Positions 1 to 64,000 of a stretch of 64,000 nt of DNA are shown piece after piece. Made by a program: the position numbers and the translations under genes. Numbering within the stretch: the stretch's first letter is position 1; every line of letters begins with the position of its first letter. The notes below the pieces were generated by a model. The model made no database searches. It was given only the letters and a program-made list of their open reading frames with translations, and was not told the DNA's origin. Location: the NCBI GenBank assembly GCA_944385365.1, contig CALWWW010000003.1, positions 1 through 64,000 on the forward strand. The letters are read 5' to 3'. The DNA comes from an uncultured Oscillospiraceae bacterium. Lineage in GTDB: Bacteria; Bacillota; Clostridia; Oscillospirales; Oscillospiraceae.

Positions 1-365
1 AGGGCGCGAATGTAGTTCAGGCAGTCCACCGTATTTCTGGCGAAGCGGGAGATGGATTTGGTCAGGACAATGTCGATCTTCTTTTGCTTGCACATCCGGA
101 TCATCTTCAGGAATTCAGGGCGCTTGCGGGCTGAAGTACCTGTGATGCCCTCGTCAGCAAAGATTCCAGCCATGGTCCAGTCACGGTTGGTCATGATCTT
201 GTCGGTGTAGTAATTCTGCTGGGCTTCATAGCTGGTGAGCTGTTCCTCATCGTCGGTGGAAACACGGCAGTAGGCTGCCACTCGGAGCTGTCGCTTAATA
301 GTTTGCTGGGCTGCAGCCTCCGGCTTGGCGGGGATGGTAATGACTTTAGGCGGGCTTTCTCTCAT
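1..365 (-). CDS. serine recombinase, N-terminal part (runs off window)
   Basis: Reading the minus strand from ATG at 365 gives the catalytic resolvase domain of a large serine recombinase: [13 protein letters not shown] (the Ser is the nucleophile), [15 protein letters not shown], and [16 protein letters not shown], all hallmarks of the family. These enzymes perform site-specific integration and excision of conjugative elements through a covalent 5'-phosphoserine intermediate. The frame is open to base 1, so the recombinase and zinc-ribbon domains lie outside the window. The ATG overlaps the TGA of the upstream recombinase gene (ATGA), so translation is probably coupled. It is the third of three tandem recombinase genes. 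Confidence 0.9.
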
Positions 366-1114
366 ACTGTTTCACTTCTTCCTATTATTTGATGATTTTT
401 TAATCGAATATCTATGGTTCCATCTTTGTAGCACAGGATAGCGGAGACGGAACTTTGCAGCAGTTCATCATCCAGCTCAGCCATAAGCTCATGCCTGGAG
501 AACAGCCTGCGGAGTCGGATGGTTTCATACTGGTTTGGATCTATGGCACTGTATTGTGCTGCGGCGATGGCCAGAATGAGATTCTGAGCTGCATCCTCAT
601 CGATTGGCTGTTGCTCCATCACGGCATCCAGTTCCTTTTGTAACATCTGCTCGGGGGTATATGGCAGATGTTCCGGTGTTGGTAGAGTGATGTGTTCCGG
701 TGATGCAATCAGACCGTTGAGTAGGTTGCGAACCTGCTGTTCCATCTGCTCTGTGGCGGTATGGCCGCTCAGCCGGCGCAGGAGCTTTTGTGTTTCCGTT
801 TTTTGTGTGGGAGCCTGTTTTGCGCTTCGCTTTTCGAGGACTCTGCTCAGTGTTTTCTGGTCGATGATGGCCGGATAATCACTCTCCCCGGTGTAGCGAC
901 GATCTTCTAAAATTCGGGCGACCATGTTTTTATTCCATAACTTTCCCTCATCATAGGGAATCGGCTGCTCCCTCAGCTGGGCTACCAATATGTTGAAGGA
1001 GGCACCGGATAGGTACTGTTGGAAGATATACTCCACCAGTTTTGCTTCTTGGGCGTGGAGAACAATTTCCCCCATTTTCACTTGGTAACCAAAGGGCTGC
1101 TTTCGAATGCCCAT
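362..1114 (-). CDS. recombinase-domain protein lacking the catalytic resolvase domain
   Basis: A 250-aa protein. The N-terminal half (about residues 1-95) resembles the DNA-binding recombinase domain of large serine recombinases: PFGYQV, a segment like [15 protein letters not shown], and [17 protein letters not shown]. The rest is helical. No resolvase catalytic domain (YxRVS) precedes it, so on its own it cannot cleave DNA. Small accessory recombinases of this kind are known beside full-length ones in clostridial conjugative elements and probably assist the catalytic partner. Its ATG overlaps the preceding stop (TAATG) and its stop overlaps the next ATG, giving a tightly coupled three-gene set. 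Confidence 0.75.
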
Positions 1115-1962
1115 TACCGCACCGTCCTCTCTATGATCTCGAGCAGCTCCAATCCGTTTTTCAGGCGGAAGCGGAGCTGTTCGCTGCTGTCTACGATGAT
1201 TCTGTCAATGAGTTCACCGAACAGCTCCGCATCGAAGTCATTAAGGAAGTCCGGCCCTGCATCCAGTATTTCCATCAGTTCCCGCGTTTGGGCGATGGTG
1301 CTATCGCCATCGGCGACCAGCAGGCGTTCCTTTTTCAGCTTTGCGGTACGGAGCTGTTCGGTCAGCTCGTTGTTTTGGGATATAAAAAAGTCAGGATCAA
1401 TGAGTCCTTGCTCTTTCAGCGCGGCCAGCATTTGATTCTGACTTGTTAATTCAGATATTTGTTTGTTGAGTTCAATGACATCCAGACTCCATAGCATTCG
1501 ACGGTTGCGGATTGCCTGGAGTAAGTTGAGCATTTGGGTGAGGATAGCTTCACCGTGTATCTTGAGATTGTAATGCAGTCGAAGGAATGCCCTGCGAATT
1601 TCTGCATCAGGCACTTGCGTAACAGGGCAGCTCTGGATGTCCTCATTGTGCTTCCTGCAGCTCCAAAAAACTTTCCCATGGCTGACTTTCTTTCGAAAGG
1701 ATGTTCCGCACTGACCACAGAATACTTTTTGATCGAAGGGGGATCTATTTTCGGGGCATACTTCTCGTTTTGCGCGTTGCCCAAGGAGCATCTGAACTGC
1801 GTCAAATTCTTCTTTCGTGATAATTGCTGGGTGTGTTGCCTCGGCATAATACATTTCCTTTTCACCACGGTTTCGCACCATCACGGGAGGAAACGCATCT
1901 GATGTCTCCTTTCGAGTTTGGGATGTAAGCAAAGCATACTGGGGTGCTGCCGAAATAGCCAT
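1114..1962 (-). pseudogene. serine recombinase lacking its catalytic N-terminus
   Basis: The 282-aa frame starts inside the recombinase domain (PPVMVRNRGEKEMYYAEATHPAI is like the usual 'PP..V.N.G....Y.E..HPAII' segment). It continues through a zinc ribbon (CGQCG...FWSCRKH...SCP, about residues 88-115) and a coiled-coil tail. An in-frame TGA lies immediately before the ATG, and no resolvase domain is found between here and the ArdA-like gene 75 bases upstream. About 200 N-terminal residues are therefore missing, which points to a deletion that joined two separated parts of the element. The tail still runs intact into the next recombinase gene. Confidence 0.75.
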
Positions 1963-2036
1963 TCACAGAAACCAACGAAAAACCGCCCCTGCATCCGGGC
2001 AAGATGGATAGGCTGTCCGGTGGTGCAGCAAATGCG

Positions 2037-3230
2037 TCAAGAAAGCCCTCCCATCTGCTGATCCGGTTCCCGTGCTTCCTCAAGATCACCCATCATCAGC
2101 TCCTCCAGTCCCAGGCTGCCGTGATAGGCCAGGTAGCCCAGGTCGGTAAATACGCCGTTCTCCTGTGCCATGTGCTGCCGTCCATACTTTTCATAGTCGT
2201 AGAACTCCTCCAGATCGGGATCATATGCAAAGCGCCCTGATTCCCGGATCTGATATTTTCCGTACTCTTCCGGGGTTTGTACACCGGGAGCAAACGAAAA
2301 CAGCCCCAGCTGATCCACAAGAAGGCAAATCTGGCCGGCACTCTCCGGCGCAGTCGCATGAATTACCGCGCCCAACTTTCTGCGGTTGAATTCAGAGAGA
2401 CGGCTTACAGCAAGCGTCAGTTCATTGAGATCGAAAATGTCCTCGTTCGGGAGATCCAGTACCGCATGAACCTCCGCCGGAAAAGCGTTTTCTTCAATCT
2501 GAATGCGTACATCGTTCCAGTCCATGATACCGGAGCGGCGGGCCGCCCGTTCGATCTGGCATCTGGAAGCTGGCAGGCAAAGCCAGGTGATATTTGTGGT
2601 ATCTTCCGGCTCCTGTCTGGAGCTCAGTCCAACCAGAATCGAATCCGCTTCATAGTGATACGCGGGAAACTGTTTACCGTCATAGAGCGGTTCCAGCTTC
2701 ATGCCGTTGTCATAGACAACGCCATAACGTGTAACAGTCCCTTCCCCGCCCTCGATCAAGAGAAGCGCTGTTTCCTCACCATCCAGATTTTTCAGTTCCT
2801 CGATGTCGGCACATCCGCCATGCGTATTGAGGTAGTGACTTCGGCCGACAGCCTCCAGATTACAAAAATCCTGAATCACGGTTACCTGCTGGCAGCAGAA
2901 TGTCAGATTGATCAGGTCTTTCATACTGGTCAGTTCCAGCTTGTCTGCCATGGCATGAAATTGCAGAAATTCTTCATGGTCGAAACTATCCAGCCGCTTG
3001 GCCAAATAGTCCAGTTCATCCAGGTTGATCCGGGTGTGGAGCAGCCGGTCCAGAACAGGCCACTTGCTTTGGAGCTCGTCCACATAACAATCGGATGCGG
3101 AAACGTCTCCAATCTCCAGTGCTTCCAGCAGCGCAACGCAGTGGTCATACTGTTCTCTTGGAATGGGAAACGGGATTGTCGCCACACCGTACTCGGGGTG
3201 GCCCGGATTACTCAGAATTGCTTCTATCAT
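2037..3230 (-). CDS. ArdA-like antirestriction domain protein
   Basis: About 397 aa from ATG at 3230; an in-frame ATG at 3254 would add eight residues, but AAAGGATGG precedes the 3230 start at a better distance. The central acidic segment (INLDELDYLAKRLDSFD) and the C-terminal EYGKY...GYLAYHG segment resemble ArdA-type DNA-mimic antirestriction proteins of Tn916-like elements, but this protein is over twice the usual ~165 aa. ArdA protects incoming DNA from type I restriction after conjugation. The high content of Asp and Glu fits DNA mimicry. It sits between a hypothetical accessory gene and the recombinases. The family assignment is by recall, so it is moderate. Confidence 0.6.
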   Translation of the reverse strand: MIEAILSNPGHPEYGVATIPFPIPREQYDHCVALLEALEIGDVSASDCYVDELQSKWPVLDRLLHTRINLDELDYLAKRLDSFDHEEFLQFHAMADKLELTSMKDLINLTFCCQQVTVIQDFCNLEAVGRSHYLNTHGGCADIEELKNLDGEETALLLIEGGEGTVTRYGVVYDNGMKLEPLYDGKQFPAYHYEADSILVGLSSRQEPEDTTNITWLCLPASRCQIERAARRSGIMDWNDVRIQIEENAFPAEVHAVLDLPNEDIFDLNELTLAVSRLSEFNRRKLGAVIHATAPESAGQICLLVDQLGLFSFAPGVQTPEEYGKYQIRESGRFAYDPDLEEFYDYEKYGRQHMAQENGVFTDLGYLAYHGSLGLEELMMGDLEEAREPDQQMGGLS

Positions 3231-3262
3231 GTGTTTCCATACCATCCTTTCCAAGGTGAAAT

Positions 3263-3302
3263 AAAAAAAGCGCCGGAGTTTTATTTCTAAAAACTCCGGC
3301 GC
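3263..3302 (-). terminator. intrinsic terminator or leader attenuator before the ArdA-like gene
   Basis: A perfect 13-bp stem (3270-3282 with 3290-3302, GC-rich GCGCCGGAG base, 7-nt loop) followed on the minus strand by seven T. It follows the stop of the 3311-3985 gene and ends only about 30 bases before the ArdA-like start, so it may act as an attenuator as well as a terminator. Confidence 0.85.
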
Positions 3303-3310
3303 CGGGTGGA

Positions 3311-3985
3311 TTACATAGTCAGCTCCTGGCTGTATGAATTTGTCGTGTTCTGCCTCTGCTCTCCGAGCTGATTGACAATGTCAGGCATTCTGCTCTCGAT
3401 CTGATCCTGAACGCTTCTGATACACAACTCCTGTTCCCTGGTCAGATCATACCCGTTATCCAAGGTATCCGCACAGCACCGGTAGATTTCCGTAAGCTGC
3501 TGGTGGTCGAACAACTGCCGCCCGTCGATTAGGCCGGACCGCACGGCAAAGTCCTGCTTTGCCCCCTCATAATTCTCCTGATAGTAGTGCCCGTTGTTCA
3601 AGCCCGTGTGATCGCAGCTCCAGTCCCAGGTGACGAATACAACGCCATTCCCGGTCGGATGTCCGGCCAATACGGTTCCATTGAACTCGGCCAGTGTCCG
3701 GTAGTCCCCGGTCAGGCTCTGCGCTTTCAGCTGAGGCGCCTGCTCCATTCGCTGCAGATATTCCATTACTGTGCCAGCGAGCTTTGAGACCCGTTTGCAA
3801 GCCTGCTCACGTTCAGCGGTGGCAGTGTCCTCCTGGGCATAGCGGACGCCGGCACCCTCAGTGACCCGGCAGAGCGGTGCGCCATCCCATTCCACCGGGA
3901 GCAGGCCACCCTGCTCTGGCAGCACGGAAAATCCTTCCCGTCGGAGTGCAATGCCAAGCTCCTCAAAATACTGTTCTCTATTCAT
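3311..3985 (-). CDS. hypothetical protein of the integrative element
   Basis: A 224-aa soluble protein, rich in Gln and Glu. The start is set by AGGAGGAAAGCAAT directly before ATG. I do not recognise a catalytic motif. The segment FVTWDWSCDHTGLNNGHYY, followed by AKQDFAVRSGLI, looks like a conserved core, and the position beside an ArdA-like gene suggests an accessory protein of the conjugative element. It is preceded on its own strand by two oligo-U hairpins and followed by a third, so its transcription is insulated or attenuated. No signal peptide or membrane segment is visible. Confidence 0.7.
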   Translation of the reverse strand: MNREQYFEELGIALRREGFSVLPEQGGLLPVEWDGAPLCRVTEGAGVRYAQEDTATAEREQACKRVSKLAGTVMEYLQRMEQAPQLKAQSLTGDYRTLAEFNGTVLAGHPTGNGVVFVTWDWSCDHTGLNNGHYYQENYEGAKQDFAVRSGLIDGRQLFDHQQLTEIYRCCADTLDNGYDLTREQELCIRSVQDQIESRMPDIVNQLGEQRQNTTNSYSQELTM

Positions 3986-4032
3986 ATTGCTTTCCTCCTA
4001 TGTTTGGTGCCCTTTTTGATTTGTCTGAAAGC

Positions 4033-4080
4033 AAAAAAGGCGCCAATCTGTTGGTTCGTTACGACCAACAAATTGACGCC
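4033..4080 (-). terminator. oligo-U hairpin upstream of the 3311-3985 gene
   Basis: Inverted repeat of 17 bases (4039-4055 with 4064-4080, two differences that still pair as G-U on one strand), 8-nt loop TCGTTACG, followed on the minus strand by six T. Its base GGCG resembles the other two hairpins of this element. Confidence 0.7.
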
Positions 4081-4103
4081 TAAAACATTGTGTATTCTAT
4101 TGG

Positions 4104-4150
4104 TAAAAAATAGCGCCCTTTTTGAAAATTGCTGCTTCAAAAAGGGCGCT
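4104..4150 (-). terminator. oligo-U hairpin, distal copy
   Basis: Perfect 15-bp stem (4112-4126 with 4136-4150; AGCGCCCTTTTTGAA arm), 9-nt loop, then A and six T on the minus strand. The gene it terminated is not present upstream, so it may mark the end of a lost operon or a leader attenuator. Confidence 0.75.
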
Positions 4151-4184
4151 GGATACTCTGTTTTTCGCCAATCACCAGCAAATT

Positions 4185-4209
4185 GGGGGTTCGGGTCCCG
4201 CCAGTCGCT
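4185..4209 (+). other. tRNA 3'-end-like sequence (possible attachment-site remnant)
   Basis: GGGGGTTCGGGTCCCGC followed by CAGTCGCT resembles a T-arm plus the 3' acceptor strand. No matching 5' acceptor strand (GCGACTG) or anticodon arm is found just upstream, the T-loop has G instead of the conserved A58, and one T-stem pair is mismatched. It is therefore not a functional tRNA. A tRNA or tmRNA 3' fragment is what an integrase leaves at the far end of an inserted element. Confidence 0.35.
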
Positions 4210-4270
4210 TTAAAAAGGTGGTTGGCATCTATGGAACAACTTAAAAAAATACGAACCGAAAAAAGCCCGG

Positions 4271-4317
4271 AAACGGTTGATGCCACTGGCTTTTCGCCAG
4301 TGGCATCTATACCGTTT
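4271..4317. repeat. long near-perfect inverted repeat
   Basis: Inner arms GATGCCACTGGC (4279-4290) and GCCAGTGGCATC (4296-4307) are perfect, with loop TTTTC. Outer arms AAACGGT and ACCGTTT extend the stem across a small bulge. No T-run follows, so it is not a classical terminator. Confidence 0.7.
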
Positions 4318-4368
4318 TGCAATTATGGCATCGATGGAGTGACCTGAACACAATCGAAAACGGAATTC

Positions 4369-4423
4369 GCAGGAACGAACGCCATCTGCATGGGCAGACG
4401 GTGTCCGTTCCTGCACCTTTTTT
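4369..4423 (+). terminator. intrinsic terminator-like hairpin, plus strand
   Basis: A 21-base imperfect stem (4369-4389 with 4394-4414; three differences) capped by ATGG and followed by ACC and six T. No plus-strand gene ends nearby, so it either ends a short untranslated RNA or is a relic. Confidence 0.6.
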
Positions 4424-4683
4424 CCGGAAAAAGGTATTTTTCGCCGTGCCGGAATTTAATGCTTCTGTATTTCCAGTAATGCAATAGGGTAAAGAAAAGA
4501 AAGGAATTTTTGGGGAATCATACAAAGATTTTTCGACCAATTCTATGCTTTTTCTGTACGATTCATCCAAAACAGCCGCGGACCAGGGAAAAGCGAAACG
4601 GTGCGCCGTGTACCGGCGCGGTATAGTCAAATGATTTCCGTGCAAAAAAACCATATAATTTTTTCAGTTTTTCCAGATGGGAT

Positions 4684-4712
4684 TTGCGTTTTTGTCTCTG
4701 GTCTGGTATAAT
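4684..4712 (+). promoter_or_regulatory. sigma-A-like promoter of the phosphodiesterase gene
   Basis: TTGCGT (4684-4689), 17-base spacer, TATAAT (4707-4712), about 85 bases before the GTG start. The -10 is perfect; the -35 is weak. Confidence 0.55.
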
Positions 4713-4798
4713 TTGAAAGAAACACAAAGCGCGTTACATTGCTTCCCCGGCGGAGGGAAGCAATTCCTGTCATACAGGAAAAGAGAAGGGGTGATACC

Positions 4799-7684
4799 GT
4801 GAGACGAATCAAACAAATTCTGGGGCTTGTCCTGATTGCGTGCGTATGCATTTCCAGCACCGTGGCGGTACAGGCCAGACGGGGACAGAAGACTGTGGTT
4901 CGTGTGGGATTCCCCATCCAATATGGTATCTCCTATCTGGATGAGAACGGCAATTACGCCGGATATATGGTAGACTATCTGGAGCAGCTGAGCCTGTATA
5001 CCAACTGGGACTATGAATACGTCATGGTGGACGGGGACCTGAATACCCAGATTCTGACCCTCATGGAAATGCTGATGAACGGCGAGATCGACATGATGGG
5101 CACCATGAACCGCAGCCCCCAGCTGGAAGAGATGTTCCTGTATCCCAGCTACAGCTATGGCACCACCTATACGGCGCTGACGGTCCGGGAGGATTCCGCG
5201 TGGGTGGAAGACGATTACTCCAACTGGAATGGTATGAAAATCGCCACCTCCCGGGAGCAGACCCAGCGTATGGACCAGTTGGAGCAGTATGCCCAGCTCA
5301 ACGACTTTACCTATGAGACAGTGGAATACGATACCATTGCGGAGGCGCTGGAGGGCGTGTGCAAGGGCGAAGCCGACGCTACGCTGCAAGTGGATATTGC
5401 GATCATGGACAACTTCCGCAGCATCGCCCGGTTCTCTCCCACGCCGTACTATTTCGCGCTGTACCAGGAGAATTACCAGCTGCTGCAAACGCTCAATACA
5501 GCGTTGTATAACATGAATCGCGCCTATCCCCATCTGCAAACGGAGCTGTACGACGAGTATTTTTATTCCTATGACCGCTTTATGCTGTCGGAGGATGACA
5601 AACGGCACATTGCGGACCTGGGCACATTGAAGGTGGCGTTCTGCGACGGCAACGCGCCGCTCCAATACGTCAAAAACGGGGAAGTGGGCGGCATGGCCGC
5701 CATGTTCTTTGAGAACTTTGCGGACGCCACAGGGCTGCAATATGAACCGGTGATCGTGGATTCGTGCGCCCATGGCATCGAATTGATTGAGGCCGGAGAA
5801 GTGGATATCATCGCCTGTGCGGCCAGCACCTCCAGTTATATCGCCGTGGACGGTATTCAGTTCTCTCTGTCGTATTTCAGCGGCAGCAGTCTGCTGGTTT
5901 CCTCGCCTACGGCTACGGACCCGGCGGACTACGACACCCAGCGGTTCTATACCAATACGCAGCGGGTCCTCAACAGTCTGCGTAAGAACGAGATGGGATA
6001 TGCGCGTCTGGACGCCTATTCTGTCAACTATTATCTGCAGAAAAAGGTTCTGTATGATGAACTGAACGTGGATTGGTCCAGCAGCAAAAATGTCTCCTAC
6101 TGTGTGGGCATCACCAGTCAGGTCCCCAGTGAATTGCTGACGATTTTCAACCACTATATCAGCACCATTACCGATGTGGAAAGTCAGAGCATGTTCTACC
6201 GTGCCATGTCGGAGAAGGTGGAATATACCCCTGCCGAGTGGCTGTACGTGTATAAGGTCTATCTGATTGGAGCCGTTGTGGTGCTGGGGCTGGCGGTATG
6301 TCTCTATCTGCTCTACCGCAACGGCAAGAAGGCGCAGCACGAAATGGCGCTGACCCAGCAGCAGCTGGAACAGCTGTCCCGTTATGATGCGCTCACCGGC
6401 GCGTACAATGGCGGAGAATTCCGCAGCTTGTTGGGTTTGGCCTGTAAACAGAAGATTCCAATGGTGCTGGTGGCACTGAATCTGCGGAACTTTAAATACA
6501 TCAACGAGACGTATGGCTTGACCACGGCGGACAAGTTCCTATGCGGGATCAAGCGCTGTCTGGACAGCATCCAGCAGCCCGGCGAGTTTTTCTGCCGGCA
6601 ATCGGCGGATGTATTCTACCTTGCGCTGCGGGAGACAGAGCCGGAGCAGGCCATGGCTCGGATTGAGACGCTGCGAGACCGGATTCAGCAGACGGCAACC
6701 ACGCTGTTGGGCCAATATCCCGTTTCCATTTACTGCGGTATTGTCCAAACGGCGACGGCGCCGGAGCCGTTCTCCGCTTCGGCTAAACATAACTACATGA
6801 TGGCTGCCCTGGCCCAGGCCAAGAAGAGCAAGAAAGAGAACGTATGCGTGTATGATCAGGAGCTCCATAAGATCGAGCAGGTCCGTCTCTATGCGGAAAG
6901 CAATATGCACCGCGCCCTGGAGCAGGAGGAGTTCAAGTTGTATTTGCAGCCGAAAATTGATCTCAGCACCGGTTTGCTCATTGGCGCTGAAGCATTGGTT
7001 CGCTGGCAGACCCACGACCGGGGAATGCTGTTCCCCGACCAGTTTATCCCCCTGTTTGAAGAAAACGGATTCTGCGTCCAGCTGGACCTCTATATGGTAG
7101 AGCAGGCCTGTAAGCAGCTGCGGCGCTGGATGGACGAGGGCATGGCCCCCACCAATATCTCCGTCAATCAGACACGCCTGCTGTTTGCCAGTGAGGGTTA
7201 TGTGAAAAAGCTCCTGGCCATCACGGAAAAATACGATGTTTCGCCGCAATATATCACGCTGGAGATTCTGGAAAGCCTGGTTCTGGACCATGTGGACCAC
7301 ATCAACGCCTGTATTGAAGAGCTGCGTGCAGCTGGGTTCCGGATTTCCATGGACGATTTCGGCAGCGGTTACTCCTCACTGAATACCCTGGGACGGCTGA
7401 AAATCGATGAATTGAAGCTGGACCGGCTGTTCCTTATGGGAGCGGCCAAGGATACAGATGGCAGCCAGCGCAAGATTATGGCCTGTATTCTGGAGCTGGC
7501 CAAACAGCTGCATATCAGCACTGTGGCAGAGGGTGTAGAGACCCAGGAAAACGAACAGATGATGGTACAGCTCTGCTGCAATTACGGCCAGGGCTACTAC
7601 TACAGCCGTCCGCTGACCATAGAGGATTTTGAGCGGGACTTCCTGGCGCCCTATTCCCGCCATGTCCAGGCCGGTGTCCGCTGA
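4799..7684 (+). CDS. membrane c-di-GMP phosphodiesterase with two solute-binding sensor domains
   Basis: 961 aa from GTG at 4799 (AGAAGGGGTGAT just upstream). A signal-anchor (about residues 8-25) is followed by two tandem SBP_bac_3-type extracellular domains (about 34-255 and 278-480), a membrane helix (about 487-508), a GGDEF-like domain and an EAL domain. The GGDEF signature is degenerate (RQSADVF), so no cyclase activity is expected. The EAL domain keeps its motifs: EALVRW (731-736), VNQT, LEILES, DDFGSGYSSL, AEGVET and QGYYYSRPL. It should hydrolyse c-di-GMP in the cytoplasm in response to small ligands (amino-acid-like by family). It stands alone between hairpins. It resembles BvgS-type sensor architecture with an EAL output. 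Confidence 0.92.
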   Translation: MRRIKQILGLVLIACVCISSTVAVQARRGQKTVVRVGFPIQYGISYLDENGNYAGYMVDYLEQLSLYTNWDYEYVMVDGDLNTQILTLMEMLMNGEIDMMGTMNRSPQLEEMFLYPSYSYGTTYTALTVREDSAWVEDDYSNWNGMKIATSREQTQRMDQLEQYAQLNDFTYETVEYDTIAEALEGVCKGEADATLQVDIAIMDNFRSIARFSPTPYYFALYQENYQLLQTLNTALYNMNRAYPHLQTELYDEYFYSYDRFMLSEDDKRHIADLGTLKVAFCDGNAPLQYVKNGEVGGMAAMFFENFADATGLQYEPVIVDSCAHGIELIEAGEVDIIACAASTSSYIAVDGIQFSLSYFSGSSLLVSSPTATDPADYDTQRFYTNTQRVLNSLRKNEMGYARLDAYSVNYYLQKKVLYDELNVDWSSSKNVSYCVGITSQVPSELLTIFNHYISTITDVESQSMFYRAMSEKVEYTPAEWLYVYKVYLIGAVVVLGLAVCLYLLYRNGKKAQHEMALTQQQLEQLSRYDALTGAYNGGEFRSLLGLACKQKIPMVLVALNLRNFKYINETYGLTTADKFLCGIKRCLDSIQQPGEFFCRQSADVFYLALRETEPEQAMARIETLRDRIQQTATTLLGQYPVSIYCGIVQTATAPEPFSASAKHNYMMAALAQAKKSKKENVCVYDQELHKIEQVRLYAESNMHRALEQEEFKLYLQPKIDLSTGLLIGAEALVRWQTHDRGMLFPDQFIPLFEENGFCVQLDLYMVEQACKQLRRWMDEGMAPTNISVNQTRLLFASEGYVKKLLAITEKYDVSPQYITLEILESLVLDHVDHINACIEELRAAGFRISMDDFGSGYSSLNTLGRLKIDELKLDRLFLMGAAKDTDGSQRKIMACILELAKQLHISTVAEGVETQENEQMMVQLCCNYGQGYYYSRPLTIEDFERDFLAPYSRHVQAGVR

Positions 7685-7733
7685 GTTTGCGGTCTGACTG
7701 TGCGCAGTGTGATTCCAAAAGAATATCCAATCA

Positions 7734-7766
7734 ACGCCCCCGGTACGGAATCTGTACCGGGGGTGT
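7734..7766 (+). terminator. hairpin after the phosphodiesterase gene
   Basis: Stem of 13 bases (7734-7746 with 7754-7766, one G-U) and a 7-nt loop. No strong T-run follows, so termination is weak or aided by other factors. Confidence 0.5.
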
Positions 7767-7846
7767 TGCCGTGTGTAGGAACGCTGCTGTAAAAAACTAT
7801 GCGTTATCACAGAAAATTCAAAGAAACTTTTGTGGAATCCATGCGG

Positions 7847-7902
7847 TTGACATTTTGCAGAAGGAGGAGTATGGTTATAGCAACGTAATGCATACGTATT
7901 CA
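7847..7902 (+). promoter_or_regulatory. promoter with LacI-family operator (dehydrogenase/glycerate kinase operon)
   Basis: TTGACA (7847-7852), 17-base spacer, TATGGT (7870-7875), then the operator TGCATACGTATTCA at 7889-7902, just past the expected transcription start. The same geometry occurs before the LacI-family gene (operator beginning 14-15 bases after the -10). Confidence 0.75.
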
Positions 7903-7930
7903 CACCTGGATTTCAAAGGAGGATCTGCAA

Positions 7931-8893
7931 ATGAAAATCGTAGTTCTGGACGGGTATACGGAGAACCCCGGCGATCTCAGTTGGGGTGCGCTGGAAGCCC
8001 TGGGAGAATTGACCGTGTATGACCGTACCTCTCTGACCGACGAGGCGGAAATCATTGAACGCATTGGCGATGCCGAGGCGGTCTATACCAACAAGACGCC
8101 CATTACCCGGCGGGTGATCGACGCATGCCCCAAGATGGGCTTTATTGGCGTTCTGGCGACGGGATACAACGTGGTAGACTACGTCTATGCCAGAGAAAAG
8201 AACCTCCCCGTGTGCAATATTCCCACCTATGGCACGGCGGCGGTGGGACAGTTTGCCATTGCCATGCTGCTGGAAATCTGCCACCATGTGGCCCACCATT
8301 CCGACGCGGTGCACCAGGGCCGCTGGGAATCCAATGCCGACTGGTGCTTCTGGGACTATCCCCTCATTGAGCTGGCTGACAAGACCATGGGTATCATCGG
8401 ATTTGGCCGGATCGGCCAGCAGACAGGCCGTATTGCCAAGGCCATGGGTATGCAGATTCTGGCCTATGACAGCTTCGAGAACGACAGCGGCCGGGCCATC
8501 GGTACATATGTGGACCTGGACACGCTGCTTTCCCAATCGGATGTCATCGCTCTCCATTGCCCGCTGTTCCCGGAAACCCAGGGCATCATTAACCGGGAGA
8601 CCATTGCCAAAATGAAGGATGGGGTCATTCTTCTCAATAACAGCCGTGGCCCGCTGATTGTGGAGCAGGATTTGGCCGACGCACTCAACAGCGGCAAGGT
8701 TTATGCTGCTGGTCTGGACGTGGTATCCACAGAGCCCATCCGCGGAGATAACCCGCTGCTTCAGGCCAAAAACTGCATCATTACGCCCCATATTTCCTGG
8801 GCTCCCAAGGAGAGTCGCCAGCGGATTATGGATTGCGCTGTTTCCAATTTGCAGGCCTATCAAAACGGCGCACCGGTCAACGTGGTGAACTGA
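7931..8893 (+). CDS. D-2-hydroxyacid dehydrogenase (hydroxypyruvate/glyoxylate reductase type)
   Basis: 320 aa with the usual two-domain fold. The Rossmann motif is GFGRIGQQTG (about residues 157-166). The catalytic Arg is in NNSRGPLIVEQDL, the catalytic Glu in STEPI and the catalytic His in PHISWAP. The family reduces 2-keto acids with NAD(P)H; the adjacent glycerate kinase makes hydroxypyruvate or tartronate-type substrates giving D-glycerate likely. Start set by AAAGGAGGATCTGCAA before ATG. First gene of an operon with a LacI-type operator in its leader; the next gene starts 4 bases after the stop. Confidence 0.9.
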   Translation: MKIVVLDGYTENPGDLSWGALEALGELTVYDRTSLTDEAEIIERIGDAEAVYTNKTPITRRVIDACPKMGFIGVLATGYNVVDYVYAREKNLPVCNIPTYGTAAVGQFAIAMLLEICHHVAHHSDAVHQGRWESNADWCFWDYPLIELADKTMGIIGFGRIGQQTGRIAKAMGMQILAYDSFENDSGRAIGTYVDLDTLLSQSDVIALHCPLFPETQGIINRETIAKMKDGVILLNNSRGPLIVEQDLADALNSGKVYAAGLDVVSTEPIRGDNPLLQAKNCIITPHISWAPKESRQRIMDCAVSNLQAYQNGAPVNVVN

Positions 8894-8897
8894 GCCT

Positions 8898-10028
8898 ATG
8901 AAAAAAGTCATCGTCATTTCCGATTCCTTTAAAGGCTCTCTCAGCAGCAGCGCCATTGCCCGGACGGCCACGGAAGTCATACACGCCTTTTATCCGCAGT
9001 GTCAGGTAATCGGACTGCCGGTGGCCGATGGCGGTGAGGGGACCGTGGACTGCTTTCTGGAAGCCGTAGGCGGAGAACGGATTGCGGTTTCCGTCACCGG
9101 CCCCTGGGGGGAACCGGTGGAAGCATGTTATGGGCGAATTGGCGATACCGCGGTGGTGGAAATGGCCGCGGCTGCTGGGCTGCCCATGGTAGGGAACCGG
9201 CTGGACCCCTCGAAAACCACCACCTACGGCGTCGGCCAGCTGCTGCATCATGCGGTGGAGCATGGGGCCACGCATTTGATTCTGGGGCTGGGAGGCAGCG
9301 CCACCAACGACGGCGGCTGCGGTGCGGCTGCCGCTATGGGCGTGGTGTTCCGCGACAAAAACGGGCAATCCTTTGTGCCCGTAGGGGAGACCTTGGGAAA
9401 AATTGCATCCATTGACTGTACCGCGGCACGTGCGCTGCTGGAAGGCGTCATGGTAGAGGTGATGTGCGATATCGACAATCCTTTGTGCGGTCCCCAGGGC
9501 GCAGCGGCCATCTTTGGCCCCCAAAAGGGGGCAGATGCTCCTATGATTCAACAGCTGGACCGCAATCTGGGACACTTGGCCCGGTGTATCGAAACGGATT
9601 TGGGCATTGCAGTATCGCAATTGCCCGGTGCCGGAGCTGCTGGCGGCTTTGGCGCTGGAGCAGCTGCCTTTTTTGATGCCAAATTACGGCCAGGCATTGA
9701 AGTGGTTCTGGACCTGGTTCGCTTTGAGGAACAGCTGGACGGCTGCGATCTCGTATTGACCGGCGAAGGCCGCATGGATGGGCAAAGCCTGGGTGGTAAA
9801 GTGCCCATCGGCGTATCTCGCCGCGCCAAGAAAAAGCAGGTGCCGGTGGTAGCCATCGTCGGTGTGACCGGCCCGGGCGTGGAACCAGTCTATGACGAAG
9901 GGATCACAGCTGTCTTTTCGACCAATCGGCAGGCGCTGCCCTTTGCGGCGGTCCGGGAGCGGGGAGAGGACGACTACCGACGGGCTTTGACCGATCTCAT
10001 GCGGTATACTAAGGCCATTTCAGGATAA
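8898..10028 (+). CDS. glycerate kinase (GarK/GlxK family, glycerate 2-kinase)
   Basis: 376 aa, the family's usual length. It opens KKVIVISDSFKGSLSS, has ADGGEGT (about residue 43), GLGGSATNDGGCG and GEGRMDGQSLGGK, the conserved motifs of class II glycerate kinases. It phosphorylates D-glycerate with ATP, feeding 2-phosphoglycerate into lower glycolysis. Together with the dehydrogenase before it, it forms a ketoacid to D-glycerate to phosphoglycerate route. Stop at 10026-10028; two half-operators follow in the gap to the regulator gene. Confidence 0.93.
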   Translation: MKKVIVISDSFKGSLSSSAIARTATEVIHAFYPQCQVIGLPVADGGEGTVDCFLEAVGGERIAVSVTGPWGEPVEACYGRIGDTAVVEMAAAAGLPMVGNRLDPSKTTTYGVGQLLHHAVEHGATHLILGLGGSATNDGGCGAAAAMGVVFRDKNGQSFVPVGETLGKIASIDCTAARALLEGVMVEVMCDIDNPLCGPQGAAAIFGPQKGADAPMIQQLDRNLGHLARCIETDLGIAVSQLPGAGAAGGFGAGAAAFFDAKLRPGIEVVLDLVRFEEQLDGCDLVLTGEGRMDGQSLGGKVPIGVSRRAKKKQVPVVAIVGVTGPGVEPVYDEGITAVFSTNRQALPFAAVRERGEDDYRRALTDLMRYTKAISG

Positions 10029-10038
10029 CACACCGCAG

Positions 10039-10066
10039 GTATGCACGGGACAAACTGCAGTATGCA
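10039..10066. promoter_or_regulatory. two spaced half-operators GTATGCA
   Basis: GTATGCA occurs at 10039-10045 and 10060-10066, exactly 21 bases apart (two helical turns). It is the right half of the LacI-type operator seen at 11336-11349. Neither copy has a good left half, so binding would be weak or cooperative. Confidence 0.35.
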
Positions 10067-10154
10067 CACGGAGCATGAACTGCAAATGCATGGTGTCCAA
10101 CGCAATTTGGACAGAATAGACAAAATACAGCGTCAAATTACAGCAAAATGGCGA

Positions 10155-10211
10155 TTGACAAACGGATGGATGCTTAGTATGATAGGGCCATAAGAAATGC
10201 ATACGAATGCA
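10155..10211 (+). promoter_or_regulatory. lacI-family gene promoter with operator (autoregulation)
   Basis: TTGACA (10155-10160), 17 bases, TATGAT (10178-10183): a strong promoter. The operator TGCATACGAATGCA lies at 10198-10211, downstream of the predicted start, and is identical to the one at 11406-11419. The regulator therefore probably represses itself. Confidence 0.8.
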
Positions 10212-10229
10212 CGAGATGGAGGGAGACAC

Positions 10230-11273
10230 ATGGCTGGCAGCAAGAAATCTGCGGAGAGTACCGGCAATCGCCCGGCCACTTCCTCCGATGTGGCCCGACT
10301 GGCTAATGTATCCCAGTCCACGGTCTCCCGGGTGTTCAGCGATACCTGCAAGCTGTCCGATGAAACCCGGAAACGGGTTTTGGAGGCGGCCAAGCAGCTG
10401 GGCTATCGGCCCAACAAGATCGCCCGAAGCCTCGTGTCCAACCGCACCAATATCATCGGCATCATTGTGATGAACAACGAGAGCCCCTTCTACGCAACGC
10501 TGACCAATTTGATGATCACCGCTTGCAGGAAGTTCGGCTTCTGTTCCATGGTCATCCGCCAGACGCCGGGGGAGCAGGGCATCGATGCGGTGACCCGCGC
10601 CCTGGATTATCGGGTGGACGGCATTGTGGTGACCGCCATTGAGGACTCTGAAAGCGCCAGTGAAATCTGCCGCCAGTCCAGCGTGCCCCTGGTGCTGCTG
10701 AACCGCTATATCGCCGGGGCCGGTGTGGATTCCGTTTGCTGTGACAATCTGGAAGCAGGCAGTCTGGCAGCCCAATACCTGCTGGACAAGGGCCATCGCT
10801 CCATCGCCTGTCTCATGGGTGATGCGGCGGCTTCCACCACGCGGGACCGTCTCGCGGGACTCCGGTCCAAGGCGGAGGAGCGAAACGTCTCCATCGATTG
10901 GGTGGAGTACGGCAGCTATTCCTATGAAAGCGGCCGGGAGATGTGCCGGAAACTGCTGGCCGACGGCAAGCGGCCCGACGCCATCTTCTGTTCCGGTGAT
11001 ATCATCGCCTTTGGAGCCATGGACGTGCTGCGCTATGAGCTGGGGCTACGGGTTCCGGAGGATATCTCCGTCATGGGCTTTGACGACACGGCAGAGACGG
11101 CCTGGGCGTCTTACAATTTGACCACCATGCGGCAGCCCTATGAGGAATTGGTGGAAACAGCCTGTCAACTGCTGGTCCGACGGATTGAAGGCAAAGGCAG
11201 CGGTGTGGTCCGTTCGCTCCATGCCTGCCGGTTGGTGGAGCGCGGCTCGGTTCAATCATTGCAGCCGGAATAA
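10230..11273 (+). CDS. LacI-family transcriptional regulator
   Basis: 347 aa from ATG at 10230, chosen because GGAGGGAGACAC precedes it; the earlier in-frame ATG at 10197 lies inside the operator. The N-terminal helix-turn-helix reads SSDVARLANVSQSTVSRVF, with the hinge helix region GYRPNKIARSL at about residues 58-68. The periplasmic-binding-protein-like effector domain follows, ending near DISVMGFDDT and TMRQPYEEL. Operators before the dehydrogenase operon, before this gene, and before the chimeric dehydrogenase operon suggest one regulon. The effector is unknown; a sugar acid is a reasonable guess from the neighbours. Confidence 0.92.
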   Translation: MAGSKKSAESTGNRPATSSDVARLANVSQSTVSRVFSDTCKLSDETRKRVLEAAKQLGYRPNKIARSLVSNRTNIIGIIVMNNESPFYATLTNLMITACRKFGFCSMVIRQTPGEQGIDAVTRALDYRVDGIVVTAIEDSESASEICRQSSVPLVLLNRYIAGAGVDSVCCDNLEAGSLAAQYLLDKGHRSIACLMGDAAASTTRDRLAGLRSKAEERNVSIDWVEYGSYSYESGREMCRKLLADGKRPDAIFCSGDIIAFGAMDVLRYELGLRVPEDISVMGFDDTAETAWASYNLTTMRQPYEELVETACQLLVRRIEGKGSGVVRSLHACRLVERGSVQSLQPE

Positions 11274-11298
11274 CCGGCAGTATCAAACGAAAAAAGAA

Positions 11299-11317
11299 TC
11301 CCCTCCCGCTGGGAGGG
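11299..11317 (+). terminator. short GC hairpin after the LacI-family gene
   Basis: CCCCTCCC and GGGAGGGG pair around GCT. It lacks a T-run, so it is a modest terminator. Confidence 0.5.
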
Positions 11318-11335
11318 GTGTTCAAAGCAACAAAA

Positions 11336-11426
11336 TGACTACGTATGCATAAAGGAGCAAAATTTCTCCGGTCCCCGGAACGGGACATTATTTTTTTACG
11401 GTTTGTGCATACGAATGCATTATAAA
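11336..11426 (+). promoter_or_regulatory. tandem LacI-type operators and -10 element of the catabolic operon
   Basis: A diverged operator TGACTACGTATGCA (11336-11349) lies 70 bases before TGCATACGAATGCA (11406-11419), start to start. The second site abuts TATAAA (11421-11426), the likely -10. Two sites 70 bp apart could support looping repression. Confidence 0.65.
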
Positions 11427-11453
11427 AATGAGCGGAACAGGGAGGAGTTACTT

Positions 11454-12359
11454 ATGAAAGCGTTGGTAATGCGGGGGCCGGGGCAGTTCGGCATAGAGGA
11501 GGTCCCCAAGCCCGTCTGCGGCGACCGGGAGGTGCTGGTCCAGGTCAAGGCCGTGGCCATCTGCGGTTCCGACCCGGTGCTGCTGGCCGGCGGCAGCCTC
11601 AGCGACGGGCTGCCGGGAAGCCTGCCCCATATTGCGGGCCATGAGGGCGCTGGCATCATCGTCCAGTGCGGCAAGGATGTGAAAGGCTTTGCCGTCGGCG
11701 ACAGGGTAGCGGTGGAATCCCATCTGGGCTGCGGCTACTGCGAAAACTGTCAGGCCGGACGGTACAATCTGTGCCGCAACTTCGGCGATGTATCCGCCGG
11801 TCATAAGCAGCACGGCCTGGAACCCAATTCCATCTCCATGATTCCGCTGTTTGAAACTACCGACGCCATTGTCCACGGCGCGGAGCTGCTGGGACTGTGC
11901 CGCCGCATCGACGGCGTCCAGTTCGGCGCAGAGGATTTGACCAAGGAGATGGAAATTCCCCGGACCCTGGGCGGCGAGGAAATCCGGTATGCCCGGGAAC
12001 AGCTGATCTTTGCGGCCCGTGCCAACGGCGTGGATTCTCTGGATACGCCCTTTACAGACGTAAAGAATCTGGAAGCATTGGAACGGGATGTGGCCCAGGC
12101 CAAGGCCATGGGCTTCACAGGCAAGACGTGCATCCACCCCAGCCACATCGAGGCCATCCACCGGGCATTTACGCCCACGGAGGAAGAGGTGCGGCGGGCC
12201 CAGGGCATTGTGGCGGCCATGGAAGCCGCCGTGGCCGAGGGCAAGGGCGCTTGTATGTATGAAAATAAAATGGTGGACGCCCCCGTGGCGGAGCGGGCCA
12301 GAAAAATCGTGGAAAAGGCAGCCCGGATTCAGGCGGCTGTCGGTTCCCAACCGGCATAA
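11454..12359 (+). pseudogene. chimera: zinc alcohol dehydrogenase N-terminus joined in frame to a CitE-like lyase C-terminus
   Basis: 301 aa from ATG at 11454 (GGGAGGAGTTACTT before it). Residues 1-121 are the catalytic domain start of a medium-chain zinc dehydrogenase: CGSD, GHEGAG, then the structural-zinc cysteines GCGYCENCQAGRYNLC. From about residue 122 (LEPNSISMIPLFETTDA) the protein is the C-terminal half of an HpcH/HpaI aldolase-citrate lyase beta family protein: DTPFTDVKNLEAL, GFTGKTCIHPSHIEAI, TPTEEEVRRAQ. The NAD-binding domain of the dehydrogenase and the N-terminal half of the lyase barrel are missing, so neither activity is expected. This is an in-frame deletion join, or an assembly artefact. 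Confidence 0.85.
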
Positions 12360-12376
12360 ATAAAGGAGCGAGAACA

Positions 12377-14053
12377 ATGGAATACACCAACGAGCAGGTA
12401 CAGTATATCGACGGTCTCGTGCAGAGAGCCAGAGCCGCCATGGCACAGATTGAGGACTTGACCCAGGAGGATGTGCGCCGTATTGCCAAGGCTGTGGCCA
12501 AGCTGTCCTATGAGCGGGCCGAGGTCTGGTCCAACGCCCTGTTTACAGAAAACGGCGGCAGCGGTCGTCTGGAAAGCAAAATTGCCCAGCTGACCTCCCG
12601 GCCACTGGGTCTGGCCGCCCAGGTGGACGGCGTCAAGACTGTGGGCGTCATTGAAGAGGACCCCGACGGCTATCTGGTGAAGATTGCTAAGCCTCTGGGC
12701 GTCATTGCGTCCCTGGTTCCCATGACCGTCCCCACGGGTCTCGTGGCCTGTCAGACCATTTTCGGCCTGATGTCCAAGAACGCCATGATTTTCTCCCCCC
12801 ATCCCCGCACCAAGCAGGTGACCAACTTCGTGGTTAACGACCTGCGGGAGCTGCTGGACCGCATGGGCTATCCCAAGGACCTGCTGCAGTGCATTGAAAA
12901 GCCCTCCCTGGCCATGACCGATCTGGTCATGGAAAAGGCTGACTTTGTCATCGCCACCGGCGGTGCGGCCATGGTCAAGGCCGCCTATTCCTCCGGCACG
13001 CCTGCCTTCGGCGTCGGTGCGGGCAACTCCTGCTCCTTTGTGGACGATACTGCCGATCTGGCCAAGACCGCCGAGGGCATCCGTATGGCCGAGATGAACG
13101 ACTGGGGTTCCGGCTGCTCCACGGAAAACTCCGTCATGATCCACGAGGCTGTCTACGATCAGATGATCGAGTGCCTCAAGAAGGAAGGCGGCTACCTCTG
13201 CAATGCCGAGGAGAAGGAAAAGCTCATCAATACCATTTGGAAGAACGGAAAGCTCAATGTGGAAGCCATCATCCATACGCCTCAGCAGATTGCCAAGCTG
13301 GCCGGTTTCCCCGTGCCCGACGACTGCACCTTCCTCATGGCCGAGGAGTCTGTCTGCGACCATGAGCACATGATGGTGGAGGAGAAGCTGTCTCCTGTTA
13401 TCGCCGTGTGGAAGGTCAAGGATGTGGATGATGCCATCGATCTGGTCAACCGTATCCACGCCATTTCCGGCGCGGGCCACTCCTGCTCCATCCACAGCAC
13501 CAATTTTGCACTGATGATCCTTTTGGTTATGGTGCAGGTGATTCTGCGGTTCCTCTTTGAAAACGGTTTTTCCTGGGGCGAGGAAGTGGCCAGAATCCTT
13601 TTTGTGTGGATGGCCTTTTCCAGCTTCGGCTACCTGACCCGCAATGGCCGCCATGTTCGTGTGGGCTTTTTCACCGGTAAGCTGCCGGAATCGGCACAAA
13701 AGGTGGTCCTGGTGCTGTGTGACGTGCTGTTTCTGGTGTTCTCCGTGGTGGGGCTCCGGTCCAGCTGGTCTCTGTGCATGGACGCCATCCGGTTTGGCGA
13801 TGAACTGACTGCTATCCCCTGGAATTACAGCGTACTCTATTTTGCGGGCGTCCTGGGATTCCTGATGATGGCAATTCGGAATGTGCAGGTGCTGGTGTGG
13901 CGGCTGCGCAACCGGAAAGAATCCATGGCACGGTTTGAGAATTATGACGGCGTCTATTATCGCAATGCAAAAATCTGCTTTGCACCCAAGGAGCTGGATA
14001 CATTGGAACAGCTGGAACGGGTGGCGGAAGAAAAACTGGAGATGGGGGATTGA
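12377..14053 (+). pseudogene. chimera: acylating-type aldehyde dehydrogenase joined in frame to TRAP DctQ
   Basis: 558 aa. Residues 1 to about 374 are an aldehyde dehydrogenase of the acylating or sulfoacetaldehyde-dehydrogenase-like type: ATGGAAMVKAAYSSGTPAFG, GVGAGN, and catalytic Cys247 in GSGCSTENS. It ends at AISGAGHSCSIHS. From about residue 376 it becomes a TRAP small permease (ILLVMVQVILRFLFENGFSW, EEVARILFVWMAF, GRHVRVGFF), with three to four membrane helices and a hydrophilic tail. The dehydrogenase loses its C-terminal ~80 residues, DctQ loses its first segment, and no DctP binding protein remains. The promoter-proximal chimera at 11454 has the same kind of join. Confidence 0.85.
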
Positions 14054-14056
14054 AAT

Positions 14057-15346
14057 ATGGTATCAGCCGTTTTGTTTAGTTCATTGGTCGTGTTTCTGGT
14101 GCTCTCGCTGCCCATCGGCATCAGCATCGGTATGGCGGCCCTGTCCACCATCGGCCTGTGTGCGCCCATCAGCAATGAGACCTTTGTCCAGTCCATGATG
14201 CAGGGTCTTAACTCTTTTCCCTTGATGGCCGTGCCGCTGTTCACCTTTGCCGGTGAGGTCATGGGCAAGGGCGGCATCTCCGCCCGGCTGATCAATGCCG
14301 CCAAGGTGGTGTCCGGCCGCTGTACCGGCGGACTGGGCATTGTGACCATCATTACATCCCTGTTTTTCGCAGCCATCGCCGGTACCGGTTCGGCGGCTGT
14401 GGCGGCCATCGGCATCATTATGATTCCCACCATGGTCCGCCATGGATATGACAAGGGCTATGCCAGCGCATTGGTGGCCACCGCTGGTACCGTCGGCGTC
14501 ATCATCCCGCCCAGTGTGTGCATGGTGGTCTACGCCGTGGCTGCCGGTGCTTCCATCAACGGCCTGTTTATGGCCGGTGTGGTGCCGGGTCTGGTCATCG
14601 GCCTGGGATTGATTCTCTATGCGTACTTCTCTTCCAGAAAAAATGGTTACCGGGGCGATGAAAAACGGTACACCGGTCGGGAAATCCTGAAGATTTTTCT
14701 GGATGCTGTGCCCGGCCTGCTGATTCCGGTCATCATTCTGGGCGGAATCTACGGCGGACATTTCACCCCCACTGAAGCCGCCGCGGTGGCCGGTGTCTAC
14801 GGTGTGTTTGTCGGTGTTCTGGTCTATAAGGAAATCAAATGGTCGGACCTGTTCCATATCATGTATCGTTCGGTGCTGCTGTGCGCGCCGGTGCTCATCA
14901 TCATCGGCCTGTCTACGGGCTTTGGCCGTATTCTCACCATTGCCCAGATTCCCAGTCAGATCGCGGAAGCCATCCTGAGCCTGACCTCCAGCAAGTATTT
15001 GGTGCTGCTGCTCATCAATGTGCTGCTGCTGATTGTCGGTACCTTTATGGAGACCAACGCCGCCATCATCATCCTGACGCCTATCCTGCTGCCCATTGTC
15101 ACGGCCATGGGTGTGAACCCCATCCACTTCGGCGTTATCGTGGTTATGAATCTGTCCATCGGCTTTATCACGCCGCCCCTGGGCGCCAACCTCTTTATGG
15201 CCTGCCAGGTGGGCTCCATCTCCTTTGACAATCTGGTAAAGAAAATTTGGCCATGGATTGTCGTTATGATTGTGCTGCTCTTACTGGTAACGTATGTGGA
15301 GGGAATCTCCATGGCGCTGCCGCGGGCCTTGGGACTGGTTTCATAG
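14057..15346 (+). CDS. dctM: TRAP transporter large permease DctM
   Basis: 429 aa, full length for the family, with about 12 membrane helices. Motifs include GIGMAALSTIGLC-like N-terminal helices, GRCTGGLGIVTIITSLFFAAIAG, GTGSAAVAAIG, IIPPSVCMVVYA and a C-terminal IGFITPPLGANLF. DctM forms the Na+-driven transport channel for carboxylates or sulfonates with DctQ and a periplasmic DctP. It starts 3 bases after the chimeric ALDH/DctQ gene. Because DctQ is truncated and DctP absent here, the importer is incomplete unless subunits are encoded elsewhere. Confidence 0.95.
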   Translation: MVSAVLFSSLVVFLVLSLPIGISIGMAALSTIGLCAPISNETFVQSMMQGLNSFPLMAVPLFTFAGEVMGKGGISARLINAAKVVSGRCTGGLGIVTIITSLFFAAIAGTGSAAVAAIGIIMIPTMVRHGYDKGYASALVATAGTVGVIIPPSVCMVVYAVAAGASINGLFMAGVVPGLVIGLGLILYAYFSSRKNGYRGDEKRYTGREILKIFLDAVPGLLIPVIILGGIYGGHFTPTEAAAVAGVYGVFVGVLVYKEIKWSDLFHIMYRSVLLCAPVLIIIGLSTGFGRILTIAQIPSQIAEAILSLTSSKYLVLLLINVLLLIVGTFMETNAAIIILTPILLPIVTAMGVNPIHFGVIVVMNLSIGFITPPLGANLFMACQVGSISFDNLVKKIWPWIVVMIVLLLLVTYVEGISMALPRALGLVS

Positions 15347-15387
15347 CCCTGAACCGTATGAGCCTTCCAATTCCATACATATAACAG

Positions 15388-15439
15388 GCGCCGGGCCTCG
15401 GGTTCCTCCGATTTGTCGGATGGACCGGGGCCCGGCGTC
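15388..15439 (+). terminator. hairpin after the TRAP operon
   Basis: Arms at 15388-15402 and 15425-15439 (GGCGCCGGGCC type), with an inner stem TCCGA/TCGGA. No long T-run follows. Confidence 0.55.
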
Positions 15440-15470
15440 TGCTTGCGGATCAGGAAAGATAAGAATCGAC

Positions 15471-15505
15471 AGAGGGCATGACACCGGTAATGTGTCACGC
15501 CCTCT
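15471..15505 (-). terminator. hairpin downstream of folA
   Basis: AGAGGGCATGACAC (15471-15484) pairs with GTGTCACGCCCTCT (15492-15505) with one G-U. It lies in the convergent gap between dctM and folA and could serve either strand. Confidence 0.55.
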
Positions 15506-15543
15506 GTATCATGCGCTACTATATAATAATATGACTTATGGTG

Positions 15544-16047
15544 TTACAGTCCTTTGGGGGTGCTGTTTTCATAGGTGACATACTGGAAACGGACGCCGTC
15601 TTCCTCGAAAACCTCAGATTGCTTCACGACATGCCAGTTGGGCAGCTGGTCCAGATTGGGGAAGAACCGGTCGGCGGTCGGAGTGGCAAAGGTTTTCGTC
15701 ACCTCCGCTGTCCGGCAGTAGGGGAGGAGCAGTTCGTATATCGATGCGCCGCCGATCACCCACAGATTTTCCTGGGGAATTGCCCGGCAGCGGTCCAACA
15801 GGCTGTCCAGATCATGGCATACCACCGCGCCGGGAATGTCCAGCGCGGCGTTGGTGCTCAGCACCAGATTGTCCCGATTTTTCAGGGGCTTGCCACCGGG
15901 AAAGGTGGCCAGGGTTTTGCGGCCCAAAATCACCGTCTGGCCGGTGGTCAGCTGGCGAAACTGCTTCAAATCGGCGGAAATGCTGACCAACAGCTCATTT
16001 TCCAGTCCGATGCCCCAGTTTTCCGTGACGTTGACAATACAATTCAT
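15544..16047 (-). CDS. folA: dihydrofolate reductase
   Basis: 167 aa with the DHFR hallmarks: IVNVTENWGIGLENELL at the N-terminus, the catalytic acid in SISADLKQF, ILGRKTLATFPGGKPLKNRDNLVLS, and NLWVIGGASIYELLLPY. It reduces dihydrofolate to tetrahydrofolate with NADPH. It lies 9 bases after thyA on the same strand, so thyA, which makes dihydrofolate, and folA, which recycles it, form one operon. Confidence 0.95.
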   Translation of the reverse strand: MNCIVNVTENWGIGLENELLVSISADLKQFRQLTTGQTVILGRKTLATFPGGKPLKNRDNLVLSTNAALDIPGAVVCHDLDSLLDRCRAIPQENLWVIGGASIYELLLPYCRTAEVTKTFATPTADRFFPNLDQLPNWHVVKQSEVFEEDGVRFQYVTYENSTPKGL

Positions 16048-16056
16048 ACAGACACC

Positions 16057-16887
16057 TCAAATGGCAACGGGGATTTTCTCTGAGAAGGGAGAATACTGAT
16101 ACCCCTCCAGAGAGAAGCTGTCCACGGTGAAGTCATAGAAATTATCGATGCTCGGGTCCATGACGAACTTGGGCGCCGGGAAGCTCTCATTTTGCAACAT
16201 CTTTTCCACCATGGGCACATGGCGGTCGTAGATATGGCAGTCGGCAATGACATGGACCAGCTCGCCCACCTGCAAGCCCGACACCTGGGCCATCATATGG
16301 GTCAGCACAGCGTACTGGACCACATTCCAGTTGTTGGCCGCCAGCATATCCTGAGACCGCTGGTTCAAAATGGCGTTGAGGGTGTTGCCCGACACGTTGA
16401 ACGTCATGGAATAGGCACAGGGATACAGACCCATTTCGTGCAAATCCTCAAAATTGTAGATATTGGTCAAAATCCGGCGGCTGTGGGGATTGTGCTTCAA
16501 ATCGTACAGAACCCGGTCCACCTGATCGAACATACCTTCTTTATATTGGTGCTTCACGCCCAGCTGATAGCCGTAGGCTTTGCCGATGGTGCCGTTTTCG
16601 TCGGTCCAGGAATCCCATACATGGCTGTTGAGCTCTGAAACCCGGTTGGATTTCTTCTGCCAAATCCACAGCAATTCGTCGATGCAGGATTTAAAAGCCG
16701 TCCGCCGCAGCGTCATAATGGGGAATTCCTCCGCCAGATTGTAGCGGTTCACCACGCCGAAGGCTTTGACTGTGTGGGCCGGTGTGCCGTCTTCCCAGTG
16801 GGGGCGCACGTCGTAGTCCGTGTCCCACACACCGTGGTCCAGAATTTGCCGGCAGGTCTGTCTGTAAAGTTCGTCTGCTTTGCTCAT
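16057..16887 (-). CDS. thyA: thymidylate synthase
   Basis: 276 aa. The catalytic Cys lies in GLYPCAYSMTFNVSG, followed by LNQRSQDMLAANNWNV, which holds the dUMP-binding Gln-Arg-Ser-x-Asp. The His after the catalytic Cys in the common LPPCH motif is Ala here; this YPCAY form is a known-looking subfamily variant of Firmicutes as I recall. It methylates dUMP with methylene-tetrahydrofolate. Start ATG at 16887 with GGAGGTAACGC upstream. First gene of the thyA-folA operon. Confidence 0.93.
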   Translation of the reverse strand: MSKADELYRQTCRQILDHGVWDTDYDVRPHWEDGTPAHTVKAFGVVNRYNLAEEFPIMTLRRTAFKSCIDELLWIWQKKSNRVSELNSHVWDSWTDENGTIGKAYGYQLGVKHQYKEGMFDQVDRVLYDLKHNPHSRRILTNIYNFEDLHEMGLYPCAYSMTFNVSGNTLNAILNQRSQDMLAANNWNVVQYAVLTHMMAQVSGLQVGELVHVIADCHIYDRHVPMVEKMLQNESFPAPKFVMDPSIDNFYDFTVDSFSLEGYQYSPFSEKIPVAI

Positions 16888-16914
16888 GCGTTACCTCCAT
16901 GGTTGTTTTGGCTT

Positions 16915-16943
16915 AGTATACCACAGATTGTGGCGTTGGTCTA
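16915..16943 (-). promoter_or_regulatory. extended -10 promoter for thyA-folA
   Basis: On the minus strand TATACT (16920-16915) with a TG extension and TAGACC 17 bases before it. It is divergent from the helicase promoter. Confidence 0.5.
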
Positions 16944-16945
16944 TC

Positions 16946-16974
16946 TTGCAAGAAATTCAAACAACTGCTATAAT
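16946..16974 (+). promoter_or_regulatory. promoter of the DEAD-box helicase gene
   Basis: TTGCAA (16946-16951), 17 bases, TATAAT (16969-16974), 30 bases before the ATG. Confidence 0.7.
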
Positions 16975-17004
16975 ACAATAGATTTTAGATAAAGGAAGTT
17001 AGCT

Positions 17005-18192
17005 ATGGAAGAACAGATGCAGACGTTTCAGGATCTCGGCCTGTCCGACGAGATTCTGCAGGCTCTGGAGAAGCGGGGATATGGATATCCCACCAAAATC
17101 CAGGCCGAAGCCATCCCGCCCCTGCTGACGTGGAAGGATGTGATCGCAAAAGCACCTACGGGCACCGGCAAAACCTTTGCCTTCGGCATTCCTCTCATTG
17201 AGCATATCGACGCGGAGAGCGACGATCTCCAGGGATTGATTCTGGCCCCCACCCGGGAGCTGGCCCTGCAAATCGGCGACGAACTGCGGAGCCTGCTGAC
17301 CTATTATAAGAACATCCGCGTGGCGGTGGTCTACGGCGGGCAGAAGATCGACACCCAGATTAAGGCCCTCAAGAAGAACCCCCAAATCGTGGTGGCCACG
17401 CCGGGACGGCTTATGGACCACTACCGTCACCGCAATCTGCGGCTGGACAAAATCCACACGGTGATTCTGGACGAAGCGGACCGAATGCTGGATATGGGCT
17501 TTTTCAAGGATGTCACCGGTATTCTCGACAAGATCAAAAACAAGAAGCACATGGGCCTGTTTTCGGCCACCATCTCCCAGGAGGTCATGACCGTCAGCTG
17601 GATGTACCAGCGGGACGAGGTGGAAATCACCGTCCGCCCCGACGCGGAGAACAAGCCTGATATTGACCAGTACGCCATTACCTGTTCGCCCCTGGCCAAG
17701 ACGGAGCTGACGCTGCGGCTGCTGCGGACTGTGGCCTGTGAACGGGCAATTATCTTCTGCAACACCAAGGCCATGTGTCAGCGTTTGTCCGATGATTTGA
17801 AGCGGGCCGGCGTCAGCGCGGAGTGTATCCACGGCGACATCCGCCAGCAGCAGAGAGAAAAGAACATGCAGGCATTCCGGGACGGCAAGGTAGCCGTGCT
17901 GATTGCCACCGATGTGGCCTCCCGCGGCATCGATGTGGACGACGTGGACTGCGTCATTAACTTCGACGTTCCCGAGGAGAACGAATATTATATCCACCGC
18001 ATTGGCCGTACCGGCCGTGCCAAACGCAAGGGCATGGCCTGGTCCATTTTGGGTACTTTCCCGGAGCAGGCCAAGCTGGAGGAAATCGCAAAATATTCCC
18101 ATTTCAACATTCAGAATATGAAATTCGATGACGAGGGCAATCTGGTCACCTATGAGGTGAAAAAGCCCCCGGTCCGGAAGCGGTATCGCTGA
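17005..18192 (+). CDS. DEAD-box ATP-dependent RNA helicase
   Basis: 395 aa with every core motif: Q motif (GYGYPTKIQAEAIPPLL), APTGTGKT (I), PTRELA (Ia), TPGRL (Ib), DEAD as LDEADRMLDMGF (II), FSATI (III), IIFCNTK (IV), IATDVASRGIDV (V) and HRIGRTGRAKRKG (VI). It unwinds structured RNA in the cytoplasm, probably in ribosome assembly or RNA turnover. It lacks the long C-terminal RNA-binding extension of DbpA or CshA. The stop overlaps the next start by one base (TGATG). Confidence 0.95.
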   Translation: MEEQMQTFQDLGLSDEILQALEKRGYGYPTKIQAEAIPPLLTWKDVIAKAPTGTGKTFAFGIPLIEHIDAESDDLQGLILAPTRELALQIGDELRSLLTYYKNIRVAVVYGGQKIDTQIKALKKNPQIVVATPGRLMDHYRHRNLRLDKIHTVILDEADRMLDMGFFKDVTGILDKIKNKKHMGLFSATISQEVMTVSWMYQRDEVEITVRPDAENKPDIDQYAITCSPLAKTELTLRLLRTVACERAIIFCNTKAMCQRLSDDLKRAGVSAECIHGDIRQQQREKNMQAFRDGKVAVLIATDVASRGIDVDDVDCVINFDVPEENEYYIHRIGRTGRAKRKGMAWSILGTFPEQAKLEEIAKYSHFNIQNMKFDDEGNLVTYEVKKPPVRKRYR

Positions 18193-19061
18193 TGACGGCG
18201 GCGGAGCGGGGACTGGTGCTGCTGTGCTGCGCCCTGGGCGATCAACAGGCAAGCCCCTTGACCATGGCGCAGTTTCGGGAACTGAGCAGCCGGATGCAGA
18301 TGGCGGACCGGCAGGGCGCACCCGACGATCCGGTGGACGAAGCGCTCCTGGAACAGCTGGGTTACAGCGGTGAAATGGCCCAGCGCATTGTCTACCTGCT
18401 GAGCCGGGAAACATTGCTGGAGACGTATTTGAAAGAGGCGCTGGAAGCTGGCTGCTGCCCGGTAACCCGTATCAGCCCGTCCTATCCTCGTGCGCTCATT
18501 CAAAAACGGGGCGCGTCCCGTCCGCCAGTGTTTTTCTGCGCCGGGAATGAACGGCTGCTGCAAGGCCCATTCCTCAGTGTGGCCGGTGCCAGAAAAGCCG
18601 GGGAAGCGGCCCTGGAATTTGCCGGGCAGCTGGGGGAATTGGCGGCCCGTACCGGTCGGATTCTTGTCACCGGCGGCGCTGACGGCGTCGACTGGGCGGC
18701 GGCAGATGCCTGCCTGCGGGCCGGCGGCAGTACCGTGGCCATGATTCCCGACGCCTTGCTCAACCGGGCCCATCTGGCCGGGGAGCGCCATTTGCTGTGC
18801 AGCGAGGGCGGTTATGATCTGCCCTTTACCACGCCCCGTGCCATGATGCGCAACAGTTATATCCACCAGATGGGGGAACAGACCGTGGTGGTCCAGGCTG
18901 CCCTTGGCAAGGGCGGAACCTGGCACGGCGCTGTGGAAAATCTGCGCCGCCGGTGGTCTCCCCTCTATGTATTCGACGACGGCTCCAATGCGGCCCAGGC
19001 CCTGGTGCAGCAGGGCGCCGTCCCCATCCGTGATGTTATGGCGCTGGACCATGACGCATAA
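18192..19061 (+). CDS. DprA/Smf-like DNA-processing protein
   Basis: 289 aa. The central part is a Rossmann fold with DprA-like features: VAGARKAGEAALEFA in place of the usual 'VGSR', RILVTGGADGVDWAAADACLRAGGSTVAMIPDA, then RNSYIHQMGEQTVVVQA. DprA loads RecA on incoming single-stranded DNA during transformation. This copy is divergent and shorter than a canonical DprA, with no clear C-terminal winged helix, so it may be a DprA-superfamily protein with another role. It is translationally coupled to the helicase gene. Confidence 0.75.
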   Translation: MTAAERGLVLLCCALGDQQASPLTMAQFRELSSRMQMADRQGAPDDPVDEALLEQLGYSGEMAQRIVYLLSRETLLETYLKEALEAGCCPVTRISPSYPRALIQKRGASRPPVFFCAGNERLLQGPFLSVAGARKAGEAALEFAGQLGELAARTGRILVTGGADGVDWAAADACLRAGGSTVAMIPDALLNRAHLAGERHLLCSEGGYDLPFTTPRAMMRNSYIHQMGEQTVVVQAALGKGGTWHGAVENLRRRWSPLYVFDDGSNAAQALVQQGAVPIRDVMALDHDA

Positions 19062-19100
19062 ATCTGTACCATTCTGAAACTCATAACGGAGGTAGTGTCC

Positions 19101-20942
<1,842 letters not shown>

Positions 20943-20949
20943 CCAACAA

Positions 20950-20981
20950 CTGCCCATGGACCCCCTGGGGCCCATGGGCAG
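20950..20981 (+). terminator. terminator hairpin after glmS
   Basis: CTGCCCATGG (20950-20959) and CCATGGGCAG (20972-20981) form a perfect 10-bp stem with a further GC pairing inside the loop; an AT-rich stretch follows. Confidence 0.65.
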
Positions 20982-21075
20982 AATTATAAAATTTGATACG
21001 TATGAAGTTTTTGTACATCATTTGTTTTTGTATAGAAAAAATACCAATGATGAAATACAGAATTGGAGGCATCCT

Positions 21076-21720
21076 ATGTTTGAAGGATTCCGACCGGAGA
21101 CCATCGATTTTTTGTGGGGCATCCGGTTCAACAATGAAAAATCCTGGTTTGAAGCGCATAAACAGGAATATCTCGACTATTTATACAATCCCATGAAGGA
21201 ATTGGCGGCGGCGGTGTACGAGCCCTTGCGGGCGGAACCGGGTCTGGCGCTCCATGTCTCGCGGATTTACCGGGACGCCCGCTATGCCCATGGACGGCCC
21301 TACAAGGACAGCCTGTGGTTCAGCATTCGCCACGACAGCGAAGCCTATTGGGCGGAAAAACCGTGCCTGTATTTTGACATGAATCCCGAGGGATACGGTT
21401 TTGGCTTCGGCGTTATCTATCCCAAGGCCGAAGCCATGAACCGGTTCCGCCAGGCGGCAGCGGAGCGGCCCGAGGCGTTTTTGCAGCTGGTGGCGGAGAC
21501 GGAAGCTGCCACGGGCTTTTCCGTTTCCGGCGATTGCTATGTACGGAAAAAGCCCTGTGACGATCCCCGGATTGCGTCGGTGTACCAGTGGAAAAACCTG
21601 CTCTGTCATGGACGATATCCCGTGGACGAAGCACTGTACCAGCCGTCCCTGGCTCAGCGGGTACAGGAGGCATTCCAGGGCTTGCTGCCGCTGTACCGGT
21701 ACTGCATGACGATTTTTTAA
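21076..21720 (+). CDS. DUF2461 family protein
   Basis: 214 aa from ATG at 21076, with AATTGGAGGCATCCT as the ribosome site. The pattern FLWGIRFNNEKSWFEAHK, RIYRDARYAHGRPYKDSLW and YFDMNPEGYGFGFGVI matches the DUF2461 (TIGR02453) family as I know it. Its biochemical role is not known. It is cytoplasmic with no membrane segment, and is flanked by terminators on both sides, so it is probably transcribed alone. Confidence 0.8.
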   Translation: MFEGFRPETIDFLWGIRFNNEKSWFEAHKQEYLDYLYNPMKELAAAVYEPLRAEPGLALHVSRIYRDARYAHGRPYKDSLWFSIRHDSEAYWAEKPCLYFDMNPEGYGFGFGVIYPKAEAMNRFRQAAAERPEAFLQLVAETEAATGFSVSGDCYVRKKPCDDPRIASVYQWKNLLCHGRYPVDEALYQPSLAQRVQEAFQGLLPLYRYCMTIF

Positions 21721-21727
21721 AAGAACA

Positions 21728-21755
21728 TGCGCCGCCGGAGCTGTCCGGCGGCGCA
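21728..21755. terminator. bidirectional terminator between DUF2461 and comFB
   Basis: TGCGCCGCCGGA (21728-21739) pairs perfectly with TCCGGCGGCGCA (21744-21755). It lies between converging genes. Confidence 0.7.
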
Positions 21756-21768
21756 CAACAGACGGGGA

Positions 21769-22044
21769 TTACCGGTCGTCATGGCGGGGGGATTCTTTGA
21801 CGACATCGATTGCTTCACAGACGGCGGCCACAACGTCGGCCTTGTACTGCAATGCATAGTTGCTGATTTTTGCCAGCATTTGCCCCTTGCGGGTGGCCAC
21901 ATAGCGGGGCGGCACATGATTGAGGGCGTAGGCGACCACGTCAGATGTGCAGGCGTCGCAGGTACAGCAGCCCCGAACCTTCATCATCGTGATGGCGTTT
22001 TGTACCACAACATCCTCCATAAGGTTTTTGTATTCCAATGCCAT
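21769..22044 (-). CDS. ComFB-like late competence protein
   Basis: 91 aa. It matches the ComFB family pattern: YKNLMEDVVVQNAITMMK, a Cys cluster CCTCDACTSDVVAYALNHVPPRYV, and TRKGQMLAKI. ComFB is encoded in the Bacillus comF operon; the Cys pairs suggest metal binding. In other bacteria ComFB-type domains have been linked to nucleotide second-messenger binding, which would be of interest given the c-di-GMP genes here, but nothing in this sequence proves it. Monocistronic. Confidence 0.75.
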   Translation of the reverse strand: MALEYKNLMEDVVVQNAITMMKVRGCCTCDACTSDVVAYALNHVPPRYVATRKGQMLAKISNYALQYKADVVAAVCEAIDVVKESPRHDDR

Positions 22045-22229
22045 GACAAGACCCTCCCGGTTTCAATTTCCTGAGTCCATTATACCGATATTCGACGAAA
22101 AAAACAATTCCTAAGTTTTCACAAGGAAAAGTCTCGCCGGATTGGGTGAAATCAACGGGTGTGGAACGTCCCTTCCCGGGTCATATTAGACAGGGCGGAG
22201 CAAATTCAAGTAGGGAAGGGGAACTGGGA

Positions 22230-23207
22230 ATGAAACGATGTAAGATCCGTGTGATCATGGCGGCGGTGATGGCGTTGCTGCTGGCCACAGCGGCGGCGGC
22301 CATGCCCCAGACGCTGGTAGCCGTGGGGCGGACGGTGGGCATCCGGCTGGAGACCGACGGCATTCTGGTGGCGGAACTGGAACCGGGCGGACCGGCGGAA
22401 CAGGCGGGATTACGGTCCGGTGATGTCATTGAGACCGTCAACGGTACCGAGATCACCAGCTGCGAGCAGTTTCAGAGTATGCTCCAGAGCTGTGACGGCG
22501 GCCCGCTGGACTTGGCCATTGAACGAAACGGCAAAGACGCCGCGGTGACGGTGGCGCCGACCCGCAGCGCGGGCGGCTGTCACCTGGGCGTGTCTGTGCG
22601 GGATTCCATGGCCGGTATCGGTACGGTGACTTATTACGACCCGACCACCGGCGCATACGGCGCCTTGGGCCACGGCGTCAACGATTTGCAGTCCCTGGTG
22701 CTGCTGCCGGTGGAGTCCGGCGAGATTCTGCCGTCCAGCGTGGTGGAGGTCCGGAAGGGCGTCCGGGGGACGCCGGGCCTGCTGAAAGGCGCCTTTGATA
22801 CGTCTACAACACTAGGCACTGTGGAGCGCAATACAGACCACGGCATTTTTGGACAGTGCAGCGGCCAGCTGGGCGGGATGCCGCTGCCGGTAGCCACTGC
22901 CCGGGAGATACAGACCGGAAAGGCCACGATTTTGTCCAATGTTCAGAATACCAATGTGGTGGAGTACGCGGTGGAAATCACCCGTCTGGACCCCACCGAC
23001 CGGTCCGGCCGCAATCTGGTGCTGACCATCACCGATGAACGGCTGCTGCAAACCACCGGCGGCATTGTCCAGGGCATGAGCGGTTCGCCCATTGTCCAGA
23101 ACGGGAAACTGATTGGGGCGGTCACCCATGTTCTGATCGATGATCCATCCCGTGGATATGGAATTTTCATTGAAAACATGCTTGCAGCGTGGGATACCCA
23201 GCAATAA
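22230..23207 (+). CDS. spoIVB: SpoIVB serine peptidase (sporulation sigma-K checkpoint)
   Basis: 325 aa from ATG at 22230. An N-terminal membrane anchor (about 8-28) leads to a PDZ domain (GGPAEQAGLRSGDVIETVNGTEI) and the SpoIVB S55 peptidase domain, with the catalytic His in ALGHGVND and the catalytic Ser in IVQGMSGSPIVQNGKLIGAVTHV, ending RGYGIFIENML. SpoIVB is secreted from the forespore and triggers SpoIVFB to process pro-sigma-K. It strongly indicates an endospore former. A CATATTA at 22182-22188 could be a sigma-G/F -10, but its -35 is unclear. Confidence 0.95.
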   Translation: MKRCKIRVIMAAVMALLLATAAAAMPQTLVAVGRTVGIRLETDGILVAELEPGGPAEQAGLRSGDVIETVNGTEITSCEQFQSMLQSCDGGPLDLAIERNGKDAAVTVAPTRSAGGCHLGVSVRDSMAGIGTVTYYDPTTGAYGALGHGVNDLQSLVLLPVESGEILPSSVVEVRKGVRGTPGLLKGAFDTSTTLGTVERNTDHGIFGQCSGQLGGMPLPVATAREIQTGKATILSNVQNTNVVEYAVEITRLDPTDRSGRNLVLTITDERLLQTTGGIVQGMSGSPIVQNGKLIGAVTHVLIDDPSRGYGIFIENMLAAWDTQQ

Positions 23208-23218
23208 AGAACCGGAAG

Positions 23219-23249
23219 CGGACAGGGCGGCTGAAAGCTGCCCTGTCCG
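23219..23249 (+). terminator. hairpin after spoIVB
   Basis: CGGACAGGGC and GCCCTGTCCG pair around an 11-base loop; a weak T-rich stretch follows. Confidence 0.55.
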
Positions 23250-23362
23250 TTGCTTCAATCGTATTACGCCGACCTATTCCATGCACATACGGATGGAAAG
23301 GTCAGAAAAATATGATATAATGAATACAGCCGAATCCGCACCATGAAATGGAGGGGACTGCT

Positions 23363-24136
23363 GTGGAAAGACTCAAATCCTTGAACAGATATCAAAAAGG
23401 TGTTTTATTGGTGACAGTTGCCATGATGCTGGTGTTTACGGTGCTCTATTTCGTAACCACATCCCGCATGGGCGTGCGGTACATGGATGCCATACTTACA
23501 CCCAGCCAAAACAATGGCACCACTCTTTATTCTGGAACCATCCAAGGGGAAACGGCCTGCTTTACGGTATCAGAAGACAAGACCGTGGAGTTTCAATACG
23601 GCGATCAACGCTACGGCCCTTATACAGCCAGGGAAGACCCAACTGCCAAACCCAAAGCGTCAGAGGTGGCGCGAGGGACGGTAGGTATGGAGGTGTACTG
23701 CGGCACGGAACGCATGTTCCGTGGTGGCGTGGCGCGGAGTGGAGAGCAGTATTTCCTGTATAACGAGGATGGAAGCATTGCAAATCTCAATTTTTATGTG
23801 ACGACCAACGGCGGAACGGTACGGGATGAACATGGAAATATAGCAGACCCTGTGGAACCGTCCGTATCCACCATTTTAAAACTGATGGATGGCCCCACAC
23901 TGATCCATAAAGGCGAGTGGGGAATGTGGCTCTGCGGCATGATGGTCTGTATTTTTACAGTGATCTACGTATTGTATGCGGATGAGATTTTTCGATTGCG
24001 GCTGGCTTTTCAAATCCGCGATGTGGACGAGGTGGAACCATCCGAATGGGAGATTGCGGGCCGGTATATTGCATGGACTGTGGTGCCGATCATGGCGTTG
24101 GTGTGCTTTATCGTGGGACTGCAAATGATACCATAA
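23363..24136 (+). CDS. unknown membrane protein with two or three helices
   Basis: 257 aa from GTG at 23363 (GGAGGGG seven bases upstream; an ATG at 23348 overlaps that site and is less likely). One helix near the N-terminus (VLLVTVAMMLVFTVLYFV), an extracellular region of about 150 residues with a repeat-like beta pattern, then helices WLCGMMVCIFTVIYVLY and a C-terminal AWTVVPIMALVCFIVGL. A TATAAT lies at 23316-23321. I do not recognise the family. Not clearly linked to its neighbours. Confidence 0.75.
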   Translation: MERLKSLNRYQKGVLLVTVAMMLVFTVLYFVTTSRMGVRYMDAILTPSQNNGTTLYSGTIQGETACFTVSEDKTVEFQYGDQRYGPYTAREDPTAKPKASEVARGTVGMEVYCGTERMFRGGVARSGEQYFLYNEDGSIANLNFYVTTNGGTVRDEHGNIADPVEPSVSTILKLMDGPTLIHKGEWGMWLCGMMVCIFTVIYVLYADEIFRLRLAFQIRDVDEVEPSEWEIAGRYIAWTVVPIMALVCFIVGLQMIP

Positions 24137-24219
24137 TGCCTGACTGGTTCCGTCGAGCACTCAGGCAGCCCGGTACATAGGCGGAGGGAACGGCCACAAG
24201 CGATTCAGGAGAGAACAAA

Positions 24220-24411
24220 ATGGATAAACGAACAAAGGTGAAACTGATTACAACCGTTATTTGCTTGATTGTCAGTGTATTCGCTTTATATGCCTTTCTT
24301 TTTGTTGCAGACGTTTCCAGGGGCTGGCGGATTGTGCTAATCATCATTGCAATCTTCTGGATACTTTCTGGACTGTCCAATTTGATGGAATACTGCGGAA
24401 AGAAAAAATAG
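24220..24411 (+). CDS. small two-helix membrane protein, unknown
   Basis: 63 aa with a charged start (MDKRTKVK), helix LITTVICLIVSVFALYAFLF, a short loop, helix IVLIIIAIFWILSGL, and a KKK tail. AGGAGAG precedes the ATG. It follows the 23363 gene by 83 bases and may be cotranscribed. No family recognised. Confidence 0.65.
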   Translation: MDKRTKVKLITTVICLIVSVFALYAFLFVADVSRGWRIVLIIIAIFWILSGLSNLMEYCGKKK

Positions 24412-24430
24412 ATTACTGTTTATTATGAAG

Positions 24431-24459
24431 ATCGCCCACACCATTTTGGCGTGGGCGAT
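24431..24459 (+). terminator. terminator hairpin
   Basis: ATCGCCCACACC pairs with GGCGTGGGCGAT around ATTTT, followed by TTGTTT on the plus strand. Confidence 0.7.
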
Positions 24460-24509
24460 TTGTTTATCGATGTACGTTTTCCCGAATCCGGCAGCCGACG
24501 TTTCGGTAC

Positions 24510-26090
24510 TTAACCGGCGACGCGGGATTTCATCTGCCGCTTCTTCTGATACATATTCTGGTCCGCCTCGTTGAGCATCAGCTCAATGGGCGCACAGTAG
24601 CCGGTGGCGTAGCCAATGGCAAGGGACAGGGGGAAAGGCCGCGTCAGATTCTTTCGGTTGATGGCCAATTCCAGACTGGAGAGGGAAGCGAGGACATCCG
24701 CTTCGCTGATATGTTCCAGCAGCACCACAAACTCGTCGCCGCCCATGCGGTAGCAGTCGCCCAACGGCTCGAAAATGTCGAGAACACATTCCGCCGCATC
24801 GCTGATCAGTTCGTCACCGGCGATGTGGCCCATGGTGTCGTTGGCTTCTTTCAGATTGTTGACATCCATCATGAGACAGGTGCAGGAGCCTTCCAGCATG
24901 GAGGAGTGTTCCATCCGGTGTTCAAACGCTGTACGGCTTTGCAGTTTAGTCATCATATCGGTGTTGGCCAGTTTCTGATAGTATTGCAGCCGGGAGGATT
25001 TGATCATCTCCCGATACACATAGCACACGGCTACCGCCAGCAGGGAAGTCACAAACAGCAGCATACCGGTGCTGAGCCACAGAACGTACCAGTTTCTGTC
25101 CAACAGATAATAGTCATAGAAGCCCAGTGCACAGCAGCAGCCCATCAGGCCAAAGCCAATGAGCATAATCCAAACTTCCTTGCGGAACTCGGAATTGCGA
25201 CGAACCAGCAGAATCCAGAGGATGGAAGCCAGCGTGAGAATCATAAGGGCGTGGGTCATGAACAGTGTCTTGGAAAGCGTGGCCACATGCAGGGCTTGCA
25301 GAAGACCACTGATGGACAGATCGGCCAAATGGAGCCGTGCCAAAAACCGCAGATATTTGGAATCCTGATCCATGATACTGCGGAAAAACTGCACCAGGAA
25401 AAAGGGCAGGGCCATAAAGGAGTAGTTGGACAGCACATTCATGACGGCGATACGGCCGGTGAACATCTGGGCCACCGTGGTGTCGGACGCCACCCACAAT
25501 CCCATGAGCAGCACCATGATACCAAGATACCGCAAGGTCCAGGGACGGGCGCGGTCCAGCACCAGCCGGGCAGTCAGAGACATCAACAGAATGCCCATGC
25601 CAAAGATAAAAAAGAGAAAGGCAAAGATCAAAGCCGGTGCGTTGGCATCCTGATAATAGAGAATCAGATCGTTATGGTCACCGGCCAGAACCGTCAGGCT
25701 GTTGGAGGGGCTGTAGACAAGCAGCGTCTTTCCGGCCAAATTCTCGCGGGGCAGGGGAACCCAGTGGACGGTACTGCCGTGGTCAAACGCGCCGGGCGTG
25801 TGGCTATAAACGGGCTGGCCGTCCAGTTCCACAGTGAATGCGGTCTGCCTGGCGGTGACAGCACAGACAGGGCGGGTCCAGGCACACTCCGGTATAATCT
25901 CCCGGTAGACGGTATAACCGTTTTCTTCCACAGGACCAACGGCGTCTACATGGACCAGCTGGCAGCGTTTCTCCATCCGGTAAACGGTCGGACGCTGCAA
26001 TGCCTGAAAAAATACGGCGGTCAAAACACCAAAGACCAGCAGAACGAAAAACCACTGAAACAGTATGGAAAATCGGCGTGGGGTGGACAT
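24510..26090 (-). CDS. membrane diguanylate cyclase (GGDEF)
   Basis: 526 aa. A first helix (about 12-30), an extracellular domain of about 150 residues, then about seven membrane helices (7TMR-DISM-like layout) lead to a GGDEF domain whose active site is intact: YRMGGDEFVVLLEH with GGDEF at 450-454. The I-site RxxD five residues before GGDEF is absent, so product inhibition is not expected. It makes c-di-GMP and may oppose the EAL enzyme at 4799-7684. The ligand for the sensor half is unknown. Stands alone on the minus strand. Confidence 0.92.
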   Translation of the reverse strand: MSTPRRFSILFQWFFVLLVFGVLTAVFFQALQRPTVYRMEKRCQLVHVDAVGPVEENGYTVYREIIPECAWTRPVCAVTARQTAFTVELDGQPVYSHTPGAFDHGSTVHWVPLPRENLAGKTLLVYSPSNSLTVLAGDHNDLILYYQDANAPALIFAFLFFIFGMGILLMSLTARLVLDRARPWTLRYLGIMVLLMGLWVASDTTVAQMFTGRIAVMNVLSNYSFMALPFFLVQFFRSIMDQDSKYLRFLARLHLADLSISGLLQALHVATLSKTLFMTHALMILTLASILWILLVRRNSEFRKEVWIMLIGFGLMGCCCALGFYDYYLLDRNWYVLWLSTGMLLFVTSLLAVAVCYVYREMIKSSRLQYYQKLANTDMMTKLQSRTAFEHRMEHSSMLEGSCTCLMMDVNNLKEANDTMGHIAGDELISDAAECVLDIFEPLGDCYRMGGDEFVVLLEHISEADVLASLSSLELAINRKNLTRPFPLSLAIGYATGYCAPIELMLNEADQNMYQKKRQMKSRVAG

Positions 26091-26198
26091 GGGACGCGGC
26101 TCCTATTCCCTCGCAATTCTCAAGAAAATTGCGGTAATCGATTAAATTATATTATAATAGAGCCGAAATCTCAAGAGGATATTTTCCAATCCTGTGAA

Positions 26199-26236
26199 AA
26201 ACTCCCGGATACACCCCATGGCGTATCCGGGAGTTT
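26199..26236 (-). terminator. terminator of the nitroreductase gene
   Basis: AAACTCCCGGATAC (26199-26212) pairs with GTATCCGGGAGTTT (26223-26236); TTTTTC follows on the minus strand. Confidence 0.85.
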
Positions 26237-26244
26237 GCCGTGTG

Positions 26245-26769
26245 TCAGAAGGTTTCCCGATGGACCTTGGACCAGTCCAGGGAGTCCAGGGAGCGGGGAG
26301 CCGGATGGGAGGCCGCCACACCCAGAGACAGCATGGCTTCCAGCCGGTAGCCCTCGGGGTAGTGCAGCAAACTGCGGATGTATTCCTCCGTGTCCCGACC
26401 GTCGGGGGCCGTGCGAAGCCGTCCCTGGACCCAGCAGCTGCCAAGCCCCAGGGCGTCGGCCATCAGGTGCATATTGGCCATGGCAATGGAACAGTCCTCA
26501 ATCCACACGTCGCACTTGGCCTCGTCGGCAACCACCACAATGGCGCAGTCGGCCTTGGCCAGCATACCGGCCCCGGCGGTGCGGCAGCGAGACAGATGGG
26601 ACAGCGTTTCCTTGTCCCGGACCACAATAAATTCCCAGGGACACAGGGAACGGCTGCTGGCCGAGATCAGACCCGCCCGAAGAATTTGCTGCAAAGCATC
26701 CTCCGGCACCGGTTCGCCGGTGTAGGAACGGACGCTGCGGCGATGCTGTAACAGGTTCAACAATTCCAT
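26245..26769 (-). CDS. nitroreductase family protein
   Basis: 174 aa from ATG at 26769, fixed by AGGAGGTAATATC directly upstream. The FMN-binding start HRRSVRSYTGEPV, then APWEF-like CPWEFIVV, IEDCSIAMANMHLMADALGLGSCWVQG and the C-terminal LGVAASHPAP are typical. Such enzymes reduce nitro groups, quinones or flavins with NAD(P)H. The substrate cannot be told from sequence. Single gene. Confidence 0.9.
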   Translation of the reverse strand: MELLNLLQHRRSVRSYTGEPVPEDALQQILRAGLISASSRSLCPWEFIVVRDKETLSHLSRCRTAGAGMLAKADCAIVVVADEAKCDVWIEDCSIAMANMHLMADALGLGSCWVQGRLRTAPDGRDTEEYIRSLLHYPEGYRLEAMLSLGVAASHPAPRSLDSLDWSKVHRETF

Positions 26770-27072
26770 GATATTACCTCCTGAGAAAATGGATGGTGGA
26801 AATGCGTGCGGATGGGCCGCACTTCTTCCAGCCGATTGCACCAAATCAAAATAACTACTCCAAATTAAAAAGTTTTACTCGATTTTTTCCGCAGAAAAGT
26901 TCTACCGATTTTCTGATTATCTTTGCAAATCTCCGCAAATGCTGGAAAGGCTTGTTATATCAAGCATTTCCGGCATTTTGCGTTTCGGAAGATACCCCGC
27001 ATATCATGGCATTTCGGAGCCTCATTTGGCGTTGAAAAGTAGTAAAACCGTAGTAGAAACGGCGGTTTACTA
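26770..27072. other. AT-rich intergenic segment beside the integrase
   Basis: No gene. It holds a copy of an interspersed 21-base repeat (26869-26889), an imperfect hairpin (26941-26974; GCTGGAAA and TTTCCGGC arms) and an inverted repeat TAGTAAA...TTTACTA (27041-27073) that reaches the integrase stop. The last two may belong to the element's attachment region. Confidence 0.5.
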
Positions 27073-28230
27073 CTACGCCGCCAGCCTGTCCATCGCCGCC
27101 TTTGCGGAGGTGTAATCCGCATGAGCGTAATAGTTCAGCGTCATGGTGATATTGGAATGTCCCATGATGTACTGCAGGTCCTTGGGGTTCATCCCAGCGT
27201 GGGCGAGGCGGGTACAGAATGTATGGCGCATGGTATGGGGCGTGATGTTCGGCAGGGCTTCTTCTGGCTTGTGGTGCTTGTTGTACTTTCTGACAAGCCC
27301 CTGGAACATGCTCTCGTAACAGGACGCCGTTTTGGGAAGGCCGCTCTGGTTGAGGAACAGGAAGTTGGTGTAGCCTCCGATATTGACCGGGGCGGCCTTG
27401 CCTCTGTTCTTCACAGCACGCTTCAACGCCTGGTAGACCTTCTCGCTCATGGGGATATGCCGCGCACCCTTTTTGGTCTTGGGCTCGTCCACATAGTAGC
27501 CGAGCTCGCTGTCCTGCAGGAGCTGGTGGTCCACATAGATGCAGCGGTTTTCAAAATCCAGGTCCGTTGTCAGACCACACAGCTCGGAAACGCGGAGGCC
27601 GGTCCCCAGCAGAATGATGATCTCATCACAATACTTCCGGTAGACCGGGTCGCTGCCGGCGAAAGCCAGGAGGCGGTCCTCCTGCTCCTGGGTCAGCGCG
27701 GCTTTTTCCTCCGTGTCATCCTCCAGGACATCGGCTATGGCGAAGTTGAACGGGTTTTTGCGGATGCAGTCATCCTCAATCGCCGTGTAGAAGGCCGCCT
27801 TCAAAGACCGTTTCCAGTTGCTGATGGTCTTGTAGGCGTAGCCCTTCTCGCTCATCCTGATGGCCCATTCCTTGGCGTCCGACAGCTTCACGCTGTCAAT
27901 GCTCCGGGACCCCAGGGGGTCCTCTTTCAGAACGGACATCAGGTATTCCCGGCCCTTCTCGGTGCTCCGCTTGACATTCTTCCGATGGCTGTTCTGCCGG
28001 GCGTAAAGCTGGCAGACCGTCATCTTCTTGCCGATGGTGTCGATCCCATCGTTAATGTCACGCAGGATCTCCTTCACCTTCTCACGGAGCGAAACATCGT
28101 CCCGCTTGCCCGTGGGGGTCTTGTCGGTGGGCACCAGTTTCCAGGCATACACGAATTGAGTTTTACCGCAGGCGTCCGTGTACTTGTAAGCGTGGGCTTT
28201 TTGCTTCTGGAGAGCATCGACCGTCTGCAC
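27073..28230 (-). pseudogene. Tn916-type tyrosine integrase with abnormal N-terminus
   Basis: 385 aa from GTG at 28230. From AYKYTDACGKTQFVYAWK onward it matches Tn916-type integrases (arm-binding domain, core-binding domain, catalytic domain). The catalytic set is visible: Arg in GTGLRVSELCGL, HTMRHTF, GHSNI, and the nucleophile Tyr in TLNYYAHAD. The ~20-25 residues that normally precede this point, including the usual start, are replaced by unrelated sequence (VQTVDALQKQ), and no good ribosome site is seen. No excisionase, relaxase or other element gene is nearby. It is probably a stranded remnant that may have lost expression or arm binding. Confidence 0.75.
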
Positions 28231-28443
28231 GCCGCCATGGAACGGCTTCGGGTCCGGTGCGTATCGGGCATTGTCCTCAACGAGGATGTGTGCCGGAAAT
28301 ACGCCGCCGCCCGTATCCCGCAGATTGTCGCCTACAAGGAAACCTACGGTTACGCCTACCTGTCCAAACGGATCAAGACCGAGGGCCTGGAAGCCGTCAC
28401 CGAGGATTTACAGCGAAACCCTCTGCCCCACGGAGGCCGCTGA
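28201..28443 (+). pseudogene. C-terminal fragment of an unidentified protein
   Basis: A plus-strand frame ends at TGA 28441-28443. Its last ~60 residues (LNEDVCRKYAAARIPQIV, then YKETYGYAYLSKRIKTEGLE) use the GC-rich third positions typical of the neighbours, so I think it is real coding sequence. It has no start of its own, because the upstream side is integrase sequence on the other strand. I cannot name the family. It lies 61 bases before the alcohol dehydrogenase gene and may be the broken end of an upstream gene of that operon. Confidence 0.45.
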
Positions 28444-28504
28444 GACCCTGCAATCTTACATACCAATCCAACATCAGAGATCAATATTTTAGGAGGTTTC
28501 CGCT

Positions 28505-29620
28505 ATGAAAATGAGAGCATCTGTTATGACCGGTGTCGGAAAGCCCCTGGAGGTCCGCGAGGTTGAACTCCACGAGCCCAAGGCCAATGAGGTCCTAGTG
28601 AAAATCCGCGCCACGGCTGTCTGCCACAGTGACCTGAACGTTCTGGAGGACCCCACGACTCCCGTTCCCCAGGTTCTGGGCCATGAGGGCGCCGGTGAAG
28701 TCGTGGCCGTCGGCCCCAACGTCACCACTTGCAAGCCCGGCGACCATGTGGTGCTCAGCTGGGTGCCCTACTGCGGTACCTGCGCCTACTGCCGCGCCGG
28801 CAAGGTGAACCTCTGTGAGGCTGCCTTCGGCCCCATGTTCGGCGGCACCCTGATGGACGGCACCCCCCGCATGAGCATGGACGGCGGTCCCCTCTATCAC
28901 TGCTCTCTGCTGTCCACCTTTGCGGAGTACACCGTCGTCCCCGAGATGAGCTGCGTCAAGGTGGCCGATGAGATGCCCTTTGCCCAGGCCTGTATGATCG
29001 GCTGCGGCGTTGCCACCGGTTACGGCGCTGCTGTCCGTGCCGCTCAGGTTACCCCCGGCTCCTCCGTGGCCATCTTCGGTATCGGCGGCGTTGGCGCCAA
29101 CGCCATCCAGGGCGCCCGCATTGCCGGCGCTTCCAAGATCATCGCCTGCGACATCAAGGACGACAACCTGGAGCTGGCCAAGAAGTATGGCGCTACCCAC
29201 ACCGTCAACACCCTGACCGTGGCCGATGTGCCCGCCGCCATCAAGGAGATGACCGACGGCCTGGGCGTTGAGTACGCCATCGACTGCACCGGCAACACCA
29301 AGGTCGGCTCCATGGCATTCCAGTCTGGCCGCAAGGGTTCCACCACCGTCGTCATCGGCGCATATCCCGCCGACGGCACCCTGGCCCTGCCCTCCGGTTC
29401 CTTCCACCGCTACGGCAAGATCCTCAAGGGCAGCTTCTACGGCGACGTGAACCCCTTCAATGACTTCCCCGGAATCGCCCAGCTGTACCTGGACGGCAAG
29501 TACGATCTGGACAGCCTGATCATCGAGAAGATCGGCCTGGAGGACATCAACCGCGTGTTTGATATCTTCCACGATCCCAAGGGCAAGAACATGGGCCGCT
29601 ACGTCATCGAGTTCGACTAA
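28505..29620 (+). CDS. zinc-dependent alcohol dehydrogenase (medium-chain family)
   Basis: 371 aa. Catalytic zinc ligands in TAVCHSDLNVL and GHEGAGEVV, structural-zinc cysteines in PYCGTCAYCRAGKVNLC, the third catalytic ligand region GCGVATGYGAAV, and the NAD motif GIGGVGANAIQG. It belongs to the class-III-like group of alcohol dehydrogenases. AGGAGGTTTCCGCT precedes the ATG. Its substrate is unknown; codon bias is strong, which suggests high expression. It lies near aspartase and a BCCT transporter. Confidence 0.93.
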   Translation: MKMRASVMTGVGKPLEVREVELHEPKANEVLVKIRATAVCHSDLNVLEDPTTPVPQVLGHEGAGEVVAVGPNVTTCKPGDHVVLSWVPYCGTCAYCRAGKVNLCEAAFGPMFGGTLMDGTPRMSMDGGPLYHCSLLSTFAEYTVVPEMSCVKVADEMPFAQACMIGCGVATGYGAAVRAAQVTPGSSVAIFGIGGVGANAIQGARIAGASKIIACDIKDDNLELAKKYGATHTVNTLTVADVPAAIKEMTDGLGVEYAIDCTGNTKVGSMAFQSGRKGSTTVVIGAYPADGTLALPSGSFHRYGKILKGSFYGDVNPFNDFPGIAQLYLDGKYDLDSLIIEKIGLEDINRVFDIFHDPKGKNMGRYVIEFD

Positions 29621-29977
29621 TCTTGGATTGCGGCGGTGCGGGGCAGACCGGCGGCGGGTCTCGCCGGGCCTGCTTCGCCGGGGCCGCGCTGCGGCTGCTT
29701 GCCATACATCGAGTATGGCGGCGCATCCGCATCTTGCCCCGACAAACCATTCCGCGCCGAGTCCTCTTGCCGTTCTGTCCCTTACCGCCTTTTCGCTCCA
29801 CTGAAAGAGCCTGCAAGGACAGGACGGACCGGATAGGGAAGTGCGGACCGTACCATAAAACGCATGGCCCCGGATTCCTGGGGAATCCGGGGCCATTGGA
29901 AAGTTTTACTCGATTTTTTCAAAAAATCGCAGGGGGTCTGGGGGACAGCGTCCCCCGGAGAAACGAGCCGTTGCCGG
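29621..29977. other. intergenic region with GC-rich block and palindromic repeat
   Basis: 29634-29830 is GC-rich without a convincing gene on either strand. 29868-29888 is a hairpin (CCCCGGATT and AATCCGGGG). 29900-29960 is a repeat-like block: an interspersed 21-mer, the palindrome CGATTTTTTCAAAAAATCG and a GGGGG...CCCCC hairpin. Confidence 0.5.
29900..29960. repeat. interspersed palindromic repeat (REP-like)
   Basis: The 21 bases 29900-29920 recur exactly at 26869-26889. This copy continues into a perfect palindrome (29911-29929) and a second hairpin with GGGGG and CCCCC arms. Similar blocks are, as I recall, frequent between genes of Oscillospiraceae genomes. Confidence 0.55.
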
Positions 29978-30772
29978 TTACAGCAAATCCGCACCGATTT
30001 CGGAACAGGCGGCACACAGCAGGGGAGCCACATCCTCCATATCCTGGTGGGTGAACCGGGTGTCGGGTCCGCCGATGCCCAAAAAGGCCACCAGCTGACC
30101 ACCGGCGTAGATGGGCGCGGAAATACCGTTTTCGCCCATGCTCCATTCTCCCTCTACGGTGCCGTAGCCCCGCTGGGCGGTGAGCCGGACGGCTTCCCGC
30201 ACAGCCTCCAGGTCCTCCACAGGCTGCATCGAAAAGCTCATGGGCTGCTGACGGAGCAGATGCTCCAACTCCCGGGGGGGGAGATCGGCCAGCAGCACCT
30301 TGCCGTTGGAGGTATTCCAGAGGGGCGTGATCTGATTGGTGTAATCCTTCAGCCGAATGCTGAGGGGGGAATCCATCTGGTAGACGACCAACGTACCGCC
30401 GGCATGGGGGACGCTGAGCAAAAGAGATTCCTGTGTGTGCTCCACCAGCCGTTCCATGGCGGGCTGGGCGCGGCGAATCAGGGCCGCGTACCGCCGCTGG
30501 GGCGCGGTACACAGCATGGTGGACCCATAGCCCAGATCATAGTCCTTGGTCTTGGGGTTGCGGCAAAGAAAATGGTACTTCTCCAGGGTGGAGAGAAGCC
30601 GCCAGACGGTGGTGCGGTTAAGTCCCGTCCGCTCACAGAGAACGGGCAGGGATACAGGACCGTCTTCCTCACCGATCATCTGCAATAAATACAGCGCGCG
30701 CTCCACAGATTGGGCGCCGGCGGCACAGCGTTTTTCGGCCTGGGCCGGGGGTGTTTGTGTCGATGGTGACAA
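29978..30772 (-). CDS. IclR-family transcriptional regulator
   Basis: 264 aa from TTG at 30772. The N-terminal winged helix-turn-helix reads AQSVERALYLLQMI, LPVLCERTGLNRTTVWRLLSTLE. The effector domain follows, with LRQQPMSF, RGYGTVEGEWSMGENGISAPIY and GPDTRFTHQDM. IclR regulators bind small carboxylates or aromatics. It is divergent from aspA; an inverted repeat GTTCA-N5-TGAAC sits in the shared gap, so it probably controls aspA and the transporter. The TTG start is a moderate call. Confidence 0.88.
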   Translation of the reverse strand: MSPSTQTPPAQAEKRCAAGAQSVERALYLLQMIGEEDGPVSLPVLCERTGLNRTTVWRLLSTLEKYHFLCRNPKTKDYDLGYGSTMLCTAPQRRYAALIRRAQPAMERLVEHTQESLLLSVPHAGGTLVVYQMDSPLSIRLKDYTNQITPLWNTSNGKVLLADLPPRELEHLLRQQPMSFSMQPVEDLEAVREAVRLTAQRGYGTVEGEWSMGENGISAPIYAGGQLVAFLGIGGPDTRFTHQDMEDVAPLLCAACSEIGADLL

Positions 30773-30871
30773 AATGCCTACCTCCCATGCTCCAACAGCC
30801 CGGCGGCGTCGGAGCGATTTTTCCCTATCATATCATAGCTTTTGACAAAAGAAAAGCACTATGAGCAAAAA

Positions 30872-30886
30872 GTTCAATACATGAAC
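30872..30886. promoter_or_regulatory. candidate IclR operator
   Basis: GTTCAATACATGAAC is a perfect 5-base inverted repeat with 5-base spacer, like GTTC-type sites of IclR members such as PcaR. It is 32 bases before aspA, downstream of a TTGACA at 30842-30847. Confidence 0.5.
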
Positions 30887-30918
30887 AATCCCAATGACAT
30901 AGCAAGAGGTGGATACCC

Positions 30919-32334
30919 ATGCGAATCGAGCACGATTTCCTCGGCCAGATGGAGCTGGAGGATCAGGCGTATTACGGCATACAGACGGTGCGGGGCGTGC
31001 AGAACTCCAACGTCACCGGCCACACCTACGGTGAGGACGGCATGAAAGTGGTCCGGGCCATGGCCCGCATCAAAAAGGCGGCGGCTCTAGCCAATGAGCA
31101 GATCGGCGCCCTGGATGAAAAGCGGGCCTGGGCCATCGGCGTGGCAGCCGATGAGGTTCTGGCCGGAAAACTGGACGATCAGTTCCCGGTGGACATGGTC
31201 ACCGGCGGCGGCGTCAGCATCCATATGAACCTCAACGAGGTTCTGGCCCACCGGGCTTCCATGCTGCTGGACGGCATGGAAGTGCATCCCAATACCCATG
31301 TGAACATGGGACAGTCCACCAATGATGTGCTGCCCTCGGCCATGCTGCTGACCACCCACAGTCTCATTCTGGAAGTGGTCAAGGCCGTGGATGTGCTGGC
31401 GGAAGCCGTGGCCGAACGGGCCGAGGCGTTCAAAGATGTGGTCAAGCTGGGCCGCACCTGTCTCCAGGATGCCATGCCCGTCACCGTGGGACAGGAGCTG
31501 ACCGGCTGGCACAGCTTCCTGCTGCGGCACCGGCAGCTGCTGCTGTATCGGGCAGACGAATGTCTGGAGCTGCCCCTGGGCGGCACGGCTGTGGGCACCG
31601 GCGTCGGCGCCATGCCCGGCTATGTGGAAGCGGTGTACCCGCACCTGAAAACGCTGACCGGCTACAACGTCAAGCCCGCTGCCAACTTCTTCGACGCCAT
31701 GCAGTTTGCCGACGAGTATGTGCACGTTTCGGCCACGCTGAAATCTCTGGCCGCCGGTGTGTCCAAGATGGCTTCGGACTTGCGTATCCTGTCTTCCGGT
31801 CCCCGCGGCGGCTTCGGAGAGCTGCGGCTGCCGGCGGTGCTGCCCGGTTCCTCCATCATGCCCGGCAAGATGAATCCCATTCTGCCGGAGCTGATGATCG
31901 AGATTTATCTGCTGGTCCACGGCAACGACGCGTCTGTGACCATGGCCGCAGAGCGGGGAGAGCTGGACCTCAATGTGTGGGAAGCTGTCATCACCAAGTG
32001 CATTCTGGAGTCCTGCCGGCTTCTGACCCGCGGCCTGCCCCGGTTCGCCCGGGACTGCATCGCGGGCCTGGAGGTCAACGAGGCCCATTGCCACCGTCAG
32101 GCATCGACTTCCGCCGCCATTGCCATGGTCATTTCCGCCGTCTTTGGATATGAGACCGGCTCGGCGGTGGCCCGCAAGGCATTGGAAGAGAACAAGACGG
32201 TGGCGGAGGTGGCCGTGGAACAGGGACTCATGGATGCCGATACTGCCCGGCAACTTCTGGACCCGTCCCTTATGACCCACGGCGATTCGATGGCAGACGC
32301 CATCGCAAAACTGCGCAAAGCAGTGAAGCAATAA
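30919..32334 (+). CDS. aspA: aspartate ammonia-lyase
   Basis: 471 aa of the aspartase/fumarase superfamily. MRIEHDFLGQMELEDQAYYGIQT is a typical aspartase opening, and the superfamily signature GSSIMPGKMNP is at about 310-320. Aspartase converts L-aspartate to fumarate and ammonia. The segment GGGVSIHMNLNEVLAHRA fits aspartase better than fumarase C. AGAGGTGGATACCC precedes the ATG. It is the first gene of an operon with the BCCT transporter. Confidence 0.88.
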   Translation: MRIEHDFLGQMELEDQAYYGIQTVRGVQNSNVTGHTYGEDGMKVVRAMARIKKAAALANEQIGALDEKRAWAIGVAADEVLAGKLDDQFPVDMVTGGGVSIHMNLNEVLAHRASMLLDGMEVHPNTHVNMGQSTNDVLPSAMLLTTHSLILEVVKAVDVLAEAVAERAEAFKDVVKLGRTCLQDAMPVTVGQELTGWHSFLLRHRQLLLYRADECLELPLGGTAVGTGVGAMPGYVEAVYPHLKTLTGYNVKPAANFFDAMQFADEYVHVSATLKSLAAGVSKMASDLRILSSGPRGGFGELRLPAVLPGSSIMPGKMNPILPELMIEIYLLVHGNDASVTMAAERGELDLNVWEAVITKCILESCRLLTRGLPRFARDCIAGLEVNEAHCHRQASTSAAIAMVISAVFGYETGSAVARKALEENKTVAEVAVEQGLMDADTARQLLDPSLMTHGDSMADAIAKLRKAVKQ

Positions 32335-32388
32335 CCCCTGTATCCCAACCGGCTGACGGGCCGGATGATGAGAGAGGAGAGTTTATTT

Positions 32389-34025
32389 GTGAAAAAGAAA
32401 ACCCAACTGCGGCCAGCGGTGCTGCTGGTTCCGTCCGCGATTTTTATTGTGGTCATCATTTTGTCCCTGGTGATCGGTCAGCCCTTTACCGACACGCTGA
32501 CCAAGGGCTTTGAGGTCCTGCAATACAACCTGGGCTGGGTGGTCAGCCTGACCATGTTGTTGTTTGTGGCCTTCGTTGCCGTGGTCATCTTCCACCCCAT
32601 CGGCAAGATCAAGCTGGGCGGCCCCAACGCCAAGCCCAAAATGTCCTATTGGCAGTGGTTCGTCGTTTCCCTCTGCGCCGGCATCGGCACTGGCGTCGTG
32701 TTCTGGGGCGCCGTTGAGCCTCTGGTCTTCACCTTTGAGCCCGCTCCCAGCCTGCATTTGGAGCCGGGCAGCAATGAGGCCGTCATCTGGGCCATGCGTA
32801 CCACCTCATGCACTGGACCCTGACCCCCTACGCCATTTATGTGGCCTTCGGTCTGGTTCTGGCCTATGTCATCCATAATATGCGCAAGCCCTACAACGTC
32901 TCTTCCGGCCTGATTCCGGTTGTGGGTGAGAAGCTGGCCAAGGGCAAGCTGGGCACCTTCGTCGATATGCTGACCTGCTTCGCCCTCATCGGCGGCGTCG
33001 CCGGTTCCCTGGGCTACGGCATCCTGCAGCTGTCCACCGGTATGGATTTGGTCTTCGGCATTGAGCCCACCAAGTTCGTCTACTTCATCGTGGCTGTGGC
33101 CATCTTCGCGGCCTACACCTCCACCGCCATCAGCGGCCTGAACCGCGATATCATGTGGCTGGGCGACAAGAACGCCTGGTTCTATGTGATTCTGCTGTTG
33201 TTCCTCCTGATCTGCGGCCCCGCTTCCTACATCTTTAACCTGCTGACCCAGTCTTTGGGCTCCTTCTTCAACAACTTCGTCGAGTCCATGACCTTCACCG
33301 CTCCGTTCCCCGACAGTGAGCTGTGGCCCCAGTGGTGGGACCAGTACTGGTGGGTTGACTGGCTCAGCTACGGTCCTCTGATGGGTCTGTTCTTCGTCCG
33401 CCTGGGCTATGGCCGTACCCTCCGCGAGTTCGTGGTCGTCAACTGGCTCATGCCCTGCCTGTTCGGCTTCATCTGGTTTGCCATCTTCGGCGGCACCGTC
33501 CTGTATCAGCAGTTCTACGGCGGCGTGGACTACTACTCCATCTACCTGGAAAAGGGCATGGAGGCCATGACGCTGGAAGCCTTCAACAGTGTGCCCTTCG
33601 CACCGGTCATTAAGGCACTTATGCTGTTGATTATCGCTGTGTCTTTTATCACCCTGGCTAACTCCATGATTTCCACCATCGCTTCCATGAGCATCAAGAA
33701 CAGCTCCGAGAACGAGGAAGCTCCCTTCGGCCTGAAGCTGTTCTGGGGCATCATCATCGCTGCTGCCGCCCTGGTGTTCACCCTGGCTGGTGGTATCGAC
33801 GGCGTCAAGATGGTCAAGACCTTCGCCGGTTTCCCCATTGTGTTCCTGGGCATCGTTATGATTGTAGGCTTTATTGTCTATATGGCCAAGCGTCCCAGAG
33901 ACGCGGCGGGCAACTTTGAATATGAAGAAGCCATCGCCAACGCGCCCGACAACGGCGAACCCTGTGCGCCTCCGTCTCCCACCATGGAGAAGCTGAAGGC
34001 TTGGATTCATAGCAAGAAGAAATAA
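32389..34025 (+). pseudogene. BCCT-family transporter, broken by a one-base frameshift
   Basis: The first 140 residues from GTG 32389 (GAGAGGAGAG upstream) are the start of a betaine-choline-carnitine transporter: PSAIFIVVIILSLVIG, GIGTGVVFWGAVEPL, EAVIWAMRTT. The frame then ends at 32821-32823. The remaining ~400 residues continue in another frame from MHWTLTPYAIYVAFG at 32808. One missing base near 32806 (T-T-C-ATG would read TTFMHW) accounts for the break. About 12 helices are otherwise intact. BCCT proteins import quaternary amines with Na+ or H+. It may be a sequencing error; if real, the transporter is inactive. Confidence 0.88.
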
Positions 34026-34031
34026 CATCCC

Positions 34032-34067
34032 GTATAAAAGGCACTGCTTCGGCAGCGCCTCTTATAC
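34032..34067 (+). terminator. hairpin after the BCCT gene
   Basis: A TTCG-capped stem: arms GTATAAAAGGCACTGC and GCAGCGCCTCTTATAC, two mismatches. A TTCG tetraloop is typical of terminators. Confidence 0.65.
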
Positions 34068-34083
34068 ATTATAATATAGTAAG

Positions 34084-34117
34084 CCCGCCTCCGGCCGCAG
34101 CCGGGGGCGGGTTCTTT
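34084..34117. terminator. second terminator hairpin, convergent gap
   Basis: CCCGCCTCCGGC (34084-34095) pairs with GCCGGGGGCGGG (34100-34111), followed by TTCTTT on the plus strand. Confidence 0.65.
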
Positions 34118-35003
34118 ACTGGGCTTGTTGATTGCGGGCGGGCAGTTGGGCCAGGACAATGGCGCCAAACATCAGAATACAGCCCACATATTCCCGGAGA
34201 GACAGCCGTTCGTGGAGCAGCACCGCGCCGAACAGAACAGCAAAAAAGGATTCCAAACTCATGAGCAGGGAAGCCACCGCCGGTTTCGTGTATTTCTGCG
34301 CCACAATCTGCAAGGTGAAAGCCACGCCGCTGGACAGAATACCGGCGTAGCCAATGGGCAGCCAGCACTGGACAATGGCGTTCCAGGAGGGGGACTCCCA
34401 CAGGAATGCGGCCACCCAGGCCAGCACCGCGCAGACGGCAAATTGGATGCAGGATAGCTTCACGCCGTCCACCCGGCTGGAAAAGTGGTCGATAATGAGA
34501 ATGTGGATGGCGAAGCACAGGGCACAGGCCAGCGTCAGCAGTTCACCGGGCCCCACTGTGAGAGATTCGTCCAAACACAGAAGATAGAGAGCCGCGGCGG
34601 CAATGACGGCGCTGATCCACAGATTGACCCAGAACCGGCGGCCCAGCAATACGCTGCATAGGGGGACCAACACCACATAGAGGGCTGTGACAAAGGCGGA
34701 TTTTCCGGCAGTGGTGTACAGAAGTCCTATCTGCTGCAAGGTGGCGGAGATAAACAGAATCACGCCGCACAGACTGCCGCCCAGCCAGAGGTCTCGCCGG
34801 GAACCGGTGGGCGGTGCGGCAGGGGTCCGGCGGGAGAGCACGGCGATGACCGGCAGCAGCACGGCGCTGCCCAAAACGCTGCGGCAGGCCAGAAAGGTCA
34901 GCGGCCCCACATACTCCATTCCGGCGGACTGGGCCACGAAGGCCGCGCCCCAGATCATGGCGGCCAGAACCAGCAGCCCGTTGGAAATCCGTTGTAATTT
35001 CAT
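34116..35003 (-). CDS. EamA/DMT-family transporter
   Basis: 295 aa with ten predicted membrane helices in two EamA repeats (first begins LLVLAAMIWGAAFVAQSAGM; second near LACALCFAIHILIIDHF). The end of the second repeat reads SLLMSLESFFAVLFGAVLLHERL, a family signature. These proteins export metabolites or amino acids. The substrate cannot be told. Start ATG at 35003 with GGTACCTCT upstream, a weak ribosome site. Monocistronic. Confidence 0.88.
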   Translation of the reverse strand: MKLQRISNGLLVLAAMIWGAAFVAQSAGMEYVGPLTFLACRSVLGSAVLLPVIAVLSRRTPAAPPTGSRRDLWLGGSLCGVILFISATLQQIGLLYTTAGKSAFVTALYVVLVPLCSVLLGRRFWVNLWISAVIAAAALYLLCLDESLTVGPGELLTLACALCFAIHILIIDHFSSRVDGVKLSCIQFAVCAVLAWVAAFLWESPSWNAIVQCWLPIGYAGILSSGVAFTLQIVAQKYTKPAVASLLMSLESFFAVLFGAVLLHERLSLREYVGCILMFGAIVLAQLPARNQQAQ

Positions 35004-35141
35004 AGAGGTACCCCGCTTCCACACAAAATCACGGTTAACCGTAGCACAGTTGCGGGCCAATGTCAATGGAGTGCGTTGTAAAGCGGCGCAAAACATGGTA
35101 CAATAGCGCTGAAAAATTTCATGATGCAGGAGGAACACAAC

Positions 35142-36941
35142 ATGGAAACAAAGGTGTTGGAGCGCGCACAGCGCAAGCCCGAGGAACTTTGGGCCATTGA
35201 GGATTTGTTTGCCAGCGACCAGCAGTGGGAGCAGGCGTTGGAAGAGCTGCGCAAAGAACTGGCAAAGGTACCGCAGTACGCCGGAAAGTTGGGGGAGTCG
35301 GCCCAGACGCTCTGCGCCTATTTGCAGCTGCAGGACCGGGTGGACCGGATGCTCAGCGATCTGATAGAGTATGCCCAGCGCCGCACCGATGAGGATACCC
35401 GTGTGGCGGCCTATCAGGCCATGTCGGACCGTATCATCTCCGTCTGGGTGGAGGCTTCCGCTGCGTCCAGCTTCGAGACGCCGGAGGTGCTGGCCATTGA
35501 AGACGCGGTGTTGGAGCAGTTCTACCGCGATGAGCCTGCGCTGGAGCTGTACCGCCGGTATCTGGAGAACCTCCGCAGCCGCCGGGCCCATATTCTCTCT
35601 GCGGCGGAGGAAAAGCTGCTGGCCGGTACCGGTGAGATGGCCCAGACGCCCAATGCGGCGTTCTCCATGTTCTGTGACGCCGATTTGACCTTTGCAGATG
35701 CTGTGGACGGGGCAGGGAAGTCCTATCCTCTGACCCAGGGCACCTACGGCCAGTATATGGAGAGCAGCGACCGGGCACTGCGGAAGTCTGCCTTCCAGAA
35801 CCTGTACGCCCCCTTCCGTCAGTTCCGCAACACCGTGGCCACCATGCTGTCGGGCCAGGTGAAGCAGCTGCAATTCTATGCCAATGCCCGCAACTACGGC
35901 TCTGCCCTGGAGGCTTCTCTTGATGAAACCCGTGTACCGGTGCCGGTGTACCACAACCTGATCGATGCGGTCAACCGCAATATGGACAAGATGCACCGCT
36001 ACGTCCGCCTGCGCAAGAAGCTGCTGGGTGTGGACGAACTGCACATGTACGATGTCTATGCGCCGCTGGTGGAGGGCGTCAGCCGGAAAATCCCCTATGA
36101 AGAAGCCAGGGAGACGGTCTATGAAGCATTGGCGCCCATGGGCGAGGAATACCGCAAGATTCTGCGGGAGGGCTTTGATAACCGGTGGATCGACGTCTAT
36201 GAGAACCCCGGCAAGCGGTCCGGCGCGTATTCTGCCGGCGCCCATGTCCATCCCTACGTGTTGCTCAACTACAACGGCACCCTGGACAGCCAGTTCACCC
36301 TGGCCCATGAGATGGGCCACGCCATCCATTCCTACCTGTCCAACAAGACCCAGCCCCAGCGTTACTGTGAGTATGTGATCTTTGTGGCCGAAGTGGCTTC
36401 CACCTGCAATGAAGCGCTGCTGATGGAGCATCTGCTGGCCAAAACCACCGACCGCAAGGAGCGGGCCTATCTGATCAATCATTTCCTGGAGCAGTTCAAG
36501 AGCACCCTGTACCGGCAGACCATGTTTGCCGAGTTTGAGCTGCGCATGGGAGAGCTCAACGCCAACGGCACGCCCCTGACGGCGAAAACCCTGTGCAAAG
36601 AGTACCGTGCGCTCAATGAACGGTATTTCGGCCCTGACATGGTGCTGGATGAGCAGATCGAGCTGGAGTGGGCCCGGATTCCCCACTTCTACTACAATTA
36701 TTATGTGTTCCAGTACGCCACCGGTTACGCCGCGGCCATCGCCCTGTCCCGGCGCATTCTGCGGGAGGGGGAACCGGCGGTCAAGGATTATCTGAACTTC
36801 CTGTCCGGCGGATGCAGCAAGGACCCCATCGACCTGCTCAAGGGCGCCGGTGTGGACATGACCACCGCCGCGCCGGTGGAGGAGGCGCTGGCCCTCTTCG
36901 ACGAGCTGCTGGACGAGATGGAAGAACTGCTGGAGGCGTAA
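35142..36941 (+). CDS. pepF: oligoendopeptidase F (M3 metallopeptidase)
   Basis: 599 aa from ATG at 35142 (GGAGGAACACAAC upstream). The zinc site HEMGH is at 389-393, followed by the third ligand Glu in EVASTCNEALL, as in the M3 family. The N-terminal oligopeptidase F domain covers about 1-190. It cuts short peptides in the cytoplasm. Length agrees with Bacillus and Lactococcus PepF. A 96-aa gene follows closely. Confidence 0.95.
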   Translation: METKVLERAQRKPEELWAIEDLFASDQQWEQALEELRKELAKVPQYAGKLGESAQTLCAYLQLQDRVDRMLSDLIEYAQRRTDEDTRVAAYQAMSDRIISVWVEASAASSFETPEVLAIEDAVLEQFYRDEPALELYRRYLENLRSRRAHILSAAEEKLLAGTGEMAQTPNAAFSMFCDADLTFADAVDGAGKSYPLTQGTYGQYMESSDRALRKSAFQNLYAPFRQFRNTVATMLSGQVKQLQFYANARNYGSALEASLDETRVPVPVYHNLIDAVNRNMDKMHRYVRLRKKLLGVDELHMYDVYAPLVEGVSRKIPYEEARETVYEALAPMGEEYRKILREGFDNRWIDVYENPGKRSGAYSAGAHVHPYVLLNYNGTLDSQFTLAHEMGHAIHSYLSNKTQPQRYCEYVIFVAEVASTCNEALLMEHLLAKTTDRKERAYLINHFLEQFKSTLYRQTMFAEFELRMGELNANGTPLTAKTLCKEYRALNERYFGPDMVLDEQIELEWARIPHFYYNYYVFQYATGYAAAIALSRRILREGEPAVKDYLNFLSGGCSKDPIDLLKGAGVDMTTAAPVEEALALFDELLDEMEELLEA

Positions 36942-36950
36942 AGAGCGCGT

Positions 36951-37241
36951 ATGGAGGAATACGAACAAATCTTTCTGCCTACCCTGCACTATTTTGAAAA
37001 TAACAACCGGTTTTCCGGCAGCTTCGGCCTGCTGCGGTTTATGCTGACGCCCCAGGTGTCCATGAAATCGCCCAAAGAGGTGGACCTGGAAGCCAGCACC
37101 ATTCTGGGACAGCTGTGGCACGGGCTGTATTGCATCGAAAAGAGTGAGATTGAGGCGGAGCAGACCTTCCCCATGAGCGCCCAGGGACTGGCGGATATCC
37201 GCACCTGGCTGGAATCCCATCAGGAGGTCACGGAGCGGTAA
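36951..37241 (+). CDS. small conserved-looking hypothetical protein
   Basis: 96 aa: MEEYEQIFLPTLHYFENNNR, then VSMKSPKEVDLEASTILGQLWHGLY. The start is near the pepF stop (9 bases), and the ribosome site is weak. It ends 3 bases before the first ABC exporter gene, which argues that it is a real gene in the same transcript. Soluble; no family recognised. Confidence 0.65.
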   Translation: MEEYEQIFLPTLHYFENNNRFSGSFGLLRFMLTPQVSMKSPKEVDLEASTILGQLWHGLYCIEKSEIEAEQTFPMSAQGLADIRTWLESHQEVTER

Positions 37242-37244
37242 ACC

Positions 37245-38966
37245 ATGAGAAGTCTGATCAAATATCTGAAACGCTATACAAAAGAGTGCATTTTGGGTCC
37301 GCTGTTCAAGCTGCTGGAAGCCACCTTTGAACTGTTTGTACCCCTGGTGGTGGCGGCCATGATCGATACGGGCATTGCCGCCGTCGATAAGGGCTTTCTG
37401 CTGCGCCAGGGCGTCCTGCTGGTGGTTCTGGCCCTCATTGGTTTGACCTGCTCCATCACCGCCCAGTATTTTGCCGCCAAAGCGGCGGTGCATTTTGCCG
37501 GAGACCTGCGCCACCGGCTCTTTGCCCATATCCAACGGCTGCCCCATAGCCAGCAGGACCATCTGGGCAGCGATACGCTGATTACCCGCATGACCAGCGA
37601 TATCAACCAGGTACAGACCGGCGTCAATTTGACATTACGGCTGCTGCTGCGGTCGCCCTTTATCGTCTTCGGCGCCATAGTCATGGCCTGTACCATTGAT
37701 CTGCGGTCCGCCGGGATTTTCCTGGGGGTCATTGCCGCCCTGTCGGTGGTGGTCTTCGGCATTATGCTGTGGAGCATCCCCCGCTATAAGGCGGTGCAGC
37801 AGCGTCTCGATCAGGTCCTGGGCGCTACGCGGGAAAATCTGTCCGGCGTCCGGGTCCTGCGGGCCTTCGGACGCCAGCGGCAAGAGACGGAGCGCTTCGA
37901 CCAGCGGAATGCATCGCTGACGTCCTTCGGCCTGTTTGTGGGGCGGATTACTGCCCTCATGAACCCCCTGACCTATGTTCTGGTGAACCTGGGCCTGGTG
38001 GTGCTGCTGAAAACCGGCGCGGTGGAGGTGGACGGCGGCGTATTGACCCAGGGCCAGGTGGTGGCCCTGGTCAACTACCTGTCACAGATTCTGGTGGAAC
38101 TGGTGAAGATGGCCAATCTGATCATCAATATCACCAAGTCCTGGGCCTGCGGCAACCGCATTGCCCAGCTCCTTTCCACACCGGAGGAGCCCGTGGGCAC
38201 AGAAGAGCAAACTGGAGAAAAAAGTTCGGATTCCGTCGTTTTCGATCATGTGTCCCTGACCTATGCCGACGGCGGTGCACCGGCGTTGAAAGACATCTCC
38301 TTTCGCGTAGTAAAGAACAGTGTTTTTGGAATTATTGGCGGCACTGGTTCTGGTAAATCATCGGTAATCAACCTGATTCCGGGATTTTATCAGCCGACTG
38401 AGGGCGCGGTGCTTATCGATGGGTTATCCACAAAACTGTGGATAACTGACAGCCTCCGACAGCATATCGGACTGGTGCCGCAAAAGGCCAATTTGTTCCG
38501 GGGAACCATTGCGGACAATCTGCGCTGGGGCGACCCGGAAGCCACGGAAGAACAGCTTTGGGAGGCGTTGGAGCGGGCCCAGGCGGCGGACTTTGTCCGG
38601 CAGAAGGAGCTGGGACTGCAAACGGTGGTGGAGCAAGGGGGACGGAATTTTTCCGGCGGTCAGCGCCAGCGTTTGACCATTGCCCGCGCCCTGGTGCGGC
38701 GGCCGGATATCCTGATTCTGGATGACAGCGCTTCGGCCCTGGACTATGCCACCGACGCCAAACTTCGCAAGGCTCTGCGGGAGCTGGTGGATACCACGGT
38801 GTTCATTGTTTCGCAGCGGACTTCGTCCATTCGGTTTGCCGATCAAATTCTCGTGCTGGAGGACGGACAGGCCGTTGGCCTGGGTACCCATGAGACGCTG
38901 CTGAAGACGTGCCCAGTCTATCGGGAAATCCACGCCACCCAGCAGGAACAGGAGGTGGGGGCATGA
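37245..38966 (+). CDS. ABC exporter half-transporter, degenerate-site subunit
   Basis: 573 aa: six membrane helices (about 15-290), then an ATPase domain with Walker A GGTGSGKSS (about 365), signature FSGGQRQRL and Walker B ILILDDSASALD. The catalytic Glu is Asp (DDS) and the H-loop His is Gln (IVSQRTSS). These changes mark the non-hydrolytic site of heterodimeric exporters such as TM287/288. It pairs with the next gene, whose start overlaps its stop (ATGA). Substrate unknown, probably drugs or lipids. Confidence 0.93.
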   Translation: MRSLIKYLKRYTKECILGPLFKLLEATFELFVPLVVAAMIDTGIAAVDKGFLLRQGVLLVVLALIGLTCSITAQYFAAKAAVHFAGDLRHRLFAHIQRLPHSQQDHLGSDTLITRMTSDINQVQTGVNLTLRLLLRSPFIVFGAIVMACTIDLRSAGIFLGVIAALSVVVFGIMLWSIPRYKAVQQRLDQVLGATRENLSGVRVLRAFGRQRQETERFDQRNASLTSFGLFVGRITALMNPLTYVLVNLGLVVLLKTGAVEVDGGVLTQGQVVALVNYLSQILVELVKMANLIINITKSWACGNRIAQLLSTPEEPVGTEEQTGEKSSDSVVFDHVSLTYADGGAPALKDISFRVVKNSVFGIIGGTGSGKSSVINLIPGFYQPTEGAVLIDGLSTKLWITDSLRQHIGLVPQKANLFRGTIADNLRWGDPEATEEQLWEALERAQAADFVRQKELGLQTVVEQGGRNFSGGQRQRLTIARALVRRPDILILDDSASALDYATDAKLRKALRELVDTTVFIVSQRTSSIRFADQILVLEDGQAVGLGTHETLLKTCPVYREIHATQQEQEVGA

Positions 38967-40699
38967 AGCAGAAAGAAACGCTGCGCCGCGTACTGACTTA
39001 TCTGCGGCCCTACGGCGCGCTGCTGGTCCTGTCTCTGATTCTGGCCGTGGTGACCGTGGCCCTGACGCTGTACATCCCCATTCTCACCGGTGATGCCGTG
39101 GACTGTCTGGTGGAAAGTGGGGCCGTGGACTTTGCGGCCCTGGCTCCCATCTTAATGCAGATTGGTGTGGTGGCGGCGCTGACGGCCCTGAGCCAGTGGA
39201 TTATGGGCCTTTGCAATAACCGGCTGACGCTGTGTACCGTCCGGGATATCCGGGCGGCGGCGTTCCGGAAATTGCAGAACCTGCCCACCCGGTATTTTGA
39301 CAGCCATTCCAACGGCGACACCGTCAGCCGGATCATTGCCGATGCCGACCAGCTTTCCGACGGCCTGCTGCTGGGCTTTACCCAGCTGTTTACCGGCGTT
39401 ATCACCATTTTGGGAACCATTTTGTTTATGCTGTCGGTCAATGTGGTCATCACCCTCGTCGTGGTGCTGGTCACGCCCCTGTCGCTGCTGGTGGCGTCCT
39501 TTATCGCCAAACGGACCTATGCCATGTTCACCAAGCAGTCTGTGACCCGCGGCGAGCAGACGGCCCTCATCGAGGAAATGGTGGGCGGCGTCAAGCTGGT
39601 GCAGGCCTTTGGACAGCAGGAGCAGGTGATGGAGCGGTTCGATGAAGTCAACGAACGCTTGAAGAAATACTCCCTGCGGGCTATTTTCTTCTCCTCCATC
39701 ACCAACCCGGCCACCCGGTTCGTCAACAGTCTGGTCTATGCCGGCGTCGGCGTCACCGGCGCGTTCAGCGCCCTGACGGGTGCCATTACTGTGGGACAGC
39801 TGACGGTGTTTCTCAGCTATGCCAACCAGTACACAAAGCCCTTTAATGAGATTTCCGGCGTGGTGACCGAGCTCCAGAACGCGCTGGCCTGTGCCGGACG
39901 GATTTTCGACCTGCTGGATGAAGTGGAGGAGACGCCGGACGGCCCCGACGCCGTGACGCCGGACCACTACGACGGCGCGGTGGAGCTGCGGGATGTGGCC
40001 TTTTCCTACACGCCGGACCAATCCCTGATTACCGGTCTGAACCTCCAGGTGCAGCCGGGGCAGCGCATTGCCATTGTCGGCCCCACCGGCTGCGGCAAGA
40101 CGACACTGATCAACCTGCTCATGCGGTTTTACGATGTCTGCGGCGGTTCCATTGCCGTGGACGGTACCGATATCCGGGAACTGACCCGGTCCGGCCTGCG
40201 CCGGGGCTTCGGCATGGTGCTCCAGGACACCTGGCTGGAGACGGCCACCATTGCCGAAAATATCGCCATGGGACGGCCCGACGCCACCCGGCAGGAGATT
40301 GAGGAAGCGGCCAAACAGGCCCACGCCCACAGCTTTATCTGCCGTCTGCCCCAGGGCTACGACACCATGGTGGAAAACGGCGGCGAAAGCCTGTCCCAGG
40401 GCCAGCGGCAGCTGCTTTGCATCGCGCGGGTCATGCTGTGTCGCCCGCCCATGCTGATTCTCGATGAAGCCACGTCGTCCATTGATACCCGAACGGAACA
40501 GAAGATTCAATCGGCCTTTTTGAAGCTCATGGAGGGCCGGACGGCCTTTATCGTGGCCCATCGGCTGTCCACCATCCGGGAAGCCGACGTGATTCTGGTC
40601 ATGCGGGACGGCCATATCATCGAACAGGGCAATCATGCGGAGCTGCTGGCCCGCAAGGGCTTCTATGCCCAGCTGTATGAGAGTCAATTTGCTGTTTGA
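38963..40699 (+). CDS. ABC exporter half-transporter, catalytic subunit
   Basis: 578 aa from ATG 38963 with GGAGGTGGGGGC upstream. Six membrane helices (about 15-300) precede an ATPase domain with an intact set: GPTGCGKTT (about 373), LSQGQRQLL, ILDEATSSID, and H-loop VAHRLST. It provides the active ATP site for the heterodimer with the 37245 gene. The two overlap by four bases. Confidence 0.95.
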   Translation: MKQKETLRRVLTYLRPYGALLVLSLILAVVTVALTLYIPILTGDAVDCLVESGAVDFAALAPILMQIGVVAALTALSQWIMGLCNNRLTLCTVRDIRAAAFRKLQNLPTRYFDSHSNGDTVSRIIADADQLSDGLLLGFTQLFTGVITILGTILFMLSVNVVITLVVVLVTPLSLLVASFIAKRTYAMFTKQSVTRGEQTALIEEMVGGVKLVQAFGQQEQVMERFDEVNERLKKYSLRAIFFSSITNPATRFVNSLVYAGVGVTGAFSALTGAITVGQLTVFLSYANQYTKPFNEISGVVTELQNALACAGRIFDLLDEVEETPDGPDAVTPDHYDGAVELRDVAFSYTPDQSLITGLNLQVQPGQRIAIVGPTGCGKTTLINLLMRFYDVCGGSIAVDGTDIRELTRSGLRRGFGMVLQDTWLETATIAENIAMGRPDATRQEIEEAAKQAHAHSFICRLPQGYDTMVENGGESLSQGQRQLLCIARVMLCRPPMLILDEATSSIDTRTEQKIQSAFLKLMEGRTAFIVAHRLSTIREADVILVMRDGHIIEQGNHAELLARKGFYAQLYESQFAV

Positions 40700-40727
40700 A
40701 TCCCCACTTTGAGAGAGGAAACGTAGT

Positions 40728-41297
40728 ATGACAACGGTCAATCGGAGATATGACAACTTCCAGCGGTATTTTTTGTACTTTATGATGTACTGCGTCATCG
40801 GCTGGTGCTATGAGGTGTTTCTGGAAGTCGTGGTTTACCGCTGGGGCTTTTCCAACCGGGGCGTCCTGTTCGGGCCCTATCTGCCGGTGTACGGCGTGGG
40901 AGCGCTGACCTTTCTGTTTACCCTGTACCCGCTGCTGCGGGGCAAGACCAGAAAGCAAAAACTGCTGCTGGTGCCGGTGATTTTCCTGGGCTGCGCCCTG
41001 GTGGCCACGGCCATCGAACTGGCGGCCTCCTATCTGTGTGAGCTGATCATGGGCCATTGGCCCTGGCAGACCTATGCCAGAGATTATAAAATCCAGTTCC
41101 AGGGCCGGATTGCCCTGTCTCCCTCCATCCGCTTCGGCCTGGGCGGCCTGCTGTTCCTGTATGGCTTGCAGCCCCTGTTTGAGAAGCTGGTGGGGCGGAT
41201 GAAGCCTCGGACCCGTACCATCGTTTTTTGGGTGGTGCTGGCCGTTGTGCTCTGCGATACGGTTGTCTTTGTGCTCCGACAGGTCATGGCATCTTAA
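40728..41297 (+). CDS. CmpB-type putative ABC permease (PF06541 family)
   Basis: 189 aa with about five helices. CVIGWCYEVFLEVVVYRWGFSNRGVLFGPYLPVYG matches the family hallmark (GWxxE..., NRGxLxGPxxPxYG). The family is common in clostridia and has no proven function. It starts 28 bases after the second ABC subunit with GAGAGAGGAAACGT before the ATG, so it may be cotranscribed. A paralogue is at 57977-58549. Confidence 0.8.
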   Translation: MTTVNRRYDNFQRYFLYFMMYCVIGWCYEVFLEVVVYRWGFSNRGVLFGPYLPVYGVGALTFLFTLYPLLRGKTRKQKLLLVPVIFLGCALVATAIELAASYLCELIMGHWPWQTYARDYKIQFQGRIALSPSIRFGLGGLLFLYGLQPLFEKLVGRMKPRTRTIVFWVVLAVVLCDTVVFVLRQVMAS

Positions 41298-41300
41298 AAA

Positions 41301-41346
41301 ACAGAACACCCGATGCGGGACTGATTCCGCATCGGGTGTTCTGTTT
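41301..41346. terminator. bidirectional terminator
   Basis: A 19-bp perfect stem (41301-41319 with 41328-41346) between converging genes; T-rich on both sides. Confidence 0.85.
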
Positions 41347-41364
41347 GATAGGGAGTGAGGGGGA

Positions 41365-43050
41365 TTACTTTTTGCAGGGCATGGCGCTGACGGGGGGCTT
41401 GCCCTCGCCGGTCACCGACTGGTACAGACGGTAGCCGCCGGCCAGATTATAGCAGTGGAAGCCCTCGCCGGTGAGAATGCGGCAGGCAATGTAGCTGCGC
41501 AGACCGCTGTGACAGTGAACATAAACGGGCTTGGTGTTGTCCAGCTCTTTCAGATGCTGGCGCAGCTCGTCCAGAGGAATGTTGGTAAAGCCGTCGATCA
41601 TGCCGCGGGCAGCCTCCGCCGGGGTGCGGACGTCCAGCAGCTGGACGCTGCCGTCCCGGGGCAGATCGGCCACATCGTGCCAGTGGAACTGGTGAATCAG
41701 GCCCTTTTCGATGTTCTCAATGACAAAACCCGCCATGTTGACCGGGTCCTTGGCAGAACCGAAGGGGGGCGCGTAGCACAGCTCCAGCTGGGCAAGATCG
41801 CGGCCGGTGGCGTTGAAGCGAATGGCCGTGGCCAGCACGTCGCAGCGCTTATCTACACCGTCGAAGCCCACAATCTGCGCGCCGAGAATGCGGCCGGACA
41901 GCTTCTCGAAGAGGACCTTCATGGACATCATGGTGCTGCCGGGGTAGTAGCCGGCATGGTTGGCCGAATACAGGAACACCTTGTCGCAGTCGATGCCCTT
42001 GGCCTTAGCGGTGCGCTCATTGAGGCCCGTGGTGGCAACGGTCATGTCGAACAGCTTCAGCACGGCGCTGCCCTGGGTGCCGGTGTAGCGGGAGTGAAGT
42101 CCGCAGATGTTGTCGGCGGCGATACGGCCCTGCTTGTTGGCCGGACCGGCCAGGGGCACCATGGCCTTGTCGCCGGTGAGGAACTCGGTGATTTCCACGG
42201 CGTCACCCACGGCGTAGATGTTCTCGTCCTCCGTGCGCATGTGGTCGTCCACCAGAATGCCGCCCTTGGCATTGCAGGGCAGGCCCGCTTCCTTGGCCAG
42301 ACGGCTCTCCGGCCGGACGCCCACGGACAGAATGACCACATCGGCGGCCACGTCGCCGGTGGAGGTGGTGACGGTCATGGAGCCGTCCCGCTCCACAATG
42401 CCGGTGACGGCGCTGCCCAGCATCAGTTTCAGGCCCTTTTCCTCGGCATAGTGGTGAACGTCGGCGGCCATGTCCGCGTCCAGGGGGGCAATCAGATGAT
42501 CGGCCATCTCCACAATGGTCACATCCAGACCGGCGTGGAGGAGGTTCTCGGCCATTTCCACACCGATGTAGCCGCCGCCGACAATGACGGCCTTTTTGCC
42601 CTGTCCCAGGGCCACCACTTTGTCACGGATGGCATAGGCGTCGGGGATGTTGCGCAGGGTGAAGACGTTGGCGGACTTGGCGCCCTCGATGGGCGGCACC
42701 AGGGGCTCCGCGCCGGTGGAGAGAATCAGCTTGTCGTAGGTTTCGGTGTACTGCCGGTCCTCCTTGAGGTCGTGGATGGTGACGGTCTTCCCGGCACGGT
42801 CGATGGACACCACTTCGGAAAGCACCCGGACGTCAATGCGGAACCGGTTGTAAAAGCTCTCAGGCGTCTGCAGCGTCAGGGCGCTCTTTTCGGTGATCTC
42901 ACCGCCCACATAGTAGGGCAGACCGCAGTTGGCAAAGGAGATATACTCGCCGCGCTCCAGCAGAACAATCTCGCCGCGCTCATCCAAACGACGCAGGCGG
43001 GCCGCAGCGCTGGCGCCGCCGGCCACACCGCCGACAATCACAGTTTTCAT
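41365..43050 (-). CDS. CoA-disulfide reductase fused to rhodanese (persulfide reductase type)
   Basis: 561 aa from ATG 43050 (GGAGGGATTTCTC upstream). N-terminal FAD fold (IVGGVAGGASAAARLRRLD), the redox Cys42 in FANCGLPYYVGG, the NAD fold (KAVIVGGGYIGVEMAENL), FAD ribose site YAVGDAVE, and a dimerisation domain to about 450. A rhodanese domain follows with active Cys513 in VHCHSGLRSY. Such fusions reduce CoA disulfide, persulfides or polysulfide with NAD(P)H. It lies divergently from a LysR regulator and close to a siroheme reductase fusion. Confidence 0.93.
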   Translation of the reverse strand: MKTVIVGGVAGGASAAARLRRLDERGEIVLLERGEYISFANCGLPYYVGGEITEKSALTLQTPESFYNRFRIDVRVLSEVVSIDRAGKTVTIHDLKEDRQYTETYDKLILSTGAEPLVPPIEGAKSANVFTLRNIPDAYAIRDKVVALGQGKKAVIVGGGYIGVEMAENLLHAGLDVTIVEMADHLIAPLDADMAADVHHYAEEKGLKLMLGSAVTGIVERDGSMTVTTSTGDVAADVVILSVGVRPESRLAKEAGLPCNAKGGILVDDHMRTEDENIYAVGDAVEITEFLTGDKAMVPLAGPANKQGRIAADNICGLHSRYTGTQGSAVLKLFDMTVATTGLNERTAKAKGIDCDKVFLYSANHAGYYPGSTMMSMKVLFEKLSGRILGAQIVGFDGVDKRCDVLATAIRFNATGRDLAQLELCYAPPFGSAKDPVNMAGFVIENIEKGLIHQFHWHDVADLPRDGSVQLLDVRTPAEAARGMIDGFTNIPLDELRQHLKELDNTKPVYVHCHSGLRSYIACRILTGEGFHCYNLAGGYRLYQSVTGEGKPPVSAMPCKK

Positions 43051-43203
43051 GAGAAATCCCTCCAGTTGATGTGGCGCTCTCAGGAAAGCGCCGATGGAAC
43101 ATTGAATTGTTATACGCATATTATACCTGCTTTTTAGGCGTTGCAAAGTACGAAAGAAGCATTTATAATCATAGGTAATGGATTATCGATGGAGGGATGT
43201 CAA
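43051..43203. promoter_or_regulatory. divergent control region of the CoA-disulfide reductase and LysR genes
   Basis: 153 bases with AT-rich stretches (TTGTTATACGCATATTATACC near 43106-43127). LysR regulators usually bind such gaps at T-N11-A sites; I could not single out a convincing one. Confidence 0.4.
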
Positions 43204-44067
43204 ATGACGCTGCGCAGTCTGGAGGTTTTTCTGGCCGTGGTGGAGGGCGGCAGTATGCGGGCCGCCGCCGAGCGGCTGTATATCAGTCAGCCGTCGGTCA
43301 GCGGTGTGGTGGCCGACCTGGAGGATGAATACGGTGTGCGGCTGTTTGAGCGGCTGGGCAAGAAGCTGTGCATCACCCAGGAGGGGGAACAGCTGGCGGG
43401 CTATGCCCGGCGGATGCTGAGCCTCAACGAGGAAATCGGCCGTCAGATGCACTGTGTCGGCAACCGGACGCCGCTGCGGATCGGTGCGTCGGTGACCGTG
43501 GCCAGCAGCATTATGGCGGAGCTGGCGGGCCGAGTGCAGGGGCCGTCTCCCTATGTCTGTGTGGCCAATACGGGGATTATTGAACAGAAAATCCTCCGCA
43601 ATGAGCTGGATGTGGGCATTGTGGAGGGACATATCAAAAGTGATGATCTGTTGGTGACGCCCATGGTGCCGGACCGGCTGGTGCTGGTGTGCCGTCCGGA
43701 CCACTGGTGCAGCGGACGGGACAGCATCCGCCTGCGGGAGCTGGAATCGGAACGGCTGATTCTGCGGGAGCCGGAGAGCGGTACCCGGCAGGTGCTGGAC
43801 TTGGAGTTTCAGCGGGCCGGTGTGAGTATGCAGGTGGGGTGGGAGTGCACCAACTCCCAGGCCATTCTCGACGCGGTGGAGGCGGGGCTGGGCGTGGCGC
43901 TGATGTCGCCGCGGCTGCTGTGCAAGGGAATGAAGCTGGTGACCATCCCCATTTCCGACGGCCCCGTGGAGCGCTGGTTCTCCCTGGTCATCCATAAGGA
44001 TAAGTATGTCGGGCCGCCGCTGCGGGCGTTTCTGGAACTTTGCAAGGAATATAAGGAACATAAATAG
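43204..44067 (+). CDS. LysR-family transcriptional regulator
   Basis: 287 aa from ATG 43204 (GGAGGGATGTCAA). The N-terminal helix-turn-helix reads LEVFLAVVEGGSMRAAAERLYISQPSVSGVVADLE. The effector domain follows, with IRIGASVTVASSIM-like, LDVGIVEG, and LRELESERLILREPESGTR. It is divergent from the CoA-disulfide reductase gene and 111 bases before the siroheme reductase fusion, so it may control both. The cofactor could be a sulfur metabolite (inference). Confidence 0.9.
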   Translation: MTLRSLEVFLAVVEGGSMRAAAERLYISQPSVSGVVADLEDEYGVRLFERLGKKLCITQEGEQLAGYARRMLSLNEEIGRQMHCVGNRTPLRIGASVTVASSIMAELAGRVQGPSPYVCVANTGIIEQKILRNELDVGIVEGHIKSDDLLVTPMVPDRLVLVCRPDHWCSGRDSIRLRELESERLILREPESGTRQVLDLEFQRAGVSMQVGWECTNSQAILDAVEAGLGVALMSPRLLCKGMKLVTIPISDGPVERWFSLVIHKDKYVGPPLRAFLELCKEYKEHK

Positions 44068-44178
44068 GGAAACTCTTATGGATTTCATCGTGGGATTGGT
44101 AGTTTACTTTTCAGCCGGTATCCGTTATGCTGAGTCCAGAAAACAACAGACGCCAACAGACAGAAGGAGTGTCCAACG

Positions 44179-45531
44179 ATGATCAAAGATTACGTCCGCA
44201 AGTATTACCTGGAGCAGGACCACAACTGCGCTGAGACAGTGTTCCTGGCAGCCAATGAGGCATTGGGCCTGGGTCTGCCGGAGGAGAGCGCCAAGCTGAT
44301 CAGCGCCTTTGGCGGCGGTATGGGCTGCGGCAGTACCTGCGGCGCCCTGGCCGGTTCCATGGCAATTCTGGGCCAGTGCAGAGTGCAGGGCAGAGCCCAC
44401 GCCACCGAGGGATTCAAGGAGCAGTGCGCCGCCCTGAAGGAAGTCTTTGAGAAGCGTATGGGCAGCATCCTCTGTAAGGATTTGAAGGACCAGTGTTTTA
44501 CGGAGCAGGAGCGCTGTCTGGCCACGGTCACCGCTGCCGCCGAAGTGCTGGAAGCCTTTCTCAAGGGAAGTGAGGAGACGGAGCTGCCGCCTCTGACCGC
44601 CGCCGACATCAAGCGGGTCAAGGGCCTGGGCTTCCTGCACCAGAAGGGTACCCGCTGCTTCAACGGCCGCATTCTGACCCGCAACGGCAAGATCACCGCC
44701 GCGGAGAGCCAGTGCCTGACGGAAGCCGCCGAGAAATTCGGTTCCGGTGAAATCGCCATGACCACCCGGCTGACCCTGGAGGTCCAGGGCATCCCCTATG
44801 AGAACATCGAGCCGTTCCGCCAGTATGTGGCCAAAGTGGGCCTGGAGACCGGCGGTACCGGCAGCAAGGTGCGTCCGGTGGTCAGCTGCAAGGGTACCAC
44901 CTGCCAGTATGGTCTCTGCGATACCTTCGCCCTGTCCAACCGCATCCATGAACTGTTTTACAAGGGCTACCACGACGTGCTGCTGCCCCACAAGTTCAAG
45001 ATTGCCGTGGGCGGCTGCCCCAACAACTGCGTCAAGCCCGACCTTAACGACTTCGGCATCGTGGGCCAGCGGATTCCCGTCGTGGACAACGACAAGTGCC
45101 GCGGCTGCAAGAAGTGTGCCGTGGAGGAGAACTGCCCCATCCATGTGGCTCATGTGGAAAACGGCAAGCTGAACATTCCCGCCGAAAGCTGCAACCACTG
45201 CGGCCGCTGCGTGGGTAAATGTCCCTTCCAGGCCGTGGAGGAGAGCCGTTACGGCTACAAGATCTATCTGGGCGGCCGCTGGGGCAAGAAGGTGGCCCAG
45301 GGCCAGGCGATGAGCAAGGTCTTCACCAGTGAGGAAGAGGTCATTGCCGTGCTGGAAAAGGCCATTCTCCTGTTCCGGGAGCAGGGTATCACCGGTGAGC
45401 GCTTTGCCGACACCGTGGCCCGTCTCGGCTTTGAGAATGTGGAGGCCCAGCTGCTGGATAACGCGTTGCTGGAGCGCAAGGCGGAAATCCTGGGCGCTGA
45501 AAAGCATCTGGTGGGCGGCGCCACCTGCTGA
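44179..45531 (+). CDS. C_GCAxxG_C_C domain fused to siroheme sulfite/nitrite reductase with ferredoxin domain
   Basis: 450 aa. Residues 1 to about 130 form a C_GCAxxG_C_C redox domain (NCAETVF, GGGMGCGSTCGALAGS, further Cys at about 100-120). Then a siroheme reductase: TTRLTLEVQGIP, SCKGTTCQYGLCDT (about 237-250) and GGCPNNC (about 280), the four-Cys site for the coupled siroheme and [4Fe-4S] centre. Two [4Fe-4S] ferredoxin motifs lie at CRGCKKCAVEENCP and CNHCGRCVGKCPF. It probably reduces sulfite or a related oxyanion in the cytoplasm. The N-terminal fusion is unusual. GAAGGAGTGTCCAACG precedes the ATG. Confidence 0.88.
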   Translation: MIKDYVRKYYLEQDHNCAETVFLAANEALGLGLPEESAKLISAFGGGMGCGSTCGALAGSMAILGQCRVQGRAHATEGFKEQCAALKEVFEKRMGSILCKDLKDQCFTEQERCLATVTAAAEVLEAFLKGSEETELPPLTAADIKRVKGLGFLHQKGTRCFNGRILTRNGKITAAESQCLTEAAEKFGSGEIAMTTRLTLEVQGIPYENIEPFRQYVAKVGLETGGTGSKVRPVVSCKGTTCQYGLCDTFALSNRIHELFYKGYHDVLLPHKFKIAVGGCPNNCVKPDLNDFGIVGQRIPVVDNDKCRGCKKCAVEENCPIHVAHVENGKLNIPAESCNHCGRCVGKCPFQAVEESRYGYKIYLGGRWGKKVAQGQAMSKVFTSEEEVIAVLEKAILLFREQGITGERFADTVARLGFENVEAQLLDNALLERKAEILGAEKHLVGGATC

Positions 45532-45560
45532 GACTAAAAACCGCATACCGCATACAGGTA

Positions 45561-45595
45561 AAGAGCAGACCGGAACGTCCGGCCTGCTCTTTTTC
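45561..45595 (+). terminator. terminator after the siroheme reductase fusion
   Basis: AAGAGCAGACCGGA and TCCGGCCTGCTCTT pair (one mismatch) around ACG, then a T-run. Confidence 0.85.
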
Positions 45596-45679
45596 ATTTT
45601 CTGCTTGCATTCTGGCGCGGGGGAGGCTATACTGTGTCTGCCCTGTTAAATTCACGTTAATTCTATGGAGGAACTTCCG

Positions 45680-47710
45680 TTGCAGATACCGCTTAAAAAC
45701 TTCAAACAGCGGGCCGGGTCCGCTGTCCAAAAACTGATACAGCACAAGGTGCTGTTTGCCCTTCTGATTTCCTTTGTACTGAATCTGACCCTGGAGAGCT
45801 TGTGCCGCCGGTCCCTGCTCAAGGGACTGCAATTTCTGGTGGAGGCTCCCATGCCGTTCTTTTACGGCGTTGGGATTATCCTGCTGACCGTCAGCCTGGT
45901 GGGGTTGGTGCGCCACCGCTGCTTTGCGCTGCTGTTGGTTTCCATCTTCTGGATTGCGTTGGGCGTGGTGGAATGTGTGCTCATGTCGTTCCGGATAACA
46001 CCGCTGACCGCCGTGGATTTCCGGCTGATCTTCTCTGTGTTCAGTATTCTGGACGTCTATCTGAACACGTTCCAGGTGATTTTGATTGTGCTGGTCACGC
46101 TGGCCGTTCTGGCCGGATTGGTGGTGGCGTTTTTGAAACTGCCCGTCAGCGAGCCGGTGGACTATCTGCGTTCCGGCTTCGGCTGCGTGGCGGCGGGATT
46201 GTACGTCTGGGGTACTACGGTGCTGTTCACCAGCACCGGCATTCTGGCCACCCAGTTTGACAACCTGGGCAATGCCTATAACGCCTACGGCTTTACATAC
46301 TGCTTTAGTACCAGCCTGTTCGACCGGGGCATCACGCAGCCGGAGGACTATTCGCCGGAGGAAGTGGGTACGGTGGTGGATGAGCTGGACCAGGAGAAGC
46401 CGGAAGAGGAGGAGCCGGACTCTGCGGCCTCGGGCGCCGAATCAAAGGTCATGCCCAATATTGTGGCGGTGCAGCTGGAGTCCTTTATGGATGTCAAATA
46501 CCTCAAGGGATTGACCTATTCCCAGGACCCGGTGCCCAATTTCACGGCGCTGAAAGAATTCTGTTCCACGGGTCTGCTGTCGGTGCCGTCCATCGGCGCG
46601 GGTACGGCCAACACGGAATTTGAAATCCTGTCGGGTATGAGCCTGGACTACTTCGGAACCGGCGAATACCCCTATGAGACGATTCTGCAATCCAACGTCT
46701 GTGAATCGGTCAACTATGCCCTCAAGGAGGAGGGCTACGCCTGCCACGCCATCCACAACCATACGGGCACCTTTTACGACCGCAACAAGGTCTATGCCAA
46801 TCTGGGCTTTGACACCTTTACATCTGTGGAGTATATGCTGCGGGTGGAGCGGAACCCCCTGGGCTGGGCCAAGGACGCGCCGCTGACGGAGGAGATTCTC
46901 AAGGCGCTGGATTCCACGCCGGGGCAGGATATGGTCTATACGGTGTCGGTGCAGCCCCACGGAAAATATCCCACGGAGGTACTGGACCCGGACCAGCCCA
47001 TTTCCGTGGTGGGCGAGCTGGAGGGCATCAACCCCATCAGCTTTGAATATTACGTCAATCAGATTTATGAGACCGATGCCTTTGTGGGCCAGCTGGTCCA
47101 GGCGTTGGCAGAGCGGGACGAACCCACGGTGCTGATTCTCTTCGGTGACCATCTGCCCAACTTCGCCATCCAGCCGGAGTATCTGAGCAAAGGCGACCTG
47201 CTGCAAACGGAGTATGTGATCTGGAACAATATGGGCTTGCCTAAGGAGGACGAGGACCTGGAAGCCTACCAGCTGATGGCTACGGTGCTGGGACAGCTGG
47301 GCTATCATGACGGCGTGCTGACGAAGCTCCACCAGGACCGGGACGCCAACCCCAACTACCAGGAGGACTTGCAGATGTTGGGTTACGATCTGCTGTACGG
47401 CGACTACTACGCCTACGACGGACGGCTGCCCTATGAGCCCACGGATTTGCAGATGGGTATTCTGCCCATCACGGTGAAACGGGCCGATAATCTCCACGAC
47501 GAACTGTACGTGACCGGCCAGAACTTCACCGAGTGCAGCCAAATTTCCATAAACGGCAAGCTACGGTCCGACACCATATTCATCAACAGCAGCACCCTGA
47601 TGCTGCCGGCTACGACGCTGGAACCTCTGGATGTGGTGGCGGTCTCCCAGGTGACGGCCCAGGGCGAAGCATTGTCCCAATCCAACCAGTTCACCTACGT
47701 GGGCAGCTGA
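45680..47710 (+). CDS. LtaS-type sulfatase-family membrane protein (glycerol-phosphate transferase like)
   Basis: 676 aa from TTG 45680, chosen because GGAGG (45667-45671) would overlap the alternative ATG at 45665. About five N-terminal helices (1-220) anchor an extracellular alkaline-phosphatase-fold domain with the catalytic Thr in GAGTANTEFEILSG and metal ligands in IFGDHLP-like LFGDHLPNF. LtaS enzymes polymerise glycerol phosphate for lipoteichoic acid. The last ~85 residues form a beta-rich IPT/TIG-like domain (DELYVTGQNF), unusual for LtaS. Whether it makes teichoic acid or modifies another glycan is open. Confidence 0.88.
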   Translation: MQIPLKNFKQRAGSAVQKLIQHKVLFALLISFVLNLTLESLCRRSLLKGLQFLVEAPMPFFYGVGIILLTVSLVGLVRHRCFALLLVSIFWIALGVVECVLMSFRITPLTAVDFRLIFSVFSILDVYLNTFQVILIVLVTLAVLAGLVVAFLKLPVSEPVDYLRSGFGCVAAGLYVWGTTVLFTSTGILATQFDNLGNAYNAYGFTYCFSTSLFDRGITQPEDYSPEEVGTVVDELDQEKPEEEEPDSAASGAESKVMPNIVAVQLESFMDVKYLKGLTYSQDPVPNFTALKEFCSTGLLSVPSIGAGTANTEFEILSGMSLDYFGTGEYPYETILQSNVCESVNYALKEEGYACHAIHNHTGTFYDRNKVYANLGFDTFTSVEYMLRVERNPLGWAKDAPLTEEILKALDSTPGQDMVYTVSVQPHGKYPTEVLDPDQPISVVGELEGINPISFEYYVNQIYETDAFVGQLVQALAERDEPTVLILFGDHLPNFAIQPEYLSKGDLLQTEYVIWNNMGLPKEDEDLEAYQLMATVLGQLGYHDGVLTKLHQDRDANPNYQEDLQMLGYDLLYGDYYAYDGRLPYEPTDLQMGILPITVKRADNLHDELYVTGQNFTECSQISINGKLRSDTIFINSSTLMLPATTLEPLDVVAVSQVTAQGEALSQSNQFTYVGS

Positions 47711-47726
47711 ACAAAAATAACGACTG

Positions 47727-47760
47727 GCGGACGGCAGTCTCTTGACGGACTGCCGTCCGC
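47727..47760 (+). terminator. terminator after the LtaS-like gene
   Basis: GCGGACGGCAGTC (47727-47739) pairs perfectly with GACTGCCGTCCGC (47748-47760). A TATAAT-type -10 for tyrA follows at 47764-47769. Confidence 0.7.
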
Positions 47761-47819
47761 TGTGTATAATGAGAAAAAATTTAGCCATTTAAAACGCAAC
47801 AACAAAGGAAGCGGTGACA

Positions 47820-48686
47820 ATGAAACAACTGGTAGTGATAGCCGGATTGGGCCTGATCGGCGGCTCCATGGCCAAGGCATTCAAAAAGCATACAGACTGT
47901 CTGGTGTACGGCTGGAACCGGACCCGGTCCGTGGCGGAGCGGGCGCTTGCCGACGGAGCCATCGACGGTATCGCCGATGATGAGGTTTTGGTCCGGTGTG
48001 ATCTGCTGATTCCGGTGCTGTATCCACGGGCCACCATTACGTTTCTGGAACGGGTCATTCCCACCATGAAGCCGGGGGCGGCCATTGTGGATTTGGTGGG
48101 CGTCAAGGAGGCCGTGGAAGCGGTGGTAACGCCCCTTGCCGCCGCCCAGGGCATCCGGTATACCGGCGGCCATCCTATGGCCGGACTGGCCCGGGCGGGC
48201 TATGAGCGGTCCTTTGCGGAGCTGTTCGACGGCGCCAGTATGATTCTGGTACCCACAGAAACCACAGGGGAAGGGGACCTGGACCGGTTCAGCGCCTTGT
48301 TCCGTCAGGTGGGCTTCGGTACCATTCGCATCTGTGACGCCAAAACCCACGACCGGATGATTGCCCATACGTCCCAGCTGGCCCATGTGGTTTCTAACTG
48401 CTATGTGAAAAGCCCCGTGTCGGCCAATTATGAGGGCTTCGCCGGCGGCAGCTACCGGGATATGACACGGGTAGCCCCGCTGAACGAAAAGGTCTGGACG
48501 GAGCTGTTCGCCATGAACCGTGCGGCGCTGGTGGAGGAGATCGACCTGCTGACAGCCCGAATGAACGAGGTCCGGCAGGCCATTGTGGACGGCGACGAAC
48601 CGACGTTGGAACGGCTCCTGCGGGAAGGCCGGGAGGCCCGGGAACGCATTGAGCTGCTGCACCCCAATGAACCGAAATTTGAATAA
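47820..48686 (+). CDS. tyrA: prephenate dehydrogenase
   Basis: 288 aa from ATG 47820 (AAAGGAAGCGGTGACA). NAD fold VVIAGLGLIGGSMAKAFKKH, GWNRT, then DLVGVKEAV, GGHPMAG (catalytic His), and a helical domain with THDRMIAHTSQLAHVVS and GSYRDMTRVA. It oxidises and decarboxylates prephenate to hydroxyphenylpyruvate for tyrosine. It lacks ACT and chorismate mutase domains. Monocistronic by its terminators. Confidence 0.93.
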   Translation: MKQLVVIAGLGLIGGSMAKAFKKHTDCLVYGWNRTRSVAERALADGAIDGIADDEVLVRCDLLIPVLYPRATITFLERVIPTMKPGAAIVDLVGVKEAVEAVVTPLAAAQGIRYTGGHPMAGLARAGYERSFAELFDGASMILVPTETTGEGDLDRFSALFRQVGFGTIRICDAKTHDRMIAHTSQLAHVVSNCYVKSPVSANYEGFAGGSYRDMTRVAPLNEKVWTELFAMNRAALVEEIDLLTARMNEVRQAIVDGDEPTLERLLREGREARERIELLHPNEPKFE

Positions 48687-48690
48687 TGCC

Positions 48691-48732
48691 ATAAAAAACC
48701 CGCTCCTGCATCGGCAGAAGCGGGTTTTTTAT
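48691..48732. terminator. bidirectional terminator between tyrA and potD
   Basis: ATAAAAAACCCGCT-C-CTGC pairs with GCAG-A-AGCGGGTTTTTTAT, giving T-runs on both strands. Confidence 0.88.
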
Positions 48733-49925
48733 TAGAGGTTGTCCGGGCGGCGGCTGCATCCCCGGCGGGCAATACGGCGCTTTTTGCGGATTTTGGCAAT
48801 GGTCAGCAGACCCACCACCAGAATCAGGACGGCGGCGCTGGACCAGAGATAGAAGCTCGTATTGCCGCCGGCGGTTTTCACCGTCAGCCACAGGGAGTCC
48901 ATCAGTTGGGTGGATTCCGTGGGCAGGGCCAGGAAGCTGGAACCTCTGGAAAGGGTTTCGGCATCGGGATAGGCCACGGGATCATTGGCCACTTCCGGGT
49001 CCATGTACTCCTTGGCGGCGGAAATGGGGGTGGAATAGCCCAGATAGTCCATGTTGCGGCCTGAAATCTCCGGGTCACAGAGGAAGTTGATAAAGGCTTC
49101 GGCGCCCTCTTTGTTGGTGCAGCCCTTGGGAATGCACATGGCGTCGATGAACATGTTGAATCCCTCTTCGGGCAGACAGAAGGAGAGGTCCGGGTTTTCC
49201 TCCACCATGGTCAGATAGTCACCGGCATAGTAGGGAGCCAGCCACGCTTCCTCTCGCTCCATTTTGGAGAAAATCTGGTCCATAACGTATTGCTGGACGT
49301 AGGGCTTCTGCTGCTGGAGCAGATTGGCGGCCTCCTGATATTCCGCCGGGTCGCTGCTGTTGATGCTGTAACCCAGCCGCAGCTCCGCAATGGCGAATGC
49401 ATCCCGGCAGTTGTCAAACATGAGGATTTTGCCCGCGTACTGGGGGTCCCACAGGGAAGACCAGCCGGTGACGTTGTCCACATACTTGCTGTTGTAGATC
49501 AGGCCCACGGTGCCCCAGGTGTAGGGCACGGAATAGAGATTGTCCGGGTCATAGGCCGTGTTGCGGAACGATTCATCCACATACTGATAGTTGGGAATGT
49601 TGTCGAAGTTCAGGGGCTCCAGCATATCCTCGGCAATGAGCCGTCCCACCATGTAGTCCGACGGGATGATGACATCGTAGGAGGAGCCGCCGGTTTTCAG
49701 CTTGGTGTACATGGTCTCGTTGCTGTCAAAGGTCACATAGTTGACCTTGATGCCGGTTTCCTCTTCAAAGGCGGCAATCACATCGAGGGAACCGTCGGTG
49801 CCGTCGGAAATATACTGGCCCCAGTTGTAGACGTTAATGGTGCCGCCGGGGGCCGCTGAGGCGGGCAGCGGCAGGGAGACCGCCGCCAACAGGGCGCAGA
49901 GCGCCAGGGTAACAATGCGTTTCAT
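48732..49925 (-). CDS. potD: spermidine/putrescine ABC importer, substrate-binding protein
   Basis: 397 aa from ATG 49925, overlapping the potC stop by one base. A signal sequence (about 1-25) precedes a PotD-type binding domain: INVYNWGQYISDG, VNYVTFDSNETMYTKL, YDVIIPSDYMVGRL, VPYTWGTVGLIYN. Unlike lipid-anchored PotD it has a C-terminal helix (YLWSSAAVLILVVGLLTIA) and a basic tail, so it is anchored at both ends or after processing at the C-terminal end. Last gene of potABCD. Confidence 0.92.
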   Translation of the reverse strand: MKRIVTLALCALLAAVSLPLPASAAPGGTINVYNWGQYISDGTDGSLDVIAAFEEETGIKVNYVTFDSNETMYTKLKTGGSSYDVIIPSDYMVGRLIAEDMLEPLNFDNIPNYQYVDESFRNTAYDPDNLYSVPYTWGTVGLIYNSKYVDNVTGWSSLWDPQYAGKILMFDNCRDAFAIAELRLGYSINSSDPAEYQEAANLLQQQKPYVQQYVMDQIFSKMEREEAWLAPYYAGDYLTMVEENPDLSFCLPEEGFNMFIDAMCIPKGCTNKEGAEAFINFLCDPEISGRNMDYLGYSTPISAAKEYMDPEVANDPVAYPDAETLSRGSSFLALPTESTQLMDSLWLTVKTAGGNTSFYLWSSAAVLILVVGLLTIAKIRKKRRIARRGCSRRPDNL

Positions 49926-50752
49926 CAACGGGAAGGCTCCCTCCTTTGGGTCAGCTTGGTGCGGCGGCGTTTCAGGTCTCGCAGCTGTAACAGGTTCATA
50001 GCCACCATCAGCAGAAGAATCACGCCGAACATCAACGCAAACAGGGCGTAAATTTTGGGCTGAATGGGCTTTTTGGTGTAGTTGTAAATCTCCACCGGCA
50101 GGGTGACGAAGTCGGAACCGGTGACAAAGTAGCTGATGACGAAGTCGTCCAGGCTCATGGTAAAGGCCATCAGTGCGCCGGAGACGATGCCCGGCAAAAT
50201 CTCATGGATGACCACCTTGGTAAAGGCCTGGAAGGGCGTACAGCCCAGGTCCTGGGCGGCTTCGGCCAAATCCGGGTCCATCTGCACCAGCTTGGGCATC
50301 ACCGACAGAATGACGTAGGGGAGATTGAACGTCACATGGGCAATGAGCAGCGTCCAGAAGCCCAGAATGGAATTGATTTTCAGCATGGTACCGGCAAAGG
50401 CGAAGAGCAGGGCCAGGGCCACGCCGGTGACAATTTCCGGGTTGGTCAGGGGAATGTTGGTGACGCCCAGGACAATGCGGCGCATACGACCCCGCATGGC
50501 GTGGATGCCCAGAGCGGCCATGGTGCCCAGAATGGTGGCGATCAGGCTGGACAGAACGGCCACCAGCACCGAATTGCCTAAAAGGCGCAGCAGGGACCGG
50601 TCCCGGAACAGTTCTCCATACTGGGAGAAGGTGAAGCCCTTCCACACGGCCATGTCGGTGCCCTGGTTGAAGGAGGACACCACCAGCAGAATCATGGGGA
50701 TATAGAGGAAGAGGAACACCAGAAAGGTGAAAATCTTATTGAAGCGTTTCAC
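49925..50752 (-). CDS. potC: spermidine/putrescine ABC importer, permease PotC
   Basis: 275 aa from GTG 50752, overlapping the potB stop (GTGA). Six helices and the EAA loop [26 protein letters not shown], which docks the ATPase. Neighbouring potB and potA confirm the assignment. Confidence 0.93.
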   Translation of the reverse strand: MKRFNKIFTFLVFLFLYIPMILLVVSSFNQGTDMAVWKGFTFSQYGELFRDRSLLRLLGNSVLVAVLSSLIATILGTMAALGIHAMRGRMRRIVLGVTNIPLTNPEIVTGVALALLFAFAGTMLKINSILGFWTLLIAHVTFNLPYVILSVMPKLVQMDPDLAEAAQDLGCTPFQAFTKVVIHEILPGIVSGALMAFTMSLDDFVISYFVTGSDFVTLPVEIYNYTKKPIQPKIYALFALMFGVILLLMVAMNLLQLRDLKRRRTKLTQRREPSR

Positions 50753-51564
50753 AGGGTTGCCACTCCTTCCTCATCATCGGTGCCGGAGAAGTGGTTCATC
50801 AGGCCCACGCACAGGAAAATCAGCGCCATGAGAATCAGCGACATGGCAGCGCCCAGGTTGGGGTTGTACGCGCCCTTGAACTGGGACTCGATGACGTCGC
50901 CAATGAGGACCGCGCCGGGGCTGCCCAGCTTCTGGGAGATATAGAAGGTGGACACGGCGGGGACGAATACCATGGTGATGCCGGAGACGATACCGGGCAC
51001 GGACAGGGGCAGAATCACCTTGGTAAAGACCTGTACCTGATTGCAGCCTAGGTCCTGGGCTGCCTCAATAAGCCGATGGTCGATTTTGATGAGCACCGTG
51101 TAGAGGGGCATGATCATAAAGGGCAGATAGTTGTAGACCATGCCCAGAATGACGGCACCGGTGTTGCGAATCAGGGGCAGGGGAGAGAGGCCCAGAGACC
51201 GGAGAAAATTATTGATAATACCGGTGTCCTCCAGCAGGGAGACCCAGGCCATGGTCCGCAGCAGGAAGCTCAGACACATGGGCAGCATAATCAGCATATA
51301 GTAAATTTTTTGCCGGGTGGGGCTGGCTTTGGACATGCAGTAGGCCACGGGATAGCCGATCAGCAGACACAGAATGCTGGAAAAAATGGACATCCAGGCC
51401 GACCGCAGCAAAATAGGCAGATACGCCCCCAGCCGCTGGATATTGGCAAGGGTGAATTGACCCGTTCCATCGGTGAATGCGAAATAAAAGACGATGCCCA
51501 GAGGGATCAGGGTGAAGAGGACCATCCAGATCACATAGGGGCCGGACAGCCATTTACTCTTCAT
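50749..51564 (-). CDS. potB: spermidine/putrescine ABC importer, permease PotB
   Basis: 271 aa from ATG 51564, preferred to an upstream in-frame start because GGAGGG lies about ten bases before it. Six helices, with the EAA loop [25 protein letters not shown]. It overlaps the end of potA and the start of potC, so the four genes are translated as a block. Confidence 0.92.
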
Positions 51565-52675
51565 CTTCGCCGCCCTCCGCAATCTCGTCGTATTCGGCGG
51601 AATAGGAGCTGTAATCGCCGAACATGCCGGAGTATTCGCTCTTCTTCATGACGTGGATATCCTCGGGATTCAGCCGGATGCCGATGTAGGAGCCCACCTC
51701 CTGGTAGTCGGTGGACTGAATCAGCCACTTGAAGCCCTTGAAATCCACAATGATATCATAGTGGACGCCCTTGAAGGTGATGGCCGTGACGGTACCGCAC
51801 AGGTGGCCGTTGTCGGCGGGGACAATGTCGATGTCCTCGGGCCGGATGACCACATCCACCGGCTCGTCTCGGGCGAACCCTTTGTCGATACAGGGGAACT
51901 GGCGGCCGAAGAACTCCACCAGAAAATCCTGCCGCATGATGCCGTCGAGGATGTTGGATTCACCGATAAAATCAGCCACAAAGGCGTTTTTCGGCTCATT
52001 GTAAATGTCCTCCGGGCGGCCAATCTGCTGAATGTGGCCCTTGTCCATGACCACAATGGTGTCGGACATGGTCAGCGCCTCTTCCTGATCGTGGGTGACA
52101 TAAATAAAGGTGATGCCCATGGCCTGCTGAATGCGCTTCAATTCGTTCTGCATGTCCTTGCGGAGCCGCAAATCCAGGGCGCCCAGGGGCTCGTCCAGCA
52201 GCAGGACCTTGGGCCGGTTGACCAATGCGCGGGCGATGGCCACCCGCTGCTGCTGTCCGCCGGACAGAGACGTAACCTTGCGGTTTTCAAAGCCCTTGAG
52301 GCTGACGATGTCCAACATCTCCATGACCCGCTCGTCGATCTCCCGCTCGCTGAGCTTGGCCAGCCGAAGGCCAAAGGCGATGTTGTCGTAAACATCCAGA
52401 TGGGGGAACAGGGCGTACCGCTGGAACACGGTATTGATTTTGCGTTTGTGGGGTGGCAGCTCGTTGATGCGCTGGCCGTCGAAGAGAATTTCACCGGCGG
52501 TGGGCGTCAAAAAGCCGCCGATCATCCGCAGCGTTGTCGTCTTGCCGCAGCCGCTGGGACCCAGCAGCGTGAGAAATTCGTGGTCGTTGATATATAGGTT
52601 GATCCCTTTGAGGATGGTTTCACCGTCTTCAAAGGTCATGGTCAGGTTCGTTAAGCGAATGAGTTCCTTTGCCAT
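51554..52675 (-). CDS. potA: spermidine/putrescine ABC importer, ATPase PotA
   Basis: 373 aa from ATG 52675. Walker [11 protein letters not shown], signature [15 protein letters not shown], Walker [14 protein letters not shown]-loop VTHDQEEAL, and a C-terminal TOBE-like domain with [14 protein letters not shown]. It energises polyamine import through PotB and PotC. First gene of the potABCD operon, which is preceded by an AT-rich promoter stretch (52734-52760). Confidence 0.94.
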
Positions 52676-52793
52676 GCTCCGCCCTCTCTTTCTTCGGAAT
52701 GGTGGCCCACGGAAGCGGCGCTCCGCGGGCCATAAAATGACTATATAAAATAAAAGAGACGATGTCAACGAAAATCGACGGGTTTCGCGGTGT

Positions 52794-53759
52794 TTACCAT
52801 GTGTAAGCAGGGAAATACTGTTCCACGAAGTCTACGTCCTCCACCTGGAACGTCTTTCCGTCCAGATGGGAGAGACATCCGGCGTCGGTGGTGAAGGAGA
52901 ACGTCAGCTTGTAGGAGTAGAGGGCCTGGAACTTCCGGTCGTACCGTTTGTCCAATTTTCCATACTTGCCGTCGCCCAGGAGCGGGTGTCCGGCAGCGGC
53001 CATCTGGGCGCGGATTTGATGGGTCCGGCCGGTGATCAGTTCACATTCCACCAGGGACAGACCGTTGCGGGTACACAAGGTTTTATAACAGGTCACCGAC
53101 GTTTTGGAACCGGGCTGGGGCGTCTTTGTCACATAGACGCGGTTTTTGGCGGTGTCCTTGAAAATGTAGCCCTCCAGCTTGCCCTCCGGCGGCTTGGGCG
53201 TGCCGTGGACGATGCAGAGATACCGCTTGTCCAGCTCCCGGTCCCGGATTTTCTGATTGAGAATGCGCAAAGCCTCGGCGGTCTTGGCGGCGATGACAAT
53301 GCCGCCGGTGTTCCGGTCGATGCGGTTGCACAGGGCGGGCGTAAAACTGTTTTCCTCCCGGGGACGCCACTCCCGCTTGGCGTAGAGGTACGCCTGGATG
53401 TGGTCAATGAGGGTCTTGCCGTATTCGGCGCCGTCGTGGGGGTGAACCGCCTGACCGGGCTTTTTGTCCACCAGTAGAATGTGCTCGTCCTCATAGACAA
53501 TGTGCAGCTTGGGGGCGGAAACGGTCAGATAGGCATTTTCCGCTTTGGGGGTTTCAAAAAACTCGTCGTTGATATATAATTGCAGTACGTTGCCCTCCAC
53601 CAGCCGGGTGTCGCGGCTGGCGCCTTTGCCGTTGACCTTGATCCGTTTGAGCCGGATGTATTTCTGTAACAGGCTGGCCGGCAGCAGGGGAACGGATTTG
53701 GCCACGAAGCGGTCCAGCCGCTGGCCGGCGTCGTTGCGTCCGATGTGCAGTTCTTTCAT
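52794..53759 (-). CDS. RluA-family pseudouridine synthase (RluC/RluD-like)
   Basis: 321 aa. An S4-type RNA-binding domain (about 12-75; [24 protein letters not shown]) precedes the synthase domain with catalytic Asp in [15 protein letters not shown] and the family motifs [27 protein letters not shown]. It isomerises uridines in 23S rRNA. Which positions it modifies cannot be told. Monocistronic. Confidence 0.92.
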
Positions 53760-53857
53760 AGTGTGCCTCCGTTTGTGGTTCGTACTCCCATCATGTACGG
53801 TGGAACGGGGAATGTCAAGGGTCCGGAATATTTTTTAAATTTTTTGTAAAAAAGGGT

Positions 53858-53886
53858 TTGACAATTCCGGTATCATACTATACAAT
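53858..53886 (+). promoter_or_regulatory. promoter of yceD-rpmF
   Basis: TTGACA (53858-53863), 17 bases, TACAAT (53881-53886): near-consensus sigma-A. Confidence 0.8.
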
Positions 53887-53921
53887 GTACCTTGCACGAC
53901 TAATGGAGTGGGTGAACGCAT

Positions 53922-54419
53922 ATGCTGCTAGGATTGTCCAAGATCATCGACTGCCCCGGTGGCATCGTTCCGTTTGAAATGACACTGGATTTGCGCGAAG
54001 AAACCTTCGGCGGCGGACGGCCGGTTACGGAGCCGGTACGCTGTACCGGACAGGTTCGCAACACAGCCGGTGTCCTGGTTCTCACCGGCACCCTGGAAAC
54101 GCGGCTCCACGGCACTTGCGACCGCTGCGCCACGGAATTTTCCCGGGAGGTGCGGTTCCCTGTGGAGGCCATTCTGGTCCGGGAACTGGCCGACGAGGAC
54201 AACGCCGACGAGTGGACGTTCCTGCTGGACGGCGACAACGCCGACCTGGACGACATTATGACTACGGCCTTTGTGTTGTCCATGGATTCCAAGCTCCTGT
54301 GCAGCGAGGACTGTAAAGGACTTTGCGCCCAATGCGGCAAGAACCTCAACGAGGGACCTTGCCAGTGCAAACCCGATGTGGATCCACGCTTTGCTGCGTT
54401 GCAGCAGCTTTTACAATAA
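53922..54419 (+). CDS. yceD: YceD (DUF177) family protein
   Basis: 165 aa: PFEMTLDLREE, GQVRNTAGVLVLTGTLETRLHGTCDRCATEF, then DNADLDDIMTTAFVLSMDSKLLCSEDCKGLCAQCGKNLNEGPCQC. The Cys residues are the DUF177 metal-type cluster. YceD sits with rpmF in most bacteria and is thought to assist 23S rRNA or L32 accumulation. The rpmF start is 47 bases downstream. Confidence 0.9.
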   Translation: MLLGLSKIIDCPGGIVPFEMTLDLREETFGGGRPVTEPVRCTGQVRNTAGVLVLTGTLETRLHGTCDRCATEFSREVRFPVEAILVRELADEDNADEWTFLLDGDNADLDDIMTTAFVLSMDSKLLCSEDCKGLCAQCGKNLNEGPCQCKPDVDPRFAALQQLLQ

Positions 54420-54466
54420 TTTACAAGCCCATGCCGAAAGGCATTTAGACCAAGGAGGTGTCACAA

Positions 54467-54652
54467 ATGGCTGTACCCAAGTGTAAAGTTTCCAAGGCAA
54501 GACGCGACAAGAGACGTAACTCTCACTGGAAGATTTCCATCCCCGGCGTAGTCGCTTGCCCCAAGTGCGGCGCTCCCCGTCTGCCCCACAGAGCATGCAA
54601 GGCTTGCGGAACATACAACGGACGTGAAGTCGTTGCTGTCGAGGCGAAGTAA
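54467..54652 (+). CDS. rpmF: 50S ribosomal protein L32
   Basis: 61 aa from ATG 54467, with [33 protein letters not shown] and the zinc-ribbon CPKCG...CKACG pairs define the zinc-binding form of L32. Confidence 0.96.
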
Positions 54653-54671
54653 GTCCCAATGCAAAGAAACT

Positions 54672-54706
54672 AAGAGGCCGGTCCTTGGATCTGCCTCTTT
54701 TTCTTT
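54672..54706 (+). terminator. terminator after rpmF
   Basis: AAGAGGC and GCCTCTT pair, followed by TTTTCTTTT. Confidence 0.7.
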
Positions 54707-54825
54707 TGCCTTCGACAGATATCGAGGGCCTTCCGGTTGACCCATCCGGCGGCCTGTGTCATAATAATAGAAGCAGCGCCGTCCCTTGAGACAGCGCGTT
54801 ACGGAACCCTATAGGAGGTGTCTGC

Positions 54826-56154
54826 ATGGCAAAGCCCATTGTAGCCATTGTGGGCCGGCCCAACGTGGGCAAGTCCCTGTTATTCAATAAACTGACCGGC
54901 CGCCGGACAGCCATCGTGGAGGACACGCCCGGCGTCACCCGGGACCGTCTTTACGGCGACTGCGAGTGGAACGGCCGGACCTTTTCCCTGGTGGATACCG
55001 GCGGCATCGAGCCGGGCACCGACAGCGAGATGCTGCAATTCATGCGCCGTCAGGCGGAAATCGCCATTGAGACGGCGGACGTCATCATCATGGTCACCGA
55101 TGTGACCGTGGGCCTCACCGCCGCCGACAGCGCCGTGGGCTCCATGCTGCAGCGCTCCAAAAAGCCCGTGGTTCTGGCCGTCAATAAATGCGACAGCGTG
55201 GGCCAGGTCAACGCTGACGTCTACGAGTTCTACGCCCTGGGCCTGGGCGACCCCATCGAGGTTTCCGCCGTCCACGGCCACGGCACCGGTGATCTGCTGG
55301 ATGCCTGTGTGGCCGCCTTTCCCGAAGAGGTAGAGGAGGAAGAGGACGAGGACGTCATCAAGGTGGCCATCATCGGCAAACCCAACGTGGGCAAGTCCAG
55401 CCTGCTCAACCGCATCCTGGGCGAAGAGCGCGTGATTGTATCCAACGTGGCCGGTACCACCCGGGACGCCATTGACAGCTATTTTGAAAACGAGCACGGC
55501 AAGTATCTGTTTATCGATACCGCCGGTATGCGCCGGAAGTCCAAGGTGGACGATGCCATTGAACGGTACAGCAACCTGCGGACCATCAGCGCCATCGAGC
55601 GGGCCGACGTCTGCCTGATTCTGGTGGATGCCCAGGAGGGTGTCACCGATCAGGACACCAAGATTGCCGGTCTGGCCCATGAAGCCGGTAAGGCCAGCAT
55701 CATCGTGGTCAACAAGTGGGACGCCGTGGAAAAGGACACCAACACCATGGCCAAGATGACCGAGGAAGTCCGCCGCGATCTGGCCTATATGACCTATGCG
55801 CCGGTGGTGTTCCTGTCGGCGCTGACGGGTCAGCGGGTTGACCGGATTTTTGAAGAGATCAACGCCGTGTCCAACGCTGCCGCCATGCGCATTACCACCG
55901 GTATGCTCAACAACATCCTGGAGGATGCCATGGCCCGGGTGCAGCCGCCGTCGGACAAGGGCCGCCGCCTGAAGATCTACTATATGACCCAGGCCGGCGT
56001 CAAGCCGCCCCACTTTGTCATCTTCTGCAACGACGCCCGGCTGTTCCATTTCTCCTATCAGCGGTATCTGGAAAATCAGATTCGTTCTGTGTTTGGTCTG
56101 GTGGGTACGCCGGTGCGGATCACCATCCGGCAGAAAGGGGATAAGGAGGGATGA
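54826..56154 (+). CDS. der: ribosome-assembly GTPase Der (EngA)
   Basis: 442 aa with two G domains in tandem: GRPNVGKSLLFN (about 9) and GKPNVGKSSLLN (about 184), each with DTxG (VDTGGIE, IDTAGM) and NKCD/NKWD. The C-terminal KH-like domain ends near TPVRITIRQK. It acts in 50S subunit assembly. AGGAGGTGTCTGC precedes the ATG. Its stop overlaps plsY (ATGA). Confidence 0.97.
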   Translation: MAKPIVAIVGRPNVGKSLLFNKLTGRRTAIVEDTPGVTRDRLYGDCEWNGRTFSLVDTGGIEPGTDSEMLQFMRRQAEIAIETADVIIMVTDVTVGLTAADSAVGSMLQRSKKPVVLAVNKCDSVGQVNADVYEFYALGLGDPIEVSAVHGHGTGDLLDACVAAFPEEVEEEEDEDVIKVAIIGKPNVGKSSLLNRILGEERVIVSNVAGTTRDAIDSYFENEHGKYLFIDTAGMRRKSKVDDAIERYSNLRTISAIERADVCLILVDAQEGVTDQDTKIAGLAHEAGKASIIVVNKWDAVEKDTNTMAKMTEEVRRDLAYMTYAPVVFLSALTGQRVDRIFEEINAVSNAAAMRITTGMLNNILEDAMARVQPPSDKGRRLKIYYMTQAGVKPPHFVIFCNDARLFHFSYQRYLENQIRSVFGLVGTPVRITIRQKGDKEG

Positions 56155-56783
56155 GCTTGTTCTGGCTGTTCTTTGCAATTACGGCTGTTGCAGGATATCT
56201 GCTGGGCAATCTCAACGGCGCCATCCTGATTTCCCGTCTGGTCATGAAGGAGGACGTCCGCACCAAGGGCAGCGGCAACGCGGGCCTGACCAACTTTCAC
56301 CGCACCTACGGTGGCCTGTCCACCTTTCTGGTGCTGGGCATCGATGTGGTCAAGGCAGTGGCGGCGTCGCTCCTGGGCACCTGGCTCCTGGGCCGGTTCG
56401 GCTATGGGGATCTGGGCCGGATGCTGGGCGGATTCTGCGCGGTTTTGGGCCATATGTTCCCCATCGCGTTTCAGTTCCGCGGCGGCAAGGGCATTCTCAG
56501 CGCCGCCACCCTGGCGGCCATGATGGACTGGCGGCTCTTTCTGGCGCTGCTGGTGATGTTTGTCGTCGTGGTATACTTTACCAAATATGTTTCTTTGGGC
56601 TCCTGCCTGGGGGCGGTCCTGTTTGTCCCGGCCTTTTTTATCCTCTATCCGGGTCAGTGGGCCATCATTGTCCAGGCGGTGGTGTTGGCGGTTCTGGTGC
56701 TGTATAAGCACCGGAGTAATATCCGCAGACTGCTCAAAGGGGAGGAGAACAAGCTCTCGTTCCACAAAAAACAAAAAAGCTGA
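56151..56783 (+). CDS. plsY: acyl-phosphate:glycerol-3-phosphate acyltransferase
   Basis: 210 aa with five membrane helices and PlsY signatures: GNLNGAILISRL, KGSGNAGLTNFHRTYG, GHMFPIAFQFRGGKGI. It adds the first acyl chain to glycerol-3-phosphate. It overlaps der by four bases and precedes gpsA, which makes its substrate. Confidence 0.95.
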   Translation: MSLFWLFFAITAVAGYLLGNLNGAILISRLVMKEDVRTKGSGNAGLTNFHRTYGGLSTFLVLGIDVVKAVAASLLGTWLLGRFGYGDLGRMLGGFCAVLGHMFPIAFQFRGGKGILSAATLAAMMDWRLFLALLVMFVVVVYFTKYVSLGSCLGAVLFVPAFFILYPGQWAIIVQAVVLAVLVLYKHRSNIRRLLKGEENKLSFHKKQKS

Positions 56784-56822
56784 TTGAAAAGCTGACTGTG
56801 TCGATTCAAGGAGGCGACGGAT

Positions 56823-57818
56823 ATGGAAATTGCAGTGGTAGGCAGCGGCGGTTGGGGCACGGCTCTGGCACGGCTGCTGGTAAAAAACGGCCATGAGGTC
56901 ACTTTGTGGTCGTTCCATGAGCAGGAGGCCCGGACGCTGTCCGAGACCCGGGAAAATCCGCTGCTCAAGGGCGTGACGCTGCCGGATATGCATTTTACCA
57001 GCGACCCGGCCTGTGTGGCGGGCAAAAAACTGGTGGTCATGGCGTCGCCGTCCTTTGCTGTGCGCGCCACGGCGGAGCGGGTGGCGCCCCATCTGCGGGA
57101 GGACGCGGTTCTGATCTCCGTGTCCAAGGGTATTGAAGCCGGTACGTCCAAGCGGCTCAGCGAGATTCTCCGGGAGGTCACAGGCCGGACCGTGGCGGTG
57201 CTCTGCGGCCCGTCCCACGCCGAGGAAGTAGCACGGGATATCCCCACGGGCTGTGTGGCAGCCTGCGAAGACATTGCCGTGGCGGAGATGGTGCAGGATG
57301 TCTTTATGAACGAGCGGTTCCGGGTCTACGCCAGCACCGATGTGGTGGGCGTGGAACTGGGCGCGGCGCTGAAAAACGTCATTGCCCTCTGCGCGGGCAT
57401 CTCTGACGGCATGGGCTTCGGCGACAACACCAAAGCGCTGCTGATGACCCGCGGCTTAACCGAAGTGGCCCGCCTGGGTGTGGCCATGGGCGGCAAACAG
57501 GAGACCTTCGCCGGACTGGCCGGTGTGGGCGACCTGATCGTCACCTGTACGTCCATGCATTCCCGCAACCGCCGGGCTGGTATTCTTATTGGCCAGGGCA
57601 AGGATGTCCAGGCCGCCATGGAAGAGGTGGGCGCTGTGGTAGAGGGCTACTACGCCGCCAAATCCGCCTATGAACTGGCGGAAAAGGCCCATGTGGAGAT
57701 GCCCATTGTCCGGCAGGCGTACGCCACCCTCTATGAGGGCTGCGACCCCGGCAAAGCCCTGCATGCCCTCATGGGCCGCGATAAACGTCATGAATTTGAA
57801 GATGCCGGCTGGAATTGA
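56823..57818 (+). CDS. gpsA: NAD(P)H-dependent glycerol-3-phosphate dehydrogenase
   Basis: 331 aa. NAD fold VVGSGGWGTALARLL, GPSHAEEVA, VVGVELGAALKNVIALCAGI (catalytic Lys), GDNTKALLMTRG. It makes glycerol-3-phosphate for PlsY and teichoic acids. Third gene of der-plsY-gpsA; AAGGAGGCGACGGAT precedes the ATG. Confidence 0.96.
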   Translation: MEIAVVGSGGWGTALARLLVKNGHEVTLWSFHEQEARTLSETRENPLLKGVTLPDMHFTSDPACVAGKKLVVMASPSFAVRATAERVAPHLREDAVLISVSKGIEAGTSKRLSEILREVTGRTVAVLCGPSHAEEVARDIPTGCVAACEDIAVAEMVQDVFMNERFRVYASTDVVGVELGAALKNVIALCAGISDGMGFGDNTKALLMTRGLTEVARLGVAMGGKQETFAGLAGVGDLIVTCTSMHSRNRRAGILIGQGKDVQAAMEEVGAVVEGYYAAKSAYELAEKAHVEMPIVRQAYATLYEGCDPGKALHALMGRDKRHEFEDAGWN

Positions 57819-57879
57819 CGAATGATTGTGATTTTTGTACGATTGAAAGATTAAATTTTGTTTAAGATTCTAATTTTTA

Positions 57880-57908
57880 TTGTAAATCGCACAAAGATGC
57901 GCTATACT
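57880..57908 (+). promoter_or_regulatory. promoter of the second CmpB-family gene
   Basis: TTGTAA (57880-57885), 17 bases, TATACT (57903-57908). Confidence 0.65.
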
Positions 57909-57976
57909 AATGACACAAATCCTAGGGGCGGCAGCGCTGGTTCTCTGCCTGCCGCCTGTCGTAAAAGGTGATAAAA

Positions 57977-58549
57977 ATGAGGACCATGTTTTATCCGGAA
58001 GCCGTGTCGCTCTCGGTGCTGATCAACGTGTTCTTTCTTTACAGCTTTTTGGGATGGGTTATGGAATGTATCGTCATTCGCCGGGAGAAGGGCCATTGGG
58101 AAAACCGCGGCTTTGCCCACAGTCCCTTCTGCATTATCTACGGTTTCGGCTCCATGCTGGGCTATGCGGCGCTGAACCCCTTGGCGGATAATTTGGTGCT
58201 GCTGTTTTTTGTCGGCGCTCTGACGGCCACGGCCTTTGAATATCTGGTGGGCCGGGCCATGCAGCGTCTGTTCGGCGATTTCTGGTGGGACTATTCGGAG
58301 AAGAAATTCAACTATAAGGGGATTCTCTGCCTGGAAAGCACCATGGGCTGGGGACTGCTGGCGCTGTTTGTCATCCTGTTTTTGCATAAAACAGTGTTCT
58401 GGCTGGTGCTCCGCCTGTCGGACCGGACCAGCTGGTGGCTGTCCTTTGGTCTCAGCGTGATTTATCTGGTGGATTTCATTTTCAGCGCCAAGAAGGCCCG
58501 CCGAGAGTATCGCGGTGAGCTGGAGATGGGGAAGGAGGAACAGTCTTGA
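57977..58549 (+). CDS. CmpB-type putative ABC permease (PF06541 family), second copy
   Basis: 190 aa from ATG 57977 (AAAGGTGATAAAA). FLYSFLGWVMECIVIRREKG, WENRGFAHSPFCIIYGFGS is the family pattern. Five helices. Function unknown. The next start overlaps its stop (TTGA). Diverged from the copy at 40728-41297. Confidence 0.8.
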   Translation: MRTMFYPEAVSLSVLINVFFLYSFLGWVMECIVIRREKGHWENRGFAHSPFCIIYGFGSMLGYAALNPLADNLVLLFFVGALTATAFEYLVGRAMQRLFGDFWWDYSEKKFNYKGILCLESTMGWGLLALFVILFLHKTVFWLVLRLSDRTSWWLSFGLSVIYLVDFIFSAKKARREYRGELEMGKEEQS

Positions 58550-59031
58550 GTGTACGGTTGCCCCAGGACCCTCTGTACCGCGCCGCCATTGCCGACCTGT
58601 GGGAGCATGAGGCGGTGCAGTCCATGGCGCAGTTTATGCAGCACGGTACCACCAGCTGCCTGCACCACTGTGTCAATGTGTCCTATCTCAGCTATTGCTA
58701 TTGCCGGGACCGGGGACTGGATGCCCGGGCTGCCGCCCGGGGCGGGCTTCTGCACGACCTGTTCCTCTATGACTGGCATACGTACCGCCCGGCCAAGGGC
58801 GAGTTGCTCCACGGCTTTGAGCACCCCCGCAAGGCGCTGCAAAACGCCCGGAAGTATTTCGACCTGACGCCGGTGGAAGAGGATATCATTCTGCGCCATA
58901 TGTGGCCCCTGACCCGTTACATGCCGGCCACGGCCGAGGGCAGAGTGGTGACCATGTTTGATAAATATGTCAGTCTCATGGAAACATTCCGCGTACCGGT
59001 GCGGATTCCCACGCCTCTGGCGGAAGTTTAA
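58546..59031 (+). CDS. HD-domain phosphohydrolase-like protein
   Basis: 161 aa from TTG 58546, with GGAGGAACAGTC. Metal ligands in HHCVNVSYLSY and GGLLHDLFLYDWH (HD), then RHMWPLTRYMP further on. HD proteins hydrolyse phosphate esters such as nucleotides; the substrate is unknown. It overlaps the CmpB-family gene by four bases, so the two are coupled. Confidence 0.85.
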   Translation: MSVRLPQDPLYRAAIADLWEHEAVQSMAQFMQHGTTSCLHHCVNVSYLSYCYCRDRGLDARAAARGGLLHDLFLYDWHTYRPAKGELLHGFEHPRKALQNARKYFDLTPVEEDIILRHMWPLTRYMPATAEGRVVTMFDKYVSLMETFRVPVRIPTPLAEV

Positions 59032-59048
59032 ATCCTATATTGTGCCAA

Positions 59049-59093
59049 CAGGCCCGTTGCAGAACAGTTTGATTCTGCAACGGGCCTGTTTTT
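59049..59093 (+). terminator. terminator after the HD-domain gene
   Basis: CAGGCCCGTTGCAGAA (59049-59064) pairs perfectly with TTCTGCAACGGGCCTG (59073-59088), followed by five T. Confidence 0.9.
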
Positions 59094-59157
59094 ATGACAT
59101 TCTGAAAAATACACAAAAATGAGATTGTATAAACAATGAAATTTTTACAGTAAATAC

Positions 59158-59209
59158 TGCATAAATTCTTATTTATGCACTTTACATACAGTCTGATCAG
59201 TGGTAGAAT
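59158..59209 (+). promoter_or_regulatory. palindromic operator and promoter of dapF-dapL
   Basis: A perfect inverted repeat TGCATAAAT-N4-ATTTATGCA (59158-59179) lies directly against the promoter TTTACA (59181-59186), 17 bases, TAGAAT (59204-59209). The palindrome is ARG-box-like but longer. A regulator bound here would sit at the -35. Confidence 0.65.
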
Positions 59210-59238
59210 TGGTGCATATTTTTGCGGGAGGTGGGGAC

Positions 59239-60108
59239 ATGCAGCTGCGTTTCACAAAAATGCAGGGAATTGGCAACGATTATGTTTATGTATGGGGGAC
59301 AGTGCCGCCAGTGCAGGATATACAGCGGCTGGCCCGGGTGGTCAGTCACCGGCGGTTCGGCGTCGGCGGCGACGGGCTGATCCTGATTCTGCCCAGCGAA
59401 CAGGCGGATTTCCAGATGCGCATTTTCAATGCCGACGGCTCCGAGGGCCGCATGTGCGGCAACGGCATCCGCTGCGTGGGCAAATACGTCCACGACCGGG
59501 GCCTGACAGACAAGACCCATCTCCTGGTGGAAACGCTGTCCGGTATCCGGGAGCTGTGGCTCCATCTGGACGGACAGGGACAGACGGAATCGGTCACCGT
59601 GGACATGGGAAAACCCATTTGGGACCCGGCGGCCATACCGGTGGACACCAGTCTGCCGCGGTTTGTGGCCCAGCCGGTGACCGCCGGCGGCGTCACCTAT
59701 GTGATGACCTGCGTCAGTATGGGCAATCCCCACGGCGTCATCTTCTGCGAGGATGTGGACGGTCTGGATTTGGAACGCATTGGCCACGGCCTGGAATGCC
59801 ACCCTCTGTTCCCGGAACGGATTAACACGGAGTTTGTCCGGGTTCTGGACCGGACCCGATTACAGATGCGGGTATGGGAACGGGGCAGCGGCGAGACAAT
59901 GGCCTGTGGGACCGGCGCATGTGCGGCAGTGGCCGCGGCGGTGGAGCAGGGATTCTGTCCCTGTGACACGGACATTACGGTGCAGCTCCGGGGCGGCGAT
60001 CTGACCATTTGCCAGAAACCGGACGGCACGATCCGCATGGGCGGACCGGCGGCCTTTGTGTTTGACGGGGTCATGGAGTATTGCGAGGAAGGAAGTAACG
60101 GAAAATGA
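59239..60108 (+). CDS. dapF: diaminopimelate epimerase
   Basis: 289 aa from ATG 59239 (GGGAGGTGGGGAC). MQGIGNDYVYV, the first catalytic Cys in MCGNGIRCVGKY and the second in ACGTGACAAV. It converts LL- to meso-diaminopimelate for peptidoglycan and lysine. Its stop overlaps the dapL start, so substrate maker and epimerase are coupled. Confidence 0.96.
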   Translation: MQLRFTKMQGIGNDYVYVWGTVPPVQDIQRLARVVSHRRFGVGGDGLILILPSEQADFQMRIFNADGSEGRMCGNGIRCVGKYVHDRGLTDKTHLLVETLSGIRELWLHLDGQGQTESVTVDMGKPIWDPAAIPVDTSLPRFVAQPVTAGGVTYVMTCVSMGNPHGVIFCEDVDGLDLERIGHGLECHPLFPERINTEFVRVLDRTRLQMRVWERGSGETMACGTGACAAVAAAVEQGFCPCDTDITVQLRGGDLTICQKPDGTIRMGGPAAFVFDGVMEYCEEGSNGK

Positions 60109-61286
60109 TCATGCTCAACGAACAGTATCAGGATTTGACGCCCAGCTATCTCTTTGCTGAGGTGGCCCGCCGGGCGGCGGCCTTTGCCCAGGCCCATCCC
60201 GAAAAAGAGATCATCAAGCTCAGCATTGGTGATGTGACCCGGCCCCTGGCTCCCGCCGTCATCGCCGCCATGCATAAGGCGGTGGACGAGATGGGGCAGG
60301 CCGCCACCTTCCACGGCTACGGCCCGGAGCAGGGCTACGGCTTTCTGCGGCAGGCCATTGGCCGCTATTATCAAAGCTTCGGCGTGGAGCTGGAGGACGA
60401 CGAAATTTTTGTGTCCGACGGTGCAAAAAGCGACCTGGCCAACATCACCGATTTATTTGACCGGGATAACAAGGTGTTGATTCCGGACCCGGTGTATCCG
60501 GTCTATGTGGACACCAATATCATGAACGGCCGGAAAATTATCTACCTGGAGGCCAACGAGGCCAATGGGTTTTTGCCCGCGCCGCCGGAGTTTGAAGCCG
60601 ATCTGGTCTATCTGTGCTCGCCCAACAACCCCACCGGCGCGGTGTATAACCGGGAGCAGCTGAAGGCATGGGTGGACTATGCCAACCGCTGGGGCGCGGT
60701 ATTGCTCTTCGACGCGGCCTATGAGTCCTTTATCACCGACCCCGATCTGCCCCGCAGCATTTTCGAGATTCCCGGCGCCAGAACCTGCGCCATTGAATTC
60801 TGCTCCCTGTCCAAAACGGCGGGCTTCACGGGTACCCGCTGCGGCTATACGGTGGTGCCGCAGGAGCTGGCCTTTGACAACATGAGCCTCAACCACATGT
60901 GGAACCGCCGCCAGACCACCAAGTTCAACGGTGTGCCCTATGTGGTCCAGCGTGCGGCAGAGGCGGCGTTTACCGACGAAGCTAGGGAACAAATTCGCGC
61001 TTCCATCGCCTATTATCAGGAAAACGCCCGCGTCATTGCCGCCGGTCTCGACCGGCTGGGCATTGCCTACACCGGCGGCGTCAACTCGCCGTATCTCTGG
61101 ATGCGCTGCCCCAACGGCATGGGCTCCTGGGAGTTTTTCGACGACCTGCTGCAAAAGGCCGCCGTGGTGGGTACGCCCGGCGAGGGTTTCGGCAGCTGCG
61201 GCAAGGGGTATTTCCGCCTGACGGCCTTCGGCGATCACGACAAGACCGTGGAAGCCATGGAGCGGATTCAGAAAGCCTACGGCTGA
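60105..61286 (+). CDS. dapL: LL-diaminopimelate aminotransferase
   Basis: 393 aa. IIKLSIGDVTRPLAPAVI, GYGPEQGYGFLR, FVSDGAKSDLANI, CSPNNPTGAVY, and the PLP Lys in CSLSKTAGFTGTRCGY. DapL makes LL-diaminopimelate straight from tetrahydrodipicolinate, bypassing DapD/C/E. Either ATG 60105 or 60111 could be used. It forms an operon with dapF. Confidence 0.95.
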   Translation: MIMLNEQYQDLTPSYLFAEVARRAAAFAQAHPEKEIIKLSIGDVTRPLAPAVIAAMHKAVDEMGQAATFHGYGPEQGYGFLRQAIGRYYQSFGVELEDDEIFVSDGAKSDLANITDLFDRDNKVLIPDPVYPVYVDTNIMNGRKIIYLEANEANGFLPAPPEFEADLVYLCSPNNPTGAVYNREQLKAWVDYANRWGAVLLFDAAYESFITDPDLPRSIFEIPGARTCAIEFCSLSKTAGFTGTRCGYTVVPQELAFDNMSLNHMWNRRQTTKFNGVPYVVQRAAEAAFTDEAREQIRASIAYYQENARVIAAGLDRLGIAYTGGVNSPYLWMRCPNGMGSWEFFDDLLQKAAVVGTPGEGFGSCGKGYFRLTAFGDHDKTVEAMERIQKAYG

Positions 61287-61307
61287 GCGTTTCAACTTTA
61301 TGATTGC

Positions 61308-61357
61308 AGCGGCGTGGCCGGATTCCAACAGGGAATCCGGCCACGCCGCTTTTTTTA
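61308..61357 (+). terminator. terminator after dapL
   Basis: A 19-bp perfect stem (61308-61326 with 61332-61350) and seven T. Confidence 0.92.
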
Positions 61358-61546
61358 AAGCAGGGGAGCGGTGTCCATGCCTGACGGACGTCTCGGAGAA
61401 TGTATCTGATTTTACAGAGATTTAACAAAACATTTTTTGCAATGGTTCTTGCACAATGGCCCTTGCCCTGTTATGATATGAATGTAAAGATTTGTTGAAA
61501 ATTGTGTAAAAGAAAAAACATTTGTGGAAATGAGAGGTATCGTCAT

Positions 61547-63331
61547 ATGACTCCTACCGGCTACATCCTGCAAGTCATCTCCCTGTTGGGCGGTCTGGCC
61601 CTGTTCCTGTTCGGCATGGATATCATGGGCAAGGCCCTGGAGCGGCAGGCAGGCGGCAAGCTGCAGACCATCCTGGCGCAGATGAGCTCCACCCCCATCA
61701 AGGGCTTCATTCTGGGCCTGGCCGTCACTGCGGTCATTCAGTCGTCCTCGGCTACCACCGTCATGGTCGTCGGCTTCGTAAACTCCGGTATCATGATGCT
61801 GCGGCAGGCCATCAGCATTATCATGGGCGCCAACGTGGGTACCACGGTCACGTCCTGGATTCTGTCCCTGTCCAGCCTGGAGGGCGAGAGCTTCCTGGTG
61901 CAGGTCTTCAAGCCCACCACTCTGGCGCCCCTCTGCGGCATCATCGGCATTGTGCTGTTCATGGCCAGCAAGAGCGAGAAGAAGAAGGGCGTGGGCACCA
62001 TTCTCCTGGGCTTCACCACGCTGATGACCGGCATGGAGCTCATGTCCGGTTCCATGGAGTTCCTGAAAAATGAGGAGTGGTTTGCCAACCTGTTCATTTC
62101 CTTCCAGAACCCCATTCTCGGCGTCATTGCCGGCGCGGTGCTGACGGGCATTATCCAGTCCTCCTCCGCTTCCGTCGGTATTTTGCAGGGTTTGTGCGTC
62201 ACCGGCGCTGTCACCTTCGGTGCGGCCATTCCCATCATCATGGGTCAGAACATCGGTACCTGTGTCACCGCCATGCTGGCCTCTGTGGGCACCACCAAGA
62301 ACGCCCGCCGCACGGCCATTGTCCACCTCTATTTCAACATCATCGGCGTGGTGATCTTCCTGACTCTGTTCTATATCATCAACGCCATCCATCCCTGGTC
62401 GTTCCTCAATGACCCCGCCGATGCCATGGGCATCGCCGTGGTGCATACCACCTTCAACCTGTGCGCCACCGCCGTACTGCTGCCCATGGGCCGCGTGCTG
62501 GAAAAGCTGGCCATGCGTACCATTCCCGACTCCAAGGAGCCGGAGCAGACGGCCCTGCTGGACGCCCGCCTGCTGGCTACGCCTGCCGTTGCTGTGCAGC
62601 GCGCCCGGGAAATCACCTGCCGTATGGCTCAGGACGCCCGTACCTGCTTCACCATGGCGGTGGACCTGACCCACAATTTCAACGAGCAGAAGCTGGAAGA
62701 GCTGCGGGAGAAAGAGGACGTCACCGACCAGTACGAGGACGCTCTGGGCTCCTATCTGGTCAAGCTGTCGGCGGAGAATCTGGCAGTGGAGGATAACCGC
62801 CGTCTCAACACCCTGCTGTACACCATCGGCGATTTTGAACGAATTGCCGACCACGCCGTGGCCATCGGCGTCGCCGGTCAGGAGATCAAGGAAAAACCCG
62901 TCAACTTCTCGTCCCAGGCCAAGGAAGAGCTGGCCGTTCTGGAACGCGCCGTGGGCGACGTGCTGGAGCGTACCGTCAGCGCCTTCGTGGATGTGGATTT
63001 GGAGAAGGCCGCCAAGATCGAGTCTCTGGAGCAGGTGGTCGATTCTCTGGTCCGCGAGATCAAATCCCGCCACATCGAACGTCTCCGCAAGGGCATTTGT
63101 ACGGTGGAATATGGCTTTGTCCTGGATGATCTGCTGACGGCCTATGAGAGAATTGCCGACCACTGTTCCTCTGTAGCGGTGGAAATGATGCAGATGTCCG
63201 CCGGTAAGATGGACCGCCACGAATACCTGGGCGCTCTGAAAGCCGGTAACCTGGACGAAAGCGCCCAGTTCAACCGCCGCTATCAGGAGTACAAAGAGCG
63301 CTACCTGTTCCCCGACGATCAGGAAAAGTAA
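61547..63331 (+). CDS. Na+/phosphate cotransporter family protein with PhoU domain
   Basis: 594 aa from ATG 61547 (GAGAGGTATCGTCAT). The NptA/YjbB-type half (about 1-330) carries two QSSSA repeats: VIQSSSATTVMVVGFVNSG and IIQSSSASVGILQG, with GANVGTT and GQNIGTC. The rest (about 370-590) is a PhoU-like four-helix domain (NRRLNTLLYTIGDFERIADHAV). It probably imports or exports phosphate with Na+. Single gene with a terminator. Confidence 0.93.
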   Translation: MTPTGYILQVISLLGGLALFLFGMDIMGKALERQAGGKLQTILAQMSSTPIKGFILGLAVTAVIQSSSATTVMVVGFVNSGIMMLRQAISIIMGANVGTTVTSWILSLSSLEGESFLVQVFKPTTLAPLCGIIGIVLFMASKSEKKKGVGTILLGFTTLMTGMELMSGSMEFLKNEEWFANLFISFQNPILGVIAGAVLTGIIQSSSASVGILQGLCVTGAVTFGAAIPIIMGQNIGTCVTAMLASVGTTKNARRTAIVHLYFNIIGVVIFLTLFYIINAIHPWSFLNDPADAMGIAVVHTTFNLCATAVLLPMGRVLEKLAMRTIPDSKEPEQTALLDARLLATPAVAVQRAREITCRMAQDARTCFTMAVDLTHNFNEQKLEELREKEDVTDQYEDALGSYLVKLSAENLAVEDNRRLNTLLYTIGDFERIADHAVAIGVAGQEIKEKPVNFSSQAKEELAVLERAVGDVLERTVSAFVDVDLEKAAKIESLEQVVDSLVREIKSRHIERLRKGICTVEYGFVLDDLLTAYERIADHCSSVAVEMMQMSAGKMDRHEYLGALKAGNLDESAQFNRRYQEYKERYLFPDDQEK

Positions 63332-63345
63332 AGAAGATAAAAAAG

Positions 63346-63379
63346 AAAAAAGTGCTGCCCGCCGGGCAGCACTTTTTTA
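63346..63379. terminator. bidirectional terminator
   Basis: AGTGCTGCCC and GGGCAGCACT pair around GCC; A-run before and T-run after. Confidence 0.85.
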
Positions 63380-63580
63380 CTCTTCTGTGATCAGAAACAG
63401 ATCGTTGGGGGTACACTCCAACAGCAGACACAGGGTTTCGATGTTTTCATACCGGATGGATTTCGTCTCATTGTTGACCATTCGGCTGAAATTCTGATAG
63501 CTCATGCCCATCTGTTTGTAGAGCCAGTATTTTGTGTGGCCGCGCTGTTCCAACAATGAGAGCACGTTGAGTTTGATCAT
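63377..63580 (-). CDS. small Cro/CI-family HTH regulator
   Basis: 67 aa: MIKLNVLSLLEQRGHTKYWLYKQMGMSYQNFSRMVN, then IETLCLLLECTPNDLFLI, the usual HTH_26/XRE layout of single-domain Firmicute regulators. AGGGGTAGCTT precedes the ATG. A chromosomal or prophage-derived regulator; target unknown. Confidence 0.85.
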   Translation of the reverse strand: MIKLNVLSLLEQRGHTKYWLYKQMGMSYQNFSRMVNNETKSIRYENIETLCLLLECTPNDLFLITEE

Positions 63581-63680
63581 AAGCTACCCCTCCATAGAAT
63601 AGAATGTGTTAATCAGATATTATCGCATTATACATGCATACATATAGACTAATACAATCACTTATAGGAACAGAACAGAC

Positions 63681-63713
63681 AAAAAACGGACGCCGTGCAG
63701 GCGTCCGTTTTTT
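63681..63713. terminator. bidirectional terminator
   Basis: AAAAAACGGACGCC pairs perfectly with GGCGTCCGTTTTTT around GTGCA. Confidence 0.9.
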
Positions 63714-63718
63714 GTAAT

Positions 63719-64000
63719 TCAGTCCAACAGCTGCCGCAGCAGCGCCTCGTCAGCTCCCTCATACACGGTGCCGTCCCACTGGATATTGGGACCACGGCCG
63801 CAGTGCTTGAGGCAGGGGACCGTCCGACAGGCAATGCCGTTGACCGTCTGACCGGAGACAATGCCCCAGTTCCGTTCCAAAAGCTCCAGGAGCTTGGCGC
63901 TGCCCCGGCTGCCGCAGCTTTTCCCGCAGCAGACCACCAGACGGTGACGGATTTGCTCCGTTTTCAGGGATGGATACCGGGCAATAATGGCATTCAAAAA
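63719..64000 (-). CDS. thioredoxin-like [2Fe-2S] ferredoxin (NuoE-like), possibly partial
   Basis: At least 92 aa, from a TTG at 63997 or continuing past the window end. HRLVVCCGKSCGSRGSAKLLELLE, then VPCLKHCGRGPNIQWDG has the CX4C...CX3C spacing of thioredoxin-fold [2Fe-2S] ferredoxins. It may be an electron carrier or a subunit of a hydrogenase or formate dehydrogenase complex. The next gene upstream lies outside the window. Confidence 0.75.
   Translation of the reverse strand, partial: FLNAIIARYPSLKTEQIRHRLVVCCGKSCGSRGSAKLLELLERNWGIVSGQTVNGIACRTVPCLKHCGRGPNIQWDGTVYEGADEALLRQLLD

Follow-up and report, generated by a model that had tools for sequence, protein, structure and literature searches.

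Background

Deletion-derived gene fusions occur in decaying bacterial operons. These fusions, the TRAP transporters of the DctPQM type and the acylating aldehyde dehydrogenases (ALDHs), the latter represented by the SauS model NF047625, the EutH_ACDH/AdhE-type models and the acetylating acetaldehyde dehydrogenase of PDB entry 5j78, are the described systems closest to the locus reported here. A fusion of ALDH with DctQ was not found as a topic in titles and abstract openings, and a search on chimeric gene fusions in metagenome-assembled genomes (MAGs) yielded one paper, on nitrite reductase.

The locus lies in the window, i.e., the whole 64,000-nucleotide stretch of DNA analysed, whose assembly (G000) comprises 64 contigs and 2.58 Mb, with an estimated completeness of 91.3% and contamination of 1.1%. 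Comparisons were made with the sister species Candidatus Avoscillospira avistercoris (G002; ~170 contigs, 82% complete), whose contig is also designated L025, and with two intact ALDHs, one from L024 (a MAG labelled Anaerotruncus sp.) and one from G379. The locus resembles deletion-derived fusions in that truncated genes are joined without evident homology, intermediate genes appear to be lost, the window flanks are intact and the sister lineage is broken independently, but it differs in that relaxed selection has not been seen in the window so far and both of its joins happen to be in frame.

The ALDH-DctQ reading frame and its joint

Positions 12377–14053 of the forward strand form one uninterrupted frame of 558 codons, in which an ALDH is followed by DctQ, and Pfam confirmed the in-frame junction claimed by the earlier note by placing Aldedh at residues 6–269 (E 3.7e-24) and DctQ at residues 380–510 (E 1.9e-27) of the same ORF. 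The break, which had been put at about residue 374, is real but lies at residue 376/377, that is, at 13504/13505, because both intact ALDHs cease to align at residue 376–377 and the DNA alignment with the sister species opens at 13505 (90.6% identity across 8.5 kb). The first part is thus an acylating-type ALDH of residues 1–376 (12377–13504, +), assigned by Pfam, NCBIfam and comparison with the intact relatives, and the second is the TRAP small permease DctQ without its N-terminal start (13505–14053, +), carried in the ALDH frame and assigned by Pfam and the G002 alignment.

Past residue 376, the ALDH of L024 reads on with GAGGAGCA and that of G379 with GAAACGCA, and in the DctQ proxy TATTTTTC precedes TTTGC at the joint. 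Side-by-side comparison revealed no word common to these ALDH and DctQ proxies; since they come from other species, the true parents could have shared a few bases at the joint. A repeat search found no long direct or inverted repeat across 13504/13505. A k-mer assembler joins sequences only through a shared word, so that the proxies speak against assembly collapse through a repeat, one of the causes suggested earlier. A broader form of that idea, in which the joint is false or a minority form (the assembler having made a chimera, or having picked one variant from a strain-mixed sample) and most cells hold the full operon, is lowered by the same evidence and by flanks that are collinear with related genomes across most of the window, but it still stands as an unlikely yet serious alternative.

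The truncated enzyme and the TRAP genes

Compared with both intact relatives, the window ALDH is missing ~102 C-terminal residues. The intact enzyme of L024 has 478 residues and shares 82% amino acid identity with the window part, and the long-form ALDH of G379 shares 74%. As a member of the ALDH superfamily, the window copy retains the cysteine motif in a domain without those C-terminal residues: Cys247, highlighted in the earlier note, sits within GSGCSTEN and is presumed to be the catalytic cysteine. SauS (NF047625) is the best NCBIfam model both for the fusion (336 bits) and for the ALDH of L024 (421 bits), but both fall below the cut-off of 600 bits, and an identity as acylating sulfoacetaldehyde dehydrogenase was set aside for this reason. 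The match of the L024 enzyme to 5j78 (E 2e-86), together with the best model, supports the likeness to acylating ALDHs, from which the window copy differs in its missing C-terminus.

An active fusion protein, in which a cytosolic ALDH is tethered to a TRAP permease and retained by selection, would be compatible with the open frame, with the ribosome-binding-like AAAGGAG ahead of its start, with the first hydrophobic segment of DctQ being mostly retained (by eye), with the low dN/dS and with an AlphaFold model in which mean pLDDT was mostly 77–98 per ten-residue block over residues 1–380. Nevertheless, pLDDT drops to 64 in block 241–250, which contains Cys247, the enzyme is without the C-terminal residues that both intact relatives have, no DctP was found in the assembly, the neighbouring ADH and CitE genes are cut too, and among 60 genomes, own included, a match across both ALDH and DctQ parts occurred in the own genome only. 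In this model, built on a 34-row alignment, the DctQ half has low confidence, and no conclusion is drawn from it. We regard a functional fusion as very improbable, and the product is probably inactive.

Few relatives of the ALDH piece were recovered. Its own genome was the only match among 300 family genomes at E <= 1e-80 and among 394 order-level genomes at E <= 1e-100, and a search of seven genomes of the genus with the whole L024 ALDH revealed no second copy in G000, where it hit the ALDH of the window and otherwise just paralogues with <=35% identity. At the DNA level, some stretch of 11300–15400 had a match (E <= 1e-20) in 26 of the 400 genomes of the family, but besides the own genome only G379 covered most of the ALDH piece (73%, 1068 bases), the remaining ones matching in short stretches or in the DctQM part alone. 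Composition gave nothing clear in favour of a foreign origin (GC 0.589 versus 0.572 for the window).

The fusion is followed by an intact TRAP large permease, DctM (14057–15346, +; Pfam, NCBIfam). Window DctQ and DctM match the Pfam and NCBIfam models of TRAP DctPQM systems, and the YiaM and YiaN models (NF007374 and NF011634) also match them, both below cut-off, but the locus differs from such systems in having an ALDH in place of the DctQ start and in the missing DctP. With the 323-aa DctP of G002 as query, no homologue was found in G000 at E <= 0.001, and because the assembly is 91.3% complete, true absence is unproven; the same query matched three of five genomes, namely G002, G379 and that of L024. 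This agrees with the earlier observation that DctP is missing beside DctQ and DctM. In G002 DctP ends 57 bp upstream of the listed DctQ ORF, which supports the proposal that it was lost in the same event as the DctQ start. With DctM present, the DctQ start gone and DctP not found, a functional TRAP transporter in the window is improbable.

The upstream chimera and the putative LacI regulon

The gene upstream was also said to be chimeric, and Pfam and NCBIfam bear this out: the N-terminal third of a zinc alcohol dehydrogenase (ADH; 11454–11816, +; Pfam ADH_N), the rest of which is missing, runs in frame into the C-terminal half of a CitE/HpcH-HpaI lyase (11817–12359, +), whose N-terminal half is missing and which corresponds to positions 112–283 of 288 in model TIGR01588. 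The joint, at ~11805–11817, is approximate, no close intact parent having been found. The earlier note held that two in-frame joins in neighbouring genes were unlikely by chance, an argument that the counts weaken. The chance of both being in frame is 1/9, so that the frame needs no special cause; when the out-of-frame ADH join of G002 (below) is counted, the chance of at least two of three in frame is 0.26, and with a BCCT-family deletion added, that of at least three of four is 0.11. Of the systematic cause then proposed, the repetition of lesions within the operon, sister species included, holds, but the reading frame lends it little.

Further upstream, a 2-hydroxyacid dehydrogenase (7931–8893, +; Pfam 2-Hacid_dh_C; 320 aa long in G000 as in G002), a glycerate kinase (8898–10028, +; Pfam Gly_kinase, NCBIfam TIGR00045) and a LacI-family regulator (10197–11273, +) are all intact. 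A LacI-type operator-like palindrome, TGCATACGTATTCA, with two mismatches, precedes the dehydrogenase gene (7889–7902), another lies at the start of the lacI gene (10198–10211), and an exact copy, TGCATACGAATGCA, also present in G002, precedes the ADH fragment (11406–11419). Counting both strands, TGCATACGAATGCA or close forms gave seven matches at four places in the window, where shuffles expect 0.59; there is a weaker match at 4837, and G002 has extra operator-like copies after its MtaA-like gene and ahead of DctP. Judging from these sites, the LacI protein of the window may bind the palindromes, and the catabolic operon is probably LacI-controlled. The enzyme set (2-hydroxyacid dehydrogenase, glycerate kinase, CitE-type lyase and acylating-type ALDH) together with the TRAP importer suggests the use of a small carboxylic acid.

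Nine neighbours are equal in full length between G000 and G002: the 2-hydroxyacid dehydrogenase, glycerate kinase, LacI, DctM, DHFR, ThyA and the next three. Synonymous divergence (dS) between the two was 0.80–0.85 for the 2-hydroxyacid dehydrogenase and glycerate kinase (7931–10028) but 0.26–0.53 in every other gene compared, a hint that this pair has recombined or been replaced.

The same operon in the sister species and the genus

The sister species shares the neighbours on both sides, with the 2-hydroxyacid dehydrogenase, glycerate kinase and LacI genes followed later by DctM, DHFR and ThyA (the last two by eye), but its ADH gene is cut earlier, at the equivalent of window base 11662, and is joined out of frame to an MtaA/UroD-type gene (ADH ATG at L025:3540, MtaA-like frame from 3688). 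The best NCBIfam model for the MtaA-like protein is TIGR01463 (65 bits, below the cut-off of 235), and the protein is without ~28 N-terminal residues that its relative in G398 has. DctP of G002 has a good ribosome-binding-like sequence and, by eye, a terminator-like hairpin ahead of it; also by eye, a signal peptide is not evident and the frame at the start of DctQ appears interrupted, both readings being made without an intact copy of the same gene. The retrieved G002 contig has neither CitE nor ALDH.

Among 400 family genomes, the MtaA-like piece and DctP of G002, used as one query, found two at E <= 1e-60, namely G002 and G398 (MtaA-like part only), and the corresponding DNA is whole in G002 alone among seven genus genomes; G000 has in common with it the 350-bp promoter and ADH piece, plus a 55-base trace match only. 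In another genus member, G006, the island from the 2-hydroxyacid dehydrogenase to DctM (7686–15541) is missing between its flanks: no more than ~300 bp separate a counterpart of the window gene at 4629–7685 (by eye of GGDEF/EAL type) from the DHFR block. In the other four genus members (80–90% complete), the ADH-to-DctM part gave at most short matches of ~100 bases or less. Relatives of the 2-hydroxyacid dehydrogenase–glycerate kinase pair (72–75% DNA identity) lie on other contigs of G006, G001 and G004.

The search for an ALDH-DctP-DctQ-DctM order in relatives, suggested in the earlier note, was answered in part. Both parts of the fusion occur as separate longer genes, ALDH in L024 and G379 and DctQ in G002 (with its start apparently frame-broken), and DctP and DctQ are contiguous in G002, but no relative was found in which ALDH precedes DctP-DctQ, and none had the complete order proposed here, the family- and order-level searches yielding partial relatives only. 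In L024, DctQ-DctM comes first and then ALDH, and in G379 ALDH adjoins a CitE gene (28% identical to the window piece) away from TRAP genes; since no relative has the full order and these two are arranged otherwise, the ancestral order is a guess.

Flanking sequence and a second transport locus

The window flanks align mostly with G006 (blocks summing to 50.6 kb) and G002 (43.7 kb), with small overlaps; the alignment breaks at 24.4, 26.8–28.2 and 29.6–29.9 kb against G006 and at 32.6–33.4 kb against G002. Indel lists of the aligned blocks were judged by eye on uncurated gene calls. A Tn916-type tyrosine integrase gene (27073–28230, −) adjoins a breakpoint at 28193, where G006 carries a Lyase_1 gene of 428 aa that matches the window at its end alone.

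Programmed excision or phase variation, by which a recombinase would remove and restore the missing segment, had been named as a possible systematic cause, and the integrase gene and the recurrence of lesions in one operon of two species could be read in its favour. Nevertheless, more than 13 kb separate the joint from the integrase, which has a breakpoint of its own beside it, no recombinase was found among the scanned neighbour genes (Pfam scan and ORF list by eye), the joints differ between G000 and G002, and the missing parts were not found elsewhere in the assembly. The lack of a common word in the proxies and of a long repeat at the joint disfavours excision as it does repeat collapse, and we consider programmed excision the least probable of the readings discussed here.

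A BCCT-family transporter gene (32365–34025) is frameshifted near 32808 in the window, has lost 254 codons in frame in G002, with TAT at either edge of the deletion, and has an intact frame of 553 aa in G006; transport-gene lesions thus recur at another locus of G000 and G002, being different in each. The dN/dS of the BCCT pieces was 0.019–0.023 for the window versus G006, 0.084 for G002 versus G006 and 0.068 for the window versus G002, so that constraint is seen on these pieces as well. In addition, the Lyase_1/FumaraseC_C gene at 30919–32334 is one codon short in a GGC run near 31207–31214, a codon that both G002 and G006 have.

Selection and age of the lesions

Relaxed selection was not seen in any piece tested by dN/dS. 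Between G000 and G002, dN/dS was 0.040 for DctM, 0.081 for the DctQ remnant, 0.045 for LacI, 0.060 for ADH (69 shared codons) and 0.005–0.087 for seven other neighbour genes; the ALDH piece gave 0.084 against L024 and 0.098 against G379, compared with 0.104 between these two. The remaining parts of the fusion thus lack the relaxation expected of a scar, which fits only a very recent event, and because dN/dS is low throughout, real lesions must be very recent in both lineages. As a rough bound, if evolution after the lesion was neutral, the dead period would be at most ~4–8% of the path between the species, and at least five lesions would fall within it, two in G000 and three in G002, two of the latter three resting on the reading of the DctP and DctQ starts. 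In both sequenced populations the transporter has probably ceased to function, and only very recently.

Low dN/dS in broken genes strains the deletion reading, and for this reason the assembly alternative is retained. Several lesions in one operon of two fragmented assemblies, clustered in a short period, would also fit wrong or minority variants. The source study of G002 (PMC8035907) describes MegaHIT assembly with k from 25 to 127, per sample except for one co-assembled project, to which G002 may belong.

Proposed origin of the fusion and its meaning

On balance, we lean towards the reading that the 558-aa ORF is a deletion scar, left when one catabolic operon, probably under LacI control, recently suffered independent deletions. 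The ancestral island may have held ADH, CitE, acylating ALDH and MtaA-like genes under one LacI regulator, with a second unit, DctP-DctQ-DctM, under the same regulator. In the window lineage, one deletion would have fused ADH with CitE, whereas another, beginning at ALDH codon 376 and ending shortly after the start of DctQ, would have removed the end of ALDH together with DctP; the two would be independent events, joined with little or no homology. The sister species would carry other lesions of the same operon, i.e., the ADH-MtaA join, a DctP in which no signal peptide is evident, and an apparent frame break at the start of DctQ.

More tentatively, and with a good deal of doubt, inactivation of the LacI/TRAP regulon could be repeatedly favoured: strains with low-homology deletions would rise within each gut species while intact strains persist, so that the sequenced populations carry different fresh lesions in genes otherwise still looking fully constrained. 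A direct precedent was not found in the literature on within-host loss of function.

The fusion protein itself is most likely a scar of an ordinary kind, and databases should not list the 558-aa ORF as a new enzyme-transporter with two domains. Should the lesions prove unreal, they would indicate that assemblies can hold convincing in-frame chimeras. What is unexpected is that one regulon has been broken in parallel, and apparently very recently, in two sister species. Provided that the lesions are real, sister gut species would have lost one catabolic regulon in parallel and very recently, and the question would become what nutrient, or what toxic substrate, drives this loss.
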